Shown here one piece after another: positions 1 to 64,000 of a stretch of DNA of 64,000 nucleotides (positions are counted from its first letter, which is position 1; every line of letters begins with the position of its first letter). The DNA is taken from positions 8,236,501-8,300,500 of the forward strand of contig NC_088787.1 in assembly GCF_949628265.1 (NCBI RefSeq), written 5' to 3'. This stretch comes from Cloeon dipterum. Taxonomy: Eukaryota; Arthropoda; Insecta; Ephemeroptera; Baetidae. A program made the position numbers and the translations under genes. A model generated the notes under the pieces. The model was not told the DNA's origin and searched no databases. It saw only the letters and a program-made list of their open reading frames with translations.

Positions 1-817
1 TTTTCTTGATCTTTACATTAAATTTTTCTGTTTTAAAAAGGGTTTTGAGTAAAAATAAAAAATAAACTGGCCGTCTACTGTTCATTTCCAAATTTTGCGT
101 ACTTTTTTCGCAGTTATTTGAAATTTTATTTCTCCTGATGTAAATATTTAGCTAATATTTTGTTTTTCTGAAAACCAAATCGTTTATCAGCCAACCACGG
201 TATAGACAAACAATAAATATTTGTTCATCTGAAAAAAATACAATGTTTTTTAGAGTTTCTGCCGCGATTACTTGAGCCTATTTAGGTTTCCAGCACGTCA
301 AATGAATTATTTTTTATTTTCAAAGCACCATGGAAGAATTGATTATGAAAAATCAGTGCAAAAGTACCCAAAAACTGTAATGAAACGGTGGTGGCTATAA
401 ATTTAATTCAATAGAAGCGAATATAATTTTAAAAAAAATCAACCATAGTACAAAATTTTTCTTTAAGAAACTCTTACAATTAGAGCTTTCATTGTTGGAA
501 AATTACAGCGATCATTGCAGTCAGAATCATTTAATCCTGTCCACCTTAACACAAACACTTCAGTAAAAATGTCACTTCTTGTTCAATGATTAATACGAGT
601 TTGATTGACATTTTCTAAATTAATCTCGACCGCAACTAAGATAACTTTGCGTCTTTGCAATCACTGCTTGGAGCAATAATGAGCGCAATTGTATTCTCCT
701 TGCCGACGCATTATTCAGATCACAGAATGGACGAGAATAAACCTTGTGGCTTAGAGATAATCTGGCCGAGATTTGCGATTAGTAGCATATCGATGACGAC
801 GGGAAAACAGATCTCAC
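1..817. other. AT-rich sequence, intron or downstream part of aquaporin gene 1
   Basis: No exon could be recognised. The sequence should lie in the third-exon side intron of the minus-strand aquaporin whose exon 2 ends at 818. The aquaporin exons 3-5 seen in the neighbouring paralogues (conserved ALGITALGIV, MNPARSF and HWIYW segments) are absent, so the rest of that gene lies beyond the left edge. Bases 255-310 weakly resemble the right arm of the fold-back repeat described at 8417. Confidence 0.5.
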
Positions 818-1922
818 CTTGAGCATTCCATAGCCGGCGATTCCTCCGCAGATCTGAGCTGGGATGTAGACGAGCAGCATCTTTGGCGAAATTACCTGCA
901 GCACAGCCACCCCTACGCTAATTGCGGGGTTGATGTGGGCACCGCTGATGTGACCAATCACCTTAAAATTTTTAAATTATGGTCAGAATTTTGAAAAACA
1001 TTGGAGGCTAAAATAGAGAGCAATTATATTTATTAAAAAATAAAATTCAATCGGATGCGTGACACTAAAGATAACGCACTTGTAGGAATCTAGGGCTTAA
1101 AATAAATTCCTCTGATGATAAGCAGCAGTGGCAGTCAATGGAAAGGAAATCTAATTCATGAGTCATTATTATAATTCAATTGATCAGTCTCATTAAAAAA
1201 ATTAAATTGAAGAGATGGTTTTTATCTACTTAAAATAGGAATTAATGAACCCATATATTTATGTTTTTTAATTATTGCCAAAGAATAATAAAATAAAATA
1301 AATTTAGTTGACAAGATGCTAAGTCCCTTTTATTATTTCAATTTATGCCTGTTGTTTAAATTTGTTTAGTAAAGATGGTAGTATATTTCGACAGGTTGTG
1401 ACGTCACTGATAACGCTCGCGATTCTGCCAATTGTCCTCTGCCCCTCTCTCCGCACGTTTCGATATTATTATCATGTTTGTCTCATTTCAAAATTATTTT
1501 TTCATAGAGATGATAAAAAATGACAATTTCCTCATTCCATGCAATTAAAGAACTCAACAAATTAAATATTGATCAAGATATCGTGAGAAGAAATTTAAAA
1601 AAAATGGGTTTTATGGTCACCGCTGTAAATTCGTCAATTTAAATTTTGTTACAACCTTTTTTAAGAAATAAAACAGTTCTGAAACGGAAAGGTACAGTGG
1701 CTTACAGAGAGTTTCATAGAGAGAATAAAAATAAAAGACTCACGAGGACAATGCAGGCAATGATGAGGCCAAAGCCGAGGGCTGCGTGGAAGATGGTCCA
1801 GGACTCCTTGGAGAGGGCCTGTGTGCAGGTGGCGCAGCCGAAACCCACCAAGAAAGCGGTGCCGATGAATTCGGCCGCGGCTATTCTGATCGTCTTTATC
1901 CGGTCCATTTTATCCGGGGTCT
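818..1922 (-). CDS. Aquaporin gene 1, partial (exons 1 and 2, runs off left edge)
   Basis: This is a channel of the MIP/aquaporin family, expected in the plasma membrane. Coding exon 1 is 1744-1908 (55 codons, starting MDRIKTIRIAAAEFIG) and contains the first transmembrane helix. It is preceded by a TTTTCAG acceptor at 1924-1923, so a 5'-UTR exon lies further right, and it ends at a GTGAGT donor in phase 0. Exon 2 is 818-961 (48 codons), opens after TTTTAAG, carries the first pore motif in GHISGAHINPAIS, and ends AAG|gtgaga. The exon structure matches the two complete aquaporins downstream. Exons 3-5, with the second NPA motif, are not in the window. The 160 bases between exons show only AT-rich intron, which holds a perfect CRE-like palindrome at 1398-1407. 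Confidence 0.85.
1398..1407. promoter_or_regulatory. CRE-like palindrome GTGACGTCAC
   Basis: A perfect ten-base palindrome containing TGACGTCA, the CREB/ATF consensus, sits in intron 1 of aquaporin gene 1. Only the motif is seen; function is inference. The same ten bases recur at 31593-31602. Confidence 0.25.
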
Positions 1923-4900
1923 CTGAAAAGAATAGATTATTCCATGATTGATAACAGAGTCTTCTTGTGCATTGCAAGTAAAATGACCCACTTTACAAGT
2001 CGAATTTTACCGCTGAATCCCTATTTCTAATCTAGGCTGATAAGATTAAATTAATTTGAAAAGTAAAATGGCTTGTAATTAGAAAAAACTTCTTATCAAA
2101 GTGAATTATTTTTAATTTATGTGCGTCTAGAAAACGGAAGTTGTGCAACACTCGTTGATAACAAAAGCGTGCGCCTAGTGAGAGAGTGAGTGAGCATAGT
2201 AAAAGATAACAATAAATTTACCCAGGCTAAATTTACAGTCCTTAAACGTTGACAAATGGAATAAACGTGTTGCGTATAGTAAAGCACAATCTCCCGTCAG
2301 AAAAAAAGGATTTCGTGTGTGCCTATCTAAACCTCGACGCCGAGTTTATTTATAGTAAACAAGGTAGTCTGTTTTTATAAAAATAAATCCAGGACGTGCA
2401 ATTTGTTTTCCACATAAACTGACCAGAAATGAGCAACACGGGGCTTCTTTAATTAAAAAAAACAAGTCTAATTGAAACAAGAACATTTCGTGAAATTGAG
2501 AAATTTAATGCAATTGTAGTGTCTTGCACAATTTTAAATAACAAGGTGAAATCAACGTGCAATTGGTAAAAATTGTAAATTACTTAAGTGCTTGTTTCCG
2601 TTACCTGTCTTTTTCTCTGGCTGCTTAATTGTTTTTTCGACTGGTTCTTGCCGCGAATAGAATGTAATTGAGATGGTGCGGCCGGCGGTGTCTCCTGCCA
2701 CTAATTTGTTATCTGAGGGGCGAGCGTGGAAAAATCAAAGTGGACAAACAGCCGAGAGCCAACGCAAATATTATAGAAGCTGCCGGGAAAACAGACAGCG
2801 CATAGTTTTCCAGCCACGCAGGCCTGATTGAAACCAAATAATCTGTTGTAATAGGCCGAGGAATAATAGAGTCGCGGCGTCGGAGGGGCAATGATAAAAA
2901 AATCAAATCTTATCGACGAATTTGTCCGAGTCCGCCAGCCAAGTAGAAGGGGCAGAATATATGTGTGTTGTTTATCGGAACAAATCAAAGTTTAAAAATC
3001 AAACCTCGACACGGTGACAGAAGTTACAAAGGGAGCTATTAATTTTTTTTTATCTCAAAGGACTCTTGACATTGTTTTTCAAACGCGAAGTAATATAATG
3101 CAATTTGGACGAGTCGTCGATAAAGCATCGAGTTATTTAGGTTATTTTGAGTGGCTATTTTCATGTCTTGCAAAAGAGAACTCATCTCGTTATTTTGTGA
3201 GCGCGAAAATCCTCCCCATCTGTTCTGCGTTTGAAATTCATTTCTCGCGAATGTGGCAAGGATCCAGAAAATATTGCCCCAACGTGAATTTTCTCGTTCG
3301 CCACGCAGGCAGTGAAACAGAATTTTCATTTTGATAACCTTTTGACTCAAAGATTTATTACATCTCTTTCGTACGCGGCTCCAAAGATAAGAGTTTGTAC
3401 TTGAAATTTCATGTCAAGTCGCTAACTTGCAACACTGAGATTGGGATTTTTTTCTTTCTTTTCAAGCAGGATGCCGCGTGGATCCTGCGTGTTGCGAGAA
3501 TCATCCGATATATTTTTTCTATTCTTAAGTGGGAACACGCTTATTTTTGGTTTAGAGCCACGGGCGAAAACAATTGATTATTTAAATATAGACAAGACAT
3601 CATCCGTTCTGTCCTAGATTCACTCCTTTTTTTAAAAAATCAGGTTGACCTCATTAATGAATGGGTCTCTCATTTTAAGGCCGTGTTTTTTGTTAGTTTT
3701 GATTAAAGAGAAAATATTTTCTTATTGTTATTGTGTTTTGAAAAATATTTTATCTCCTACGTGATTCAAAATATTACAAAAAGTGTGGGAAATTTACTCA
3801 CAGACACGTAAATTTAAAATTCCGTAAGAAATAAACAAAAAGCACGATGTAAAATATAGTTTCTGAAAATGAGATTTTATATTGATGAAATGTTCTCAGG
3901 ATAATGAAGAGAACGATTGAAATAAATGCTGATATAAAATGAATAAAAATACACAGCGGAGATTTTAATTTCAAGAATTTCAACAATGAATCTGCAATCT
4001 AGTTTCAAATTTCTTTCAGATATATGTTAATTTAGTATCAAGGTCGGCAATATTCAAATAGTGAAACAAGTGAAAATTATCGAGGGCTATTATTTAAACG
4101 AAATTTGATTTAGGAATTAAAAAATTACCAACTAACGAAGTTTAGGGATTAATTTTTGTTAAATTTCCGATATTATTTTAAATCCAAAATGCATATATGA
4201 TTTTTTTATTTAATCTTAAAACGATGTTTCAGTTTTTTAAGTAATTTGCAGGTACTTGACCGTCAAGTATGTCATTTACTGACGTTACCGAAAAAAATGT
4301 TAGCGATTTCATTCGCATACTATAAACGAGGCTATTAATGCGGCCTGTTAGATCATGTACTCTGAGTACTCTAATCAATATTTAAATAATGATAAAGACA
4401 GACGCGTGGACTTTCAATCACTATATTTGCTCTTAATATTCGTAAAAAATAAGCTGTGAAATCTATTTATTGTTTCTTACCTTTTTCCAACATTTCGGAA
4501 AAGCTTGCAATTGTAATTATAAATCTAAAAATAAAAATCCCGTTTATAAATTAAAACACATACCTTTTCAGTGTGGGAGGTGTAAAGAAGTGCACACCGC
4601 TGCTGCACTTATGGTTCTAAGGCCAACGTGCGTGTGTTCCTGTCGTTGCAGCGGCGTTGTCGCTGGTCACCTGCCAGAGCGGCGGGCGGTGGCGCAAACG
4701 GCGACGACTCGAGTGGAATTTAATTCGCTGCTTGCTTTAACTCCCAGCCTCCCGACTTCTTACGCTACGACGATTAAACGCGGCAGCCCGCCGCGTGGTC
4801 CGTCCACGAGTGAATGAGAGCAAATAATGCACATTTCGACCCAATTCGTGCGAACGGGGTGGAATCGATTCGGAATAAAACAGGGGATGATTACGTTTGC

Positions 4901-6852
4901 ACCGCTGCGCGGCGGCTTCTCATTTTTATTCCTAAGGTCGACCGCGCAAGGTCTGCATTTACAAAATTAACAAAACGGACACATTTGTTTGAATTCCTCG
5001 TCACGCGCGCGTCTCGACTATATAGCAACAGCAAAGGGAGCTTTTTTAGATTTTGCTGTTTATTATTGATAAAAAAATTATTTTCACAGCACGAGAAAGG
5101 GATGGTTTGGGTTTTTTCATGAGAAGCGTTTGGCTAAATGGAAATTGGAGCAAACACTTCAGTTATACGTAGCTTGGAATTTTTTAAAGGCCGTGAAGTC
5201 ATCTCGGCTGATACCATTTTGATAAAAAGAAACGTTTAAGCTTTGTTAAGTTTTGATTTCTAAACAAAAACCAAATTCAGGCCATATGAAATTAAGAAAG
5301 TGAAACAGAGATTACTTAAAATCTCAATTGGTGTCAGGGTGAAAGTTTTCAAAATGAATTTAACTCGTGAATATTGCCTTGGTTGATTAATTGGGAAAAT
5401 TTGAAAATTTATTTTAAAAAATTGATCGATTTTCTCTGTAATAGTCCGAATTAAATCAATTGTTAAAAATTATTCTGGAAAATGCATCAGACCAAGAAAT
5501 TCAATTTAATATATTTTATGTGTTTGTGCTTTTGAGAAATTATTTCCAATATATTTATATACAAAACAGGTTTAACAAAATTTAAACTATATATATGATG
5601 AGCAGTAACTTCGATTTCATGTAATGTATGAAACCATCTCGTCAGAGACAAATTTATCAACATTATGGTCTTATGAAAATTGGAGTTGTTTGGTTTCATT
5701 TTGAACGGTTTAATTAAATTTAATTTTAAATATAAATAAAATTTAACAAAATTAATCTAAATTTGACAATTCAGTTTAGAATTCAGTAGTGAAAGGAGTA
5801 ATTGGTAATTGAATGCTTTGTTTCTTAAATACCTATTTTTCTTTATTTTTTTTTTCAAAAGTAAAATATAATGCAATTTGAACAATTATCGGCGCTGATA
5901 GTTTACAAGGAAATTATTTTACCTGATTAGATTTTTAGACTTTACAAACTTTTTGTCACAAACAAATCAGCGCAGCTGCGTAAAAATCCGCGATAATTTA
6001 AAAAAATTTTGGAATGTTTTGTTGGCTCTATCAGTAACTACTCCATATATTAAATCTATATTTTTTGTGTGGAATTGAGCAAAATTCATCCAGTTCAGTA
6101 GGGTGCAACAATCAAATCAGGACTGGGAAACAAACTATAATTCGAATTTTTATCCTTTTCGCGGGATAAATGATGGCTTTCCTCACTTTTTCCCTTTTGA
6201 TGCAATCTATATCCAAGGGGGAGCAAATTATGAGGTAAAATAATTATCTTCTGGGTATATCAATCCTGTTTTTCAACTGGAGGCACCGCTTGATTAGCAT
6301 AAAAACGCTCTTTTGGGGAAATGTCAGAACAAAACTTAGACTCATTTCGTTACGCGAGTTTATTTAGTTTGTGATTGTCATTATTTTGCCTTTTGTTCAT
6401 GTTATTTTGATTGATGATATTCTTTAACACTACTATTTACATACATGAACAATAAACCAATGTCAATTGAATTAATTTCTAACAGCAATGACTTAAAATT
6501 TTCCTAAATTTTGCAAATAATTGGAGTTTATCAGATGTCAGATCTATCCTCAAAAGAGACACCAGAATTATGAAGAATTGAAAGAACTCTTAACGAATAT
6601 GCTGCTCTAAATTATTTTTCTTTTTATTGTATGTAATTTGCACATAAATGTACAATATCGTGCTGCAGAATAAGCAAAATTACAATTCTCCAAACTTGAC
6701 TGGATTTCTATATTTCTCCAAAATTTTTCTTTATAAATAATAAAATCCGCATTCAGCATAAAACCAATCAGATGAAAAATAATTCCTTTTCAAAAAAATT
6801 CCAATTCCGTGTCATCCGACTGGTTCGCATTGTTGGCTTCCATGTCGTTCCG
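1923..6852. other. Spacer between aquaporin genes 1 and 2
   Basis: No supportable coding exon was found; the short ORFs here overlap on both strands and lack family motifs. The stretch should contain the 5'-UTR exon and promoter of gene 1 on the minus strand. GC-richer patches at about 2640-2980 and 4570-4810 are candidates but show no clear TATA or initiator. From about 4856 to 5940 and again from 6330, the sequence is the source or sister of the block at 10055-11365. The last roughly 300 bases are the 3'-UTR and downstream flank of gene 2. Confidence 0.45.
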
Positions 6853-8929
6853 CTAGTTCGCATCATCGTCTTCCTCATCTGCTCTTAAGTTGTTTCTGAA
6901 GCCAAAGATCGACTTGTACATTGTTGTAACCTGCACGGCCGCAAACACCGGTCCTACCCAATAAATCTAAACCAAAATATTATTTTTATTTATTAAATAA
7001 TTAAAATATTGTTTTTATACCCAATGTTTGGTCCACACGCCGTTCCAAAGGGCGGAGGCGAATGACCTGGCTGGATTCATGCTCGGACCGGTTCGGGAAC
7101 CCTGAGAATCACAAGAAAAGTTTCAGCTAGTTGGACGTTTTATTTTAAATTTAAAAAAAGGGAATAATTGAAGGGTAAAGTTATTTCCTGACATTAAAAC
7201 AACGAATTATTAAGACATTTCAAATTTTGTTTTCAAGATTGGTTGATAAATGTAGAAAAATCAGTGCTGCCTTGAGATTTATTTTCCCCATTTAATTAGC
7301 ATTTCAATATTTAATGCCACTGGTCTTGTCTCTATTCCATAAGTTTCCTTGCGGCAAAATAAATAGAACATGTGTGAAATAGGATTATTAAACGCTTCAC
7401 TTTTTCAATTTCGTTAAAATATTTAGAGGTATCAATATTTATATAAAAACATGGCAGAATTCAACGTTTCAATTAATTTTTTTTATTAAGATACTTTTCC
7501 TTTTGGAAAAATTTATATAATAAATTTAAATTTAACAATTACATAAATTTTAAATTAACGGGCTAGTCAAAATTGGAGCCGAAATTAAAAAAAGCTACTT
7601 ACAAAAACAATTCCTAGTGCGGTGATGCCCAAAGCAAATTGCGTGGGTAGATTCTGGCTGTTGGGGTTCCTCGCGTCCCACGAAGAGCAGACGAGCAGAA
7701 TGAGCATAGATGTTGCCACAAACTCCGTGCAGAAGGCGGAAAAAGTAGAGAGCTCCAGGTTGGGAACCGTGGTGCAGAAGCCGAAATCCTGATGCGAATC
7801 CTCCCGAATGATGGCCGCAGGCGTTATCAACTAAAATAATTTGTTAGTTATTAAATTGCAGAAATTGTAATTTCAAAGAAGATAGAAACATTTTAAGGCT
7901 CTTGCAATTTATTTTAAAATAAAAGAAAAACCTTCTGAGAGAGGAAAGCGTAACCGAAAATAAATTAATAGGGAAACAGAAATTAAGATTTTCTTCGTTA
8001 GATGTGTTATACGGCCTTTAAAATTATATTGAATTTCAGTTTAACTCCCACGATGATAAAAACTAGGCCATAAAAGCCCAAATTTGGTCGATTTGTTGAG
8101 CAGAGAAGATAGTTGAGTGTATTTTGAATTTGCAGCTTTGCTGGGCCTCACCTTAAGGATTGCGTATCCAGCGATGCCACCGAAGATTTGCGGCAAAATG
8201 TAGGCGAACATCAATTCCGGAGGGATTTCCTCTAAAATGACCGCGCAAACAGTCACAGCCGGATTCAGGTGGGCTCCGCTTATGTGTCCAAAGATCTGAA
8301 ATAAGCAAATCCCGTGAATAGATAGCAAAAAAGACGTGGATGCAAATCAAACAACATTATAATATAATTATAGACAATGTCACGTGGAAAAGAATTTTTA
8401 TTTAAAAAAAAAATAATGATTCTACGGCGAATGGATTAACCGATTTTGGTTTCCAGCACGAAAAAAAGAAAGCATATTAAGCGAAGAAAGCAAAGTAGCT
8501 AGATTTAGTCTGAAATCGTAGCGGAAGTGCCTTAAAACTAAATTGTTAACGGTTGCGCCATCTGTTATTGGTGGCTTCGAACACTAAGGGTTTATTCAAC
8601 TGGTTAATTTCCTTTTTTTCTTGCGACAAATCTAAATTATTCTAACTATGCAACTCTGTAAAAATCTCAACCGTATTAAGACTCGTTTGATTTATTTAGC
8701 CTTTTGACACTTTTGGCTTTTTAAAAACCACATTTTTAAATGCTAATTACCTGGACGAGGATGCCGACGACTAGCCCAAATGCGAGAGACGTTACGGCGG
8801 GCGAATGGAGCGTGTGCGAGAGGGCATTTGTGCAGGAGGCGCATCCGACTCCAACGAGAAGCGCGGTGGCCAAAAACTCGGCGAAGACCACCCGAAAGGT
8901 GTTGGGTTTCTTCGACATCGCCTTCTTTC
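6853..8929 (-). CDS. Aquaporin gene 2, complete, 244 aa
   Basis: Five coding exons join in frame: 8751-8918, 8152-8295, 7603-7830, 7021-7101 and 6853-6966 (stop TAG). All have GT-AG boundaries in phase 0. The ATG at 8918 follows an 11-base 5'-UTR piece after TTTCAG at 8930, so another UTR exon lies upstream. The protein has six hydrophobic spans, NPA1 in GHISGAHLNPAVTV (about residues 59-72) and NPA2 in GPSMNPARSF (near 186-195), plus the HWIYWVGP helix-6 motif. The histidine normally before loop E in water-selective aquaporins seems replaced by a nonpolar residue (LGIVF), as in insect entomoglyceroporins, so it may carry glycerol or urea; this is inference. After NPA2 it reads FASALWNG where gene 3 has FGPAVWNG. 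The C-tail is short and acidic (DEEDDDAN). Confidence 0.92.
8417..8612. repeat. Half copy of palindromic fold-back repeat
   Basis: This matches the right half of the elements at 19891 and 40668, from ATTCTACGGCGAATGG through AACCGATTTTGGTTTCC to GCGCCATCTGTT and CTTCGAACACTA. It lies in intron 1 of aquaporin gene 2. The equivalent intron of gene 3 lacks it, so it was inserted after, or lost since, the gene duplication. Confidence 0.75.
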
Positions 8930-9517
8930 CTGAAAGAGCAAAATTTAAAATTAGTGCCATTCCAGTAAAACATTTAGTGCTTACTTTATAATAATCAGGC
9001 AATTAAACGTAAATTTTGAAAAAATGAAAGATATTTTCATGAAGTTTTACTCTCTTTCTCTTCTTCCCCACAAAAAATGTCGCCTGATTTGCAAATTGGG
9101 CCTCAGAAGCAAATGCTGCCTTTTTCAAGTGCTGCAACTTGTATAATGCTTTACCAGCTTCGCTGCAGCTTGAGCCACAATGCGAGCAATTTGTATCGCC
9201 TTGAAAAGAATTTCTATACCGTAAGAAATTTTATGATTCCGGTGAATTATCTGCATTTTTAGAAAATTTATGATTTCTAAATGCAGAACGATGGAGATAC
9301 AAATAAATATTTGAGAGAAGAAAAAATTTAAAATTTGAATCATTCAATTTCATGATTTTTGACGGTGAATACAAATAAGATTTATATTTTCATAAGTGTA
9401 ATGCAGTTAAAACCGTACGTCTATATCTAAAATAAAATATAGCCGAAAGATAATAAAAATAGTACACTGAATCGAAAAGCCTGTACATTATTTAATATTC
9501 AGAGGAATTTTTATTTT

Positions 9518-11365
9518 TGCCCCTCTCTCGTCCGCACTTTTCGATTATCGTGTTTGCCTCGTTTCAGAATTATTATTTTTTCATATAGAGATTAATAATG
9601 ATAATTTCTTCTTTCCGTACATTTAGAGAACTCAACAAATTAAATATTGATCAAGATATCGTATGAAGAAATTTAAATTTTTAAGAATTAGGTTTTAGGG
9701 CCACCACACCAGACGTCACCACTGTAAATTCGTCAGTTTGGATAATTTTAAATATAAATTTTAGATTTAAACTTTTTTAAGAAATAAGGCAGTTCTGAAA
9801 CGGAAAGGTATAGTGGCTCCATCAGTTTCCATCTAGAGTTTCATAGAAAGAATAAAAATAAAAGACTCACGAGGACAATGCAGGCAATGATGAGGCCAAA
9901 GCCGAGGGCTGCGTGGAAGATGGTCCAGGACTCCTTGGAGAGGGCCTGTGTGCAGGTGGCGCAGCCGAAACCCACCAAGAAAGCGGTGCCGATGAATTCG
10001 GCCGCGGCTATTCTGATCGTCTTGATCCGGTCCATTGATCCGGTGTCTATGTGGGTGGAATCGATTTGGAATAAAACAGGGGATGATTACGTTTGCACCG
10101 CTGCGCGGCTTCTCATTTTTATTTCTAAGGTCGACCGCACAAGGTCTGCATTTACAAAATTAACAAAACGGACACATTTTTGTTTGAATTCCTCGTCACG
10201 CGCGCGTCTCGACTAGCAACAGCAAAGGGAGCTTTTTTAGGTTTTGATGTTTATTATTAATAAAAACATATTTTCACAGCACGAGAAGGGGATGTTCTGG
10301 TTTTTTCATGAGAAGCGTTTGGCTAAATGGAAATTGGAGCAAAAACTTCAGTTATACGCAACTTGGAATTTTTAATGGCCATGAAGTCTTCTCGGCTGAT
10401 ACCATTTTGATAAAAAGAAACGTTTGAGCGTTGTTAAGTTTTGATTTCAAAACAAAAACCAAATTCAGGCCTTACGAAATTATGAAAGTGAAACAGAGAT
10501 TATTTAAAAGTTTAATTGGTGTCAGGGTGAGAGCTTTAAAAAAAAATTTAATTCTCATGACAATTGATTATTTTGAAAAATTTGGAAATGATTATTATTA
10601 AAAAAAAATCCGAATTAAAAAAGTGTACTAATTAATGCTGAAAAACGCAACGGACCAAGGGAGTCAATTTAATATTCATTTTGCTGACTTTTTGTTTTGC
10701 TGCTGTTGAGAAATTTAATTTCAGAACCTTTTACATACAAAACAGTTTTAACAAAATTTAAAAACTAATTAAGATATATAATGGTAACTTTGATTTCATG
10801 TAATGTATGAATCATTTGCGTCAGTGACAAAATTATGAACATTTTGGTATTCAAGAAGATGGGGTTTAATTTTGAACGGTTGATAATAAAATTTAAATTT
10901 AATTAGCCATTTTTGCATTCAGTATAGTGAGAGGAATAGTTAGTAATGGAATGCTGTGTTCTTTAATCATGTTTTCCTTAAAGAAATAAATTTTTTCTAT
11001 AAAAAAACTGGAGAGCAAATAAATGAAATTTTTAAGACATAATTTCAAGAAAAATATTCGGTGCTGATAATTTATAGGGAGATTATTTTACCAGGTAAGC
11101 TTCACACAATTTTAGATTTAGACTGTTTTTAAAATGTAAAGAACAACACTTTGACTCATTTTGTTACGCGCGTTTATTTAGTTTGTGCTTGTCATATTTT
11201 GCCTTTTGTTCATGATATTTTAATTGGTGATATTCCTTGACTGAAATTGTTTCCATACATGAACAATAAACAAACATTAATTGAATTAATTTCTAGAAGC
11301 AATGGTTTAAAGTTTTCCTAAATTTTGCAAATGACTGTGTCAGATGTCAGATCAATCCTCAAAAG
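9518..11365. repeat. Segmental duplication of upstream aquaporin-cluster sequence
   Basis: Bases 9518-10045 copy about 1455-1915 (intron 1 and exon 1 of aquaporin gene 1). Bases from about 10055 copy about 4856-5940 and then 6330 onward. The two parts meet at about 10045-10055, where roughly 2.9 kb of the original is missing; another roughly 390 bases (near 5945-6330) are missing further right. Together with gene 3 this forms a duplicated unit of about 4.5 kb derived from about 7.6 kb. No new gene is seen inside apart from the orphan exon. Confidence 0.85.
9871..10035 (-). pseudogene. Orphan copy of aquaporin gene 1 exon 1
   Basis: The 55 codons translate to exactly the same peptide as the exon at 1744-1908 (MDRIKTIRIAAAEFIG to LIIACIVL), and the GTGAGT donor is kept. 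Exon 2 of gene 1 was not copied, because the duplication begins inside intron 1. The upstream splice acceptor was destroyed by the junction at about 10045: a CATAG precedes the exon where the original has TTTTCAG. It is either a dead fragment or an alternative first exon. Its phase-0 donor would splice in frame to exon 2 of aquaporin gene 2 at 8295. Confidence 0.8.
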
Positions 11366-11628
11366 AGAACCAGAATTAAATCCGCACGCATTCAGTATAA
11401 AACAAACTAAATTGAGATGAAAAGTAATTTCTTCTCCAGAAGCAAAAATTTAGGTACATTTGGCCTTGTCGTTCTCATTTTGGCAGTAATATTAAAATCA
11501 ATCCTCATTCATAAACGTGCGCTGCAGGAAAAATCAATGGCCTTGACACGAATTCCCGCCAACTTGCTGCCAAAATAACGGCACTCGGGGGCGAATGATA
11601 CGCAACACGCACATACAGCGAGGGTCTA

Positions 11629-13910
11629 CTAAGCTGGCATGTTGGGGTTCGCGACGCCCAGCACTTGCATCTCGTTCGCATCCTCTTCCTCATCTGCTCT
11701 TAAGTTGTTTCTGAAGCCGAAGATCGACTTGTATATCGTTGTGACCAGCACGGCCGCAAACACCGGTCCTATCCAATAAATCTAAACCAAAATAATATAT
11801 TTTTATTTATTAAATAAATGTATTGTTTTATACCCAATGTTTGGTCCACACGCCGTTCCAAACGGCGGGGCCGAATGTCCTAGCTGGATTCATGCTCGGA
11901 CCGGTTCGGGAACCCTGTGAAGCACAAGAAAAGTTTCAGCTAGTTGGACGTTTAATTATAAATTTAAAAAACGGAATTATTGAAGGGTTTAAGTTGTTTT
12001 CTGACATTAAAACAACGAAATGTTCAGACGTTTCAAATTTTGTTTGAAGATTTGTTGATAAATATATAAAAATCAATGCTGCCTTGAGATTTATTTTCCC
12101 CATTTAATTAGAATTACTTCAATATTGAATACCACCAGTTTAGTCTCTATTCCTTAAGTTTCCTTGCGGAAAAATAAATAGAACACAAGAGGAATATAAT
12201 TATTAAAAGTTTTGATTTTTTAATTTCGTTTCTATATTTAGAGGTGTCAATTTTTATTTATAAATACGGCAGAATTCAACGGTTCGATACTTTTAATTTG
12301 GAAAAAATTTATAATAAATTTAATATTAACAATTATTACATAAATTTTAAATTAACAAGCTAGTCAAAATTGGAGCCGAAATCAAAATAAAGCTACTTAC
12401 AAAAACAATTCCTAGTGCGGTGATGCCCAAAGCAAATTGCGTGGGTAGGTTCTGGCTGTTGGGGTTCCTCGCGTCCCACGAAGAGCAGACGAGCAGAATG
12501 AGCATAGATGTTGCCACAAACTCCGTGCAGAAGGCGGAAAAAGTAGAGAGCTCCAGGTTGGGAACCGTGGTGCAGAAGCCGAAATCCTGATGCGAGTCTT
12601 CGCGAATGATGGCTGCAGGCGTTATCAACTAAAATACAATTCGTTTGTTAATAAATTGTACAAAAAAAATTAAATATCAAAGAAGAAACACATTTTGAGG
12701 CTCTATTAGAAAATTAATTTTAAAATATAAGAAAATATCTTACGGAAAGAGGAATCGGAAATAAATTAATGGAGAAACAGAAATAATTATTTTCTTCATA
12801 ATCTTTAAAATTGAGCTTTGTTTTTTGAATGAAATTAAAGTTTCAATTTAGCTCCCTCACAAGGTTAAAAATTAAGTCATAAATTAAAATTTGTTGAGCA
12901 GAGATAGATGTTGTGTGTATTTTGAATTTGCAGATTTGCAGGGTCATACCATAAGGATTGCGTATCCAGCGATGCCGCCGAAGATTTGCGACAGAATGTA
13001 GGCGAACATCCATTTCAGAGGGATTTCCTTTAAAATGACGGCGCAAACAGTAACAGCCGGATTCAGGTGGGCTCCACTTATGTGTCCAAAGATCTGAAAT
13101 AGGCAAATGCCATGAAAGATGTGGATGCAAATCAAATAACAACATAAAGACAATGTCATGTCACAAAATATTTAACACGTTAGAATCAGTCAAATCATAC
13201 AGCAAGAGCACCTCTTTCGAAATTACATATTATATTTAAATTATAGAATGCCCTATCAGGGAGAAATATTTCCTCGACGGACTCAATACGTTTATTTATA
13301 TCTCTAATATATTTTAAAAAAGAGTGTGAAACTCATCGTTACAACTTCGGGATATGTTATTTAAATGTAATGCAAATATAATTAACAACGGTCAGTAATA
13401 TAAAATTATTATAAAATATCTCACGTACTGTCTGATAAAAAGATCTTGCTATTTGAAAATTAATGTTAAAATAAAAAATCTAATTACTTAAAAAAAAAAA
13501 TTATAAATACATTAATGAAATGTTATTCTATTAATGCAAAAAATATTAGCAATAAATTTAAATTGCATATGAAAATAATATATTGGTTATTTTTTACTAA
13601 AACACAGTGTTATTTTTACAATGCAAAGTCCGCAAAACCTCAACTGCATTTATGATTCGTTTGTTTTATTTAATCCTGTGACACTTTTAGCTTTCAAAAC
13701 CACATTTTCAAATAATGCTTTTTACCTGGACGAGGATGCCGACGACTAGACCAAACGATAGAGACGTTATGACGGGCGATTGGAGCGCGTCTTTGTGCGA
13801 GAGGGCAGCAGTGCAGGAGGCGCAGCCGACTCCAACGAGCAGCGCGGTGGCCAAAAACTCGGCGAAGACCACCCGAAAGACGTTGGGTTTCCTCGACATC
13901 GCCTTCTTTC
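11629..13910 (-). CDS. Aquaporin gene 3, complete, 259 aa
   Basis: This is the tandem paralogue of gene 2. Coding exons are 13726-13899, 12950-13093, 12401-12628, 11834-11914 and 11629-11781 (stop TAG), all phase 0 with GT-AG borders at the same positions as gene 2. The start is the ATG at 13899, just after TTTCAG. NPA1 is in GHISGAHLNPAVTV and NPA2 in GPSMNPARTFGPAVWNG, the more canonical form compared with gene 2. Exon 3 encodes the same residues as in gene 2, while exon 1 has two extra residues (KDALQ loop) and the C-tail is 13 residues longer, ending NEMQVLGVANPNMPA. The constriction histidine again appears to be nonpolar. Introns are also alignable, so the duplication is fairly recent. 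Confidence 0.92.
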
Positions 13911-16436
13911 CTGAAAGAGCAAAATTTAAAATTAATGCCATTTTTCTAATATAAAATAAGGAACAATATGATCGGTCAGGCAAATAAACATTAATAATAA
14001 TTGCGAAATTTTTTACCCTCTTCCTCTTCTGCCCCACAAATAAGTGCCTTTGGGGGAGCAAGTTTTGCTCGTTCATATTGAGATTGGTTTAATAAATTGG
14101 CACATTTTCTACAGTGTTCCTCTCTTGCTACCCATCAATTTAATTACTCGGATCTGATCTATCTTTTGTTGGAGTTATGCCGAAAACGAACGCACATTCA
14201 CTCAGCCTGATTGATTTATTAATTATTCAATAAATTAATCTCGTTCATCGCTTTCAATCGGGATGAATTCCAGATTTTATCCTTTCTGTCCATTTGAATA
14301 ATTGTCTTCTAATTGTGAGCTTATGATGAATTCCCCAAAAGAAGTTTTTATAAAAATAAACTCAAACAGATGAAAGCATTTAGAAAATTCCGGTAATTTG
14401 AAATTAGTGATATTTTCCTCTGGACTGGCATCCCACTTTTAAAATTGTGAGCTTTGGTAAATTGCAGCTGGAGACATTTTTAGCTATTTACCAAATTAAC
14501 CTCACGGATTTTGACCAAAATTATGCAACACCCAAACAGCTTATTTCGAGCATCATTAATTAAATCATCCTCCACACATGATTTTTATTTTTAAATGCAG
14601 AAAAGATGTAGATACAAATAAATATTAGAGGGAAGGAAACCCTTACAATTTGATTGATTTTGACCCATGAGGTTTGAATAAGATTTATTTTTTCCTAAAT
14701 GTAATAATGCAGTTAAAAACGTTTATATTTAAAAAAAGAGAAAAAGGTAAATAATTATTTACTCTATCGAAAAAACCTGAATTATTTAATATTAATTGGA
14801 ATTTTTATGTTTCATTTAAAAATTCTTTAAATTTAAAACCTTAAAATTTTATCTGACAGACTCTGAAATTTCCTATGAGAGCACTCTAGTACCTACACCC
14901 AAGCAGCGTTTCTGATCCGCTCCAATCTCCTTGAATAATGCACATCCTCCATGTGCTCTGAGCTCTGATCCACCCATCTTATTTGCGAGTCACGTGCCGT
15001 ATAATATCTTCAGATCCTCAAAGCACAATTCGACTGAGCACCGTCAATAAACTGAATAAACTATTAGATAAATAATTATTTTAATTTTTTAAACGTCATC
15101 AAAACAACTCGTCTTGATTGAGCGCGCTTATTGCTCATGGACGTTAATCATTATTACACTGCTCTTTTTGATAAAAGCATTGATCGGTCTTTCTTATCTC
15201 AAATATCCTGCTGTTATGGTTTACATCCACACGGATTACAAAATCAATGGCAATAAACCGAGACGCACATGAGTGATTTGAGTGCATCTAAATGCAAATT
15301 ATCCGCGTGGCGCGCAATCAATGCAAATGCAAATACGGCCAAGCAGAGGCGCATACATTTAAATTGAATTATTTGCTCAGCCTCATTTGGCTGAACACCT
15401 GTTGTGCGCACGTACAAATCAAAGCAAACGCTCTTGCCTCAATTAACGCACGCGCGAAATATACGGCATTAATTATTCCCTATTTGTCGAGCGAGAGAGA
15501 GGAAATCGGCGCAGGTGCGCGAATTTTTCCCCGATTCCGGCACGCCTACTTTGATTCCGACAAAACAACAAAAGGTCAAACTCCAAGCGATAAATTTCGC
15601 AGATGCCACTGCTCTTTGGCTTATATTTAAAAAAATTAAACACCAAAAAAAACAGGAGATAATTTTCCTCGATAGTCTGATTAGAATTATTTAAGAAAAA
15701 TTGATAGTCAAATTTTAAATCTTATTTAGGAATTATTTATTACATAAGTGTTGAGTTCTTATCACTGAAATAATAAATTTGCACACTTCGTTCGTTGGAT
15801 AAAACATATCGCCAACAGTCAATATTTACCCTTTCAACAGCCATAAATTAATTTTCGCGTGACGCAACTATGCAATTTGGAAATGAATCTCGGTGATAAC
15901 AGCAAGCTTGAAGAATTAATTACTAAATTTCACGGTTGATTTTAATTGATTTAATTTGCCCTTTCAATAATTTTACACTAAACTTTGACAATTTATCTGT
16001 ATTTAACATTTAATTTTATTTTAATAAGTATTAATATAAACATCAAATAATAAACAGATAATTACTAATTATTTGCATTCTTGTTGTAAATAAATTTGTA
16101 CTATTAAATATGGGTTTAATAAAATATACATTTAATTTTATAATGATAGTAAATATATTAAAAGAATATAAATTATTTTTTCTCTTAGTTTATATAATTT
16201 CCGAAGAAATTGTTAACAATTTAACATTGAAATACCAGCTAGTTACTCAAATTTATAGATTAGGTACACAAATGTTCATAAAGAGTAACAATCCGATAAT
16301 TTCTTAGGTAAATTTCAACCCAATTTATTAGAAAAACATCTAATCCCGGCCTTGAAGAACCTTTATAAACTGGCTGATCACAAATTTAAAAATAATTGCA
16401 GGTTTTTTGGCACAGTTTTCGCAGCAGTTTCTTTAC
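13911..16436. other. Intergenic or intronic, no gene recognised
   Basis: AT-rich sequence without supportable exons. The right side may be intron of the unrecognised minus-strand gene whose exon 2 ends at 16437; no exon 3 with a convincing acceptor and motif was found here. A slightly GC-richer patch at 15290-15610 is open on the plus strand but looks random. Confidence 0.4.
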
Positions 16437-19330
16437 CTTTGTCTGTGGTCATGCGGAGCGTCTGGCTGGCGGAGGCACAGTGCGTGTAAAACAGCGTCTC
16501 GTTGGCGTTTGCGTCGACAGTGGCGCGATAACCCCAGAAATTGCTCTTGCCGGCCGCCCGCCTTGGCCCCCGAGCGGTGCTCGCTGGGGCGGCCAAGATA
16601 GACTCCTGCTGCTCGCTGCTCATCTCGACGACCTGATCACCTGAAAACGAATTATGATATATTATAAAAGTCATTGGAACGCTTTTCCCACGACGCTCTT
16701 ATCGCAGGACATAGAAAACTAATAATATTTTAAGAAAAAAATATCGAGCAGTTATTGGTTTTGGTTGGAGGAGATATCTGTCGGATAATGTGTAAATATC
16801 GATAATTTTACTTTTCAAATAAAATTGAACTGTATACCTAAAGATTTTTTTAAGTACACCTTTAGCTTGAATAAAATCAATCATTTTTTCCTTACGTTCA
16901 CAAGGTTTGAATTCATTTAAAAAGAAATTGTTCCTGTGAGCAATATTTAAAAAAAAAAATATCGGTAGCTTCCTTAGTGTATGGGAGGTGTTTTTCCATA
17001 TTTTTGCAGATCGAGCATAGCAGTTCTTTAGAAAACCAGAAAAATTAACAGCTTGCAAATACAACGAGGGGACTGTTTTAATTTGAGCTGCAAAAATATT
17101 ACAACCGCTAGTGTGCTTCTGCCTTAATTGTTATCAATAAACAATTTAAATTTTGCCTTATAAAAATAAACAATATTCCCAAAGAGTCAAATTAAAATTG
17201 GAATTCGAACTTACTCAAAGGAATGAGCAACAAAACCTATCATCTGTTAATATTTTCTTTGGTGACGCTCCTACTGTCTTTCTTCAAAGTAAATTGTAAT
17301 TTTGTCAATGACATCTAAACTTTTGGATTTTTGACAGTTTGTGGAAAAAATTGTCCTCAAACTCAAGAAAGAGAACCTAACACGGCCGGGGCTATAACTT
17401 ACATTTTTTTAAGGTGAAAACTATTTTTTTGTGTTAAATAGTCAACAATTTTAAAACTTGTGGATTTAAAAATTAGAAAACATTTCTTTTTAGTTTAAAA
17501 TACAAAAATTATCAATGACAAATTTGCCAGTCAATTTGAAGGAATTTTTTATGCATGTAAATAATTTGCTTCACAAAAATTTATTATTATTATTTTTAAA
17601 TGCTCTTGTCTTTTGTAAATATATTGCTACAGTTCACCAGCGGGGTCCAGATGTGCGATAAAATTGGTTCCCACTGCGCAGATCCAAGATGGCGTCTGAA
17701 TGTGGGAAACAAAAAGCTCTCTTTGGATTGCCGTCTGAGTGTCAAGAGTTTGTTTTTACGATCCAAAGAGACACAATTAGTACAAGTAATGCAAATTGTG
17801 CCACAATATTGACCAAAACTCGGTTCTTTTCGCGCATTTTCACGTGACCGTTTTTTCCACCTGACGCCATATTTGCGCGTTGCACGAATTTGGCCCCCGC
17901 TGCAGTTCACTTTATGTTATATTATGAATATTTAATACAAATGAATAAAGAAAATAAAAACAATCCTTCAATATTATTCAAATCTAAATAAATGTTTATC
18001 ATAAATCTAAATTTTATGCCGAAATCAAATGTTTAATTAAATAATACAAATAATTTCTATACATATATGACAAACCAAAACATAAATAGGTTTTATAAAA
18101 GCCATGTGTCTCACTCCATGCTCGTGACGTTAAACATATTTTAAGTTTCAGAAAATATAAAAATAAAATCTGATAAAATCATTCCACGTTCGAAATATTA
18201 AATTAAAACTGGAATCAAAAACTGCAACCATACAAATACGCACACAGTGGCATTCTAGAATTTACTCCATAAAACTTCGGAATTACAAATTTTCACCATC
18301 TAGCTAGCTTCTATAATACAGAATATCGTTCATCAAGTGCAAAAAAAATGTATCTTTACCACTTTGCCGAGCGAAAAGTCAAAATTTCATTCGTGGGAGC
18401 AAACGAAGACGGGACCAACACGCCAAAGGGGAACAACTGCAACAGACTGATTATGCGTCCATCTGTCAGATGAGCTCTGTGGGATTTGAGAGCGCAGTTG
18501 GGCTGAGGTGCTCCCATTGGGCCGCCAATTAAACCCGCGCGCCGCGGTATTTTGCTCTCTTTGAACGGGATAGGGAGCCGGACCGCGACATTTCCTCTGA
18601 GCATCTAACCCACGCATTGGGGTTCTCTTCTATTTGTGCTATTCAGCATTAGTGTTATTTCTACATAAATATTTATTTATATTTCACATATTGATGAAAT
18701 AATTACAATTAAAATATGATAGATTTAGCGGATCGAGATATTGACTCCTGTTCCCTGTGTGAGGCAAACAGCAGCATTGCACAAAATCCCCTCTATCTCA
18801 CTCACGCGACACTTAATCTGCACTATTTATACATTTGCTAGATTCTCAATAACTTTTAACAATTTTTAACCATTGGGATGAATTTCCAAGAGCAATATTT
18901 CGATCATGCGGTCAAAGCCCTTGAACCAATTGGTCGCCCCCTCGGCCCGAGCAATCGCAAAATAGACGCGTTCATTACGCAGCACTCGAATTTAATAATT
19001 GTATAATCTGTAATTGGGTTTCATTGAACTCAGCGTTGTCTCTTTATTTTAAAGTAAGACCATTTTAGTTTTGACTCATTGCGTGCATTTGTTATTAAGA
19101 AAGAAAAAAGATAATGAGACGCTTGATTCCTTTTCCAGCCACTCGTCGCTGACCTTTGACCTAGCACAGCGTCAGCCAGCTGAAAAATTATACTCGCTTG
19201 CGTTTTCATCCAGTCAAGTCGCGAGAAGAGTTAAGATGAGAGCTAATTGAATATACGTACCGTTCGAGTAGGGATAGCGCGTGGATTGCGCTGCTGTTAT
19301 AATATGGTTATTATTCTCGTTTCTTGCCAT
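16437..19330 (-). CDS. Unrecognised gene, two 5' exons (91 codons)
   Basis: I do not recognise this product. Proposed coding exon 1 is 19261-19330: ATG, then ARNENNNHIITAAQST, RYPYSN and a GTACGT donor in phase 1. Proposed exon 2 is 16437-16640, opening after TTTTCAG and joining in frame as NGDQVVEMSSEQQES. It continues with a Pro/Ala/Arg linker and a conserved-looking FWGYRATVDANANETLFYTH segment, and ends AAAG|gtaaag in phase 1. There is no signal peptide or obvious membrane span in these 91 residues. Later exons must lie left of 16437 but were not identified. If the join is wrong, exon 2 alone could start at the ATG at 16623. A hAT-type MITE sits in the intron. Confidence 0.5.
17638..17902. 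mobile_element. hAT-type MITE, copy 1
   Basis: A 265-base element starting CAGCGGGGTCCAG and ending GGCCCCCGCTG, flanked by a perfect 8-base target duplication CAGTTCAC (17630-17637 and 17903-17910). Terminal inverted repeats are about 20 bases and imperfect. It has no coding capacity. The 8-base duplication and CAG...CTG termini are typical of the hAT superfamily. Confidence 0.88.
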
Positions 19331-19890
19331 CACTGCCTCACAACCAGAAAAACCGAGACGAAGTGCAGCGGGAGATGCTACCGGCGCGGCCAGTTTTGTT
19401 GCACCAACTAACACTGAAGAGTGACGTTCGAACCACACGACAAGGAAAATAATTTCTTCTGCGCCGGCTTAAAAACACTTGAAACAAAATGATTGATATC
19501 TCCGGAAGTATATACATACTGGTGTCTTACTCAAACAAAGCATGCTACCCAACAGATTGTAATATTGTTATCTCATAATTGGGCAATGACCCGACGAACA
19601 TGAATTGTCGTGGTTTCCTACGCATTAAATCGTATTATTCAATATTTTGAATGCGTGGCAGCAGGACTTAAAGTCTAAATCGGATAAACTTGTAATTTTT
19701 CTTGGTCCCGTAAAAATTACGCAAACATTAACAAACACCTAAATTTTCACTGTCGAAATGATTGTTGCCCTTTTCTTGCAACAATAAAATTTGAGATTGT
19801 TGAGCTATAATGCGCAATTTTTACGACACCAAGACGATTTTTTGGAGGCTCTGAAATCAAATTGAACTATTTGATATTAAGAAATAATTT

Positions 19891-20312
19891 CGGAAATTCA
19901 CCAATAGTGTTCGAAGCCACCAACAGATGGCGCCACCGCATTATTCGTAATAAATTTAATGTTAAGGCTTTTCCGCTGTCATTTCAGACTCAATCCTGCT
20001 ACTGTGCATTCTTCACTTAATTTTCATTATTTTGACGTGCTGGAAACTAAAATCAGTTCAGCCATTCATCGTAGAAACGTTGGAAAACATTTTATATTTC
20101 AAAAAATAGTTTTTCACAATTCTACGGCAGTTGGCTTAACCGATTTTGGTTTCCAGCGTGACGAAAGAAATCATTTTAAGTGAAGAATGGCAAGATTGAG
20201 TCTAAAATCGCAGTGAAATTGCCTTAAAATTAAATTTATTAAAAAAGTCTATGGTGGCGCCATCTGTTGGATGCCTTTAACACTTAGGGTTTTTGCAACT
20301 GGTCAATTTAAG
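19891..20312. repeat. Palindromic fold-back repeat, full copy
   Basis: The left end has CGAAGCCACCAACAGATGG and CGCCACC, and the right end has GGTGGCGCCATCTGTTGG. The two roughly 190-base halves are imperfect inverted copies of each other, including inner CCAAAATCAG and CGATTTTGGTTTCC segments. A sister copy is at 40668-41062 and a half copy at 8417. It has no ORF of note. Confidence 0.8.
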
Positions 20313-20981
20313 CATCATTTTTGTCCTTGGATTTTGAGTAGTATTTTTTGTGTATAAAATTCGGTAGATATTTAATTATAAATTACAACACACAGAAACT
20401 CGCATTAAAAATTACAATGCATCTTGGCACATGATGATAAAAATCAGATATTTTCAACGAAAAAGTTAGTCAGAAGCTTATTCTAGAAAAAAACATTGAT
20501 GTAGAGCCATGAACACCAGCAGTGCCGGCACGTGAGCTGCAACCTGCTGTGAAATAACCACACTGACACTATACACGCTTTTAACCGACTAAAAAGTTCA
20601 TTCATTAGTAAACCAAACAGCCTATCTGGACAGGAGAAACATTACTCAAAAATAATGTTGATAAGACAAAAAAATCGATTATGAGTCACCTAGAGAGCCA
20701 AAATTTTCCCTGGGAACTCACTTGAAATTTCTAAATCGTTTAAGAACAGCTATTTATGATTTCAGATACCTTACTCATACTCAGCAATGTATATAATAAA
20801 GTCATTTTCTTGAACCTTTCAAGCCCAATTTTTTCATAGTTTTAGTTACTTTAATAAGTGGTGGGAGTCTCGTACCTTTCGGCCAGATCATGTAAGTTTG
20901 CATCATATATACACACATTCTTGTTTTGTGCTATTATAAAACACTCAGATTTTATTATGAAACAAGTTAATAAATATTGAG

Positions 20982-21252
20982 CAGCGGGGGCCAGATTCGT
21001 GCGACGCGCAGAGATGGCGTCCGATGGAGTATGGCGCGAAAAACGGTCACGTGAAAATGCTCGAAAAGAATTTTGGCCAATATTGTGACATAATTTGCAT
21101 TACTCATAACTAATTGTGTCTTTTGGATCGTAAAAACAAATTCTTGACACTCGTACGGCAATCCAAAGAGAGCTTTTTGCTTCCCACATTCAGACGCCAT
21201 CTTGGACCTGCGCAGTGCGAACCAATTTTATCGAACATCCAGCCCCCCACTG
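20982..21252. mobile_element. hAT-type MITE, copy 2 (opposite orientation)
   Basis: A 271-base copy of the 17638 element in reverse orientation, starting CAGCGGGGGCCAGATTC and ending CCCCCCACTG. It is flanked by a perfect 8-base duplication ATATTGAG at 20974-20981 and 21253-21260. Confidence 0.88.
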
Positions 21253-21724
21253 ATATTGAGTTTTAAGTCGAGATATCAATCCGGGATTTTTACTGGATAT
21301 TTGTTGCGGAAATCTGTAAATTCGGGAATAGGCAAAATCAGTCTGTTCAGTTCCGTAATCTGAGAAAAACACATGGCTAACTTTTTGTTTGAATTTTGAA
21401 TGCACTGGGCAGTACTCGTTTGGACACAGATTTGGTGACATATTGTTCTACTCTGCAAACAATAGCAGAGATGACTCGAAAGCAATTTTAGGTTACTGTT
21501 GCACTGGAAAAAGGGACAAGAAGTCGCATTCAACAAATTGACTACCTGCGAAATATCTCAAATGATCAGGACAATTTTTATACAAAACTATTAAAAGTTT
21601 GAACTAAAACACAAAAAATACAGCAGAGATGTCATTGAAAAATTAAACTTGACATTTCTTCTTGTAGGAATTTTTTATGGGCGTATTTTATTAATGCTCA
21701 GCACAGTTAAGTGCCCATAAATTA

Positions 21725-21960
21725 GTGGTGATTACGCACGGTCGCCGCGCGGTGTGTGCGCACAGCAGCAGCAATTCGCTACTGATTTGCATGCGGCTCG
21801 CGTCTGCCGGGCGCGTTCGCAGATGGCACTGCACTCCGGAGCGCCGCCGCGCTCGGCTGCGCGATCGCAAATTTGGCGGCCGAGAAAATTACAGGCGCTC
21901 GTTTGACTTTCAAATTAACCATGCTACTTTGTGGCCCTCATAACGTTCCCGACGCACGAG
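21725..21960. promoter_or_regulatory. CpG-rich island in AT-rich spacer
   Basis: An abrupt GC- and CpG-rich patch with many CGCGG and GCGCC words, a CAGCAGCAG run and CGATCGCAAATT stands in otherwise AT-rich DNA. No TATA box or family-like reading frame is visible. It could be the promoter or 5'-UTR exon of the minus-strand gene at 16437-19330 or an enhancer; this is inference from composition only. Confidence 0.25.
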
Positions 21961-23173
21961 CCGCTTTGAAATAATGGAGCTCTATTGTTTTTCTTGTAAT
22001 TTTTTTAGAGAAAAGTTGCCAAAACCACGTTGACTGAACAGCACCTGTCTTAAAAATATGAGTTTTGCTTTCTCTTTCATTCAATTCAGTGTATTAACCC
22101 AAAAACAGGTTATTAATTAATTATTGTAAAATTTGAATAAAAATATCATACAACGCGATGAAAATGAGACATTTAAAAAAAATTATAATGAAGATTCCGT
22201 TCATTTTGTGGCAGTATTTTTATTGACGTTACAGCTCCAACTATAAAACATACAGCAAATTTTTCAAAAATAATACATTTAAAAATTAAATCAATACGAA
22301 TTTATTTAGTTATTAAATCTTAGCGATTTTAAATTATTTTCTGTTAACAAAAAATGGTAATAATTTTATGAAACAATAAATACGTCACAACAAATTATTA
22401 ATTATTGTTCTATATTTATTTGTGAACAATTGCGGTAAATATAGAAATTACCTTTAAAACTTGGTATGCTATATTATTTCACTGCCAATACATTGCTAAG
22501 CATATGTCATCACATAATTGGCAAATTGCACAGAAATTGTGAAAAGGGAAAACGGTCAGAACGTTGCAACGATAAAAGGAATATTTTATTGATTGCCTCA
22601 ATTGCTGAAGATAATGATGAAAAAAAGTCAAAAGTTTTAGGCAGTCATTTTTTTTTTAAAACTGGCACAACAGCATTGCCCTAAAACATGCATATAAAAT
22701 TTATAAAATTGTTAGGAGTAAAAATTTATATAAAAAAGAATTAAATCTTATGATGAGAAAATAAATTTATGCTGTTCTTGATTAGATATTGCAGAATCCT
22801 GAATGGATAATTTAACTTTCTGCAATGTTTGGGACAGAAAAGATAAAAAAGTCAAAAAATTTAAAAACTCCCTGCTTGAATGCCACAACAAGTTCTAGTA
22901 ATGGGACAGTACTAATCTTGATATCGTAACAAAAACAAATTTATAAGCCAGCTTGGTTTGAAGCTCCGTCCAACTGACTTTGTTATTCATAGTTGGGCGC
23001 AGCCTGCTGGAAGAAGTTTCAGGCGAACTGAGCAGAGAACAGGTAATATTTTTTGCAATTAATTCTAAATTGGTATGCAATAGCTTAATTGACAATCTCG
23101 TAGCCGTGTAAAATAATTAATTTTATTTTTTATTTTTGAGCAAAAGCTTTTAGCGAGGGCTCAAATTTGGGTT
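21961..23173. other. AT-rich spacer, nothing recognised
   Basis: No motif-bearing ORF, RNA gene or clear repeat is seen. Confidence 0.4.
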
Positions 23174-23424
23174 TCAAGGCGGATTCGCGGGTGCATTTCG
23201 TGCAGCTCTGCTGGAATCAGACATTTTCACGTTTCCGTATCCCTTTCCTTTCTCCTCGTCCTGATTGTCCTTTTTGCCCATATTTCCGTCCTTATTATCA
23301 TGAACTCTGTTCGTTTTAGCCGCGTTTTGCTCGCGTTTCTGTACGTCCTTGCTCACCAAGCTCGGCAAAGCGGGATTGTTCGGAGCGGTTGGGTTATTAC
23401 AAACAAAAGCCAAAGTGATTATTG
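23174..23424 (-). CDS. Possible last exon of small secreted hydrophilic protein
   Basis: An open frame follows a good acceptor (TTTCTATTTTCGTAATAG, ending at 23425) and runs to TGA at 23174-23176. It begins with a hydrophobic stretch, IIITLAFVC-like (actual IITLAFVCNNPTAP), resembling the tail of a signal peptide. It then becomes very hydrophilic and rich in Lys, Asn, Asp and Glu (KTNRVHDNKDGNMGKKDNQD) and ends NAPANPP. No ATG lies in frame, so a short upstream exon would have to supply it. No family is recognised. It may be a chance ORF. Confidence 0.3.
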
Positions 23425-24021
23425 CTATTACGAAAATAGAAACAAATTAAATTTTTTACACGGCTACATGTTAGCCAATAGTTGTATTGTACACTAATTT
23501 ACTATGAATTGTTACAATATAATTATTTAATTTTAACATTTGTGTGTCTTAAAATGGAACGGAATCTCATATATACCACCATCCAGAAGTCAACAAAATC
23601 TCATTTTTCTTAGCCCAATACCTTTTCTGGTGTATTGAGAAGTGTCAATGTCATTTTAAAAATTGAAAAACAAAAATCTAGAAGCCATATTTTTCTACTC
23701 AAAAACACGATAAAGCTGGGAGGAAATCGCGCGATTGTAAAATTTTTTTGAGTCGAATTGATTTGTGTTGTTGTTTAACTTCGGCGCGACTCTCTCGTTT
23801 ATCGGCTGATAAAGATGACATATGCGTGACCCTGTTAAGTTATAATGTGTGCTCAGTAGCGATCGAGTATAGTGCCCCTCAGCGGTGGATTTAAATGCCT
23901 ATATAGAGAGCGCTGCTTTTTATCCAACTGCTGGGTATCTGTGTGCACAGCCACTACATGATCATCTGTTTTGTTTAGTCCAGATAAGGCGCTCGTTCGC
24001 TCCGCAGATAAAACGCGAGTG

Positions 24022-24028
24022 TATAAAA
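24022..24028 (+). promoter_or_regulatory. TATA box of fucosidase gene
   Basis: TATAAAA lies about 240 bases upstream of the fucosidase ATG. It is followed by a GTAGGT donor at about 24091 and a TTTTCCAG acceptor at about 24252-24259, giving a plausible short 5'-UTR exon starting near 24050-24066 plus an intron of about 170 bases. Position fits core-promoter geometry; no experiment supports it. Confidence 0.45.
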
Positions 24029-24265
24029 TAAGGGGCGATCGCACGTAATTGGTATTAATTGAAACAGTGTGTGCGAACTGCCGTGGAAAACAAAGTAGGT
24101 TCAACAAATTTTTGTTAGATAACAAGAAAACGGAAGGGAATTTTATCTTTGTTATGACAAAATATATTTTTCCTTAAATTTAAAACTATTCTAATCGTAA
24201 ATTAACGGGCATTGATAAAATTTTGAAAACACCATTATTTGGATGTGATTGTTTTCCAGACAAAG

Positions 24266-27200
24266 ATGAAATTAGCTCTGCTATTGAGCCTGCTGGGCGT
24301 CGCTGCTGCTGCCAATTACGAGCCGACCTGGGACAGCATCGACAGCCGACCCCTGCCAGAGTGGTTCGATGAGGCGAAAATCGGCATTTTCGTGCACTGG
24401 GGAGTCTTCTCGGTGCCCGGCTTCGGTTCTGAATGGTTCTGGAAGCATTGGCATGGTAATTACATAAAATCTTGAAAACCAAAAATAACTGAACCTAATA
24501 TTTAAAATATTATAATGTAACCAGCGTGGGAAGATGAAAATTGTTGTAGATTATGTGGAATTAAAAAATGACAATTGGCTTTTTTATTTTTAATTGTTGT
24601 GATTCTGCCAATAATTAAATTCATTGATTATTGTTGCCGATGCGTCTCTCTGTTAAAGTGGAATGATACTGGGCAACAATTGAAAATTATTTAAATTGTT
24701 GGATGCCTTAAACAATTGACCGATAAACAATTTGTTCAACAATTTGCAATAATAAAAAATGACCTTCCTACAATAAAAATTCAAATTGTGTCAATTTTCT
24801 CTAAAATTTACAGTGCTTGAACATATTTTCTTGGCATATTCTGATTCCTCTCGTCGAGATCTGTCCAACGGTGTATGCCACTTATTGGGGAAACTCTTGG
24901 TTTTGAAATTAAATCGGATTTCAAGTAAGGAGACAGCCCTTACCATTTAAAAAGCACGGTAACTTTCCAGCCAACTTTCTCAAAAAATTACAGCGCTCCT
25001 TAGGTCAATTTAGGCTTTAACTGAATCCTAAGGGATGAGTTTATGCATTGGCAACAAGCATTTTCCAGGCTTTTCCAATGCATAAACTCGTCCCTTAGGA
25101 TTCAGTTAAAGCCTAAATTGACCTAGGAAGCACTGTAATTTTTTGAGAAAATTGGCTGGAAAGTTATCGTGCTTTTCAAATGGCAATGGCTGTCTCCTTA
25201 CTTGAAATCCGATTTTATTTCAAAATCAAGAGTTTCCCCAACAAGTGGCATGCACCGTTGGACAGATCTCGACGAGAGGAATCGGAATATGCCAAGAAAA
25301 TATGTTCGAGCACTGTAAATTTTGGAGAAAATTAGCAAAATTTGAATTTTTATTGTAGGAATTTCCTTTTTATTATTGCAAATTGTTTATCGATCAATTG
25401 TTTATGGCATCCAAAAATTCAAATAATTTTCAATTGTTGCCCAGTATCATTCCACTTTAAAGAGTTGACATTTTAAATTGTTTCAATAAAGAAGGAATTA
25501 AATTAAAGGAAAATAAAAATGGTTGAATAATTTATTGTTTTATTCTAGATGATTTACAGCAAAACAAAACAACTCCGTACACGAAATTAATGGCAGAGAA
25601 TTACCGGCCCGGCTTTGCCTATCACGATTTCGGAACGGAATTCACTGCCGAGCTGTTTGATCCAGACAAATGGGCGGAATTGTTCCACAATGCCGGAGCC
25701 AAGTAAATGATTTAATTTACTTTTTATTTTTCTTAAGAATACAGTTTTTGAATCTCGATTGCAGATACGTCGTCCTTACGAGCAAACACCACGATGGTTT
25801 CACGTTATGGCCGTCAAAATACAGCTTTGGCTGGAATGCTAAGGACATTGGATCGCATAGGGATTTAGTTGGTAACTTACAAAAACTAGTAAATCATTTA
25901 TACAGTTAATTTTAAAATAATTTTATTTTAAATAATTTAACTACAAATTAAATTTAGTTAAAAATTTAACTTGAATATATTGTTTTGTTTAAATGAATGG
26001 AAGTTTGATTGTTTAATTTTTTATAAATTGAGTAGCTGAGTGCACAATTGAATTACCAATGACCTATGAATTACTCAGTCATTCTTTGGTAGTTTTGATA
26101 ATTATATAACGAAATTATTATTTTTTTTTTTTAAATGTGTAGGTGAGTTGGCCGACTCAGTGCGACAGTACACTGACATGAGGTTCGGCCTGTACCATTC
26201 CCTCTACGAATGGTTCAACCCCCTTTGGTTGCAAGACAAAGAGAACAATCTGACAACCCAAGAGTTCGCCCTGGGCAAAATTTTGCCCGAAATGAAAGAA
26301 CTGGTATATTTAAAATTATAAAAATATTTAAAAAAAAATGATTAAAATTTTTTTTTCAAAGGTTGAGGCTTACAAGCCTGAAATCATTTGGTCCGACGGC
26401 GAGTGGGAGGCTCCGGACACGTACTGGAACTCGACCCACTTCTTGGCCTGGCTCTACAACGACAGCCCTGTCCGCGAAACGGTCCTGGTCAACGACCGCT
26501 GGGGCTCAGACACGCACGGCAAGCATGGCGGCTTTTTCAATTGGGCGGACAAGTTCAATCCAGGTCTGTGTGAGAGAGAAACAACTGATAATATTTTCAA
26601 TCAAATTTAAGCCAAATAAAAGGGAGAAAATGTTTGGGTGAACCATTTTATTTGCTTAAAAAAATTAATTTTTATTTTTAAAACAAATTGATGCGAATCG
26701 TTTAATCTTCATATTTATTTGATTTTTCAATGCTTAAATTTCAATTTTCAACAGGGATTTAAAAATTAAATAAGCCACAAATTATGTGTTCAACATTCTG
26801 CATGAAAGTTCAGTCAATTATTTGCTCTTGGATAAATTACTCTGTTATATTTTCCAATTACTGTCCTTCAAATAATGATATTCTTCGCTGGTGTTTAGGA
26901 GTTTTACTTGACCACAAATGGGAAAACGCCATGAGTTTGGACAGAAACTCTTGGGGCTATCGCCGCACGATCCAAGTTTCAGAGGTTTACACCGTTCAAG
27001 AATTAATCAAAGAAATCGTCGAGACAGTCAGCTGCGGAGGTGAACAATTCCGGTTTCGTTTTTATTCCGCAGATTATTATTAAAATAAAACAAAAATTGC
27101 AGGTAACATTTTGATCAACGTTGGCCCAACCAAGGAGGGAACGATCATTCCCATTTTCCAGGAGAGGTTGCTTCAATTGGGAGATTGGCTGAAGATTAAT

Positions 27201-28645
27201 GGAGATGCCATCTACAGCAGCAAGCCGTGGACCTTCCAGAATGAAACTGAACAAGCAGGAGTTTGGTGAGTATGGCTTTCCATAATTAAGACACCTATTA
27301 TGTTTTTATTTAAAATATTCGAAAGAAATTATTAATAGCTAGTAGCAATTAAACAGTAACACTCAACGAGATGGTAGAACAAGAACATTACTTGAATATT
27401 ATTGAACTTGCTAACCTATGGAATAAATTTAAAAAATATATATTTTTAATTTAGATTTATTTTGGTTATAATATTTAAAATTATTAAAGTATTCGGAAAA
27501 TAAAATATTTTAAATAAATCAAATAATATTATCTATTATATTAAATGATAAATAAAAAACTATATTATAACATTATTTAAATAAATTAAAGAGGAATGAT
27601 CCTGCAAAATCCGGGAAAGTGCTTGTTGCCAATGCATTGACTCATCTCTTAGAATTTAGTTAAAGCCTCTAAATTGACCTAAGAAGCACTGTAATTTTTC
27701 GAGAAAATTGGCTGGAAAGTTACCGTGCTTTTCAAATGGTAATGGCTGTCTCCTTACTTGAAATCCGATTTAATTTCAAAACCAAGAGTTTCCCCAATAA
27801 ATGGCATACACCGTTGGACAGATCGCGACGAGAAGAATCGGAATATGCCAAGAAAATATGTTCAAGCACTGTAAATTTGAATTTTTACTGTAGGAAGGTC
27901 CTTTTTTATCATTGCAAGTTGTTGAACAAATTGTTAATCGATCAATTGTTTATGGCATCCATCAATTCAAATAATTTTCAATTGTAGCCCTGTATCATTC
28001 CATTTTAATTATCATCTTAATTGTTTTTAAAATAAACAGTCGTTCAATTAATTAATTTTTATGAAGTTTTAAATAAATTTGTATTTTTCAAATATCAGGC
28101 TTTTGCTGCAGAGAGTGTTAGTTAGCTCATAAAACATAATCAAGATATGAATTACAAATCGCGGTGCACTTGACACGTGATTTATCTTGTTTTCGCTTGG
28201 TAGGTACACGCAGAGGGAAGGTTACGTATACGCATCAGTTTTGCAGTGGCCCGAAAATGATCTGCTCGTCCTGCACCGGCCTCAGGTTGGCCCAAACAAT
28301 CAAATCCTCATCCTCGGCGCCGGCGACGCGTCGATTGTCAAGGTCTGCGTGTGATAATTAACGATATTATGTGTTTGCATGTAGTTCTCCCACGACATTA
28401 CGCAAAATTTCTCGCACTGCGCGCAGACTAAGAGTTTTCTCATTTCCATAAATGGGCGCGGTGATATATCTCCACGTGGTTTCCTAATTTTTTGCATCGT
28501 CCACCAAGGTTTCGCTTTCTTGAATGTTTTTTTTTATTTTCAGTGGCACGCGATTGACGATAGAATCGAAGTGAATTTGCCCAGGATGTCCAGAATTTCT
28601 GCCCCGTGGCCGTGGGTCCTCAAGTTCACCGATGTTACTAATTAA
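24266..28645 (+). CDS. Alpha-L-fucosidase, complete, 452 aa
   Basis: This is a GH29 enzyme that releases terminal alpha-L-fucose from glycoproteins and glycolipids, in lysosome or secretion. Nine exons: 24266-24455, 25549-25702, 25765-25871, 26143-26303, 26362-26563, 26899-27039, 27103-27265, 28204-28342, 28544-28645 (TAA). All have GT-AG borders and compatible phases. The start [15 protein letters not shown] is a signal peptide; an in-frame ATG at 24239 lies before the UTR acceptor and is less likely. Conserved blocks are [20 protein letters not shown] (from about residue 40), [15 protein letters not shown], and [12 protein letters not shown] with the expected nucleophile Asp216. Also present are LVNDRWG, the [17 protein letters not shown] region, and LLINVGP-like [12 protein letters not shown]. 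Length is normal for the family. Intron 1 contains a large inverted repeat and intron 7 a related single arm. Confidence 0.95.
24653..25460. repeat. 800-bp near-perfect inverted repeat (long hairpin)
   Basis: Left arm 24653-25051 and right arm 25075-25460 are reverse complements over almost their whole length, around a 23-base loop. Outer ends read TTAAAGTGGAATGATAC and GTATCATTCCACTTTAA, so TTAA could be the target duplication. It lies wholly in intron 1 of the fucosidase gene and would fold into a long double strand if transcribed. Related single arms occur at 27600, 30509, 32880 and 44540. Confidence 0.9.
27600..28012 (+). repeat. Single arm of the long inverted-repeat family
   Basis: Closely matches the right arm 25075-25460, from CTTGTTGCCAATGCATTGAC to GTATCATTCCATTTTAA, without its partner arm. 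It lies in intron 7 of the fucosidase gene in the same direction as transcription. Its left part could pair with the left arm of the intron 1 hairpin. Confidence 0.85.
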
Positions 28646-28666
28646 TTAGTGTGAAGGAGAAATCTT

Positions 28667-28672
28667 AATAAA
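28667..28672 (+). terminator. Poly(A) signal of fucosidase gene
   Basis: AATAAA 22 bases after the stop codon, followed by a second AATAAA at about 28680. These are the first such signals after the ORF. Confidence 0.65.
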
Positions 28673-30508
28673 GTGATTCAATAAATATATGTTATTTTGA
28701 TATTTAAATTGATTTAATATTAAATATATTCGAAAAAAAGACACGAGATCTGAAGGGCACCTTTTGTCAAAATGATTATTGGAATTTGAATTGCCCTAGA
28801 TGCTGGGGAAATATCAAATTTGTTTAAGGTGGATCGTTGACCTAGTTTTGGCTACTCCCGCAGCCCTCCACTAATGAGCAGACCATTCATAGAAATCGCT
28901 GCAGGGGTAGACAAAATTAATAAATTTCTATCTTAACAAGTGAAATGCCTTTCCATGGATGTAGCCGACACCATAGATACAAAAATAAAATTACATGAAA
29001 GAGGACAAGAAGTGTTCGATCATTTAAATTTCCTTCACAATGTCAACCTCTAATTATTATTTTTTATTCTCGAGAGAATTAACTGAAGACAAAGAATTAA
29101 GCAATTTTATTTTATTTTTTTCAAAAATAATACTAAAAATTTGACTGTTTTACACCATCCAAAGTAGACTTCAATATATTTTACCTGGTATTTATTTTTA
29201 ATTTGGCTTTTCTAAATTGTATGTTTCGACGTATTCCAAAATCGCACCTTTACATATTTCGGATTAATGGAATAACAATCAATCTAATTGAATCGAATTG
29301 AAAGCTTTGTTTAGAACCTGAACCTCGTGTTGAAGAATTGTAACCCAATGAAAATGAGATTTAATTAACTAGAAAATCCCTAGAAAAAATTATGATACCA
29401 TCATTTGCCCCAAAACTTTACAAAAAGCTTAAAATATCTGGGATTTTCAACTTTGTAAAAAAATTCAGGATTTATAAAAGTCGTATTTATGAATGAGCTA
29501 TTAATAGCAATCCCAACACTGAATCACTTTTTCTTTACAAAGACAGAAACGCGTGGTCGTGAAACATCCTTTCACTCTTTTTATTTCTTTCCTCATAAAT
29601 TACTATTTATTTCTTACTCAGTTATAATTTCTCCAACATTTTGCAATTTCAAAACAGTCAATCTATTGCTCGCAATGTTAAATAGAATCAAGTTTTCACA
29701 ATCCCTTGGCACTATAGGAAAATAAGCTTAATGCTTTTTAGCAGCTCAAGTTCGCTCCTCTATTAAGCAAATTAGCGCCTCTTCCTTTCCCGCATTTGAC
29801 GAGTGTCTGACTAATAGGAGAAATCGCACAATGCTGCAATGAGCCTTCATTATATTATGTCCGAGTGCAGTGCAAAATCGACATATTCGCCGTTCGCCGC
29901 GCGTGCGCATCTCATCAGGAAGTGGCCTTGTTCTCGAAAAATGACGCGCGAACCTGCGTCTGTATTTACCCACGCGTACAGAGACACGAAACAACTTGCT
30001 GCAGTTTCTTTTTTGTGACTGCTTTGTTCTGTGGTGCAGAAAAACGATCGTTTCTAAGAAACGGAGTGTGTGTAAAACAATTACGGCTCATTTACACCAT
30101 ATTTACTGCTGGCGGTTGTAAAAATGTTCGTTTGCTGCAACCGTTCCCAAGTCGACACAAAAAGTTTGTCAGCTATTTAGTTTTGATTAAATCTACTCTG
30201 TTGCGTTTATCACTTTCGCTTCTTCGGGATGGAAAATTTAACCTTTCCTCTGTGCGATGATTTTGGAAATAAGTATTTATCAATTTGGTCGATAAATTTA
30301 AATCGCGAGCAAATCATTAAAAAACGTAAAAGAGAATTGGTTTAAATAATTTAAGGTAATTTTGGAATTGGACAAAAATGACCTATTTGGAGAAGTGGCT
30401 CTTGTTACTGATCTCCTTGTAAAAGTGTTAAATTTCACTCCCTGGCCGAGTAAGCAAAATGGAATATTTTCTCTGGACTTACAGAACTGTTTGTATATTA
30501 TTTTAAAG

Positions 30509-30935
30509 AGGATTGACACTGCAAACCCCTGGAAAATCCTAATTGTAAATGCATGAACTCATCCCTTAGGATTCAGTTGAAGCCAAAATTGACCTATAAA
30601 ATTTTTAGAAAAGTGGCTGCAAATAAGTTAGCATGCTTTTCAATTGGAAAGCACTGTCTCCTTACTTGAAATTTAATTTTATATCGCTACAAAGAGTTTC
30701 CCAAAAAGGTTTCACACGCTTTTGAACAGCTCTCGACAAGAGGAATCGAAATCTGCCAAGAAAATGTGGAAAAAGCGCTGCAAATTTTGGAGAAAATTTG
30801 AAAAATTTGAATTTTTCTGTAGCGCAAATGGTCCTTTTTTGTTTAGTGCAAATTGCAGAAAAAAATTATTGATCAACTCCTTAATGCATCCAACAGTTAA
30901 AATAAAATTTTAACCTGTAGTAATCCACTTTAAAG
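30509..30935 (+). repeat. Diverged single arm of the long inverted-repeat family
   Basis: Shares with 25075-25460 the ordered words GGAAAATCCT, CATCCCTTAGGATTCAGTT, TGTCTCCTTACTTGAAAT, AGAGTTTCCC, GACAAGAGGAATCG and the TCCACTTTAAAG end. It is noticeably more diverged than the 27600 copy. Confidence 0.75.
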
Positions 30936-31592
30936 GAGCCTATTTAAATCAATTTGAATTTTAGACCACAATAATTAGCATACACGATCATATTTTTTAT
31001 TTTGAATAATTATCTAAAAAATGTGCAATAATCAAGTAAGGAATATGCCAAGTTCCTCCAAAAATTAAATTTTTTGTAAAGGAATTTTCTCTTGATACAT
31101 ATTTGATTCCTTTCATCACGATGTATCTAACGGTGTGTTAATCACGAGATAAATCAACCTTCTGTAGAAACAAAATATAAGGCGATTTTCTCAGAAATTT
31201 AGATGACAATTATTACCTTGGGAAAAGTTGGACTCATTTTCAGCTTTTAGTGAGTAATTATATGAAGGTAAAGATAAAATATTTTCAAACTGATCCACTT
31301 TACAATGAACTACAAGCTTAAGCTTTAAAGAGGTAATAAATTCTTACACTAATTTTGAAAGCAACTTATTTATAACTTTGTTTCCTAAACAACATTGTTG
31401 GAGAACTTTAAACAATAAAAATTCCTTTCCAGTTGCAAAATAAATATATTCCCTTTATTGGCGTGTTTCATTTTTATATTTATTTAACTTTATTCAGCCA
31501 ACCGTGCACGTGTCAATTAAAAGGCATTGTTTCACTGCAAAGGTTGCGGGTTGTGCGATGAAAAGAAAAGGCTTTTGTCAATTAATTTGTGT

Positions 31593-31602
31593 GTGACGTC
31601 AC
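31593..31602. promoter_or_regulatory. CRE-like palindrome GTGACGTCAC
   Basis: Identical ten-base palindrome to that at 1398-1407, at the edge of a GC-richer patch in intergenic DNA. Motif only; no gene nearby clearly uses it. Confidence 0.2.
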
Positions 31603-32879
31603 AGCAACAGACGAATGCACGCACAAAAAGAGCGGATTCACGCAAGCACAGGCAAACCATTGAAGAGTGCAGCAAGGCGTTTTGCTGTCCAGCCTTGGCG
31701 GCCTTGTGTGCGCGCACTCCGCAATATAATATTCAAATGAAAATCGCGCGCGCGGATAAGCCGTGCAAGATAATTAATTAGACGCGAATTATGTTTTTAC
31801 ACGGCGGCGGTCACGCTGGCTGGCTGGCGCGGCCGCAGAGAACCTTGCGAATGAATCTGCAGCCGAAATTGCCTGCGCTTCTCTAGCCGCATCTCCTGCT
31901 TGTCAGACGCTTTTGATAATGTGCCGCCGGCAGTTGCGGACGGGAAAGGAGAGAGATCACATGTGCCTTGGTGTGCGCCTACGACGACGACGACCGTGAA
32001 TCCTAGCCAGTGTAGTGTTTTCACCCTAAATAAGGTAGACCATTTATTACATATGACTAGCTTGTCACTTGATACTTTTATTCAGGAATGAAGTTAACAG
32101 TCTTAGCTTGCATGGATTAAAATCTGTCTTTAGTCGAGTCTGGTCTGTTGAGAGTCAAAAATTAATTCAGATATCAAAATTTTCAATGAGCATAAAAAAA
32201 TAAAAAGTTGACCTTTATTTTTGTAAAATTATTTTAACTTGTTTAATTTAGGAAAATCAAATTTGTTTGAAGACTTCTCTTCCTACGACAACTCAATTGA
32301 TGGCTAAAAAATTAAGATAACTGTACCTTTTAAGAAAATTAAAATTTGAATAAACACAAAGTGCTCTTCAAGCGTATTTTTTTTAAACAGAAAAGTTACA
32401 AATTCTCAAAAAACGGCTGTGTTGATATTAAAGCGCCTTTTCAAGTGCGATCGAGCTTTAATTTTTTTTTCAAATTACGGGGGAGGCCTGGTAGATAATT
32501 TATTTTATCGTTTTCCAATAAGAGTTTTTTCAGGACTTTATTCTAAACGCTAAAAACATATGATTATTTTTTTATATATAAATGTCGATCAAAACATTTC
32601 TCCTTGGGATGAGCGCGAGTTTTCTAGAAAACCAACTTTTAGGTCTAGCCTTCGATGCTGCAGTTTCATCCAAGAGTTTGCTGTATCTATTTTTTACCGG
32701 CGTTACAGTCATTTACAAAGACTATACAACTTCTTCAGCTGGCTTTCCATTTTTAAAATTTAATCAATTAGGAAGGATTTAGGCAGCAAGAGCAAACATT
32801 TATTAAAAATCAAAATAAATGGCGCAATATAAAAATCAGAAAAATAACAATAGCAAAATCGTTTCATATCCTATTTAAT

Positions 32880-34050
32880 TTCGCAACAAAGTGTTTCCTA
32901 AAAGGTTTCATATGCTGCTAGACAGAACTCAACGAGAGGAATCGACACCTTCCAACAAAATGTGGTCAAACACTGAAAATTTCAGGGAAAATTAAAAAAA
33001 AAAGAATTTTTACTAGCCAAGGTCATTTGTTTGATTGTTGCAAATTGTAGAACAAACTTTTTATCGATCAACTGTCTAATTGCTTTCAACAATTTATATA
33101 ATTTTCAATTGTTACCCTATATCAATCCCCTGTAAAGCAAATAAGCTGCACAGAATAATTCGAATTGTAAGAATATTTTTACCTTAACTTGGAAAATTGG
33201 CGAAATTATTACTTTTCCTGTTTAAAATTTTTGAGAAAATCGGCCCTAAAGATTTCAAGCTAATCTAATGGCAAGCATTGTATCAGTATAGAAAATTAGA
33301 ATTGACTTCATTTAAGGGAAATTCACCTCCTAGTTCACCAGATTGATCGCGATGAATGCAATCAAGCAATAACTCATTAGAAAACCGTCTAAATTTTTGA
33401 GCGAATTGGCAAAATCTGGAATTGAACTGTTTCTCATTGTCAGTCCTGATCTTCTCACTGGAGAGACTAAAGTGGATATACATAAGCAGTTGATCGATAA
33501 ACAATTTGTTTTAAAATTTGCAATAGTAAACCAGCCCGTTGGCTCGCATTGTTAAGGCACTCTCAGGAGTGTCAAAGCAATGGGAGGTATTTGAGCAGTT
33601 GGGAGATCTAATACTGGCTACCCAATGTCAGAAATGGCAAAAAGTGGTTAGTTTAGTGACTCGAAATGCTCAAATTGCTCAACGGGCTGGGAGGCGACTC
33701 GCTACTTGCTGGTTTGCACCTTTCCAGCATGCGTGATTTGGCTTCACGGGACAAATGTCTAGCGTTTCAATGCAGTCCTCGGTGCGGAGGCAAGTGGCCC
33801 TTGAGTGGGCTGGGTCCCTGTGCGGCCTGGTGCGCCCATGTTATCCGTTCGCGGTGTTATTGGGACCCCGGTTTCAGCATTCGTGCTAGTGCAGTGCGCG
33901 CCCTTCCCGGTCCTTCGGTCCTCGGACAGGGATAAGAGCAAAAAAAAAATAAAAAAGGACCTTGCTAGTAAAAATTTAATTTTTATATTGCATCCAGCAA
34001 TTCAAATAATTTTTAAGTGTAACCCTGTATCAATATCAACCCTCTTTAAA
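32880..34050. repeat. Degenerate inverted-repeat-family remnants split by a retroposon
   Basis: Bases 32880-33135 resemble the outer half of the right arm (CAACGAGAGGAATCG, TTTTTATCGATCAACTG, ATAATTTTCAATTGTTACCC). Bases 33480-33531 and 33956-34050 resemble the outer part in the same or opposite sense (GTTGATCGATAAACAATTTG, then CATCCAGCAATTCAAATAAT). The two latter pieces are separated exactly by the poly(A)-tailed insertion at 33532-33955. Confidence 0.55.
33532..33955 (+). mobile_element. Poly(A)-tailed retroposon (SINE or LINE 3' end)
   Basis: A GC-rich block of about 420 bases ends in AAAAAAAAAATAAAAAA and interrupts an older AT-rich repeat. The 5' part (AGCCCGTTGGCTCGCATTG) loosely resembles a polymerase III A box. 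The 3' part has a potential stem with a TTCGG loop (CCGGTCCTTCGGTCCTCGG). No reverse transcriptase is encoded. Target duplication is not certain; TAGTAAA occurs near both ends. It may be a SINE or a truncated non-LTR element tail. Confidence 0.45.
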
Positions 34051-35071
34051 TTGTGTGTCCATTTTTTTATGTTACATCCTATTTTGAATCTTTATCATCT
34101 TGTTCCATGGAACAGTATAATGCTAGTGATTTTTTCTTGGAAAAAAAATAATTTAAACTCTAAGCAGGGAGCTGGCCGCTTAATTAGGGCTCAGAACTCG
34201 GTCCATATTTTCTCAGGAATTCGTAACGTGCGTGTTATGATACATTTGTTGCTTTGTATCAAATTGAAATATCAGTTTTATTAATGATGGTTTGGTAGGA
34301 GTGCAAGCAAGGCGATATGGCTTAAATGTCATTTTTAATGCTATTAACCCTTGTCACAAGTGCCTCATTCAGCTATTTAATTTAAAAATAAAGAATATCA
34401 TTATTTTAAATTTCCATACATATGACAAAAGTAATTCAATGTTCAATATTTAAATAGAAAATGTATTTTAAACACTAAATTAAAAATTCTATTTGATGTA
34501 AAATGATTTAATAGCGTTTAAATTTAAAATGGTAATATATACAAAATTTCGATAATAAATATTTATTGAAATACATATATTTTTTTATTAAAAATAAAAA
34601 CTGTTTGGTGTTTTTGTAAAAAGCACAATATGTAATAAAATCGCAAGAAATATCCAGATCCGTTTACGTCACCTGTGGAAACTTTCCCCGTTTGCGGCGC
34701 AACAATGCCTTCGACACTGACCTTTCAGATTCATTTATAGCGGCTTGAGCGTAAAAATTACGCGGGTCATTAGATAACCGCGCGACTAGCCTAGTGCACA
34801 AAAGAGTTACGCCAGTCAGTCAGCCAGCCGCGGATGACACACAATTCTGCAACAAGTGCAGTGCAGGAAAAGCTGCTCATCGTAATTAATAGGAGGCGAA
34901 ACGCAGACGCAGGTGTCCCCTTCCTAAAAGCCACGAATTGCCGGCGTTTTTCGACGTCCAGCAGTGCTAAAAGTGAAACCTGCGCTGCGTGCGCGGCAAA
35001 ACAACGCACGTGCGCTCGCAGTCTCGCTCATATAATAAATAAGTGCAATATTTGTTTGTTCAAGTGAAATC

Positions 35072-35131
35072 ATGGGGGCTGCGGCAGTCGCGTTGGAGGC
35101 TTCGCATCGCACGCCTCCCAGTCGTCGCTGA
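35072..35131 (+). promoter_or_regulatory. Upstream ORF in peroxidase 5' leader
   Basis: A complete 19-codon ORF (ATGGGGGCTGCG... to TGA) lies 89 bases before the peroxidase ATG and in another frame (+149). If the leader starts near the TCAGTC initiator-like repeats at about 34813, this uORF would be translated first and could damp peroxidase synthesis. Confidence 0.4.
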
Positions 35132-35220
35132 TCGAGCCGCCGAAGACGTTCTTTCTCCTGCTCCTTCGCATACAGCACGCAGCATCATCATCGTCGCCGC
35201 CGCGGTCCACCAAAGGACAA

Positions 35221-38200
35221 ATGGCATCGCACATCCTACTCTTCACCTTTGCCTCGTGAGTTTTGATTCTATTAAATTTCTTTCTTTCCATCGTTATGCA
35301 AATTCCTAGCTGTTTGATTATGAGGGCTTTGTGTGCTACTTTTAAAATTGCACAATTTTCGTTAAGCTTCCCTGTTCTGCATAGAAGGTAAACAAATTAA
35401 CAAAAAGATTCTAGAAATAAACATTTCGTTTTAACCAAATAATTTTATTGACATGGTAGAAAATTAGGCATCGCCCTACCGTTATGTGATGGGAAAATGC
35501 AAAGAATATTATATGATTTGACTGAAACTTAAATGCCTTAATATTTATAGCGTGCATGAGATTACCAAATTCTTTACATGAATTCAAATTACCAAAAAAT
35601 CGCATGGTTAATTTTATTTTTAATTTTCATTACCTATTACTTATTTTATCTACTTAAAAAACAAGGGTCTCTGACATTCTTCGCGCGATTTAAAGTTGAT
35701 TGATATTTGTCAACAAGTAAAAACCAATTAGAATTGTTAATTTAAAATAGCAGGTAATCCACATTTGAATATCTGATCTGGATTAAAAATAATTTTTTGA
35801 AAAATAATCGGATTTTCAATTTCAATATGTCTTTTTAACTTAATTTTGCGTTCCTCTCACCGCGATTTTTAACGGTGTTTGAACTATGAGCTAAATTTCT
35901 CTCTGGTAGTCTGGTGACATACATCATGATTTTCAAAAAGGAGACAATACTCGCTGCTTGAACTTTGGAGCCAATTTTTCGTCACAAATTTTAGCGGCAA
36001 CCTGAGAAAATTTTAGCCGTTCCACTTTTTTCAGACTTAAATTTAAAAATTATAAATCATTTGTCATGAAATTTGGCAGTCAATTATCTCCTATTTAGTT
36101 CCAGTTTCACTTCCATTTTAAAAATTTGGAATTAATGATTTTTTTCAAGACCAAAAATAACATATATATTTTTTTTCAAATATTTAGCTGGAAAATGGAA
36201 TCAATTCAATTTACAATTCTAGTTCTGCCATGGGATTGAGCACTTTTCAAGCATTTCTTTAAAGTTTTCGTGTCCAAAAATAAACTGCATAAAATCACAG
36301 ACTGATTGCAATATAACCTTCGATCATTTTATTTGCAAATGTTCAGTTGAGTTTGCCAATTGTAAAATGAGGAAAATAAATACTGTTAGGAAAACCCAGA
36401 CATTCCTCAATGGGGCTTTCCGGGAAAATGTACCAACCCTGACATTCTGCAGTCTGACATGCATAAGAAATCAAATTTCTCCCATTAAATAAAAAGTTCA
36501 ATTGTTGAACAATATTGCCAATTACATATTTTTCTTCCTTGTATTGATTACAGCTCAATATTGCATAATTGTCTCTTTTTGCTTGCTCTATTTGAATAAT
36601 TCTCAATACGTCAACAATTATCGTCATTTATGGCACCCGATAATTGTTACAAATGGGCCAGAGAATCGCTAATTGCGTTAATTTGGAATGGAGGATGCAA
36701 GTTTGAAAGCGTATGCTTATTAGTAGGTCCAGAAAAAATAAAAACAACTTTAAAGGGCTCTTTCATATCCTGGTTCTTATTATTATTATTCCAATTCAAA
36801 GGGTTTCTTACACGTCTTATCACTGGTTTTACATTTTTTTTTAAACTTTTATCATAATTTAACAAGGTTTGGTTGAGCGTAACCCTTTTCAGACTTTGAA
36901 AGTATGAATTTGTTTCTCCAAAAAGGAACCAATTTTTGTGGAGCGAATATTTTTGTCAATTTAAATTGTATTTTTCGTATGGATAGTAAAAAAAGATTCG
37001 AATTATTTTGTGTTAATTTTCAATTCAGTAATCGTGTTAATTCGTAAATAATGTAATCCATTTTTTGCGATTTTTCTGATTGAGATACGAGTTAATTTTT
37101 AATATCCTGTTTAATGATCCTCTAAAAGTTGGGTTCTTGTGGAATTTGGCACATTCTCTGATCTAATGAACGGAAAAACTGCGCCTGTAATAACCGGGAT
37201 CGCAGTTTCCATTAAACGTAAAGTTTATTACGTGATATGTTTTAGCTGTATGCCAAGTGCAGTTATCCAGGGAATTCCTTACGTTGTGGTGTATTTTTTC
37301 AATCAATTTATTAATAATATTGAAACTTAATTTCCAGATCATTTCGCAATGTGTAAAAACATGAAGAAAGTACAGCATGAACATACTGTGTATTAATTAT
37401 GAAATTATAGTTCAGTAATAAATACTTGTGCCAGTGCAGTTTAAAATATAAAGCCTTCCAAAGAATTCGTTCAAAAATGAATACTTAAATGAAAATCCAA
37501 AATGTTGTATTTTTTTAATATTTTTAATTTTATAAATAATAAAAATACACTGAATAACAAATTGTTATGTTAACAAATCTTCACTGGTTACGCTTACATA
37601 GCGGCAAAACACTTTTAAAATTGTTGCGTGCAGGATATCATAAAATAATCTGACTGAGAACACTTTCCTTGGCCAACACAGGGCTTTGATCTTGGCCTCG
37701 CGCAGTTCAGTGGGCCAGGAGTTCTTCTCGCCGTCGCTGGACGACAGCCTGCCGCCCGACTGTGTGCTCAAAGTGGTGCGAGACGCTGCTTCCTCCAACG
37801 ACATCTCAAGGTGAGCGCAAAACCGCAACTATACATAGTTCTAATCATAACTACCTTGTAGCTGCCTATCTCTAATTAGCAAATATGTATCATTACACAT
37901 CAAAACAAATTAGTTCCAATTTGATTATTTTGAAATTTAAATTTTTTATTATTTTTAAGGAGTCTTTTTCTTTGTGCAATTTTTCATATCACTCCCAGTG
38001 TGTCTAAAAATGATTAATTACTTTTTAGTTTACCATTTTAAATTTTTGCTCACTGAGGAAAAAGTGATAAATTTATTTTAGTGCAATAACTATAAGCCTC
38101 TAACTTCTTCTGCCTCTGCCATTTACCACTTATTTGCAATTCAGATATTGTTATAGATTTCATTGTAATAAAATAAAAGCTATAAAATATTAACAAGAAG

Positions 38201-41200
38201 CATTTTGACATTAAATTTCCATAAAAATGCCTCATTAAGAAAACATTATTTTGCTCCAACCTCGTGCGGGGCAGGCGCGAGATGAATTAAGGCAATGTGA
38301 ATTTTATGATTAACGACCACGCTTGCGTATGTATCATCTCGAGCAGATCGCGCAAAATCGCGGTCAAGGCCGCGTCAAGAGCGTGTGTGCGTTTCTAATT
38401 TCGTGCGTTTTCGACCAGCAATGTCGGCGGCGGCGAGAGTTTCTGCATCTCGGCCAGCGCGGTCAACGAGGCCTTCAGACTGGCCAGGTCAAAGGTCGGC
38501 ATCTTCAGCGCTCCGCGGAAGCCTAGGACCTCGGTCGAGGAGGACCTGCTCGCCGAGGCCCTCCAGGAGACGACGAGATTGCTCAAGGGCAGGTGAGAAA
38601 ACTGACGATTTTTATGACAAGGAAACCTATTTTGATTTTTGAAAAGGATTTTTCTTTAAGTCATTTCATTGTTTCAGTCGGATGTGGGTATATATGGGGC
38701 AAAGTTGCTCCGCTGATTCGCAGTAAAATTATTAATGAATCATGTTCAATCAAATATTCAAATCAAAATTAATTAAATATAAAAAATAATAATATATTAT
38801 CGTGCATGAATGATCTGATAAATTGCCTTCAGAACAGTGACTTATATTTTTTGTAATGTGATTATTCTTTTTAGTTGAAAAGCAAAACTGACTGACAAGG
38901 TTGCAAATAACCCGCATTTTTTAAAAGCAGTGCATTGTTAAGAAAGGGGTTTTTAAATTTTTAACTGTTCCTTGCTGACTTGAAAATTTGGCAGAATAAA
39001 TTTTTGGAGAAATTGAGACAGCAAATAATTGCGATTTATACAAAATCCGCACAGTAGAAAAAATATTGACCACTGCGACCGTAAATTTTAGATTTTCATA
39101 GGGGGAAAATGGGATAAATCTATTTCTTGCATTTCTTGAGCAAGAAATTGGTAAAAATTGAGTGGTAAAAATCAGTGATGAAAAAAACCCTGCTGACTAA
39201 TCTAAATTGGCATTGACAATTCATTTAAAAAGACACCCAAAAACCACTGTTTACTGAAACCTGAAAAATAACATGATTTTATGCTCCTCATAAAACAAAT
39301 GTCTTTAAAATAAAACGTTTTTGATATGATTTATCCATTTATTTCCTCCAATTTGCAGATTCAAACTGACTGATGATGAAATCTGGGGCGGTCTTCCTCT
39401 CTTGGACACTTCCGAGACGGAAATCGTGGACTGGTGCCCCGACAGACTGTCCCTCAGGCGCACGTGTCCGCCCAGGCTGTCCCGCTACCGCTCCTACGAT
39501 GGCTCCTGCAACAACGAAGGGCCGCTCTCGTGGGCCCAAGGTGCCTCCATGCAGCCCTTTCCCCGAATGATTCCCCCCGTCTATGGAGATGGTGATTTTT
39601 TTTAATTCAATTTTGCGATTGGAGCTTGATTTAATTTTTTTGAAAAGGGGTCGGTCAGCCACGAAGGTCGGTCTCTGGCCGGCCGCTGCCCAACGCCCGC
39701 CTCGTGTCAGCCACAGTGCACCGCGACCTGGGATTCCACGACCACGCCGTCACCCTGATGTTCCTGGCCTGGGGCCAACTGCTGGACCACGATGTCACCT
39801 TTACTGCCGAAGCCAAAAGTGTGTCATTGTGATTGGCATTCCTTTTTTACATATTTAAAAAATAATATTTATTTTATCTTAAGAGCCCATTAATGTTTTT
39901 TTTAATTTATTTTTGAGCATTCTTTATTAAAGATATTAAAATTAATTTGAATTGAATTTCACCAGACATTAATTAGAGTATTAGAGTACTTTCCAGCTTG
40001 GAGTTTGCTTCAAAAAATATGCTTTTGAAACTAACAAATAATATGGGTGCTTAATTAAGTTTTGAATCATGCCAACGTAATTTTATATTACTGATTATCT
40101 TTCAATTGTTCGCAAAATTAATTTTACTTGCATATTATTCCATTTAATAAGATTAAATTCTGTATAATATTGAATTTTAATTTTATATTCTTTCAAAAAA
40201 ACCCTTACCCGCCAAGCTATTTGACTTTTCCTGTCTCAGATCCTGGTACAAACACGGAGCCGCAGTGCTGCGAAAACCCGCGAGCCAACCCAAACTGCGC
40301 CACCCTTACGGTGCCGTTCGACGACCCCTTCTACGCCAAGTACGGCCGACGGTGCATCGAGTTCATGCGGACGCCGGCGGCGCTGCGTCCCGGTTGCAGA
40401 CTCGGCACGAGGTCGCAGAACAACGAGCTCGCCCCGGCCATCGACGCCAGTTTCGTGTACGGCTCCACCATGCAGGTGGCCCGCTCCCTGAGACTGGGGG
40501 CTGGAGGACAGCTCGCCTCCCTGGACATCCTGCCCAGCGGCCTCAAGCCTCTGCTGCCGCTGAAAATCCGATTTCCGGACGACGGATGCACCAGGCCGTC
40601 GCAGGACATTTTCTGCTTCCTTGCAGGTTAATACCAAAATTTTTGCCAATTCATCAGATGCATAAGCCCTTGTTTGAAGCCACCAACAGATGGCGCCACC
40701 GTTTACTTTCGTAATAAATTTAATTTTAAGGCACTTCCGCTGCGATTTCAGACCAAATCCTGTCACTCTGCATTTTCTTCACTTTATGTGTTTTATTTTG
40801 AAGTGCTGAAAACCAAAATCAGTCCAGACATTCGCCGTAGAAGCGTTGGAAAAAATTTTACAATTCAAAAAATGGTTTTTCACTATTCTACAGCGATTGG
40901 CTTAACCGATTTTGGTTTTCAGCACGTCAGAAGAAAGCGTATTAAGTAAAAGAATGCACAGCAGCAGGATTGAGTTGGAAATCGCACCAAAAGTGTGTTA
41001 AAATTTAATTTATTGCTAAAGTATGCGGTGGCGCCATTTGTTGGTGGTTTTGAACAACTTGTGTTATAGGAAACTTTATTTCTATACTTTTACATGAAAT
41101 ATTAATATAGATTTAATTTTTTATTTTGTGTTTTTAGGGGACAACAGAGTGAATGAGCAGCTGATGCTGACAGTTTTGCACACCGTCTTCGTTCGCGAGC

Positions 41201-43583
41201 ACAACAGAATCGCCACCGAGCTAGCAATCATCAATCCGCACTGGAGCGATGAAACCCTTTACCAGGTTTGTGAATTTTTTAATTTCTACTTAAACATAAA
41301 TTATTTTTCCTTTAATAGGAAACGAGGGCGATCGTGGCTGCGATCGTGCAGCACATCACCTATGATGAATTTCTTCCAGTTTTGCTTGGAAAAGATGGAA
41401 TGGCGAAATATGACCTGAGGCTAGAACCTGAAGTATATTTTTTTCAGCAATTTATTGATATTGTAAATAATAAATTTAATCTTAAAATTGCAGGACTACT
41501 ACAATTTGTACCAACCGGGCCTGAATCCAACTGTGCCTGACAGCTTTGGAACTGCGGCCTTCCGCTTTGGACACTCCCTCCTTCCCAGCACGATTGAACG
41601 CTGGTCCCCGGCACACAGATACATAAGTATGTGTTTGTATTTGCGTGATTTCGTAAAGGTAAAATCCAAACAACTAGAAAAAATAAACAGTTTTAGTGTA
41701 TAGTTAAAAATGTGTCAAGTACATTCATCGTTGCAATGGAATATTTTCTTTTAAAAATAATTATTAACTTGATTGTTCTTTAAATAAGTTAGTTTGTAAT
41801 GGTTGATTACAATCAATTGGCTTTTTTTAATAAATTGAAGATTATTTTAGGACTATACGGAATTACGGATAATTTTGCGTTTTAGAATATAAATTATTTA
41901 ATATTTCATGCAAGGGAACAGTTACAATACAAAAGTACAATTATTATAACACGATTAAAAATTTAGTTTTCCTCACCTGAACACTCATCCTTGGCAAGTT
42001 TGGATTTCCTCAATGAGATTCAAGCCAAAATAACTGAGAAATTCATTGATAAATATGCAAAGTATTAAAAGTCAATAAAATGCTTATTTTGCAACAAAAT
42101 GTAGTTTACAATCACTTTAATAATAAAATGTTTTTTCTAGCTTATTTTTTATTCGAGATTTTTATTATATTTTTTAAAATTTTATATTTAATTAATATAA
42201 TTGTTCTTAATAATTTAAAATAATTCAAAAGTTTCATATACAAACCAATTTTTAATTTCGCAATAACTTTCATTAAAGCGTTTTTCACATATCTTTTAAA
42301 TATATTATGGGTGCTTACATTTATCTCGTAAAATACGGTTATATCATTGACTCCTTCATCGTAATGGTTGTAAATATATAGTTCAACATTAAGAAAATCG
42401 AATTATAATTTCCATTTGAAACAAAAAAAATATTTCGTCTCCAGGCTCAATCAGGTTGAGTGCCGTCCTGCGCCAACCTTTCTCCGTCTACAGACCTGGC
42501 AGGATGGACGAACTGATTCTTGGCATGGTAAACCAGGTTTCTCAAGCAATGGACGAGGCTGTGACCAGTGAGGTACTTAAATTTTTAAATCTAATTTCAC
42601 TGGACATTAATAATTAATCTGTGGTGTAGGTCACAACGCACCTGTTCCGGAAGCCAGGAGCTCCTTTCGGTCGCGATCTCGCGTCGATCAACATCGCCAG
42701 GGCCAGGGAACACGGCGTGCCGTCCTACACCAGGTTCAGGGAGTACTGCGGCCTGCCGGTGCCCAACACCTGGGTCGAGTTTGCGCAGGACATGTCGCAT
42801 AACGTGACTGCCCTTGAATACAGCAACGTGTTCGAGTAAGATTCTAACAATTTTTAATTTCAAAATTCAAAATATTACTCTATTACCAAATCCAGATTTT
42901 TTATAATTAAGAAATCATAATATATTGTAATAATTTACGACAAAAGCTTTACCAAATATATCCAATTGCTTTCTATTATTTAAAAATTTTAAATAAAATT
43001 TGATAAAATTTTCTTCATTGTTCAAAAATTTTAAATACTGCTGAATAAATGATTTTTTTGTTCTGATTTTAGGAGTGTGCATGACGTTGACTTGTGGTCT
43101 GCCGGAATCTGCGAGCGGCCCTTGCCCGGCAGCATGGTGGGCCCAACCTTCAGCTGCATCATCGGCAAGTCGTTCAGGCAGCTGAGGAGAGCAGACCGCT
43201 TTTGGTACGAAAACCCTGACCATCCAGGAGCCTTTTCTCCAGGTTCGTATTTCAAGATTAATATTAAGCAGCAGAATAAATGGTATAATTGTACTATTTT
43301 ATTTTCAGAGCAAATACGAAGCATCAAGCAGATGACCTTGGCCAGAATGCTCTGCGACAACTCAGACAAAATCGAAACGATCCAGAATTTCGTGTTACTT
43401 TTACCAGATCCTGATCTGTAAGTGTTAATTTCAGCAGTTTGCAATCACACTGGAATTTTGTTCAATTCATAATTTAATTTTGGAAATCATTTTAATTTCA
43501 GAAATCCAAGAGTATCATGCAGAAGCGGCGTGATTCCAAGACTGGACCTGAGCTTGTGGCAAGACCTGAACATATCAAAATAA
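35221..43583 (+). CDS. Secreted animal haem peroxidase (chorion-peroxidase/peroxidasin-like), complete, 732 aa
   Basis: Oxidises substrates with hydrogen peroxide, probably extracellularly (cuticle, chorion or matrix cross-linking by analogy). Fourteen exons: 35221-35255, 37682-37810, 38419-38592, 39359-39591, 39648-39818, 40240-40626, 41138-41265, 41319-41432, 41494-41626, 42445-42572, 42630-42835, 43073-43242, 43309-43417, 43502-43583 (TAA). All phases fit. The signal peptide [17 protein letters not shown] is split by intron 1. A roughly 130-residue prodomain precedes the catalytic domain, which opens at [12 protein letters not shown]. Visible residues are distal His238 in [11 protein letters not shown], calcium-site ASFVYGS (318-323), catalytic Arg380 and Glu383 in [18 protein letters not shown], and proximal His484 in FRFGHSLLP. 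Paired Cys fit the family. No Ig or LRR domains, so not a full peroxidasin. Intron 6 holds a fold-back repeat. Confidence 0.95.
40668..41062. repeat. Palindromic fold-back repeat, full copy
   Basis: Same element as 19891-20312, in the same orientation: GAAGCCACCAACAGATGGCG at the left and GGTGGCGCCATTTGTTGG at the right, with the inner CCGATTTTGGTTTTCAGCAC segment. It lies within intron 6 of the peroxidase gene, downstream of exon 6 (ends 40626). Confidence 0.82.
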
Positions 43584-43648
43584 TTCCAAACGTGCTATAA
43601 AAACTATTTATAAATTTGTAGATATGTACATACTACTAGGATAAATAC

Positions 43649-43654
43649 AATAAA
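43649..43654 (+). terminator. Poly(A) signal of peroxidase gene
   Basis: AATAAA 66 bases after the stop codon, the first such signal. It lies about 560 bases from the converging Ras-like gene's stop at 44212. Confidence 0.65.
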
Positions 43655-43744
43655 ATTATTATGAATATTTAAACGTTACAAGCCTGTTGAATAATTTATT
43701 GAGACATACACGACCATCTCACTATCACTATACAAGAAAGAACG

Positions 43745-43862
43745 ACGAGTTTCACCGAGCGCCTGCAGTTCTGTGTTGCACGCAACCCGCGTACCAGCGC
43801 CGTCGAGCGGGTTGCACTCTCATGTCAGAGTCGAAGGGAATGTTCACAAAGAGAGTCGGCCG
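43745..43862. repeat. Hairpin-bearing short repeat, copy 1
   Basis: About 118 bases are shared with 45187-45304 (GCCTGCAGTTCTGT, GGAATGTTCACAAAGAGA and others). At the centre a perfect 9-bp stem, GCAACCCGC at 43782-43790 and GCGGGTTGC at 43807-43815, encloses a 16-base loop. It lies between two convergent genes. The reading frame is not conserved between copies, so it is probably noncoding. Confidence 0.65.
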
Positions 43863-44211
43863 TCGCTGACTGTTATATTATTTATCTGGATGCAAAAATA
43901 CTAATTAAAATAATAAAATTGCTTCACATAATTGAGACTTGGATTTTTTGCCAGCAAAATAACAAACAAATTTTCCTCAGGGTATTTTCTGGGGTAGAAT
44001 AATCATATTTTAAAATTACGGATTTTTAGGAAAGTGCCCAAAGATATTTATGTGCGTTCACTTGCTTAATTTTTTACCATAAAAATTCATTTTTCATTTA
44101 AGACATGAACTAAAAAAAATTACAAAACTTAAGGAAAAATTATGACTGTCCCGAATTAAAAAATATAATAATAATTATTCGCATCCAAACAGCCGAATTG
44201 TCAGTTCAGCA

Positions 44212-47200
44212 TCACGGCAGCGCACTGTCACTTTTGCCCCTGGCGTAGAAGCGGGGGCCGTTGTTGGAGGCGGCAGACTTGGCGCTCTTGGCCGAGGCGA
44301 ACATCCGATCCAGCAGACTCTGTTTGCCGCGCCGCCGAGCTGCCTGCACCTCGCGGCACACCGCCTGAAAGACGGCCGTCGACGACTGCACCTCCTCGGC
44401 CGCCGCCACCTCCATGTAGCTGCACTCCCATTCGTGCGCCAACTGCTCCCCTGAAAGTTAAATTTTAAAGGTTATTATATATCAATTTTCTAAAAATATG
44501 CTGTGCTTGTGCTGGTATTTATTTCTTTTTGTATTAAAGACGGTTTGACACTGCGAAATCCTGGAAAATCCTTGTTGCCTTAGAATCAATTTGAAACCAA
44601 CATTTTTGAGAAAAGTGGCTGAAAGTTAGCATATGCTGTTCAAATGGTAAGGACTGTCTCCTTACTTGAAATCTGATTTTATTTCACAGTATAGAGTTTC
44701 CCTGAAAGGTTTCATGCGCTGTTGGACAGATATTTATTAACAAGAGAAATTTCTCAATTTTACTAGAATCTAAACGATGAACAACACAACAATAACACGC
44801 AGTTATCAGAAAATAATGTCCAATAAAATTGTTTGCACGATGAATATATTTAAAAGAAGATAAGACAACGTTTTATTGTAAGTTGTTCTAAAATAAAGAA
44901 TTTAGTATATGAAAATTTTGCGTATATCTTAAACTAATTAAAAATATATTAATTCAGTAAATAGTTTGAAAAAATATATTTAATACAAAATAATGAGTAA
45001 AAAATTGTATTTTTAAATTGGTTACAAACTACAAAGTTTATAATAAGTAGGCACTGCTAGCATACTATACTTAGCATTTTTATCAATGAATTTCTCAGTC
45101 ATTATGGTGAGGAAATCTGCTAAGAAAATATGGTTGACGCAAAGAGGCATCAGTGGACCTATTGATATACACGAGCTCATTAAAAAAAGACAAGTTTCAC
45201 CAGTCGCCTGCAGTTCTGTTTTGCAAGCAACCCGCGCACCAGCACCGTTGAACGGGTTGCACTCTAGTACGAGTCAAGGGGAATGTTCACAAAGAGAATC
45301 GGCTTAATAATTCGGAGAACCGACCATATTTAGACTGTTTTCCAGGTCAAATTAGACGGTTTCTAGACCAATTTGAACAGTTATGATCATTTTTCAAGAA
45401 ATCGTAAAAGCCACAATCTTTGGTTTTGGTATAAATGTATTAGATACTTGCATGTTTAAGGAAAATCATTCAAATTTTTTTGGATGTTTACATGTTCCAG
45501 TCCATACTAAAAAATAGTATCAAATAAATCAAATATATAATTTTTATTATTTATTTTTGTTTTGATAAATCAGTTAAATTAAATCTATTATTGCAGAAAA
45601 TTAGAATTGCATACCATGAAATTTGGGGTAAAAGTAGCCAGAGGTTTTTTTATTTGGTGGGGACAGCTAATCTTGTATAAAATAATTGATATAATATTTT
45701 AATGAATTCAGTGAGTGTAGGGAATGAAATTCGAAATTATTTTTGAGCTGGGTTTGTTACTGTGAGTGCCAACAATTTGTGCCCCGCTAGTATTTTCTGA
45801 GATCAGAGGACCTCAGCACATTACACAATTGGGTAGTTGTATTTTGATTGATTTAGATTTTTTTAATATTCAAATAATAAATTGAACCCTTTTTAATCAT
45901 ACCGTAATTTGAATTTTTTATTACATTTCTTTCATTACTACTATAAAACGAAACAGACGTGAATACTTTCCACTTTGCAAAGATATCTGAATGATTTTAA
46001 AAAGTTAAAAAAAGTTCGACATGAAGACTGACTAAAAAAAAAATCGAACAAAAACGATAGAAGTTCTGTCTGGTTTTTATCAGGTCTAAGAAATGCATCA
46101 TAACCTTATACTTTCGCGTTTGAAAAAAATAACCGTTTTGATTGAGGGAATGAAAATTAAGTTTTAGAATTTTTAAATTCATCATGGAAGAGCCAACGTA
46201 AAGTGTTGACATCTTAACTTAAATAATGTTTAGTTTAAAAAACGAAAGGTCGCCAGAGTCAATCATTTGAGTAACAAGTCAATCACCAAGGGGATTTACA
46301 AATTCTGTCAAAGGCTAAATATTTAGCATAAAGAAAATTCAGCATAAACACTCGAGAGCGAAGAAATTCCCCGCAGATCAGAGAACTCGAGAGCTAGGCT
46401 GGCGTGCGTGTGTGCGACGCAGCGAGCGAAAAGAAAGAAAGAGAGAGGAATTCTGCAGTCTGGGGGTCGTGGCGCGAAAGGTGGGTGCATTCTTGAATTG
46501 AGGCACGCACAAGATTAATTATCGGCTAGAGTGGCTGCCAAAGACGAAAATAAAAGGAGCGGCGGGCGTTAAAAAGAAGGCCAATTTCTCAAGTTACCCT
46601 CGCGGCTCTTGTCGGCACGGCGGGCGGCAAGCGTAACTGACAACTTTTGAAGCAAAAAATGCGAGTGCAGCCGCGCTTAATAAATGGCAAATGGCTTTTT
46701 AATGGCCAGCCTAATTGAAAGAACATTTTTCTAGCGCGTCACTAAAGCCGCGCGCGCGGCCGCCGGAATTTCGGCGGCGACTTGTTGGAGCGGCGCCAGC
46801 GGGGCCGCTCGCGCCGCGCTCTTGATTGCTCAATGGAGCAACGCTGCCGCTATTGATAAACAAATAAAACACACTTTTTGTCCACAACGCAGGCAGACCT
46901 TTGCTTTATGTAGCACGACTAATGACACGCCGCTCGCTATTTTCGCGTGTCAATTGCAAAAAATAAAACAGAAACTGGTAGGTGGATGAATGTCATTTTA
47001 AAAGCTTAAACTAAAAGCAGAGCAGGCAGTGAATGAATACGAGACGCTGACATACAGTCTGCGCCTTGAATTACATCCAGCTACCGTTTGAGAGATCAAT
47101 CTTATAAATTTAAAAAGGCGGGCGATGTTAACAATCAATCTTAATCACTAAATATTCCAGGTATTTCGAGATATTTGTAATTTCTCACGAATGAACGTTT

Positions 47201-50200
47201 TCGTACTAAAATTTTTATTTTTAAAAAAATTAAATCCCCTTAATTCATTCAATAATTTTTATATTTGTAGGAGCTATGAAATGTCTGGCAAAAATTTCGA
47301 TTCATTTCCATTTTACTTCTCAAAACAAGTCACTTCCCGGAAATGAATACAAAAAACATTTAAAATCACCAGTGTTTGCAAAAATCCGCATTTCAAAAAC
47401 GTTGTATACTGAAATTTTGTGGATTTTTACTGATGATCAATGACAAAAAGACAAAATGACAAATCAATAAGAATGCCACAGGTTTCACCAAAAGACTAAC
47501 AATTTTAACACTTCATCGTAATTTTCCAAATGTTCTGACCTTTTGGCGCGAAATTTGACCTTTTTGGAGTAAAATTAAGAAAAAATGAGGAAAAACTCAG
47601 CGGGGACCAGATTCGTGCGACGCGCAGATATGGCGTCCAGTGGAGAATGGCGCGAAAAAACGGTCACGTGAAAAAGCGCGAAAAGAAGCAGGTTTTCGTC
47701 AATATTGTGACATAATTGCATTTCTTGTACTAATTGTGTCTTTTGGATTGTAAAAACAAACTCTTAACACTCGTACGGCAATCCAAAGAGAGCTTTTTGT
47801 TTCCCACATTCAGACGCCATCTTGGATCTGCGCAGTACGAACCAATTTTATCGAACATCTGGACCCGCTGGAAAAACCCAAAACTGGTGGTTTTATTTCC
47901 ATCTGTTTTTTTTTAGCAAAAATTACACATTTGTGAAAATTTAATTTGTTTATGAGCCCCATTTTGGTTTTTGTACTTTTAAGCACTCATAAAGTATTAC
48001 AAAAGTATTTATGGTGGTGCTGAAATTATCTTTTTTCATCCCGTGGAGGCCATCAAAACTAAAATTTGAACATGTCTGAAATACCAAAGACGTAATCAGA
48101 TTTTTGGCAGCGATGAGCACACCTTTCAACCAGTTTACGAGCGAACCAACTGGTCGGCGTTTAAACTTAATGGACGTGCGGCAGACTCCTATTTTGCATT
48201 TTAACAGACAATTTACATACCGTACTTGCATCGAATGCTAAAATTAGAGAGGAACGTCGCAAAAATAGCGCGTCCACTTCCTGGTGCTCAGCAGCACGGA
48301 TTCAAATTGAAACGGATTTTTTTCATCTTCAGCCGGGCAAAATTAATTTTCGCAACTGGCTATAAACTTCTCAAAATATTTGGACGAGCTAGCGGGCGGT
48401 CGGTCGGTCGGTCGGCAAGGACAGTTTTTCTAACGCGCAGAGACACGTGTTTACGCGAGCGAGGTGGCAAAAAAGGTGTTTTCGTTGGTGCCAAAGCGGA
48501 ATTTCAGTGCGCGCGAGACGAAATGGAAGAAAACGGCCAAGGCTGCTGACATAATTATAAACTAACAGCAGCCAACGTGTACGAATCACACGCGTTTTCA
48601 CTCTCTTCTTCAAGGAAAGCATGCGCTTGTCTTCTCTGAAGGAATTGTGTTGTTGTTGGCAGATTTGTGCGCTCTGAGCTGCGTACATCCATTCTTCAGC
48701 GCGCTATTTACTCGCGTCACGTGCGCCTTGTACGCCGTTTCTTTTCGGTTGTTCAACTCAGATTTTGTGCTCAACTTTAAAAAAATAAATTTAGTAGAAT
48801 TATAACTAAAAGTTAATTAATACAATTTTAAACCCAATTAGCACAACCACAAATTTGAAAATTTACAATTTTAAAAATTTTTGCAGCATAAATAGGTTTC
48901 AAATTAAATTGTTAACATAATATTGTGATAATGTTTGTATATTTTGTTTTGAATTATTTGTGCTTTCTTATAAAATAAATATTTACGAATGAAAAATGTA
49001 TTAATTTTTCTATAAATAATTTTGTGCTTTAATAATTGAGACTTTATCATGATAATCTTGTATAATGCTACCTCATTGGTGCAACTTATTATTATTTATT
49101 TCTATTTGAATTCATAATTTCCTCACGAAAAGCCGGTTCAATCCCAAGTGCAATAGAAATGAGCCATCCAACAACAACATTTAACCGAAATCGACAGTAT
49201 TTTTGTCATAATTAAGAGCAATATTTGACAATTTACTTCTTTATTTGAGGGCAAACGAGAAAGTTTAGGAATAATTTCAAAGTGTGCAATTTCCTAATTT
49301 CCGCATTTTTCTTTCAAAATGGTTATATTTGGCTCCTCCAAACATGACAGAGAGCACGATAAAGTCTTTTGAGTTATAACATGCTCATTATTTTGCGAAA
49401 TCATGATTATAAGAATGAAAATTATATTTGATACAAGTAACAAAAGTAAAATGTTTTGAATTTCTCTGTTAATTTCAACCTACTTGTGAGGCGGCTGATA
49501 ATTTAAGCACCGTTCGACGCACCTTAGCTAGGCGCAACCAACTGTGTCCGGTTTTGGATAATTCGGACGTTTTTCGAATTGCTACGAATTTTTGAATGCG
49601 TGTATTTTAGAAAAGACGAAATTTTAACAATAATATTGATTTTATTTTTGTTAAAATTCGACGGGTAGAGGGATTTCGACACAGAAAGTCTTGATCGATT
49701 CGTCACGGCAAGCCCTACCACCTGACGTACCCTTTTCAGGGTACCCTACCCTGAGATCGGTCCCGGTGCGCGGGGACTGTTTTTCGTTCCCGACCGAGGG
49801 GGCCCCCCACACGTAAGCGTAACACGCTTGTATAAAAGGATAAGCGGTGTTCAGCGAAATGTGAAAAGATGCAAAAAAAACGCGATAAACTTGTCCTTAT
49901 ACACTGAAGAGTTTAAGAGGTTTCAGCCTCCAGCACTTTCAATTCACAGCTACAATTTTTAAATCAAAAACATCATAAAAAGTTTGCTTTATCAACGCTT
50001 GAAAATATTGGAACCCTAAATTTTCACCCGGACCTGCTTTCATAATTCACAGAGCGAGTTTTAATTTAAAAATTTCCAAGCATCAAAATTTTAAAATATT
50101 TACGACACTTTTTGAAAAGCAAAAGTTGCATTATAGACCCTCAGAAAAATTCAATTCAACATTTTTGTGTTCAGGTTTAATAAATTTATCCCTTACAGAT

Positions 50201-53200
50201 CTTATTTCAAAACCAGGGAGTTTGACTTAAAATCTTTTTCCAATCTTATAAAGATTTAAATTTAAATCTTTTAACTCTCAATTTAGCAGGTTATTTGTTT
50301 TTCTAGAAGGAATGCAGGAAACCGATATAGTTGTTCCCAAAACAAATAAAAACATAAGTGAATGCGTCTGCTAATGAACATCATAAACCAATAACAGACG
50401 ATTTCCGTCCATTCCTAACGCTCCGATATTCTCGCATTAAAGAAGAAATCAATCAAGTTTGCGGGTTTACGCTATATATCTCGGCCGCTTTCATCAGTGC
50501 CGGTTAATGCGCGGTCGGGGCGCAATTTGCAATCTCTCTCGCACGACAACGGCGGGGCAAACACTCATTAATCGCTTTTCTCCGTTGGTTACTCCAGATG
50601 ATACACTCGCCGACTGAAATAGCAGAGCGCATAAAGAGCTAAAAGGGTGCCGATAGTAAATTATCGCGTGTTGCTGCGTGTGTAATATGCCTCGTAAGGC
50701 GAGCGGCGCCGCGTGCTTTATTCACGCATACTTGCTCGCTGACTGAGTGCACTGCACAACACCGTGAAAGAGAAGAGCGCGCCGCGCATCATTGTTGGTA
50801 GCCTCGACCGAGAGTATTTGCGCGCGCCTCATTCTAATTTAGCACCAAAGCAAAAGCACTCAATCATCGGGAAAGCGGAGACTTGGCTTATTTTAGAGAC
50901 CGCACGCCGCGCGCCTCAGACGTGACTCACTCACCGTTTGCTTTGTTTCGCGCCTTTTGCCCCAAAATTAAGCACGTGAATGGCGGACATTTTTTTCCTT
51001 CCAAGAAATTATTAAAAAAAGAAAACTATTTCCTGTGGTAATGTGAAACTGGAATAAATAAAGCGTGAGATATTCCGATTAAAAAGAACACATACAAGCA
51101 AAATTTGAAATGATTTTATTGTTATATTATTTATGTTATGTGTGTGTGCTGCATGCATTAATTTGTTTATAAACAAACAAATAAACAAATAAAATTTTCA
51201 GATTATTGATTTCAAAATTTTTACGCAGTGAGGTTTAACCGAATTAAAAGATTATTTTGCAGCCTATCGTGCATAATTAATTTGCCAAGATATAAAAAAT
51301 TAAATTATTAATTATGATACAAGATTTTAATATTTTCAAATTAACAAATAAAATATTTATGTACAATTTTAATTTTTCTATTTAGTTCTGAATTACACTA
51401 ATTATAAAATAAAATTTTGTCACATTGGTGCATGTGAAGAGAAATTTAGTTAATGAAATTTAAAAGACGCCATATGAATACAAAAATAGAACAATTTTAT
51501 TGCGAAAATTGTAATTCTGATATTATTGTTGTTAATTTTAACTTGCGAGTGTCAATGAGACTCAAGAAATTATGTTAATTAAATTTAGTTTATGAGAACA
51601 ATTTTTATCGCCTTTACGGCGATATCTCGGGCTCTGGGTTTACCACATACTTTGCGTATATTTGATAACAGCCTTACACGCGGCATGAAGGTTTGGTCAA
51701 AAATGGTTAGACTCTACTTCGTCTTGGTTGTCGTTTTGTTATTCCTTCTTATTCTGGAAGTGAAAACGCTGACATGCGACGTCAAGGAAGAGCGAACGGC
51801 AGCCCCAGGTATGTTAATAAGATAGATAAACTCAAGTCAATGATAAAAAATGGACAAAGAGAGGAGGATTTTTAAAGAATTTTTGATTTAAAAAACGTTT
51901 TGGTGAAAACACATGAATATGCCTCTTCCAATTTTTAACAAGAGTTCAAAATTAATAAAGCCTGTTAAATATTTAAAATCTAATATTATCTGCAACAGTG
52001 TTTGACAGTGGTGAAAATTTGAGCTACAAAGATTGTGGTGTGAATGAGCACGGTTCCAAGTTAAAGCCACCGTGGAGAGTATGGATTCGAGGCAAACAGC
52101 GCGCGTGCCGTGGCATTCTTTTTTCAAAAACGGCTGTCATTACCCGTTTGTATATATTATTGTCCTTAAACAAAATTGCAATAACAACAATATCTTTAGA
52201 CGCTTGCGTTAAGGCAATTACCGAATTCGAGGAGAGTAGAGACAAATTTTACGCGTACCTGGGCGACTGCTTTGAAACAAAAAATGAAAATATCTGTCTC
52301 AGCAACGATAAAGGACTAAAGCTCATGGTTTGTGAATTTAATTTTGAAATAATTACATTTAAACTGGAGCATTTTTAGGTAAAGAACGTGACCAGGTTGA
52401 AAGTAAATCCTCGCAGCGAGATTTATGTTTGGAGGATTGAAAAGAGCACGAATTTCAATACTCAACACATAAGTCCAATTTGTTTGTTCAACCGCAAAAG
52501 TGGAAATGTTTTGGGCAAGTACGACCATCCCATCGTCCACAACGATGCTCTGACTGTAATGAATTAATGTCGAAAGATGACTTATGCTAGTTATTTTTAT
52601 CAGTATTTCACAGATAAGGTGAAGCCAGCAAATATTTCAAATTGTGTGAATAAACGATTTTACAAAGACGCAGACTGTGCGCATTTGAACATGCTAATAT
52701 GCGTGGATATCAATTTGTCGTCTGGCAAAATTCTGTAAGTATTTCTAATAAATATGTTAGAGATAAAGATTTTTAAATATAAAAGGGATCTTCCCCAAAA
52801 AATATATTTTGTTTAAAAGTTGGTAATTAAAACAATTCAAATTAGACACAAAGATTCAATGCTATTAGAATATTAATGAAGAACCAAATTAGTTCTTAAG
52901 TTTCAATTCACATATTATCGCACAAACAATTTTTGTCAAGAAGTTTAAGAAGAAAAACTTTCTGTCATAAAGGGTCATTGATGAAATAATTATTTTTAAC
53001 GACAGAAAGAAGACTAGTGAATATCTCCTGGACCATCACAAAGGCCGATTTTTCCTGCGAGGAATCAGCCACCGAAATTACGAAAGAGTCAGGCACCGCG
53101 CTTTCATCGATTTGTTGCCAATCATGCATCAAGTTGTTTCAGCAGCGAGCGGCATTTGGATCATGGCCAAAATCCCTACGGCCCCCAAAGCAACCAGTTT

Positions 53201-56200
53201 GAGGAGCAATCATAAAAAATATCTTAGTCCTTTTATTTTTTCAAACAGATTTTACAAATGGTGGACCAGAGAATTTAAGTTTCCCCGGCTGTGGAAAGAG
53301 AAGAATATTCAAAAGAGAGTCTTTGGATTTGGAGCCAGCAACCATTGTGAAAGGATTCGACGCTTCATCCGACCCAGCTGGCCACCCTTGGCACGCGGAA
53401 ATCAGATACGCAGACAATTCATCCAAGCACGGATTCTGTGGGGGATCTCTGATTTCTAAACGAGCTGTTTTGACAGGTTTTTAGTTTTGTTTTAACTGGC
53501 GTGTTTAGTAAAATTAAGAAGCTTTTCAAGATTTAATTAAAACCGCACCCTTTGAATCAGCGGGAGCCAGATGTACGATAAAATTGGTTCCCAGTGCGCA
53601 GATCCAAGATGGCGTGTGATTGTGGGAAACAAAAAGCTCTATTTGGATTACCGTACGAGTGTCAAGAGTTTGTTTTTACGATCCAAAAGACACAATTAGC
53701 ACAAGTAATGCAAATTTTGTCACAATATTGACCAAAACTTGGCTCTTTTCGCGCTTTTTCGCGTGACCGTTTTTCGCGCCACTCTCCACCGGACGCCATA
53801 TCTGCGCGTCGCACGAATCTGGACCCCGCTGCTTTAAATAATGAAAATATTTTCTGATTTAAAAATAATTTTCTTCCGTTCAGCTGCTCATTGCTTCGTT
53901 ATTGAGAATGTAACCGCAAACGACGTAATTGTAACCCTTGGCCTGTCTGATGTGCGCAAGAGGAATAAAAAACATGTACAATCACAAACAGTAATTACCG
54001 CAAATTTCTTGAAAAATAACTTCAAAAACATAGTTCAACAGCCATCACGATTGGTTATCCACCCTGACTTCAATCTGGAGAGCAACAGCAATGATATCGC
54101 TTTGGTTCTGTTCCCTCGCGACTTTAAAATTACAAAAAAGGTCATCCCAATTTGTCTGTGGAACGAGGACTACAGCTTGGACCGAATTTTGGATTTGACA
54201 GGAGTGGTGGGTTGTGAAGTAAAATTATTGCACTGCGTGGACACGAATAAACATCCTCCAGGTGTTTGGTTGGGGATATCTGGCGAATCACAAACAACCG
54301 AACGTTTTGCAGGCGGCCAACATGCCGATTCGGTCCTACAAAGATTGCTTTTTGCAGCGAAGGCAGTTTTTCGGGCCCTACATGAAGCCCGGATTGAACT
54401 TCTGTGCCGGCCATTCAAATGGTTGGTAAATCTCCTTATTTAAAATCATTTAATATATTGTTTTAAATTCTGCAGGAACGACTACGTGTGAAGGAGACAG
54501 CGGTGCTGGTCTCGCCATAATGAAAAACGACATTTGGTTCATTCGCGGGGTGGAAAGCTTCGGTCGGGGAGAAATCTTGACGCTGAGCGACGGCTCAAAG
54601 AGGAATGTTTGCCAGACAGGCTTTTACACTTTGTACACTGACCTTGGGAATTACATCAAGTGGATCGTGGAGAATGTTCAGGATATGAATTAAAATAAAT
54701 TAAACCATTTTCTTATAAACGCTCTCCAATCGATACAATTAATCAAGGTTAGAAGTATTGATTAAATGATCGAATTAAATCTTTATATAAATTTAACAAA
54801 ATTATTTCTAATGTGCACATATCGTTTAATAATGTAAAACAAGACTTTGCGTGTTTGAGAAACTGCATGTTAAAAGGAAAATGTTAACTGTGGTAGTGAA
54901 AAAGAAATATATTGAGGATTTTAAATATATCTTCTCACTAAAATGATGTCTATTTTTGAGGGGGCTTGGGCTAAATTTAGACAGGTGTGGGATGAACTTA
55001 GATGGGTTTGGAGCCAATATAAACGGCCTTAAACCCAATATTTTCCTTACGAATTTCTTGCCAATTAAATCTAATTCACCGAGTTTGCAATTTTGTACAT
55101 GATTTCTTGTTCCAAGAGGATCTTTAAGGTTTAAATCCCATGAGCTGTAAAAAAATTGTTTCAAATTCTATTTTTATTTAAATGTATTTTTCATTGCGAA
55201 AAACCATCGGTGTTTCATTTTTATTTTTAATTTCATCTTGAAAGTATTTTTTATTTAACTGATTTTAAAAAACGCGTGTTTTACCGAACCTTGTCTACAA
55301 TTATTCGGTTTTATCGCTTTTAATATTGAGTCGCGTATTTGGTTGACTCACCCTCGTCCATGGAGACCTGTCGGAAGTGCAGCAGGTCGGACTTGCCACC
55401 GACGAGCACGCAGGGCACCGGACAGTTGGCCCCTCTGCGCGCCTCCTTGACCTGCTGCTTGGCCAGCCGCAACATCTCGAAGGACAGCTTGTCCGTGATC
55501 GAGAAGACGAACACGAAGCCGTCGGCCCAGGCAGCCGTCTCGCTGCTGCACAGTTGCTGCTGGACGCCGCCCCCGCCAGAAGAGGCGGCCATCCTTGCCG
55601 GACAGGAGTCTACGATCTCGAAAACAACCGTGTCGCCGTCCACCAGCGCCTCATGCTTGTACCTCGCCTCTGCAAAAAAAAAAAAAACACAAGATAAAGG
55701 GAGCAATTTTAATTGGAGTAAAAAATTAATAAAATTTTAATCAAAAATCAAGGTGATTAAAAAGAAATAGATTCAAAATTACAATTAGTAGAGCTGAACA
55801 TTATAATACACTTCCTCGGAAATTTGGATCGAGTATCTTTTCCCAACTAAATTTTAAAATATTGGGAATACAAGGAATTTAAGAAAATGGAAAATAAACA
55901 AATTTATTCCTTTGAACCATGACCTAGGTATTGACAAAATTTTATTATGCTCAGAACAATATTTTACGCCATTTTCAAAATTTTATGTATCGCTGTAACC
56001 TTGACAAAGGGTTGGATTTGGTTTTTGCGTCAGTTTTTTAGTGATTATTTCAACACTCAGATCTGTGTGTCATTGGGAGAAGTTACTGGGAAAAGGCGCT
56101 GTCACAGCATTGTGACGATAGTGACACAAATAATTGTTCTCACTATGCCAAAATTGTCACCACCGAAGCTATGGTTCTAGTTGCAAAATCCGCACACCAT

Positions 56201-57568
56201 TCGACTCGTCTCAACCTTTACTAGAAAGCCGAAGAGTTTTGAGGGTGATCAACTCGCATCCCCCTTCCATCCCATTCATTTAGTAACGATAGAAATCACG
56301 TCGCTTTGCACTTTCAGCTAACTCTTTTTTTTATTCGCCGACATTACAGCGAGTATATCATGGCTTTTTTAATATTTTAATTACTATAATGTTATAATGA
56401 TTCTATGAAATAAATTAAAATAAATTTTTCAATCAAAATTATCTTAAATTAATTAAAATCAACACCAAACTACCACCTTTTCCTTTTTAGAGAGCGAAAC
56501 GTTAAAATTAATAATCCTAATAGCAGAACCAGAAATTTCTTCGAATTTTTACCAATAAGCTTTTAATACGCGGAGGTAGAAAAATGCAAATTGGAGTTGG
56601 TGGCGATCAGATGACCCCCAGAAACCATTCGCTGTTTATAGGCGATTGAGACAAGTCAAACGGTGTTCAGTTTTTGTATATTTTAATACTCAAATTCAAA
56701 ATTTAGTGATGACAGTCTAGCAAAAATTGATCCCTTTTTTGGTAATATTGCAAAACTTGATTAGTCTGTTAATTAAACCACGTTTATTGTGTGAATTAAT
56801 CTTGTAATTAATTATATTACAAAAGTTATTATATTTTTTTTTAAAATGCAAATGAATCCGAAAATCTAATCATCAAAAGCTTAACATTTTACATTTTTAA
56901 AAGCTCGTCAGGCAGGAAATATTTTTCCATGAAAAATAATTTTCGCATATTTAATAACGAAAAACTGTCTATACCGATTGACTTTAAAACGTCTTAGACC
57001 GACTAAATTGCTCCGAAAAAAGAATCTAAAAATAGTCAACTACGTACTAAACCATAAAAAAATAACAGCCGTAAGTGTAATAAGATTAAAAGTTAATTTG
57101 ACATACTGAAATTTCCATTAAAGAAATACTTAATACATTTAAAAATACTGAAATTATATCACCAATATTCTGTTACAGACGCACACTTTAACCAGATAAA
57201 AAGTGTGGAGCGTTGTTTAACGAAATTAAATTCTTCTTATAAAATAATGTTTTTATTTTAGAAACTTTAATATAATAATATTTTCTTAAAACATCGCAAA
57301 ATGAACTGTTACGCGAAAAAATATACCTCAAGCGATAAAAATGTCATTTTGATTTACGCGCGGTGACTCACCGTTTTGATGGTCGTATTCGCCGATATAT
57401 CTTTTGGTCAAAAAGCGAACAGTCAGCGCTGCAAAGAAAACAGTTGACACAATTTAGCACTGCGCCGTGACAAAGCGTGGGAAACTGACCGGTTTTTCCG
57501 ACGCCGGAGGCTCCGATGACCGCGACTTTCACTTCGGTCAGGCCGGATTTTTTTCTGCGAATGTTCAT
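44212..57568 (-). CDS. Ras-like protein of RERG/RASL type with degraded G motifs, 230 aa
   Basis: Four exons: 57490-57568, 57372-57428, 55352-55669 and 44212-44450 (TGA), with GT-AG borders and each junction in phase 1. The start MNIRRKKSGLTEVKVAVIG leads into an intact P-loop, GASGVGKT (residues 19-26), and RFLTKRYIGEYD, closely like RERG/RASL12. Later motifs are lost. The switch I Thr is Gln44 (YDHQN). The DTAGQE switch II motif is DSCPAR (67-71), followed by a Gly/Ser insert near 75-80. NKxD is GKSD (137-140). SAK is AAA (167-169). There is no C-terminal CAAX; the tail is basic then ends KSDSALP. GTP hydrolysis is therefore doubtful. The last intron (10.9 kb) holds a complete protease gene on the other strand. 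Confidence 0.9.
44540..44756 (+). repeat. Partial arm of the long inverted-repeat family
   Basis: Contains GACACTGCGAAATCCTGGA, TGTCTCCTTACTTGAAATCT, AGAGTTTCCC and GCTGTTGGACAGAT in the same order as 25075-25460, then stops early. It lies in the last intron of the Ras-like gene. Confidence 0.7.
45187..45304. repeat. Hairpin-bearing short repeat, copy 2
   Basis: Sister of 43745-43862. The stem is kept as 8 bp (GCAACCCG at 45227-45234 with CGGGTTGC at 45253-45260), although the loop sequence has changed. Flanks are unrelated AT-rich DNA. Confidence 0.65.
47598..47870. mobile_element. hAT-type MITE, copy 3
   Basis: A 273-base copy in the same orientation as copy 2, starting CAGCGGGGACCAGATTC and ending CTGGACCCGCTG. 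The flanking 8-mers GAAAAACT (47590-47597) and GAAAAACC (47871-47878) match at 7 of 8 bases. Confidence 0.85.
48397..48415. repeat. CGGT tetranucleotide microsatellite
   Basis: Four tandem CGGT units plus CGG, inside a GC-rich patch of the Ras-like gene's last intron. Confidence 0.8.
49700..49860. other. GC-rich element with TATA box, possible LTR fragment
   Basis: A sharply GC-rich stretch includes inverted words GGGTACCC and CCCGGTGCGCGGGG. It is followed by TATAAAAG (49831-49838) and a TCAGC initiator-like site at 49851-49855. This promoter-like order and foreign composition suggest a solo LTR or other transposon promoter, but no ends or target duplication could be defined. Confidence 0.25.
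51162..51192. promoter_or_regulatory. Forkhead-type motif cluster
   Basis: The perfect 16-base palindrome TTTGTTTATAAACAAA (51162-51177) is followed by CAAATAAACAAATAAA, giving several forkhead cores (TGTTTA or TAAACA) within 31 bases. It lies 510 bases upstream of the protease ATG. Such words also arise by chance in AT-rich DNA. Confidence 0.25.
51703..54693 (+). CDS. Two-domain S1A serine protease (degenerate domain plus intact domain), about 602 aa
   Basis: Ten coding exons: 51703-51808, 51999-52145, 52200-52327, 52379-52555, 52604-52734, 53006-53196, 53249-53476, 53884-54206, 54262-54421, 54476-54693 (TAA). A strongly hydrophobic N-terminus (YFVLVVVLLFLLILEV) is a signal peptide or anchor. 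The first domain (about 45-300) is protease-like (PWRVWIRGK, CRGILFSKTAVIT, ISPICLF) but lacks a catalytic His in place and any GDSGG. The second domain is complete: CGGSLISKRAVLTAAHC (His372), NDIAL (Asp440), CEGDSGAG (Ser539). The residue before the IVKG neo-N-terminus is Thr, not Arg, and the S1-pocket position is Thr533, so it is not trypsin-like. The 54-base intron 52146-52199 is in frame; without splicing the product would be 620 aa. Nested inside the Ras-like gene's last intron, opposite strand. Confidence 0.85.
53558..53831. mobile_element. hAT-type MITE, copy 4
   Basis: A 274-base copy in copy 1 orientation, starting CAGCGGGAGCCAGATG and ending TCTGGACCCCGCTG. It is flanked by CTTTGAAT (53550-53557) and CTTTAAAT (53832-53839), which match at 7 of 8 bases. 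It fills most of intron 7 of the protease gene (53477-53883) without disturbing the splice sites. Confidence 0.88.
54694..54699 (+). terminator. Poly(A) signal of protease gene
   Basis: AATAAA directly abuts the stop codon TAA. This very short distance is compatible with a compact 3'-UTR; no other canonical signal is nearby. Confidence 0.5.
54700..55351. other. Intronic spacer, nothing recognised
   Basis: AT-rich remainder of the Ras-like gene's last intron between the nested gene and exon 3. Confidence 0.4.
55670..57371. other. Intron 2 of Ras-like gene, nothing recognised
   Basis: AT-rich intron with a long T-tract before the exon 3 acceptor (plus-strand poly-A at 55673-55687). Short ORFs lack family motifs. 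Confidence 0.4.
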
Positions 57569-58915
57569 GGCGGTCGTCGAATCAGATTGTCTTCTTGTCA
57601 CGCAGACACCATCGCGCGTGTGAAGAGCAGACCACCGACTGGCGCGCGCTGAAAACACGTCTGCTTCGCTTGTTTCCGAATCCGAAAATAGACAAATCTC
57701 TCAGACCGCTCACTGCCGCCACCAGTCAAAACAGCGAATCTCCAATCGAAATAATATTGGGACCTCTGCTTTTTGATACTTCGAAACAAACGCATCTATA
57801 TTTTTTTCTTATAGCATCATAAACTAAATTAATTATAAAAAGTGACAAACTAAATGTATCTACTTAAGGTAATCGAAAATTATTAAATCGATTAAATCTC
57901 CATTCTGCTACAGCAATTTTTATTTTAAATTGATGTTTTAAATAAATGTTCATAAGCTATTTATATTTAACGCATTTACTTTGACAAATATGTGACGTTC
58001 TTTGAATATTTATTTTTTCTTGACTTATTTTATTGGGCAGGAATCATACAATTTAAAGCCATTTTCAAACCATGTTGAAAAGACGTCTTTTTAAATCCCT
58101 CAATAAGTGAATTTAAGCAGCCTAAATACAGCCAAAAATCTGTTCAAAAGGGCAAAAAGCTCTACTACTCAAGGGGAAATTTTTAGAGTTTCAAAATATT
58201 CAGGTACAGTAAAGTATACAACCCGAAGTATTTTGAAATCATTTTCCAGCAAGGCAATTTCCTAAATATAAATTAGGCATCCATTGCAAGCTTGTTGATG
58301 ATCTGATAAATTCAGTATAATTATATTTTTAGGGAGAAAAATGAAATTTTAAATTTTATTTGGTGTCATTTTTTAATTCTAAACGCTTTCTAAATAGAAA
58401 AAGGTATCTTCCAATTGTTAAACATTTTTCAATAAGGGATTTGGTTAGGTTCTTTTGCCACGTTTGCTAAACAAGGAGCTGTTAAATTTAGACAGCAAAT
58501 AAACGTCATGTATACACAAAATTTTATTTGATATCTCAAGTGAAAAACTTTATTTGAAACATAAAACCTCAATAAAAGACGTTGAAGTGAAAAAAAAATT
58601 TAATTTTTAAAAACGGACGCATTCAAAACCTTAAATTACGTGAAAAATCCAAAACCATCGAAATTTGACTTTTTTTCCTTAAACACATTCTAAAAAATTA
58701 AAATGTGACAAAATTTTAACAAATTCACAACTATTTATTTCAAGCCCAAAATTTGTGTCATCATTTGTTTTCCCAAACGTTGATGCGGTGGTGTTAGTAG
58801 AAACTATGGAATTTTTTGTTTTGCTACATCCGATTTACACCGTCACCGTTTGCGCTGTTGGAAAATATTCCATAGTTTTGTAGTCCTCATGTGCAGTTGA
58901 ATTTCCCATGGCAAC
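57569..58915. other. Divergent intergenic region between Ras-like and lectin-OBP genes
   Basis: Bases 57569-57730 are GC-richer and likely the 5'-UTR and promoter of the minus-strand Ras-like gene. The middle is AT-rich. From about 58555 the sequence is duplicated at about 62870-63207 as the upstream region of the lectin-OBP paralogue. No TATA box is visible before either lectin ATG; both copies share ATTCCATAGTTTTGTAGT-like or very similar words at about -50. Confidence 0.5.
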
Positions 58916-59800
58916 ATGAACGCACAATTTTTCATACCTTGCCTGGTCACCTGCTTGATTGTATTTTTTTTGGAAACCAGTGTAATTCGAAACTTTAATT
59001 TAACACATTTCAGCTTCATTTGGGAATTTCAAAACGACCATCGAATAATTTGGAGAGACACAAGAGTAATCCGATAATTTATTTTTATACTGCTTGTCAT
59101 GACAGAGTAACTTAATTTCTAGAACGAGTGCAAAGCAAGAGCAGCAGACAGATTATAATCAAGTGCTGTGGAAAAAATTCGTGCTGGAATCTAATATCCA
59201 AGACGAAGAGCAGAACAAATTCAACAATTTCATCCATGCGAGAGACGCCTCAAGCTCAGACGGAAATTTCATCCACAAGGCCAAAACCAACCATCTTAGA
59301 GGAAAGCTCACAATATGAGAGCACCGACGTTATTTCAGAAACAGATTCCTTGACTTTAGTTCCTTCAACTGAAAATGAGCCAACATCAAATTTAATAGAA
59401 ATTGTCTCAACGGCGAGCTCCACTGATTCTTTTCTTCCTTTAAATCAGACTTTTTCTACTCCAATTCCAGAGACTAGGACGGTTCCTCTCTCCACAACAG
59501 CCTCCGTCGCATCTTCTGTTGTGGAGCAGACCACAATAAAAATCTCACATGTCTCAAATTCGACCAGTGCCAGCACGCAAAAACAAAATATTTCTTCTAC
59601 AAGCACGCCAATCTTAACTGAGCAGGGCAGCTCCACCACGTCAACGATGAGCACCCCTCAAACCGAAGTTTCTGACGCGATGGAAAACAGCACCACGGTT
59701 GAGTCTGTAGAAGCTGTTGTTCAAACAGACCCATCTGACATTGTAGTGATCGATAATGCTTCACCAGTGCCGTTGATCGGTCCGGTATTGTTATACATTT
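58555..59800. repeat. Tandem duplication unit, left copy
   Basis: Upstream sequence, signal exon, exon 2 and the Ser/Thr-rich exon 3 of the lectin-OBP gene are repeated at about 62870-63998. Noncoding upstream DNA is alignable, so the duplication includes the likely promoter. Confidence 0.8.
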
Positions 59801-62696
59801 TCGAATTAAATAATATTTTTAACAGCTTAATCCTGCCTATGAACACGTGTGCGAGAAAAATGTATGGATTTAATAATTTTTAGAAAAGATCAACCTGAAT
59901 ATATTTTATTAGCTTTCCCTTTTTGGTCCAGACGGACAACTGTTAGGTACACCTTCCAACATTTTAAAATTATGGATTTTTAGTAAATAAATTATACAAC
60001 ATCTGCTTATCAATTTAGAAGCCGAATATTACGGAGCTTGGGAAGTAACTTGCGGGAGCCTCTATCTATTTGGAAGCCAAGTTGTAAGTGACATGCATAC
60101 ATTTTTATTTTTTAAATTTCAATTAACACCATTAATTAAAAGTTAAGCTGGCAAGGAAACTTCAACTTTTGCTGCAGTTTAGGCATGCTTCCGTTGACGG
60201 TGGAAGATGATTTTAAACGTTCTTGTCTGCAAGATTTCATTGGCGGTTCATAATTTAACCATTTTTATTCCTTAGCAATATATGTGGTTCTAGGTGTGAA
60301 ATGGCCTCACAGCTCCATGTATTGGAGCTCAGGCAAACGGCTGTCCGGAAACACTTTTACGTGGTACGACAAGCGCGTCACTTTCAGCCCAACTCTGTGG
60401 AAAGCCAACCAACCAGACAATGTCAAAGGAACAGAAAACTGCGTCATGCTGAGGATTTTCAAGTTTGATTTAAACTCAATAAAATTGGAAGATAGGCACT
60501 GCGACAAACTGGCAGTTTCGGCTTGTGTGGTAAGTCTTGACATATCTTGAAGAAGAAAAATGTTTAGAAAATATTTGTAGGGACCAACTACGCCGGCACC
60601 AAAATGCTCTTTTCCATTGTGTGCAAACATTGACTGCAAGAAAAATGTAAATTCAAATAATTAATATAAGGAAATATAATTTGTTTTTGTTTTTAGGATT
60701 CTTTTTTCACAAATCTGGTTGAAAATCCAGCTCACTATTTGACTGGTTTGTAATTAATAATTCTTTCAAATGTATTATAAAATCGTAAACATGAATTCCA
60801 GATCCAAAAAATCACGGAATTTGGATAGAAGTCAACCATAGGACGTTTATGTTTAGCTTTGAAAGCGACGTGCGGACGGTAAATACCGACAAGTTATCCT
60901 GATCATAAAAATAATATACAATTTTCTTTAAAAAGTTTGAAGAAGCTTATCAAGCCTGTTGTGCACTCGACTTCAAGCTGCTTAGTCTCCACCAAGGATA
61001 CAAATTCAGATTTCTTTCGGCTGCTTTTAAAAGTGTTTTCTTTTTATTGTAAAAGAATGAATCAAATGGTCGGTTTACTAGATCTTACAATAAAATCTGG
61101 CAAATTTTGGACATCAGGCAGTGATGTTGGTTGCGAAGGCGTTTTTGGCTTTTGTTCCACGAACAGGACATTGATGATGAATGAGACAATCTGGCTGCCT
61201 AATCAACCGGACAACTTGAAGGGAAACGAACACTGCTTAGCAATTAACGCGTTGAGCAATTACGCGGCTGCTCTGAGCAATGACAACTGTGACCTTAAAC
61301 TGAGATATATTTGCGAAGTAATTGATTTTTGTTTTTAAACAATTAAATAAAATTATTTTAAAAGGGCAGGGCATCAACTCAGGCGAAAGCTCTGGAGCTG
61401 GAATGTGCTGCAGCTTCCAATCTCACAGATGGTACAGAGCTGATTTAAAATTCAAAATTACTTCTAACAAAGCAGAGAACAGCTGAAATTCCTATGGCGT
61501 TTGCCAGCCCAAATGGAAGCGAAAAATTCAAGTGTTTCATGACTTGTTACGGAGAGAATGCAAACCTTGTATATTATTTGTGTTTAATTGCTTTAAAAAA
61601 ATTAAACGATACTATTCTAGTACGCCAATGGAAAAATGGTTGACTCCCGGATTTTGCCTTTTGTGCCTTACATTTCGGCAGGAAGTGATTCCTCCATGAA
61701 GGAGTACTATGGCACCTTAGACCAATGCAAACAAAACAGTCGTAAATTCATGGCTTAATTATCGAGTTTCATAAAAAAACATTTTATTTTAAGGAAAATT
61801 GTACGGCTGCAATCGAGTGTCCAATTTTGTCGCTTGCAGTCAAACAAAGTCGCCAAACCTCACTGAAAAAATGATCAACGTCGTAGAAACAACTATTTCA
61901 GTATAAAGCTCTATTTTGTTTAAACAATTGATTTTCATTATTCTGTCAGGATAAAAGGTCATGGCTACCACCTGTTTCAGAGTCAATTTGTCCCAACGCT
62001 TATGAAGAAATTATGAATGTATGAAAAATTTGATATTTTTCTTAAAATTGAAGCCGTTTTATAGGAGGACCACAGGACTTTCTTTGACTCGCAAACAAAA
62101 AGTATTCATTATATTGATCTCTTTACTCCGTTTGAAATTTTGTGTCAAACAGTGAGGGCAAATTATACCTCTTACCGACTCGTAATTAGCACTGCGTGCG
62201 GGAAAAAATTTATCCTTCTCTCAATTGAACGAGCAGTAACCTCATTTCTTTATATTCTTATTATTTAGGATTTGGCATATGTAATTAATTTCAAGCCGCC
62301 ACTGACGACCCTGGGGCAGGCAATGACCGAGTGCGCAAAGTGGGGACTGCGTCTCGTCACTATTGACACAAAGACAAAACTGGACTGCATGATCAACGCA
62401 AGCATTCGTATAGTTTAATCCACTTCCGAGTTAATCTGCTTTTTACCGATCAAAATTTAATAGAGGTTGATCTTGGTCTCTCAACCTACCCGGAAAAGTT
62501 CTACGTGATTGCCGCTATCTTGAACAGACCCCTAAAGGCGAAGAACTGCTTTTCTGATGTTCCATTTGGCTTGGACAGCTGGATTGCAAACAACATTTCG
62601 ACCGCGACAGGGCCATTTGTCGTTGTCAATTTTTCCAAAAAATTCGCCACTACTGTGGGTGGTTCTTTTAAACATATTATTTGTGAAACGTTTTAA
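58916..62696 (+). CDS. Mucin-lectin-lectin-OBP-lectin fusion protein, about 868 aa
   Basis: Secreted chimera. Exons: 58916-58960, 59014-59065, 59123-59779, 60019-60083, 60143-60245, 60276-60529, 60581-60646, 60697-60745, 60802-60878, 60936-61032, 61082-61317, 61365-61431, 61483-61568, 61621-61738, 61794-61900, 61950-62018, 62065-62151, 62269-62407, 62464-62696 (TAA). All phases fit. Signal MNAQFFIPCLVTCLI; Ser/Thr-rich stalk to about 250; C-type lectin domain 1 (252-392) with YWSSG, WKANQPDN, ENCV; domain 2 (415-567) with FWTSGSD, WLPNQPDN, YICE. Then a classic OBP domain with Cys 581, 607, 611, 654, 663, 672 (C-X25-C-X3-C-X42-C-X8-C-X8-C), and a lectin-like end (about 743-868) closing FKHIICETF without QPD. 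QPD suggests galactose-type sugars. Uncertain: intron 1 extent, the exon 3 donor (weak GTCCGG), and a possible 15-base microexon at 59932-59946. Confidence 0.82.
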
Positions 62697-62739
62697 TGCT
62701 TCAGTAAAAATTCCAAAAGAATTTTGATTTCAAAGTTTT

Positions 62740-62745
62740 AATAAA
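62740..62745 (+). terminator. Poly(A) signal of lectin-OBP gene
   Basis: AATAAA 44 bases after the stop codon. The paralogue's duplicated upstream block starts about 125 bases later. Confidence 0.6.
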
Positions 62746-62869
62746 AAAACTATAACACTCACAAAATCAGCAAAAACTTGGTTTGTTTGCCTGTCAGTTC
62801 AAAAGCGGGCTTATGCAAAACACAAATAACGTCTTGGATCAACAAAATTTTAGTCTATATCTAAAATGT

Positions 62870-64000
62870 AAAACTTGATTTAAAGAATAAAACCTCAATA
62901 AATGAAGTGGAAGTGAAAAAAATACAAACCATTTAAAATCGAACGCCTCATATATCACGTCAAAAATCCAAAACCACAAAAAAACACATTCATAAAATTT
63001 CAAGTGGCCCAAAAATTCAAAACCTTTGATTTCGAGCCAAAACATTGTGTCAACATTCGCTTTCCAAAACGTAGATGGTAGTGTCGTTAGTTGAAATGAC
63101 GGAATTTTTGTTTTTCGACATCCGGTTAACATCGTCCACGTTCGCGCAGTTGGAATATAATCCATAGTTTTGTAGTTCGCATATGCAGTTCAATTTTCCA
63201 TGGCAACATGAACGCAAAAATTTTCATTACTCTCCTGGTTGCCTGCTTGATTGTATTTAATTCTGAAACCAGTGTAATTCCAAACTTTAAATTAACACGT
63301 TTCAGCTTCATTTGGGAATTTCAAAACGGCCTTCGAATAATTTGGAGAGGCACAAGAGTATAATATACTATATTTCTAAATTTATTATGATAGAGTAATG
63401 AATATTCTAGAACAAATGCAAAGCAAGAGCAGAAGACAGATAATAATCCAGTGCTGTGGAAAAAACTCGTGCTTGAATCTTTTATCCAAGACGAAGAGCA
63501 GAACAAATTCTACAATTTCATCAATGCGAGAGACCACTACTTACGCTATGACGACAAGGCAAAAACCAACCAGCTTGGAGAAAAGCTCACAATATGAGAG
63601 CACCGACTTTCTCCCAGAAACAGATGCTGTGACTCTGGTTCCTCCAACTGATAATGAGCCAACAACAAATTTAATAGAAACAAATTCTCTTGAAATTGTC
63701 TCAATTGCCTCGACAGCTAGCTCCACTGATTCGTTTGCTCCCTTCAATCAGACTTTTTCTACTCCGACTCCAGAGACTATGAAGGTTCCTCTCTCTTCGA
63801 CAGCATCTATTGCTTCATCAGTTGTGGAGCAGAGCACAACGCAAATCTCGCAAATCTCAGATTCGACAAGTGCCAGCACGCAAAATCAAGAAAACAACAC
63901 GACGATTGAGTTTGTAGTTAAAGCAGACCCACCTGACGTAGCTGTGGTTGATAATATTTCCCCAGTTCCATTGATTGGTCCGGTATTGTTCGATTTTCGA
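62870..64000. repeat. Tandem duplication unit, right copy (cut by window edge)
   Basis: Aligns with 58555-59800. The unit length is about 4.3 kb, one whole lectin-OBP gene. The copy continues past the window. Confidence 0.8.
63208..63977 (+). CDS. Lectin-OBP paralogue, 5' part only
   Basis: Exons 63208-63252 (MNAKIFITLLVACLI signal peptide), 63306-63357 and 63411-63977 match the first three exons of the upstream gene with the same phases. Exon 2 differs from its sister by three third-position changes and is identical as protein (LHLGISKRPSNNLERHK). The Ser/Thr-rich exon is 90 bases shorter, in frame; the missing residues lie in the distal part of the stalk (near QNISSTSTPIL and STMSTPQTEV in the first copy). 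It ends at the same ATTG|GTCCGG donor-like site. Lectin and OBP exons, if present, are beyond the right edge. Confidence 0.8.

Follow-up and report, generated by a model that had tools for sequence, protein, structure and literature searches.

The window analysed here is a stretch of 64,000 nucleotides of the Cloeon dipterum genome (C2:8236501-8300500), taken from an assembly of 190 Mb in 10 contigs, five of which are large (33-43 Mb). On the forward strand, at 58916-62696, lies a gene that almost certainly encodes a lectin carrying an odorant-binding protein (OBP) domain in the middle of the protein. The gene is known from DNA as a gene model only, obtained by splice-site reading together with an alignment of four tandem copies; it has 20 exons and an 867-aa product, and all 19 introns have GT-AG borders. 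The domain order is a signal peptide, a Ser/Thr-rich stalk, two C-type lectin domains (CTLD1 and CTLD2), the OBP domain and a degenerate third lectin domain (CTLD3), as laid out below.

58916..58979, +, exon 1: start codon and signal-peptide-like hydrophobic stretch (KD peak of 2.07 close to the N-terminus); uncertain join to exon 2
59123..59784, +, exon 2: CCGKNSC motif and mucin-like stalk, 36% Ser+Thr (copy alignment, composition)
59913-59946, 60019-60083, 60143-60245, 60294-60529, +, exons 3-6: CTLD1 with QPDN (Lectin_C 17.6 bits alone, below cut-off)
60581-60646, 60697-60745, +, exons 7-8: Pro/Cys linker (copy alignment, splice sites)
60802-60878, 60936-61032, 61082-61317, +, exons 9-11: CTLD2 with QPDN (Lectin_C 30.7 bits alone; dN/dS 0.03-0.26)
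61365..61431, +, exon 12: OBP domain, Cys1 (copy alignment, Pfam, splice sites)
61483..61568, +, exon 13: OBP domain, Cys2-X3-Cys3 (copy alignment, Pfam, splice sites)
61621..61741, +, exon 14: OBP domain, Cys4 (copy alignment, Pfam, splice sites)
61794..61900, +, exon 15: OBP domain, Cys5-X8-Cys6 (copy alignment, Pfam, splice sites)
61950-62018, 62065-62101, +, exons 16-17: fast-evolving linker (copy alignment, dN/dS, splice sites)
62153-62235, 62296-62407, 62464-62696, +, exons 18-20: degenerate CTLD3-like domain and stop codon (splice sites; no Pfam match)
63212..64000, +, start only of tandem copy 2, cut by the window end (copy alignment)

Some exon borders were tried and dropped. An end of exon 1 at 59065 gives a phase mismatch with exon 2, and 58979 was used with uncertainty; exon 17 as a single long exon was abandoned and an intron placed, since indels between copies break the shared frame. 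For exon 19, a start at 62269 fails in frame or acceptor in copies 2-4, and a start at 62293 lacks a preceding AG, which is present before 62296 in all four copies. The whole-protein Pfam scores, the scan for QPDN and glycosylation motifs and the seven-copy comparison reported below used 62293 and thus carry one extra CTLD3 lysine.

Elsewhere in the window, the forward strand holds an animal haem peroxidase exon (40122-40631, Pfam 89.7 bits) and a trypsin-like serine protease fragment (53838-54443, 25.1 bits). The reverse strand holds an aquaporin-like (MIP) exon (13708-14088, 25.2 bits, cut-off 25) and a Ras-family GTPase exon (55320-55736, 37.5 bits). Farther upstream on this strand, a frame at 57368-57700 contains a GASGVGKT motif and looks by eye like the first exon of the GTPase; in Pfam, it matches only DUF5558, below the cut-off.

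With a Lectin_C cut-off of 22.6 bits, CTLD2 passes alone and CTLD1 does not, while CTLD3 has neither a Pfam match nor a QPD-type motif. Scored whole, the window protein gives Lectin_C at 38.9 bits in two stretches beside PBP_GOBP at 29.5 bits in one. QPDN occurs at residues 349 (CTLD1) and 526 (CTLD2), and 17 N-glycosylation motifs are present. A scan of the whole window protein found no hydrophobic segment after the N-terminus as strong as the N-terminal one. The CCGKNSC block (59123-59200), which follows the signal peptide, has 34 genome matches at E <= 1, the window cluster included. The 20-exon in-frame model and the Pfam matches bear out the central claim of the earlier note on this DNA, that a mucin-like stalk, lectin heads and an OBP domain are fused in one protein. 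The note further held that the OBP exons join in frame with QPD lectin exons on both sides; the in-frame joins to CTLDs stand, but the QPD in CTLD3 does not.

The OBP block consists of exons 12-15 and spans 381 nt, exactly 127 codons; it is flanked by a phase-0 intron on either side, the arrangement that a shuffled module should show. The Pfam search that the note had proposed returned PBP_GOBP (PF01395) at 34.1 bits (E 3.1e-8) on the spliced 127 aa, the gathering cut-off being 22 bits; an earlier hand-joined block gave 36 bits (E 8.1e-9). NCBIfam gave no match. Applied exon by exon over the whole genome, PF01395 gave one match, which reflects the shortness of the exons and does not amount to one OBP gene. 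All six cysteines are present, in the pattern C-X25-C-X3-C-X42-C-X9-C-X8-C. The spacings X25, X3, X42 and the final X8 had been read correctly from the start, whereas the C4-C5 spacing had been taken as X8 because an arginine codon divided between two exons was missed.

The match could in principle have arisen by chance in a helical, Cys-rich linker, which would agree with the low confidence of a fold prediction from the single sequence (mean pLDDT 40) and with a phmmer search of the single window domain against PDB that reached only E 0.038. However, a profile of 13 OBP sequences recovered OBPs as its top PDB matches (best 5dic, E 3.5e-11), PBP_GOBP is matched by all 13 aligned OBP domains at E <= 0.01, and the cysteines are invariant in relatives that share 19-41% identity with the window domain. 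A chance match is, on this evidence, vanishingly improbable. All four OBP domains tested singly also score above the PBP_GOBP cut-off.

The window gene belongs to a cluster of four forward-strand tandem copies and three inverted, diverged copies within about 42 kb. Spliced alignments show the order mucin-CTLD1-CTLD2-OBP-CTLD3 in all seven, although for the inverted copies the reading of stalk and CTLD3 is less secure, and intron positions agree across the seven in the CTLD2-OBP part. In the inverted copies, the OBP domain shares 37-43% identity with that of the window gene and retains all six cysteines. Between the four forward-strand copies, dN/dS (Nei-Gojobori) of the OBP exons was 0.18-0.34 in 6/6 pairs, and we conclude that these exons are under purifying selection. 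Values for CTLD1 (0.22-0.28), CTLD2 (0.03-0.26) and CTLD3 (0.20-0.34, computed with one extra codon) are accompanied by 0.32-0.67 for the stalk and 0.24-1.33 for linker exons 16-17. The stalk exon of copy 3 (L025, C2:8306110-8310060) is interrupted by a stop codon, and exon 1 of copy 4 (L026, C2:8312380-8316320) has lost 1 bp from its T-run; at least one of the two may be a pseudogene, or their first exons may differ.

The earlier note had treated the fusion as one odd gene. This reading does not survive a genome-wide search: lectin-OBP fusions form a genome-wide family, and on the five large contigs no fewer than 130 OBP places are accompanied by a CTLD match. Searches with fused-type OBP exons (115 + 95 rows) yielded 143 places, and the OBP-like matches on other contigs sit just after CTLD matches. 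Against a first list of CTLD matches (139 of 150 rows, 11 rows of other window-cluster exons having been dropped; 5 more matches existed), 68 of the 143 OBP places lie within 2.5 kb downstream of a CTLD on the same strand, with none upstream and none on the opposite strand. Random placement gave a mean of 0.15 pairs, and shifts of 3.5-7 kb gave 1-24, the latter because the genes are clustered. When 150 matches to an exon of locus L069 (described below) were combined with a subset of the first list, at least 130 of 143 places had a same-strand CTLD match no more than 2.5 kb upstream. Taken singly, many of the OBP rows are weak (E up to 10); the argument rests on the CTLD-OBP pairing. A CTLD match is missing at 13/143 places; the one of these that was read, L070 (C4:8664k), does hold a CTLD end.

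The converse search led to a similar picture. Among 30 loci cut around the best CTLD2 matches (L057 being the same gene as L034), 26 had an OBP score of at least 171, compared with 107 for the top reversed-query control, though at four of the 26 (L034, L040, L054, L057) the query came from the same gene. At the four others, no OBP score exceeded that top control; scores against each locus's own control were 104/82 (L046), 99/86 (L056), 78/77 (L048) and 87/94 (L041). These four loci are possibly losses, pseudogenes or ancestral forms. OBP-like fragments are seen at L046 and L056. Across 25 loci, the distance matrices of OBP and CTLD2 are correlated (r 0.82, permutation p 0.0001), which joint descent of the two domains would predict; tandem clusters raise r, and the CTLD fragments at L042 and L044 are poor. 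The same domain order was read at six loci, C4:31080k, C4:31178k, C1:8288k, C1:17478k, C5:25358k and C2:34698k, of which C4:31178k was read as open frames only and C1:8288k and C1:17478k have a ragged CTLD3 part. By eye, L032 (C4:31174001-31183000) and L033 (C4:31077001-31086000) are very similar lectin-OBP genes that point in opposite directions about 97 kb apart and may stem from a recent inverted duplication.

L068 and L069 had looked unpaired at first; when read, each showed a single intronless open frame that covers the CTLD end and runs on into the OBP start as far as Cys1, the other OBP cysteines coming in later exons. The L069 protein exceeds both Pfam cut-offs, at 32.5 and 24.7 bits, and L068 passes for PBP_GOBP (40 bits) but falls below the cut-off for Lectin_C with the part tested (17.2 bits). 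With the L069 exon as query, at least 103 of the 150 matches scored, out of 320 candidates, extend stop-free from query residue 7 or earlier to residue 94 or later; they are spread over C1 (43), C4 (39), C5 (9), C3 (7) and C2 (5). Since the OBP part of this query amounts to only about 20 residues, the later exons matter: a later OBP exon match lies within 2.5 kb downstream at 85/103 loci and upstream at none, and the remaining 18 have no later OBP exon among the matches listed. Where CTLD and OBP start share one frame, no splice prediction at the CTLD-OBP border is needed to establish the fusion.

These loci also bear on whether an adjoining lectin gene and OBP gene were wrongly joined, a concern that arises from the window gene being modelled from DNA only. 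The introns flanking the OBP block measure 47 nt (61318-61364) and 49 nt (61901-61949), so short that a promoter, polyA site or signal-peptide exon would hardly fit. Moreover, the domain order is kept in seven copies, and CTLD and OBP start stand in one frame at 103 loci. Two separate genes are thus very unlikely. As for a free-standing OBP, the window domain is embedded in the 867-aa model, lacks its own signal peptide and is preceded by the 47-nt intron; the single PBP_GOBP stretch likewise argues against a two-OBP-domain protein.

As to function, our suggestions draw on the secreted-type start, the stalk with 36% Ser+Thr and the two CTLDs with QPDN. The fusion protein may be secreted to an exposed surface or fluid, such as gill, antenna, gut or haemolymph, where Ca2+-dependent binding by the stalk and lectin domains would hold it on mucus, cuticle or microbial glycans. 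The OBP pocket could then take up a small hydrophobic or amphipathic molecule, and a water-borne cue or a microbial lipid would in this way be caught on a glycan-bound scaffold. As a mechanism, such glycan anchoring with ligand capture by the OBP pocket, in a sensory or immune setting, is put forward tentatively, as more doubtful than probable. The co-capture of glycans and lipids, or the sensory role, that the note had proposed is likewise no more than a suggestion. Overall, a secreted lectin-OBP fusion family with glycan-anchored ligand capture is the explanation that we favour, with modest confidence.

The OBP domain may instead have become a structural spacer or a disulphide-stabilised hinge that has lost ligand binding, in keeping with its position between CTLDs with short linkers and with a mean pairwise OBP identity of only 0.40 among 25 loci. 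Against such a role, the six-cysteine pattern is kept in 31 of 32 extracted OBP rows. Counted as distinct sequences, these amount to 27 of 28; no extra Cys falls inside the match in 23 of the 27, and misjoined models account for part of the remainder. Together with the matches of all 13 aligned domains to PBP_GOBP, this leads us to regard a mere spacer as improbable.

Sugar binding itself may not be universal in the family, given that the CTLD2 motif varies: EPN occurs at L042, L052 and L053, QPN at L055 and L059, and none was seen in CTLD2 at L043, L068 and L069. Such variable sugar motifs, in a large, clustered and diverging family, would suit a secreted pattern-recognition protein whose CTLDs bind microbial sugars, with family size reflecting an arms race and the OBP domain binding the lipid part of microbial glycolipids or stabilising the protein. 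Insect C-type lectins are known immune proteins, which also speaks for this reading. Nevertheless, dN/dS of OBP and CTLDs is below 1 in the four close copies, and positive selection is not shown; we consider an immune role rather unlikely, if a serious competitor to glycan-anchored ligand capture.

The domain resembles classic insect OBPs (PF01395) in its six cysteines, their classic spacing, the Pfam score and the PDB profile matches. Unlike them, it is embedded between lectin domains and does not bring its own signal peptide. By comparison, two-domain OBPs and D7 salivary proteins likewise carry an OBP domain in a longer secreted protein, and the D7 long form 6v4c is among the PDB matches of the OBP profile, but there the OBP domains are joined to each other and not to C-type lectins. 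Immulectin-like insect multi-CTLD lectins are of secreted type with tandem CTLDs; the window protein shares both features, has QPD in two of its CTLDs, and adds an OBP domain between CTLD2 and CTLD3 as well as a long Ser/Thr-rich stalk. We found no description of a lectin-OBP fusion in the open-access literature, though one may have been published elsewhere.

The number of OBPs, taken to be small free carriers, has been read as a measure of chemical sensing. Known OBPs are described as secreted proteins that stand alone, with a length of about 120-170 aa (PMC13205551). C. dipterum was reported to have 191 OBP genes, 167 of them complete, the largest insect set as of 2020, in an assembly of 180 Mb, and its gills to express 82 of the 167 complete genes (PMC7250882). 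The main text of that report treats the 191 as OBP genes, and the word lectin is absent from it. By comparison, another mayfly, Parafronurus youi, is reported to have only 10 OBPs of 135-252 aa, with a signal peptide in all full-length ones; the word lectin is likewise absent from the available text of that study, whose filters could have let fusions escape (PMC13205551). Four OBPs were found in a damselfly (PMC5381652), and the available parts of PMC13317027, PMC8977481 and PMC11491810 add nothing on lectin-OBP fusion. Set against the 191 published genes, the at least 130 lectin-paired OBP places found here suggest, in a comparison by counts, that the reported set may consist mostly of lectin-OBP fusions. 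We think it probable that it does, and that these fusions arose from an OBP module inserted into a mucin-CTLD gene which was then amplified to more than 130 copies.

If so, the "OBPs" of the gills would be glycan-anchored capture proteins and not free odorant carriers, and both the mayfly OBP counts (191 against 10 in P. youi) and the idea of gills smelling with OBPs would need rereading. Here, well over a hundred genes have the OBP domain built firmly into a lectin scaffold, and the family illustrates clearly how a phase-0 domain module can spread together with the genes that host it. Because the OBP queries were of the fused type, our counts say nothing on the number of free OBPs. An apparently ordinary OBP gene lies at L031 (C3:3625359-3625665), where no same-strand lectin frame was seen by eye in 9 kb; two further, weak matches to this ordinary-looking OBP were obtained, at E 1 and 1.5.
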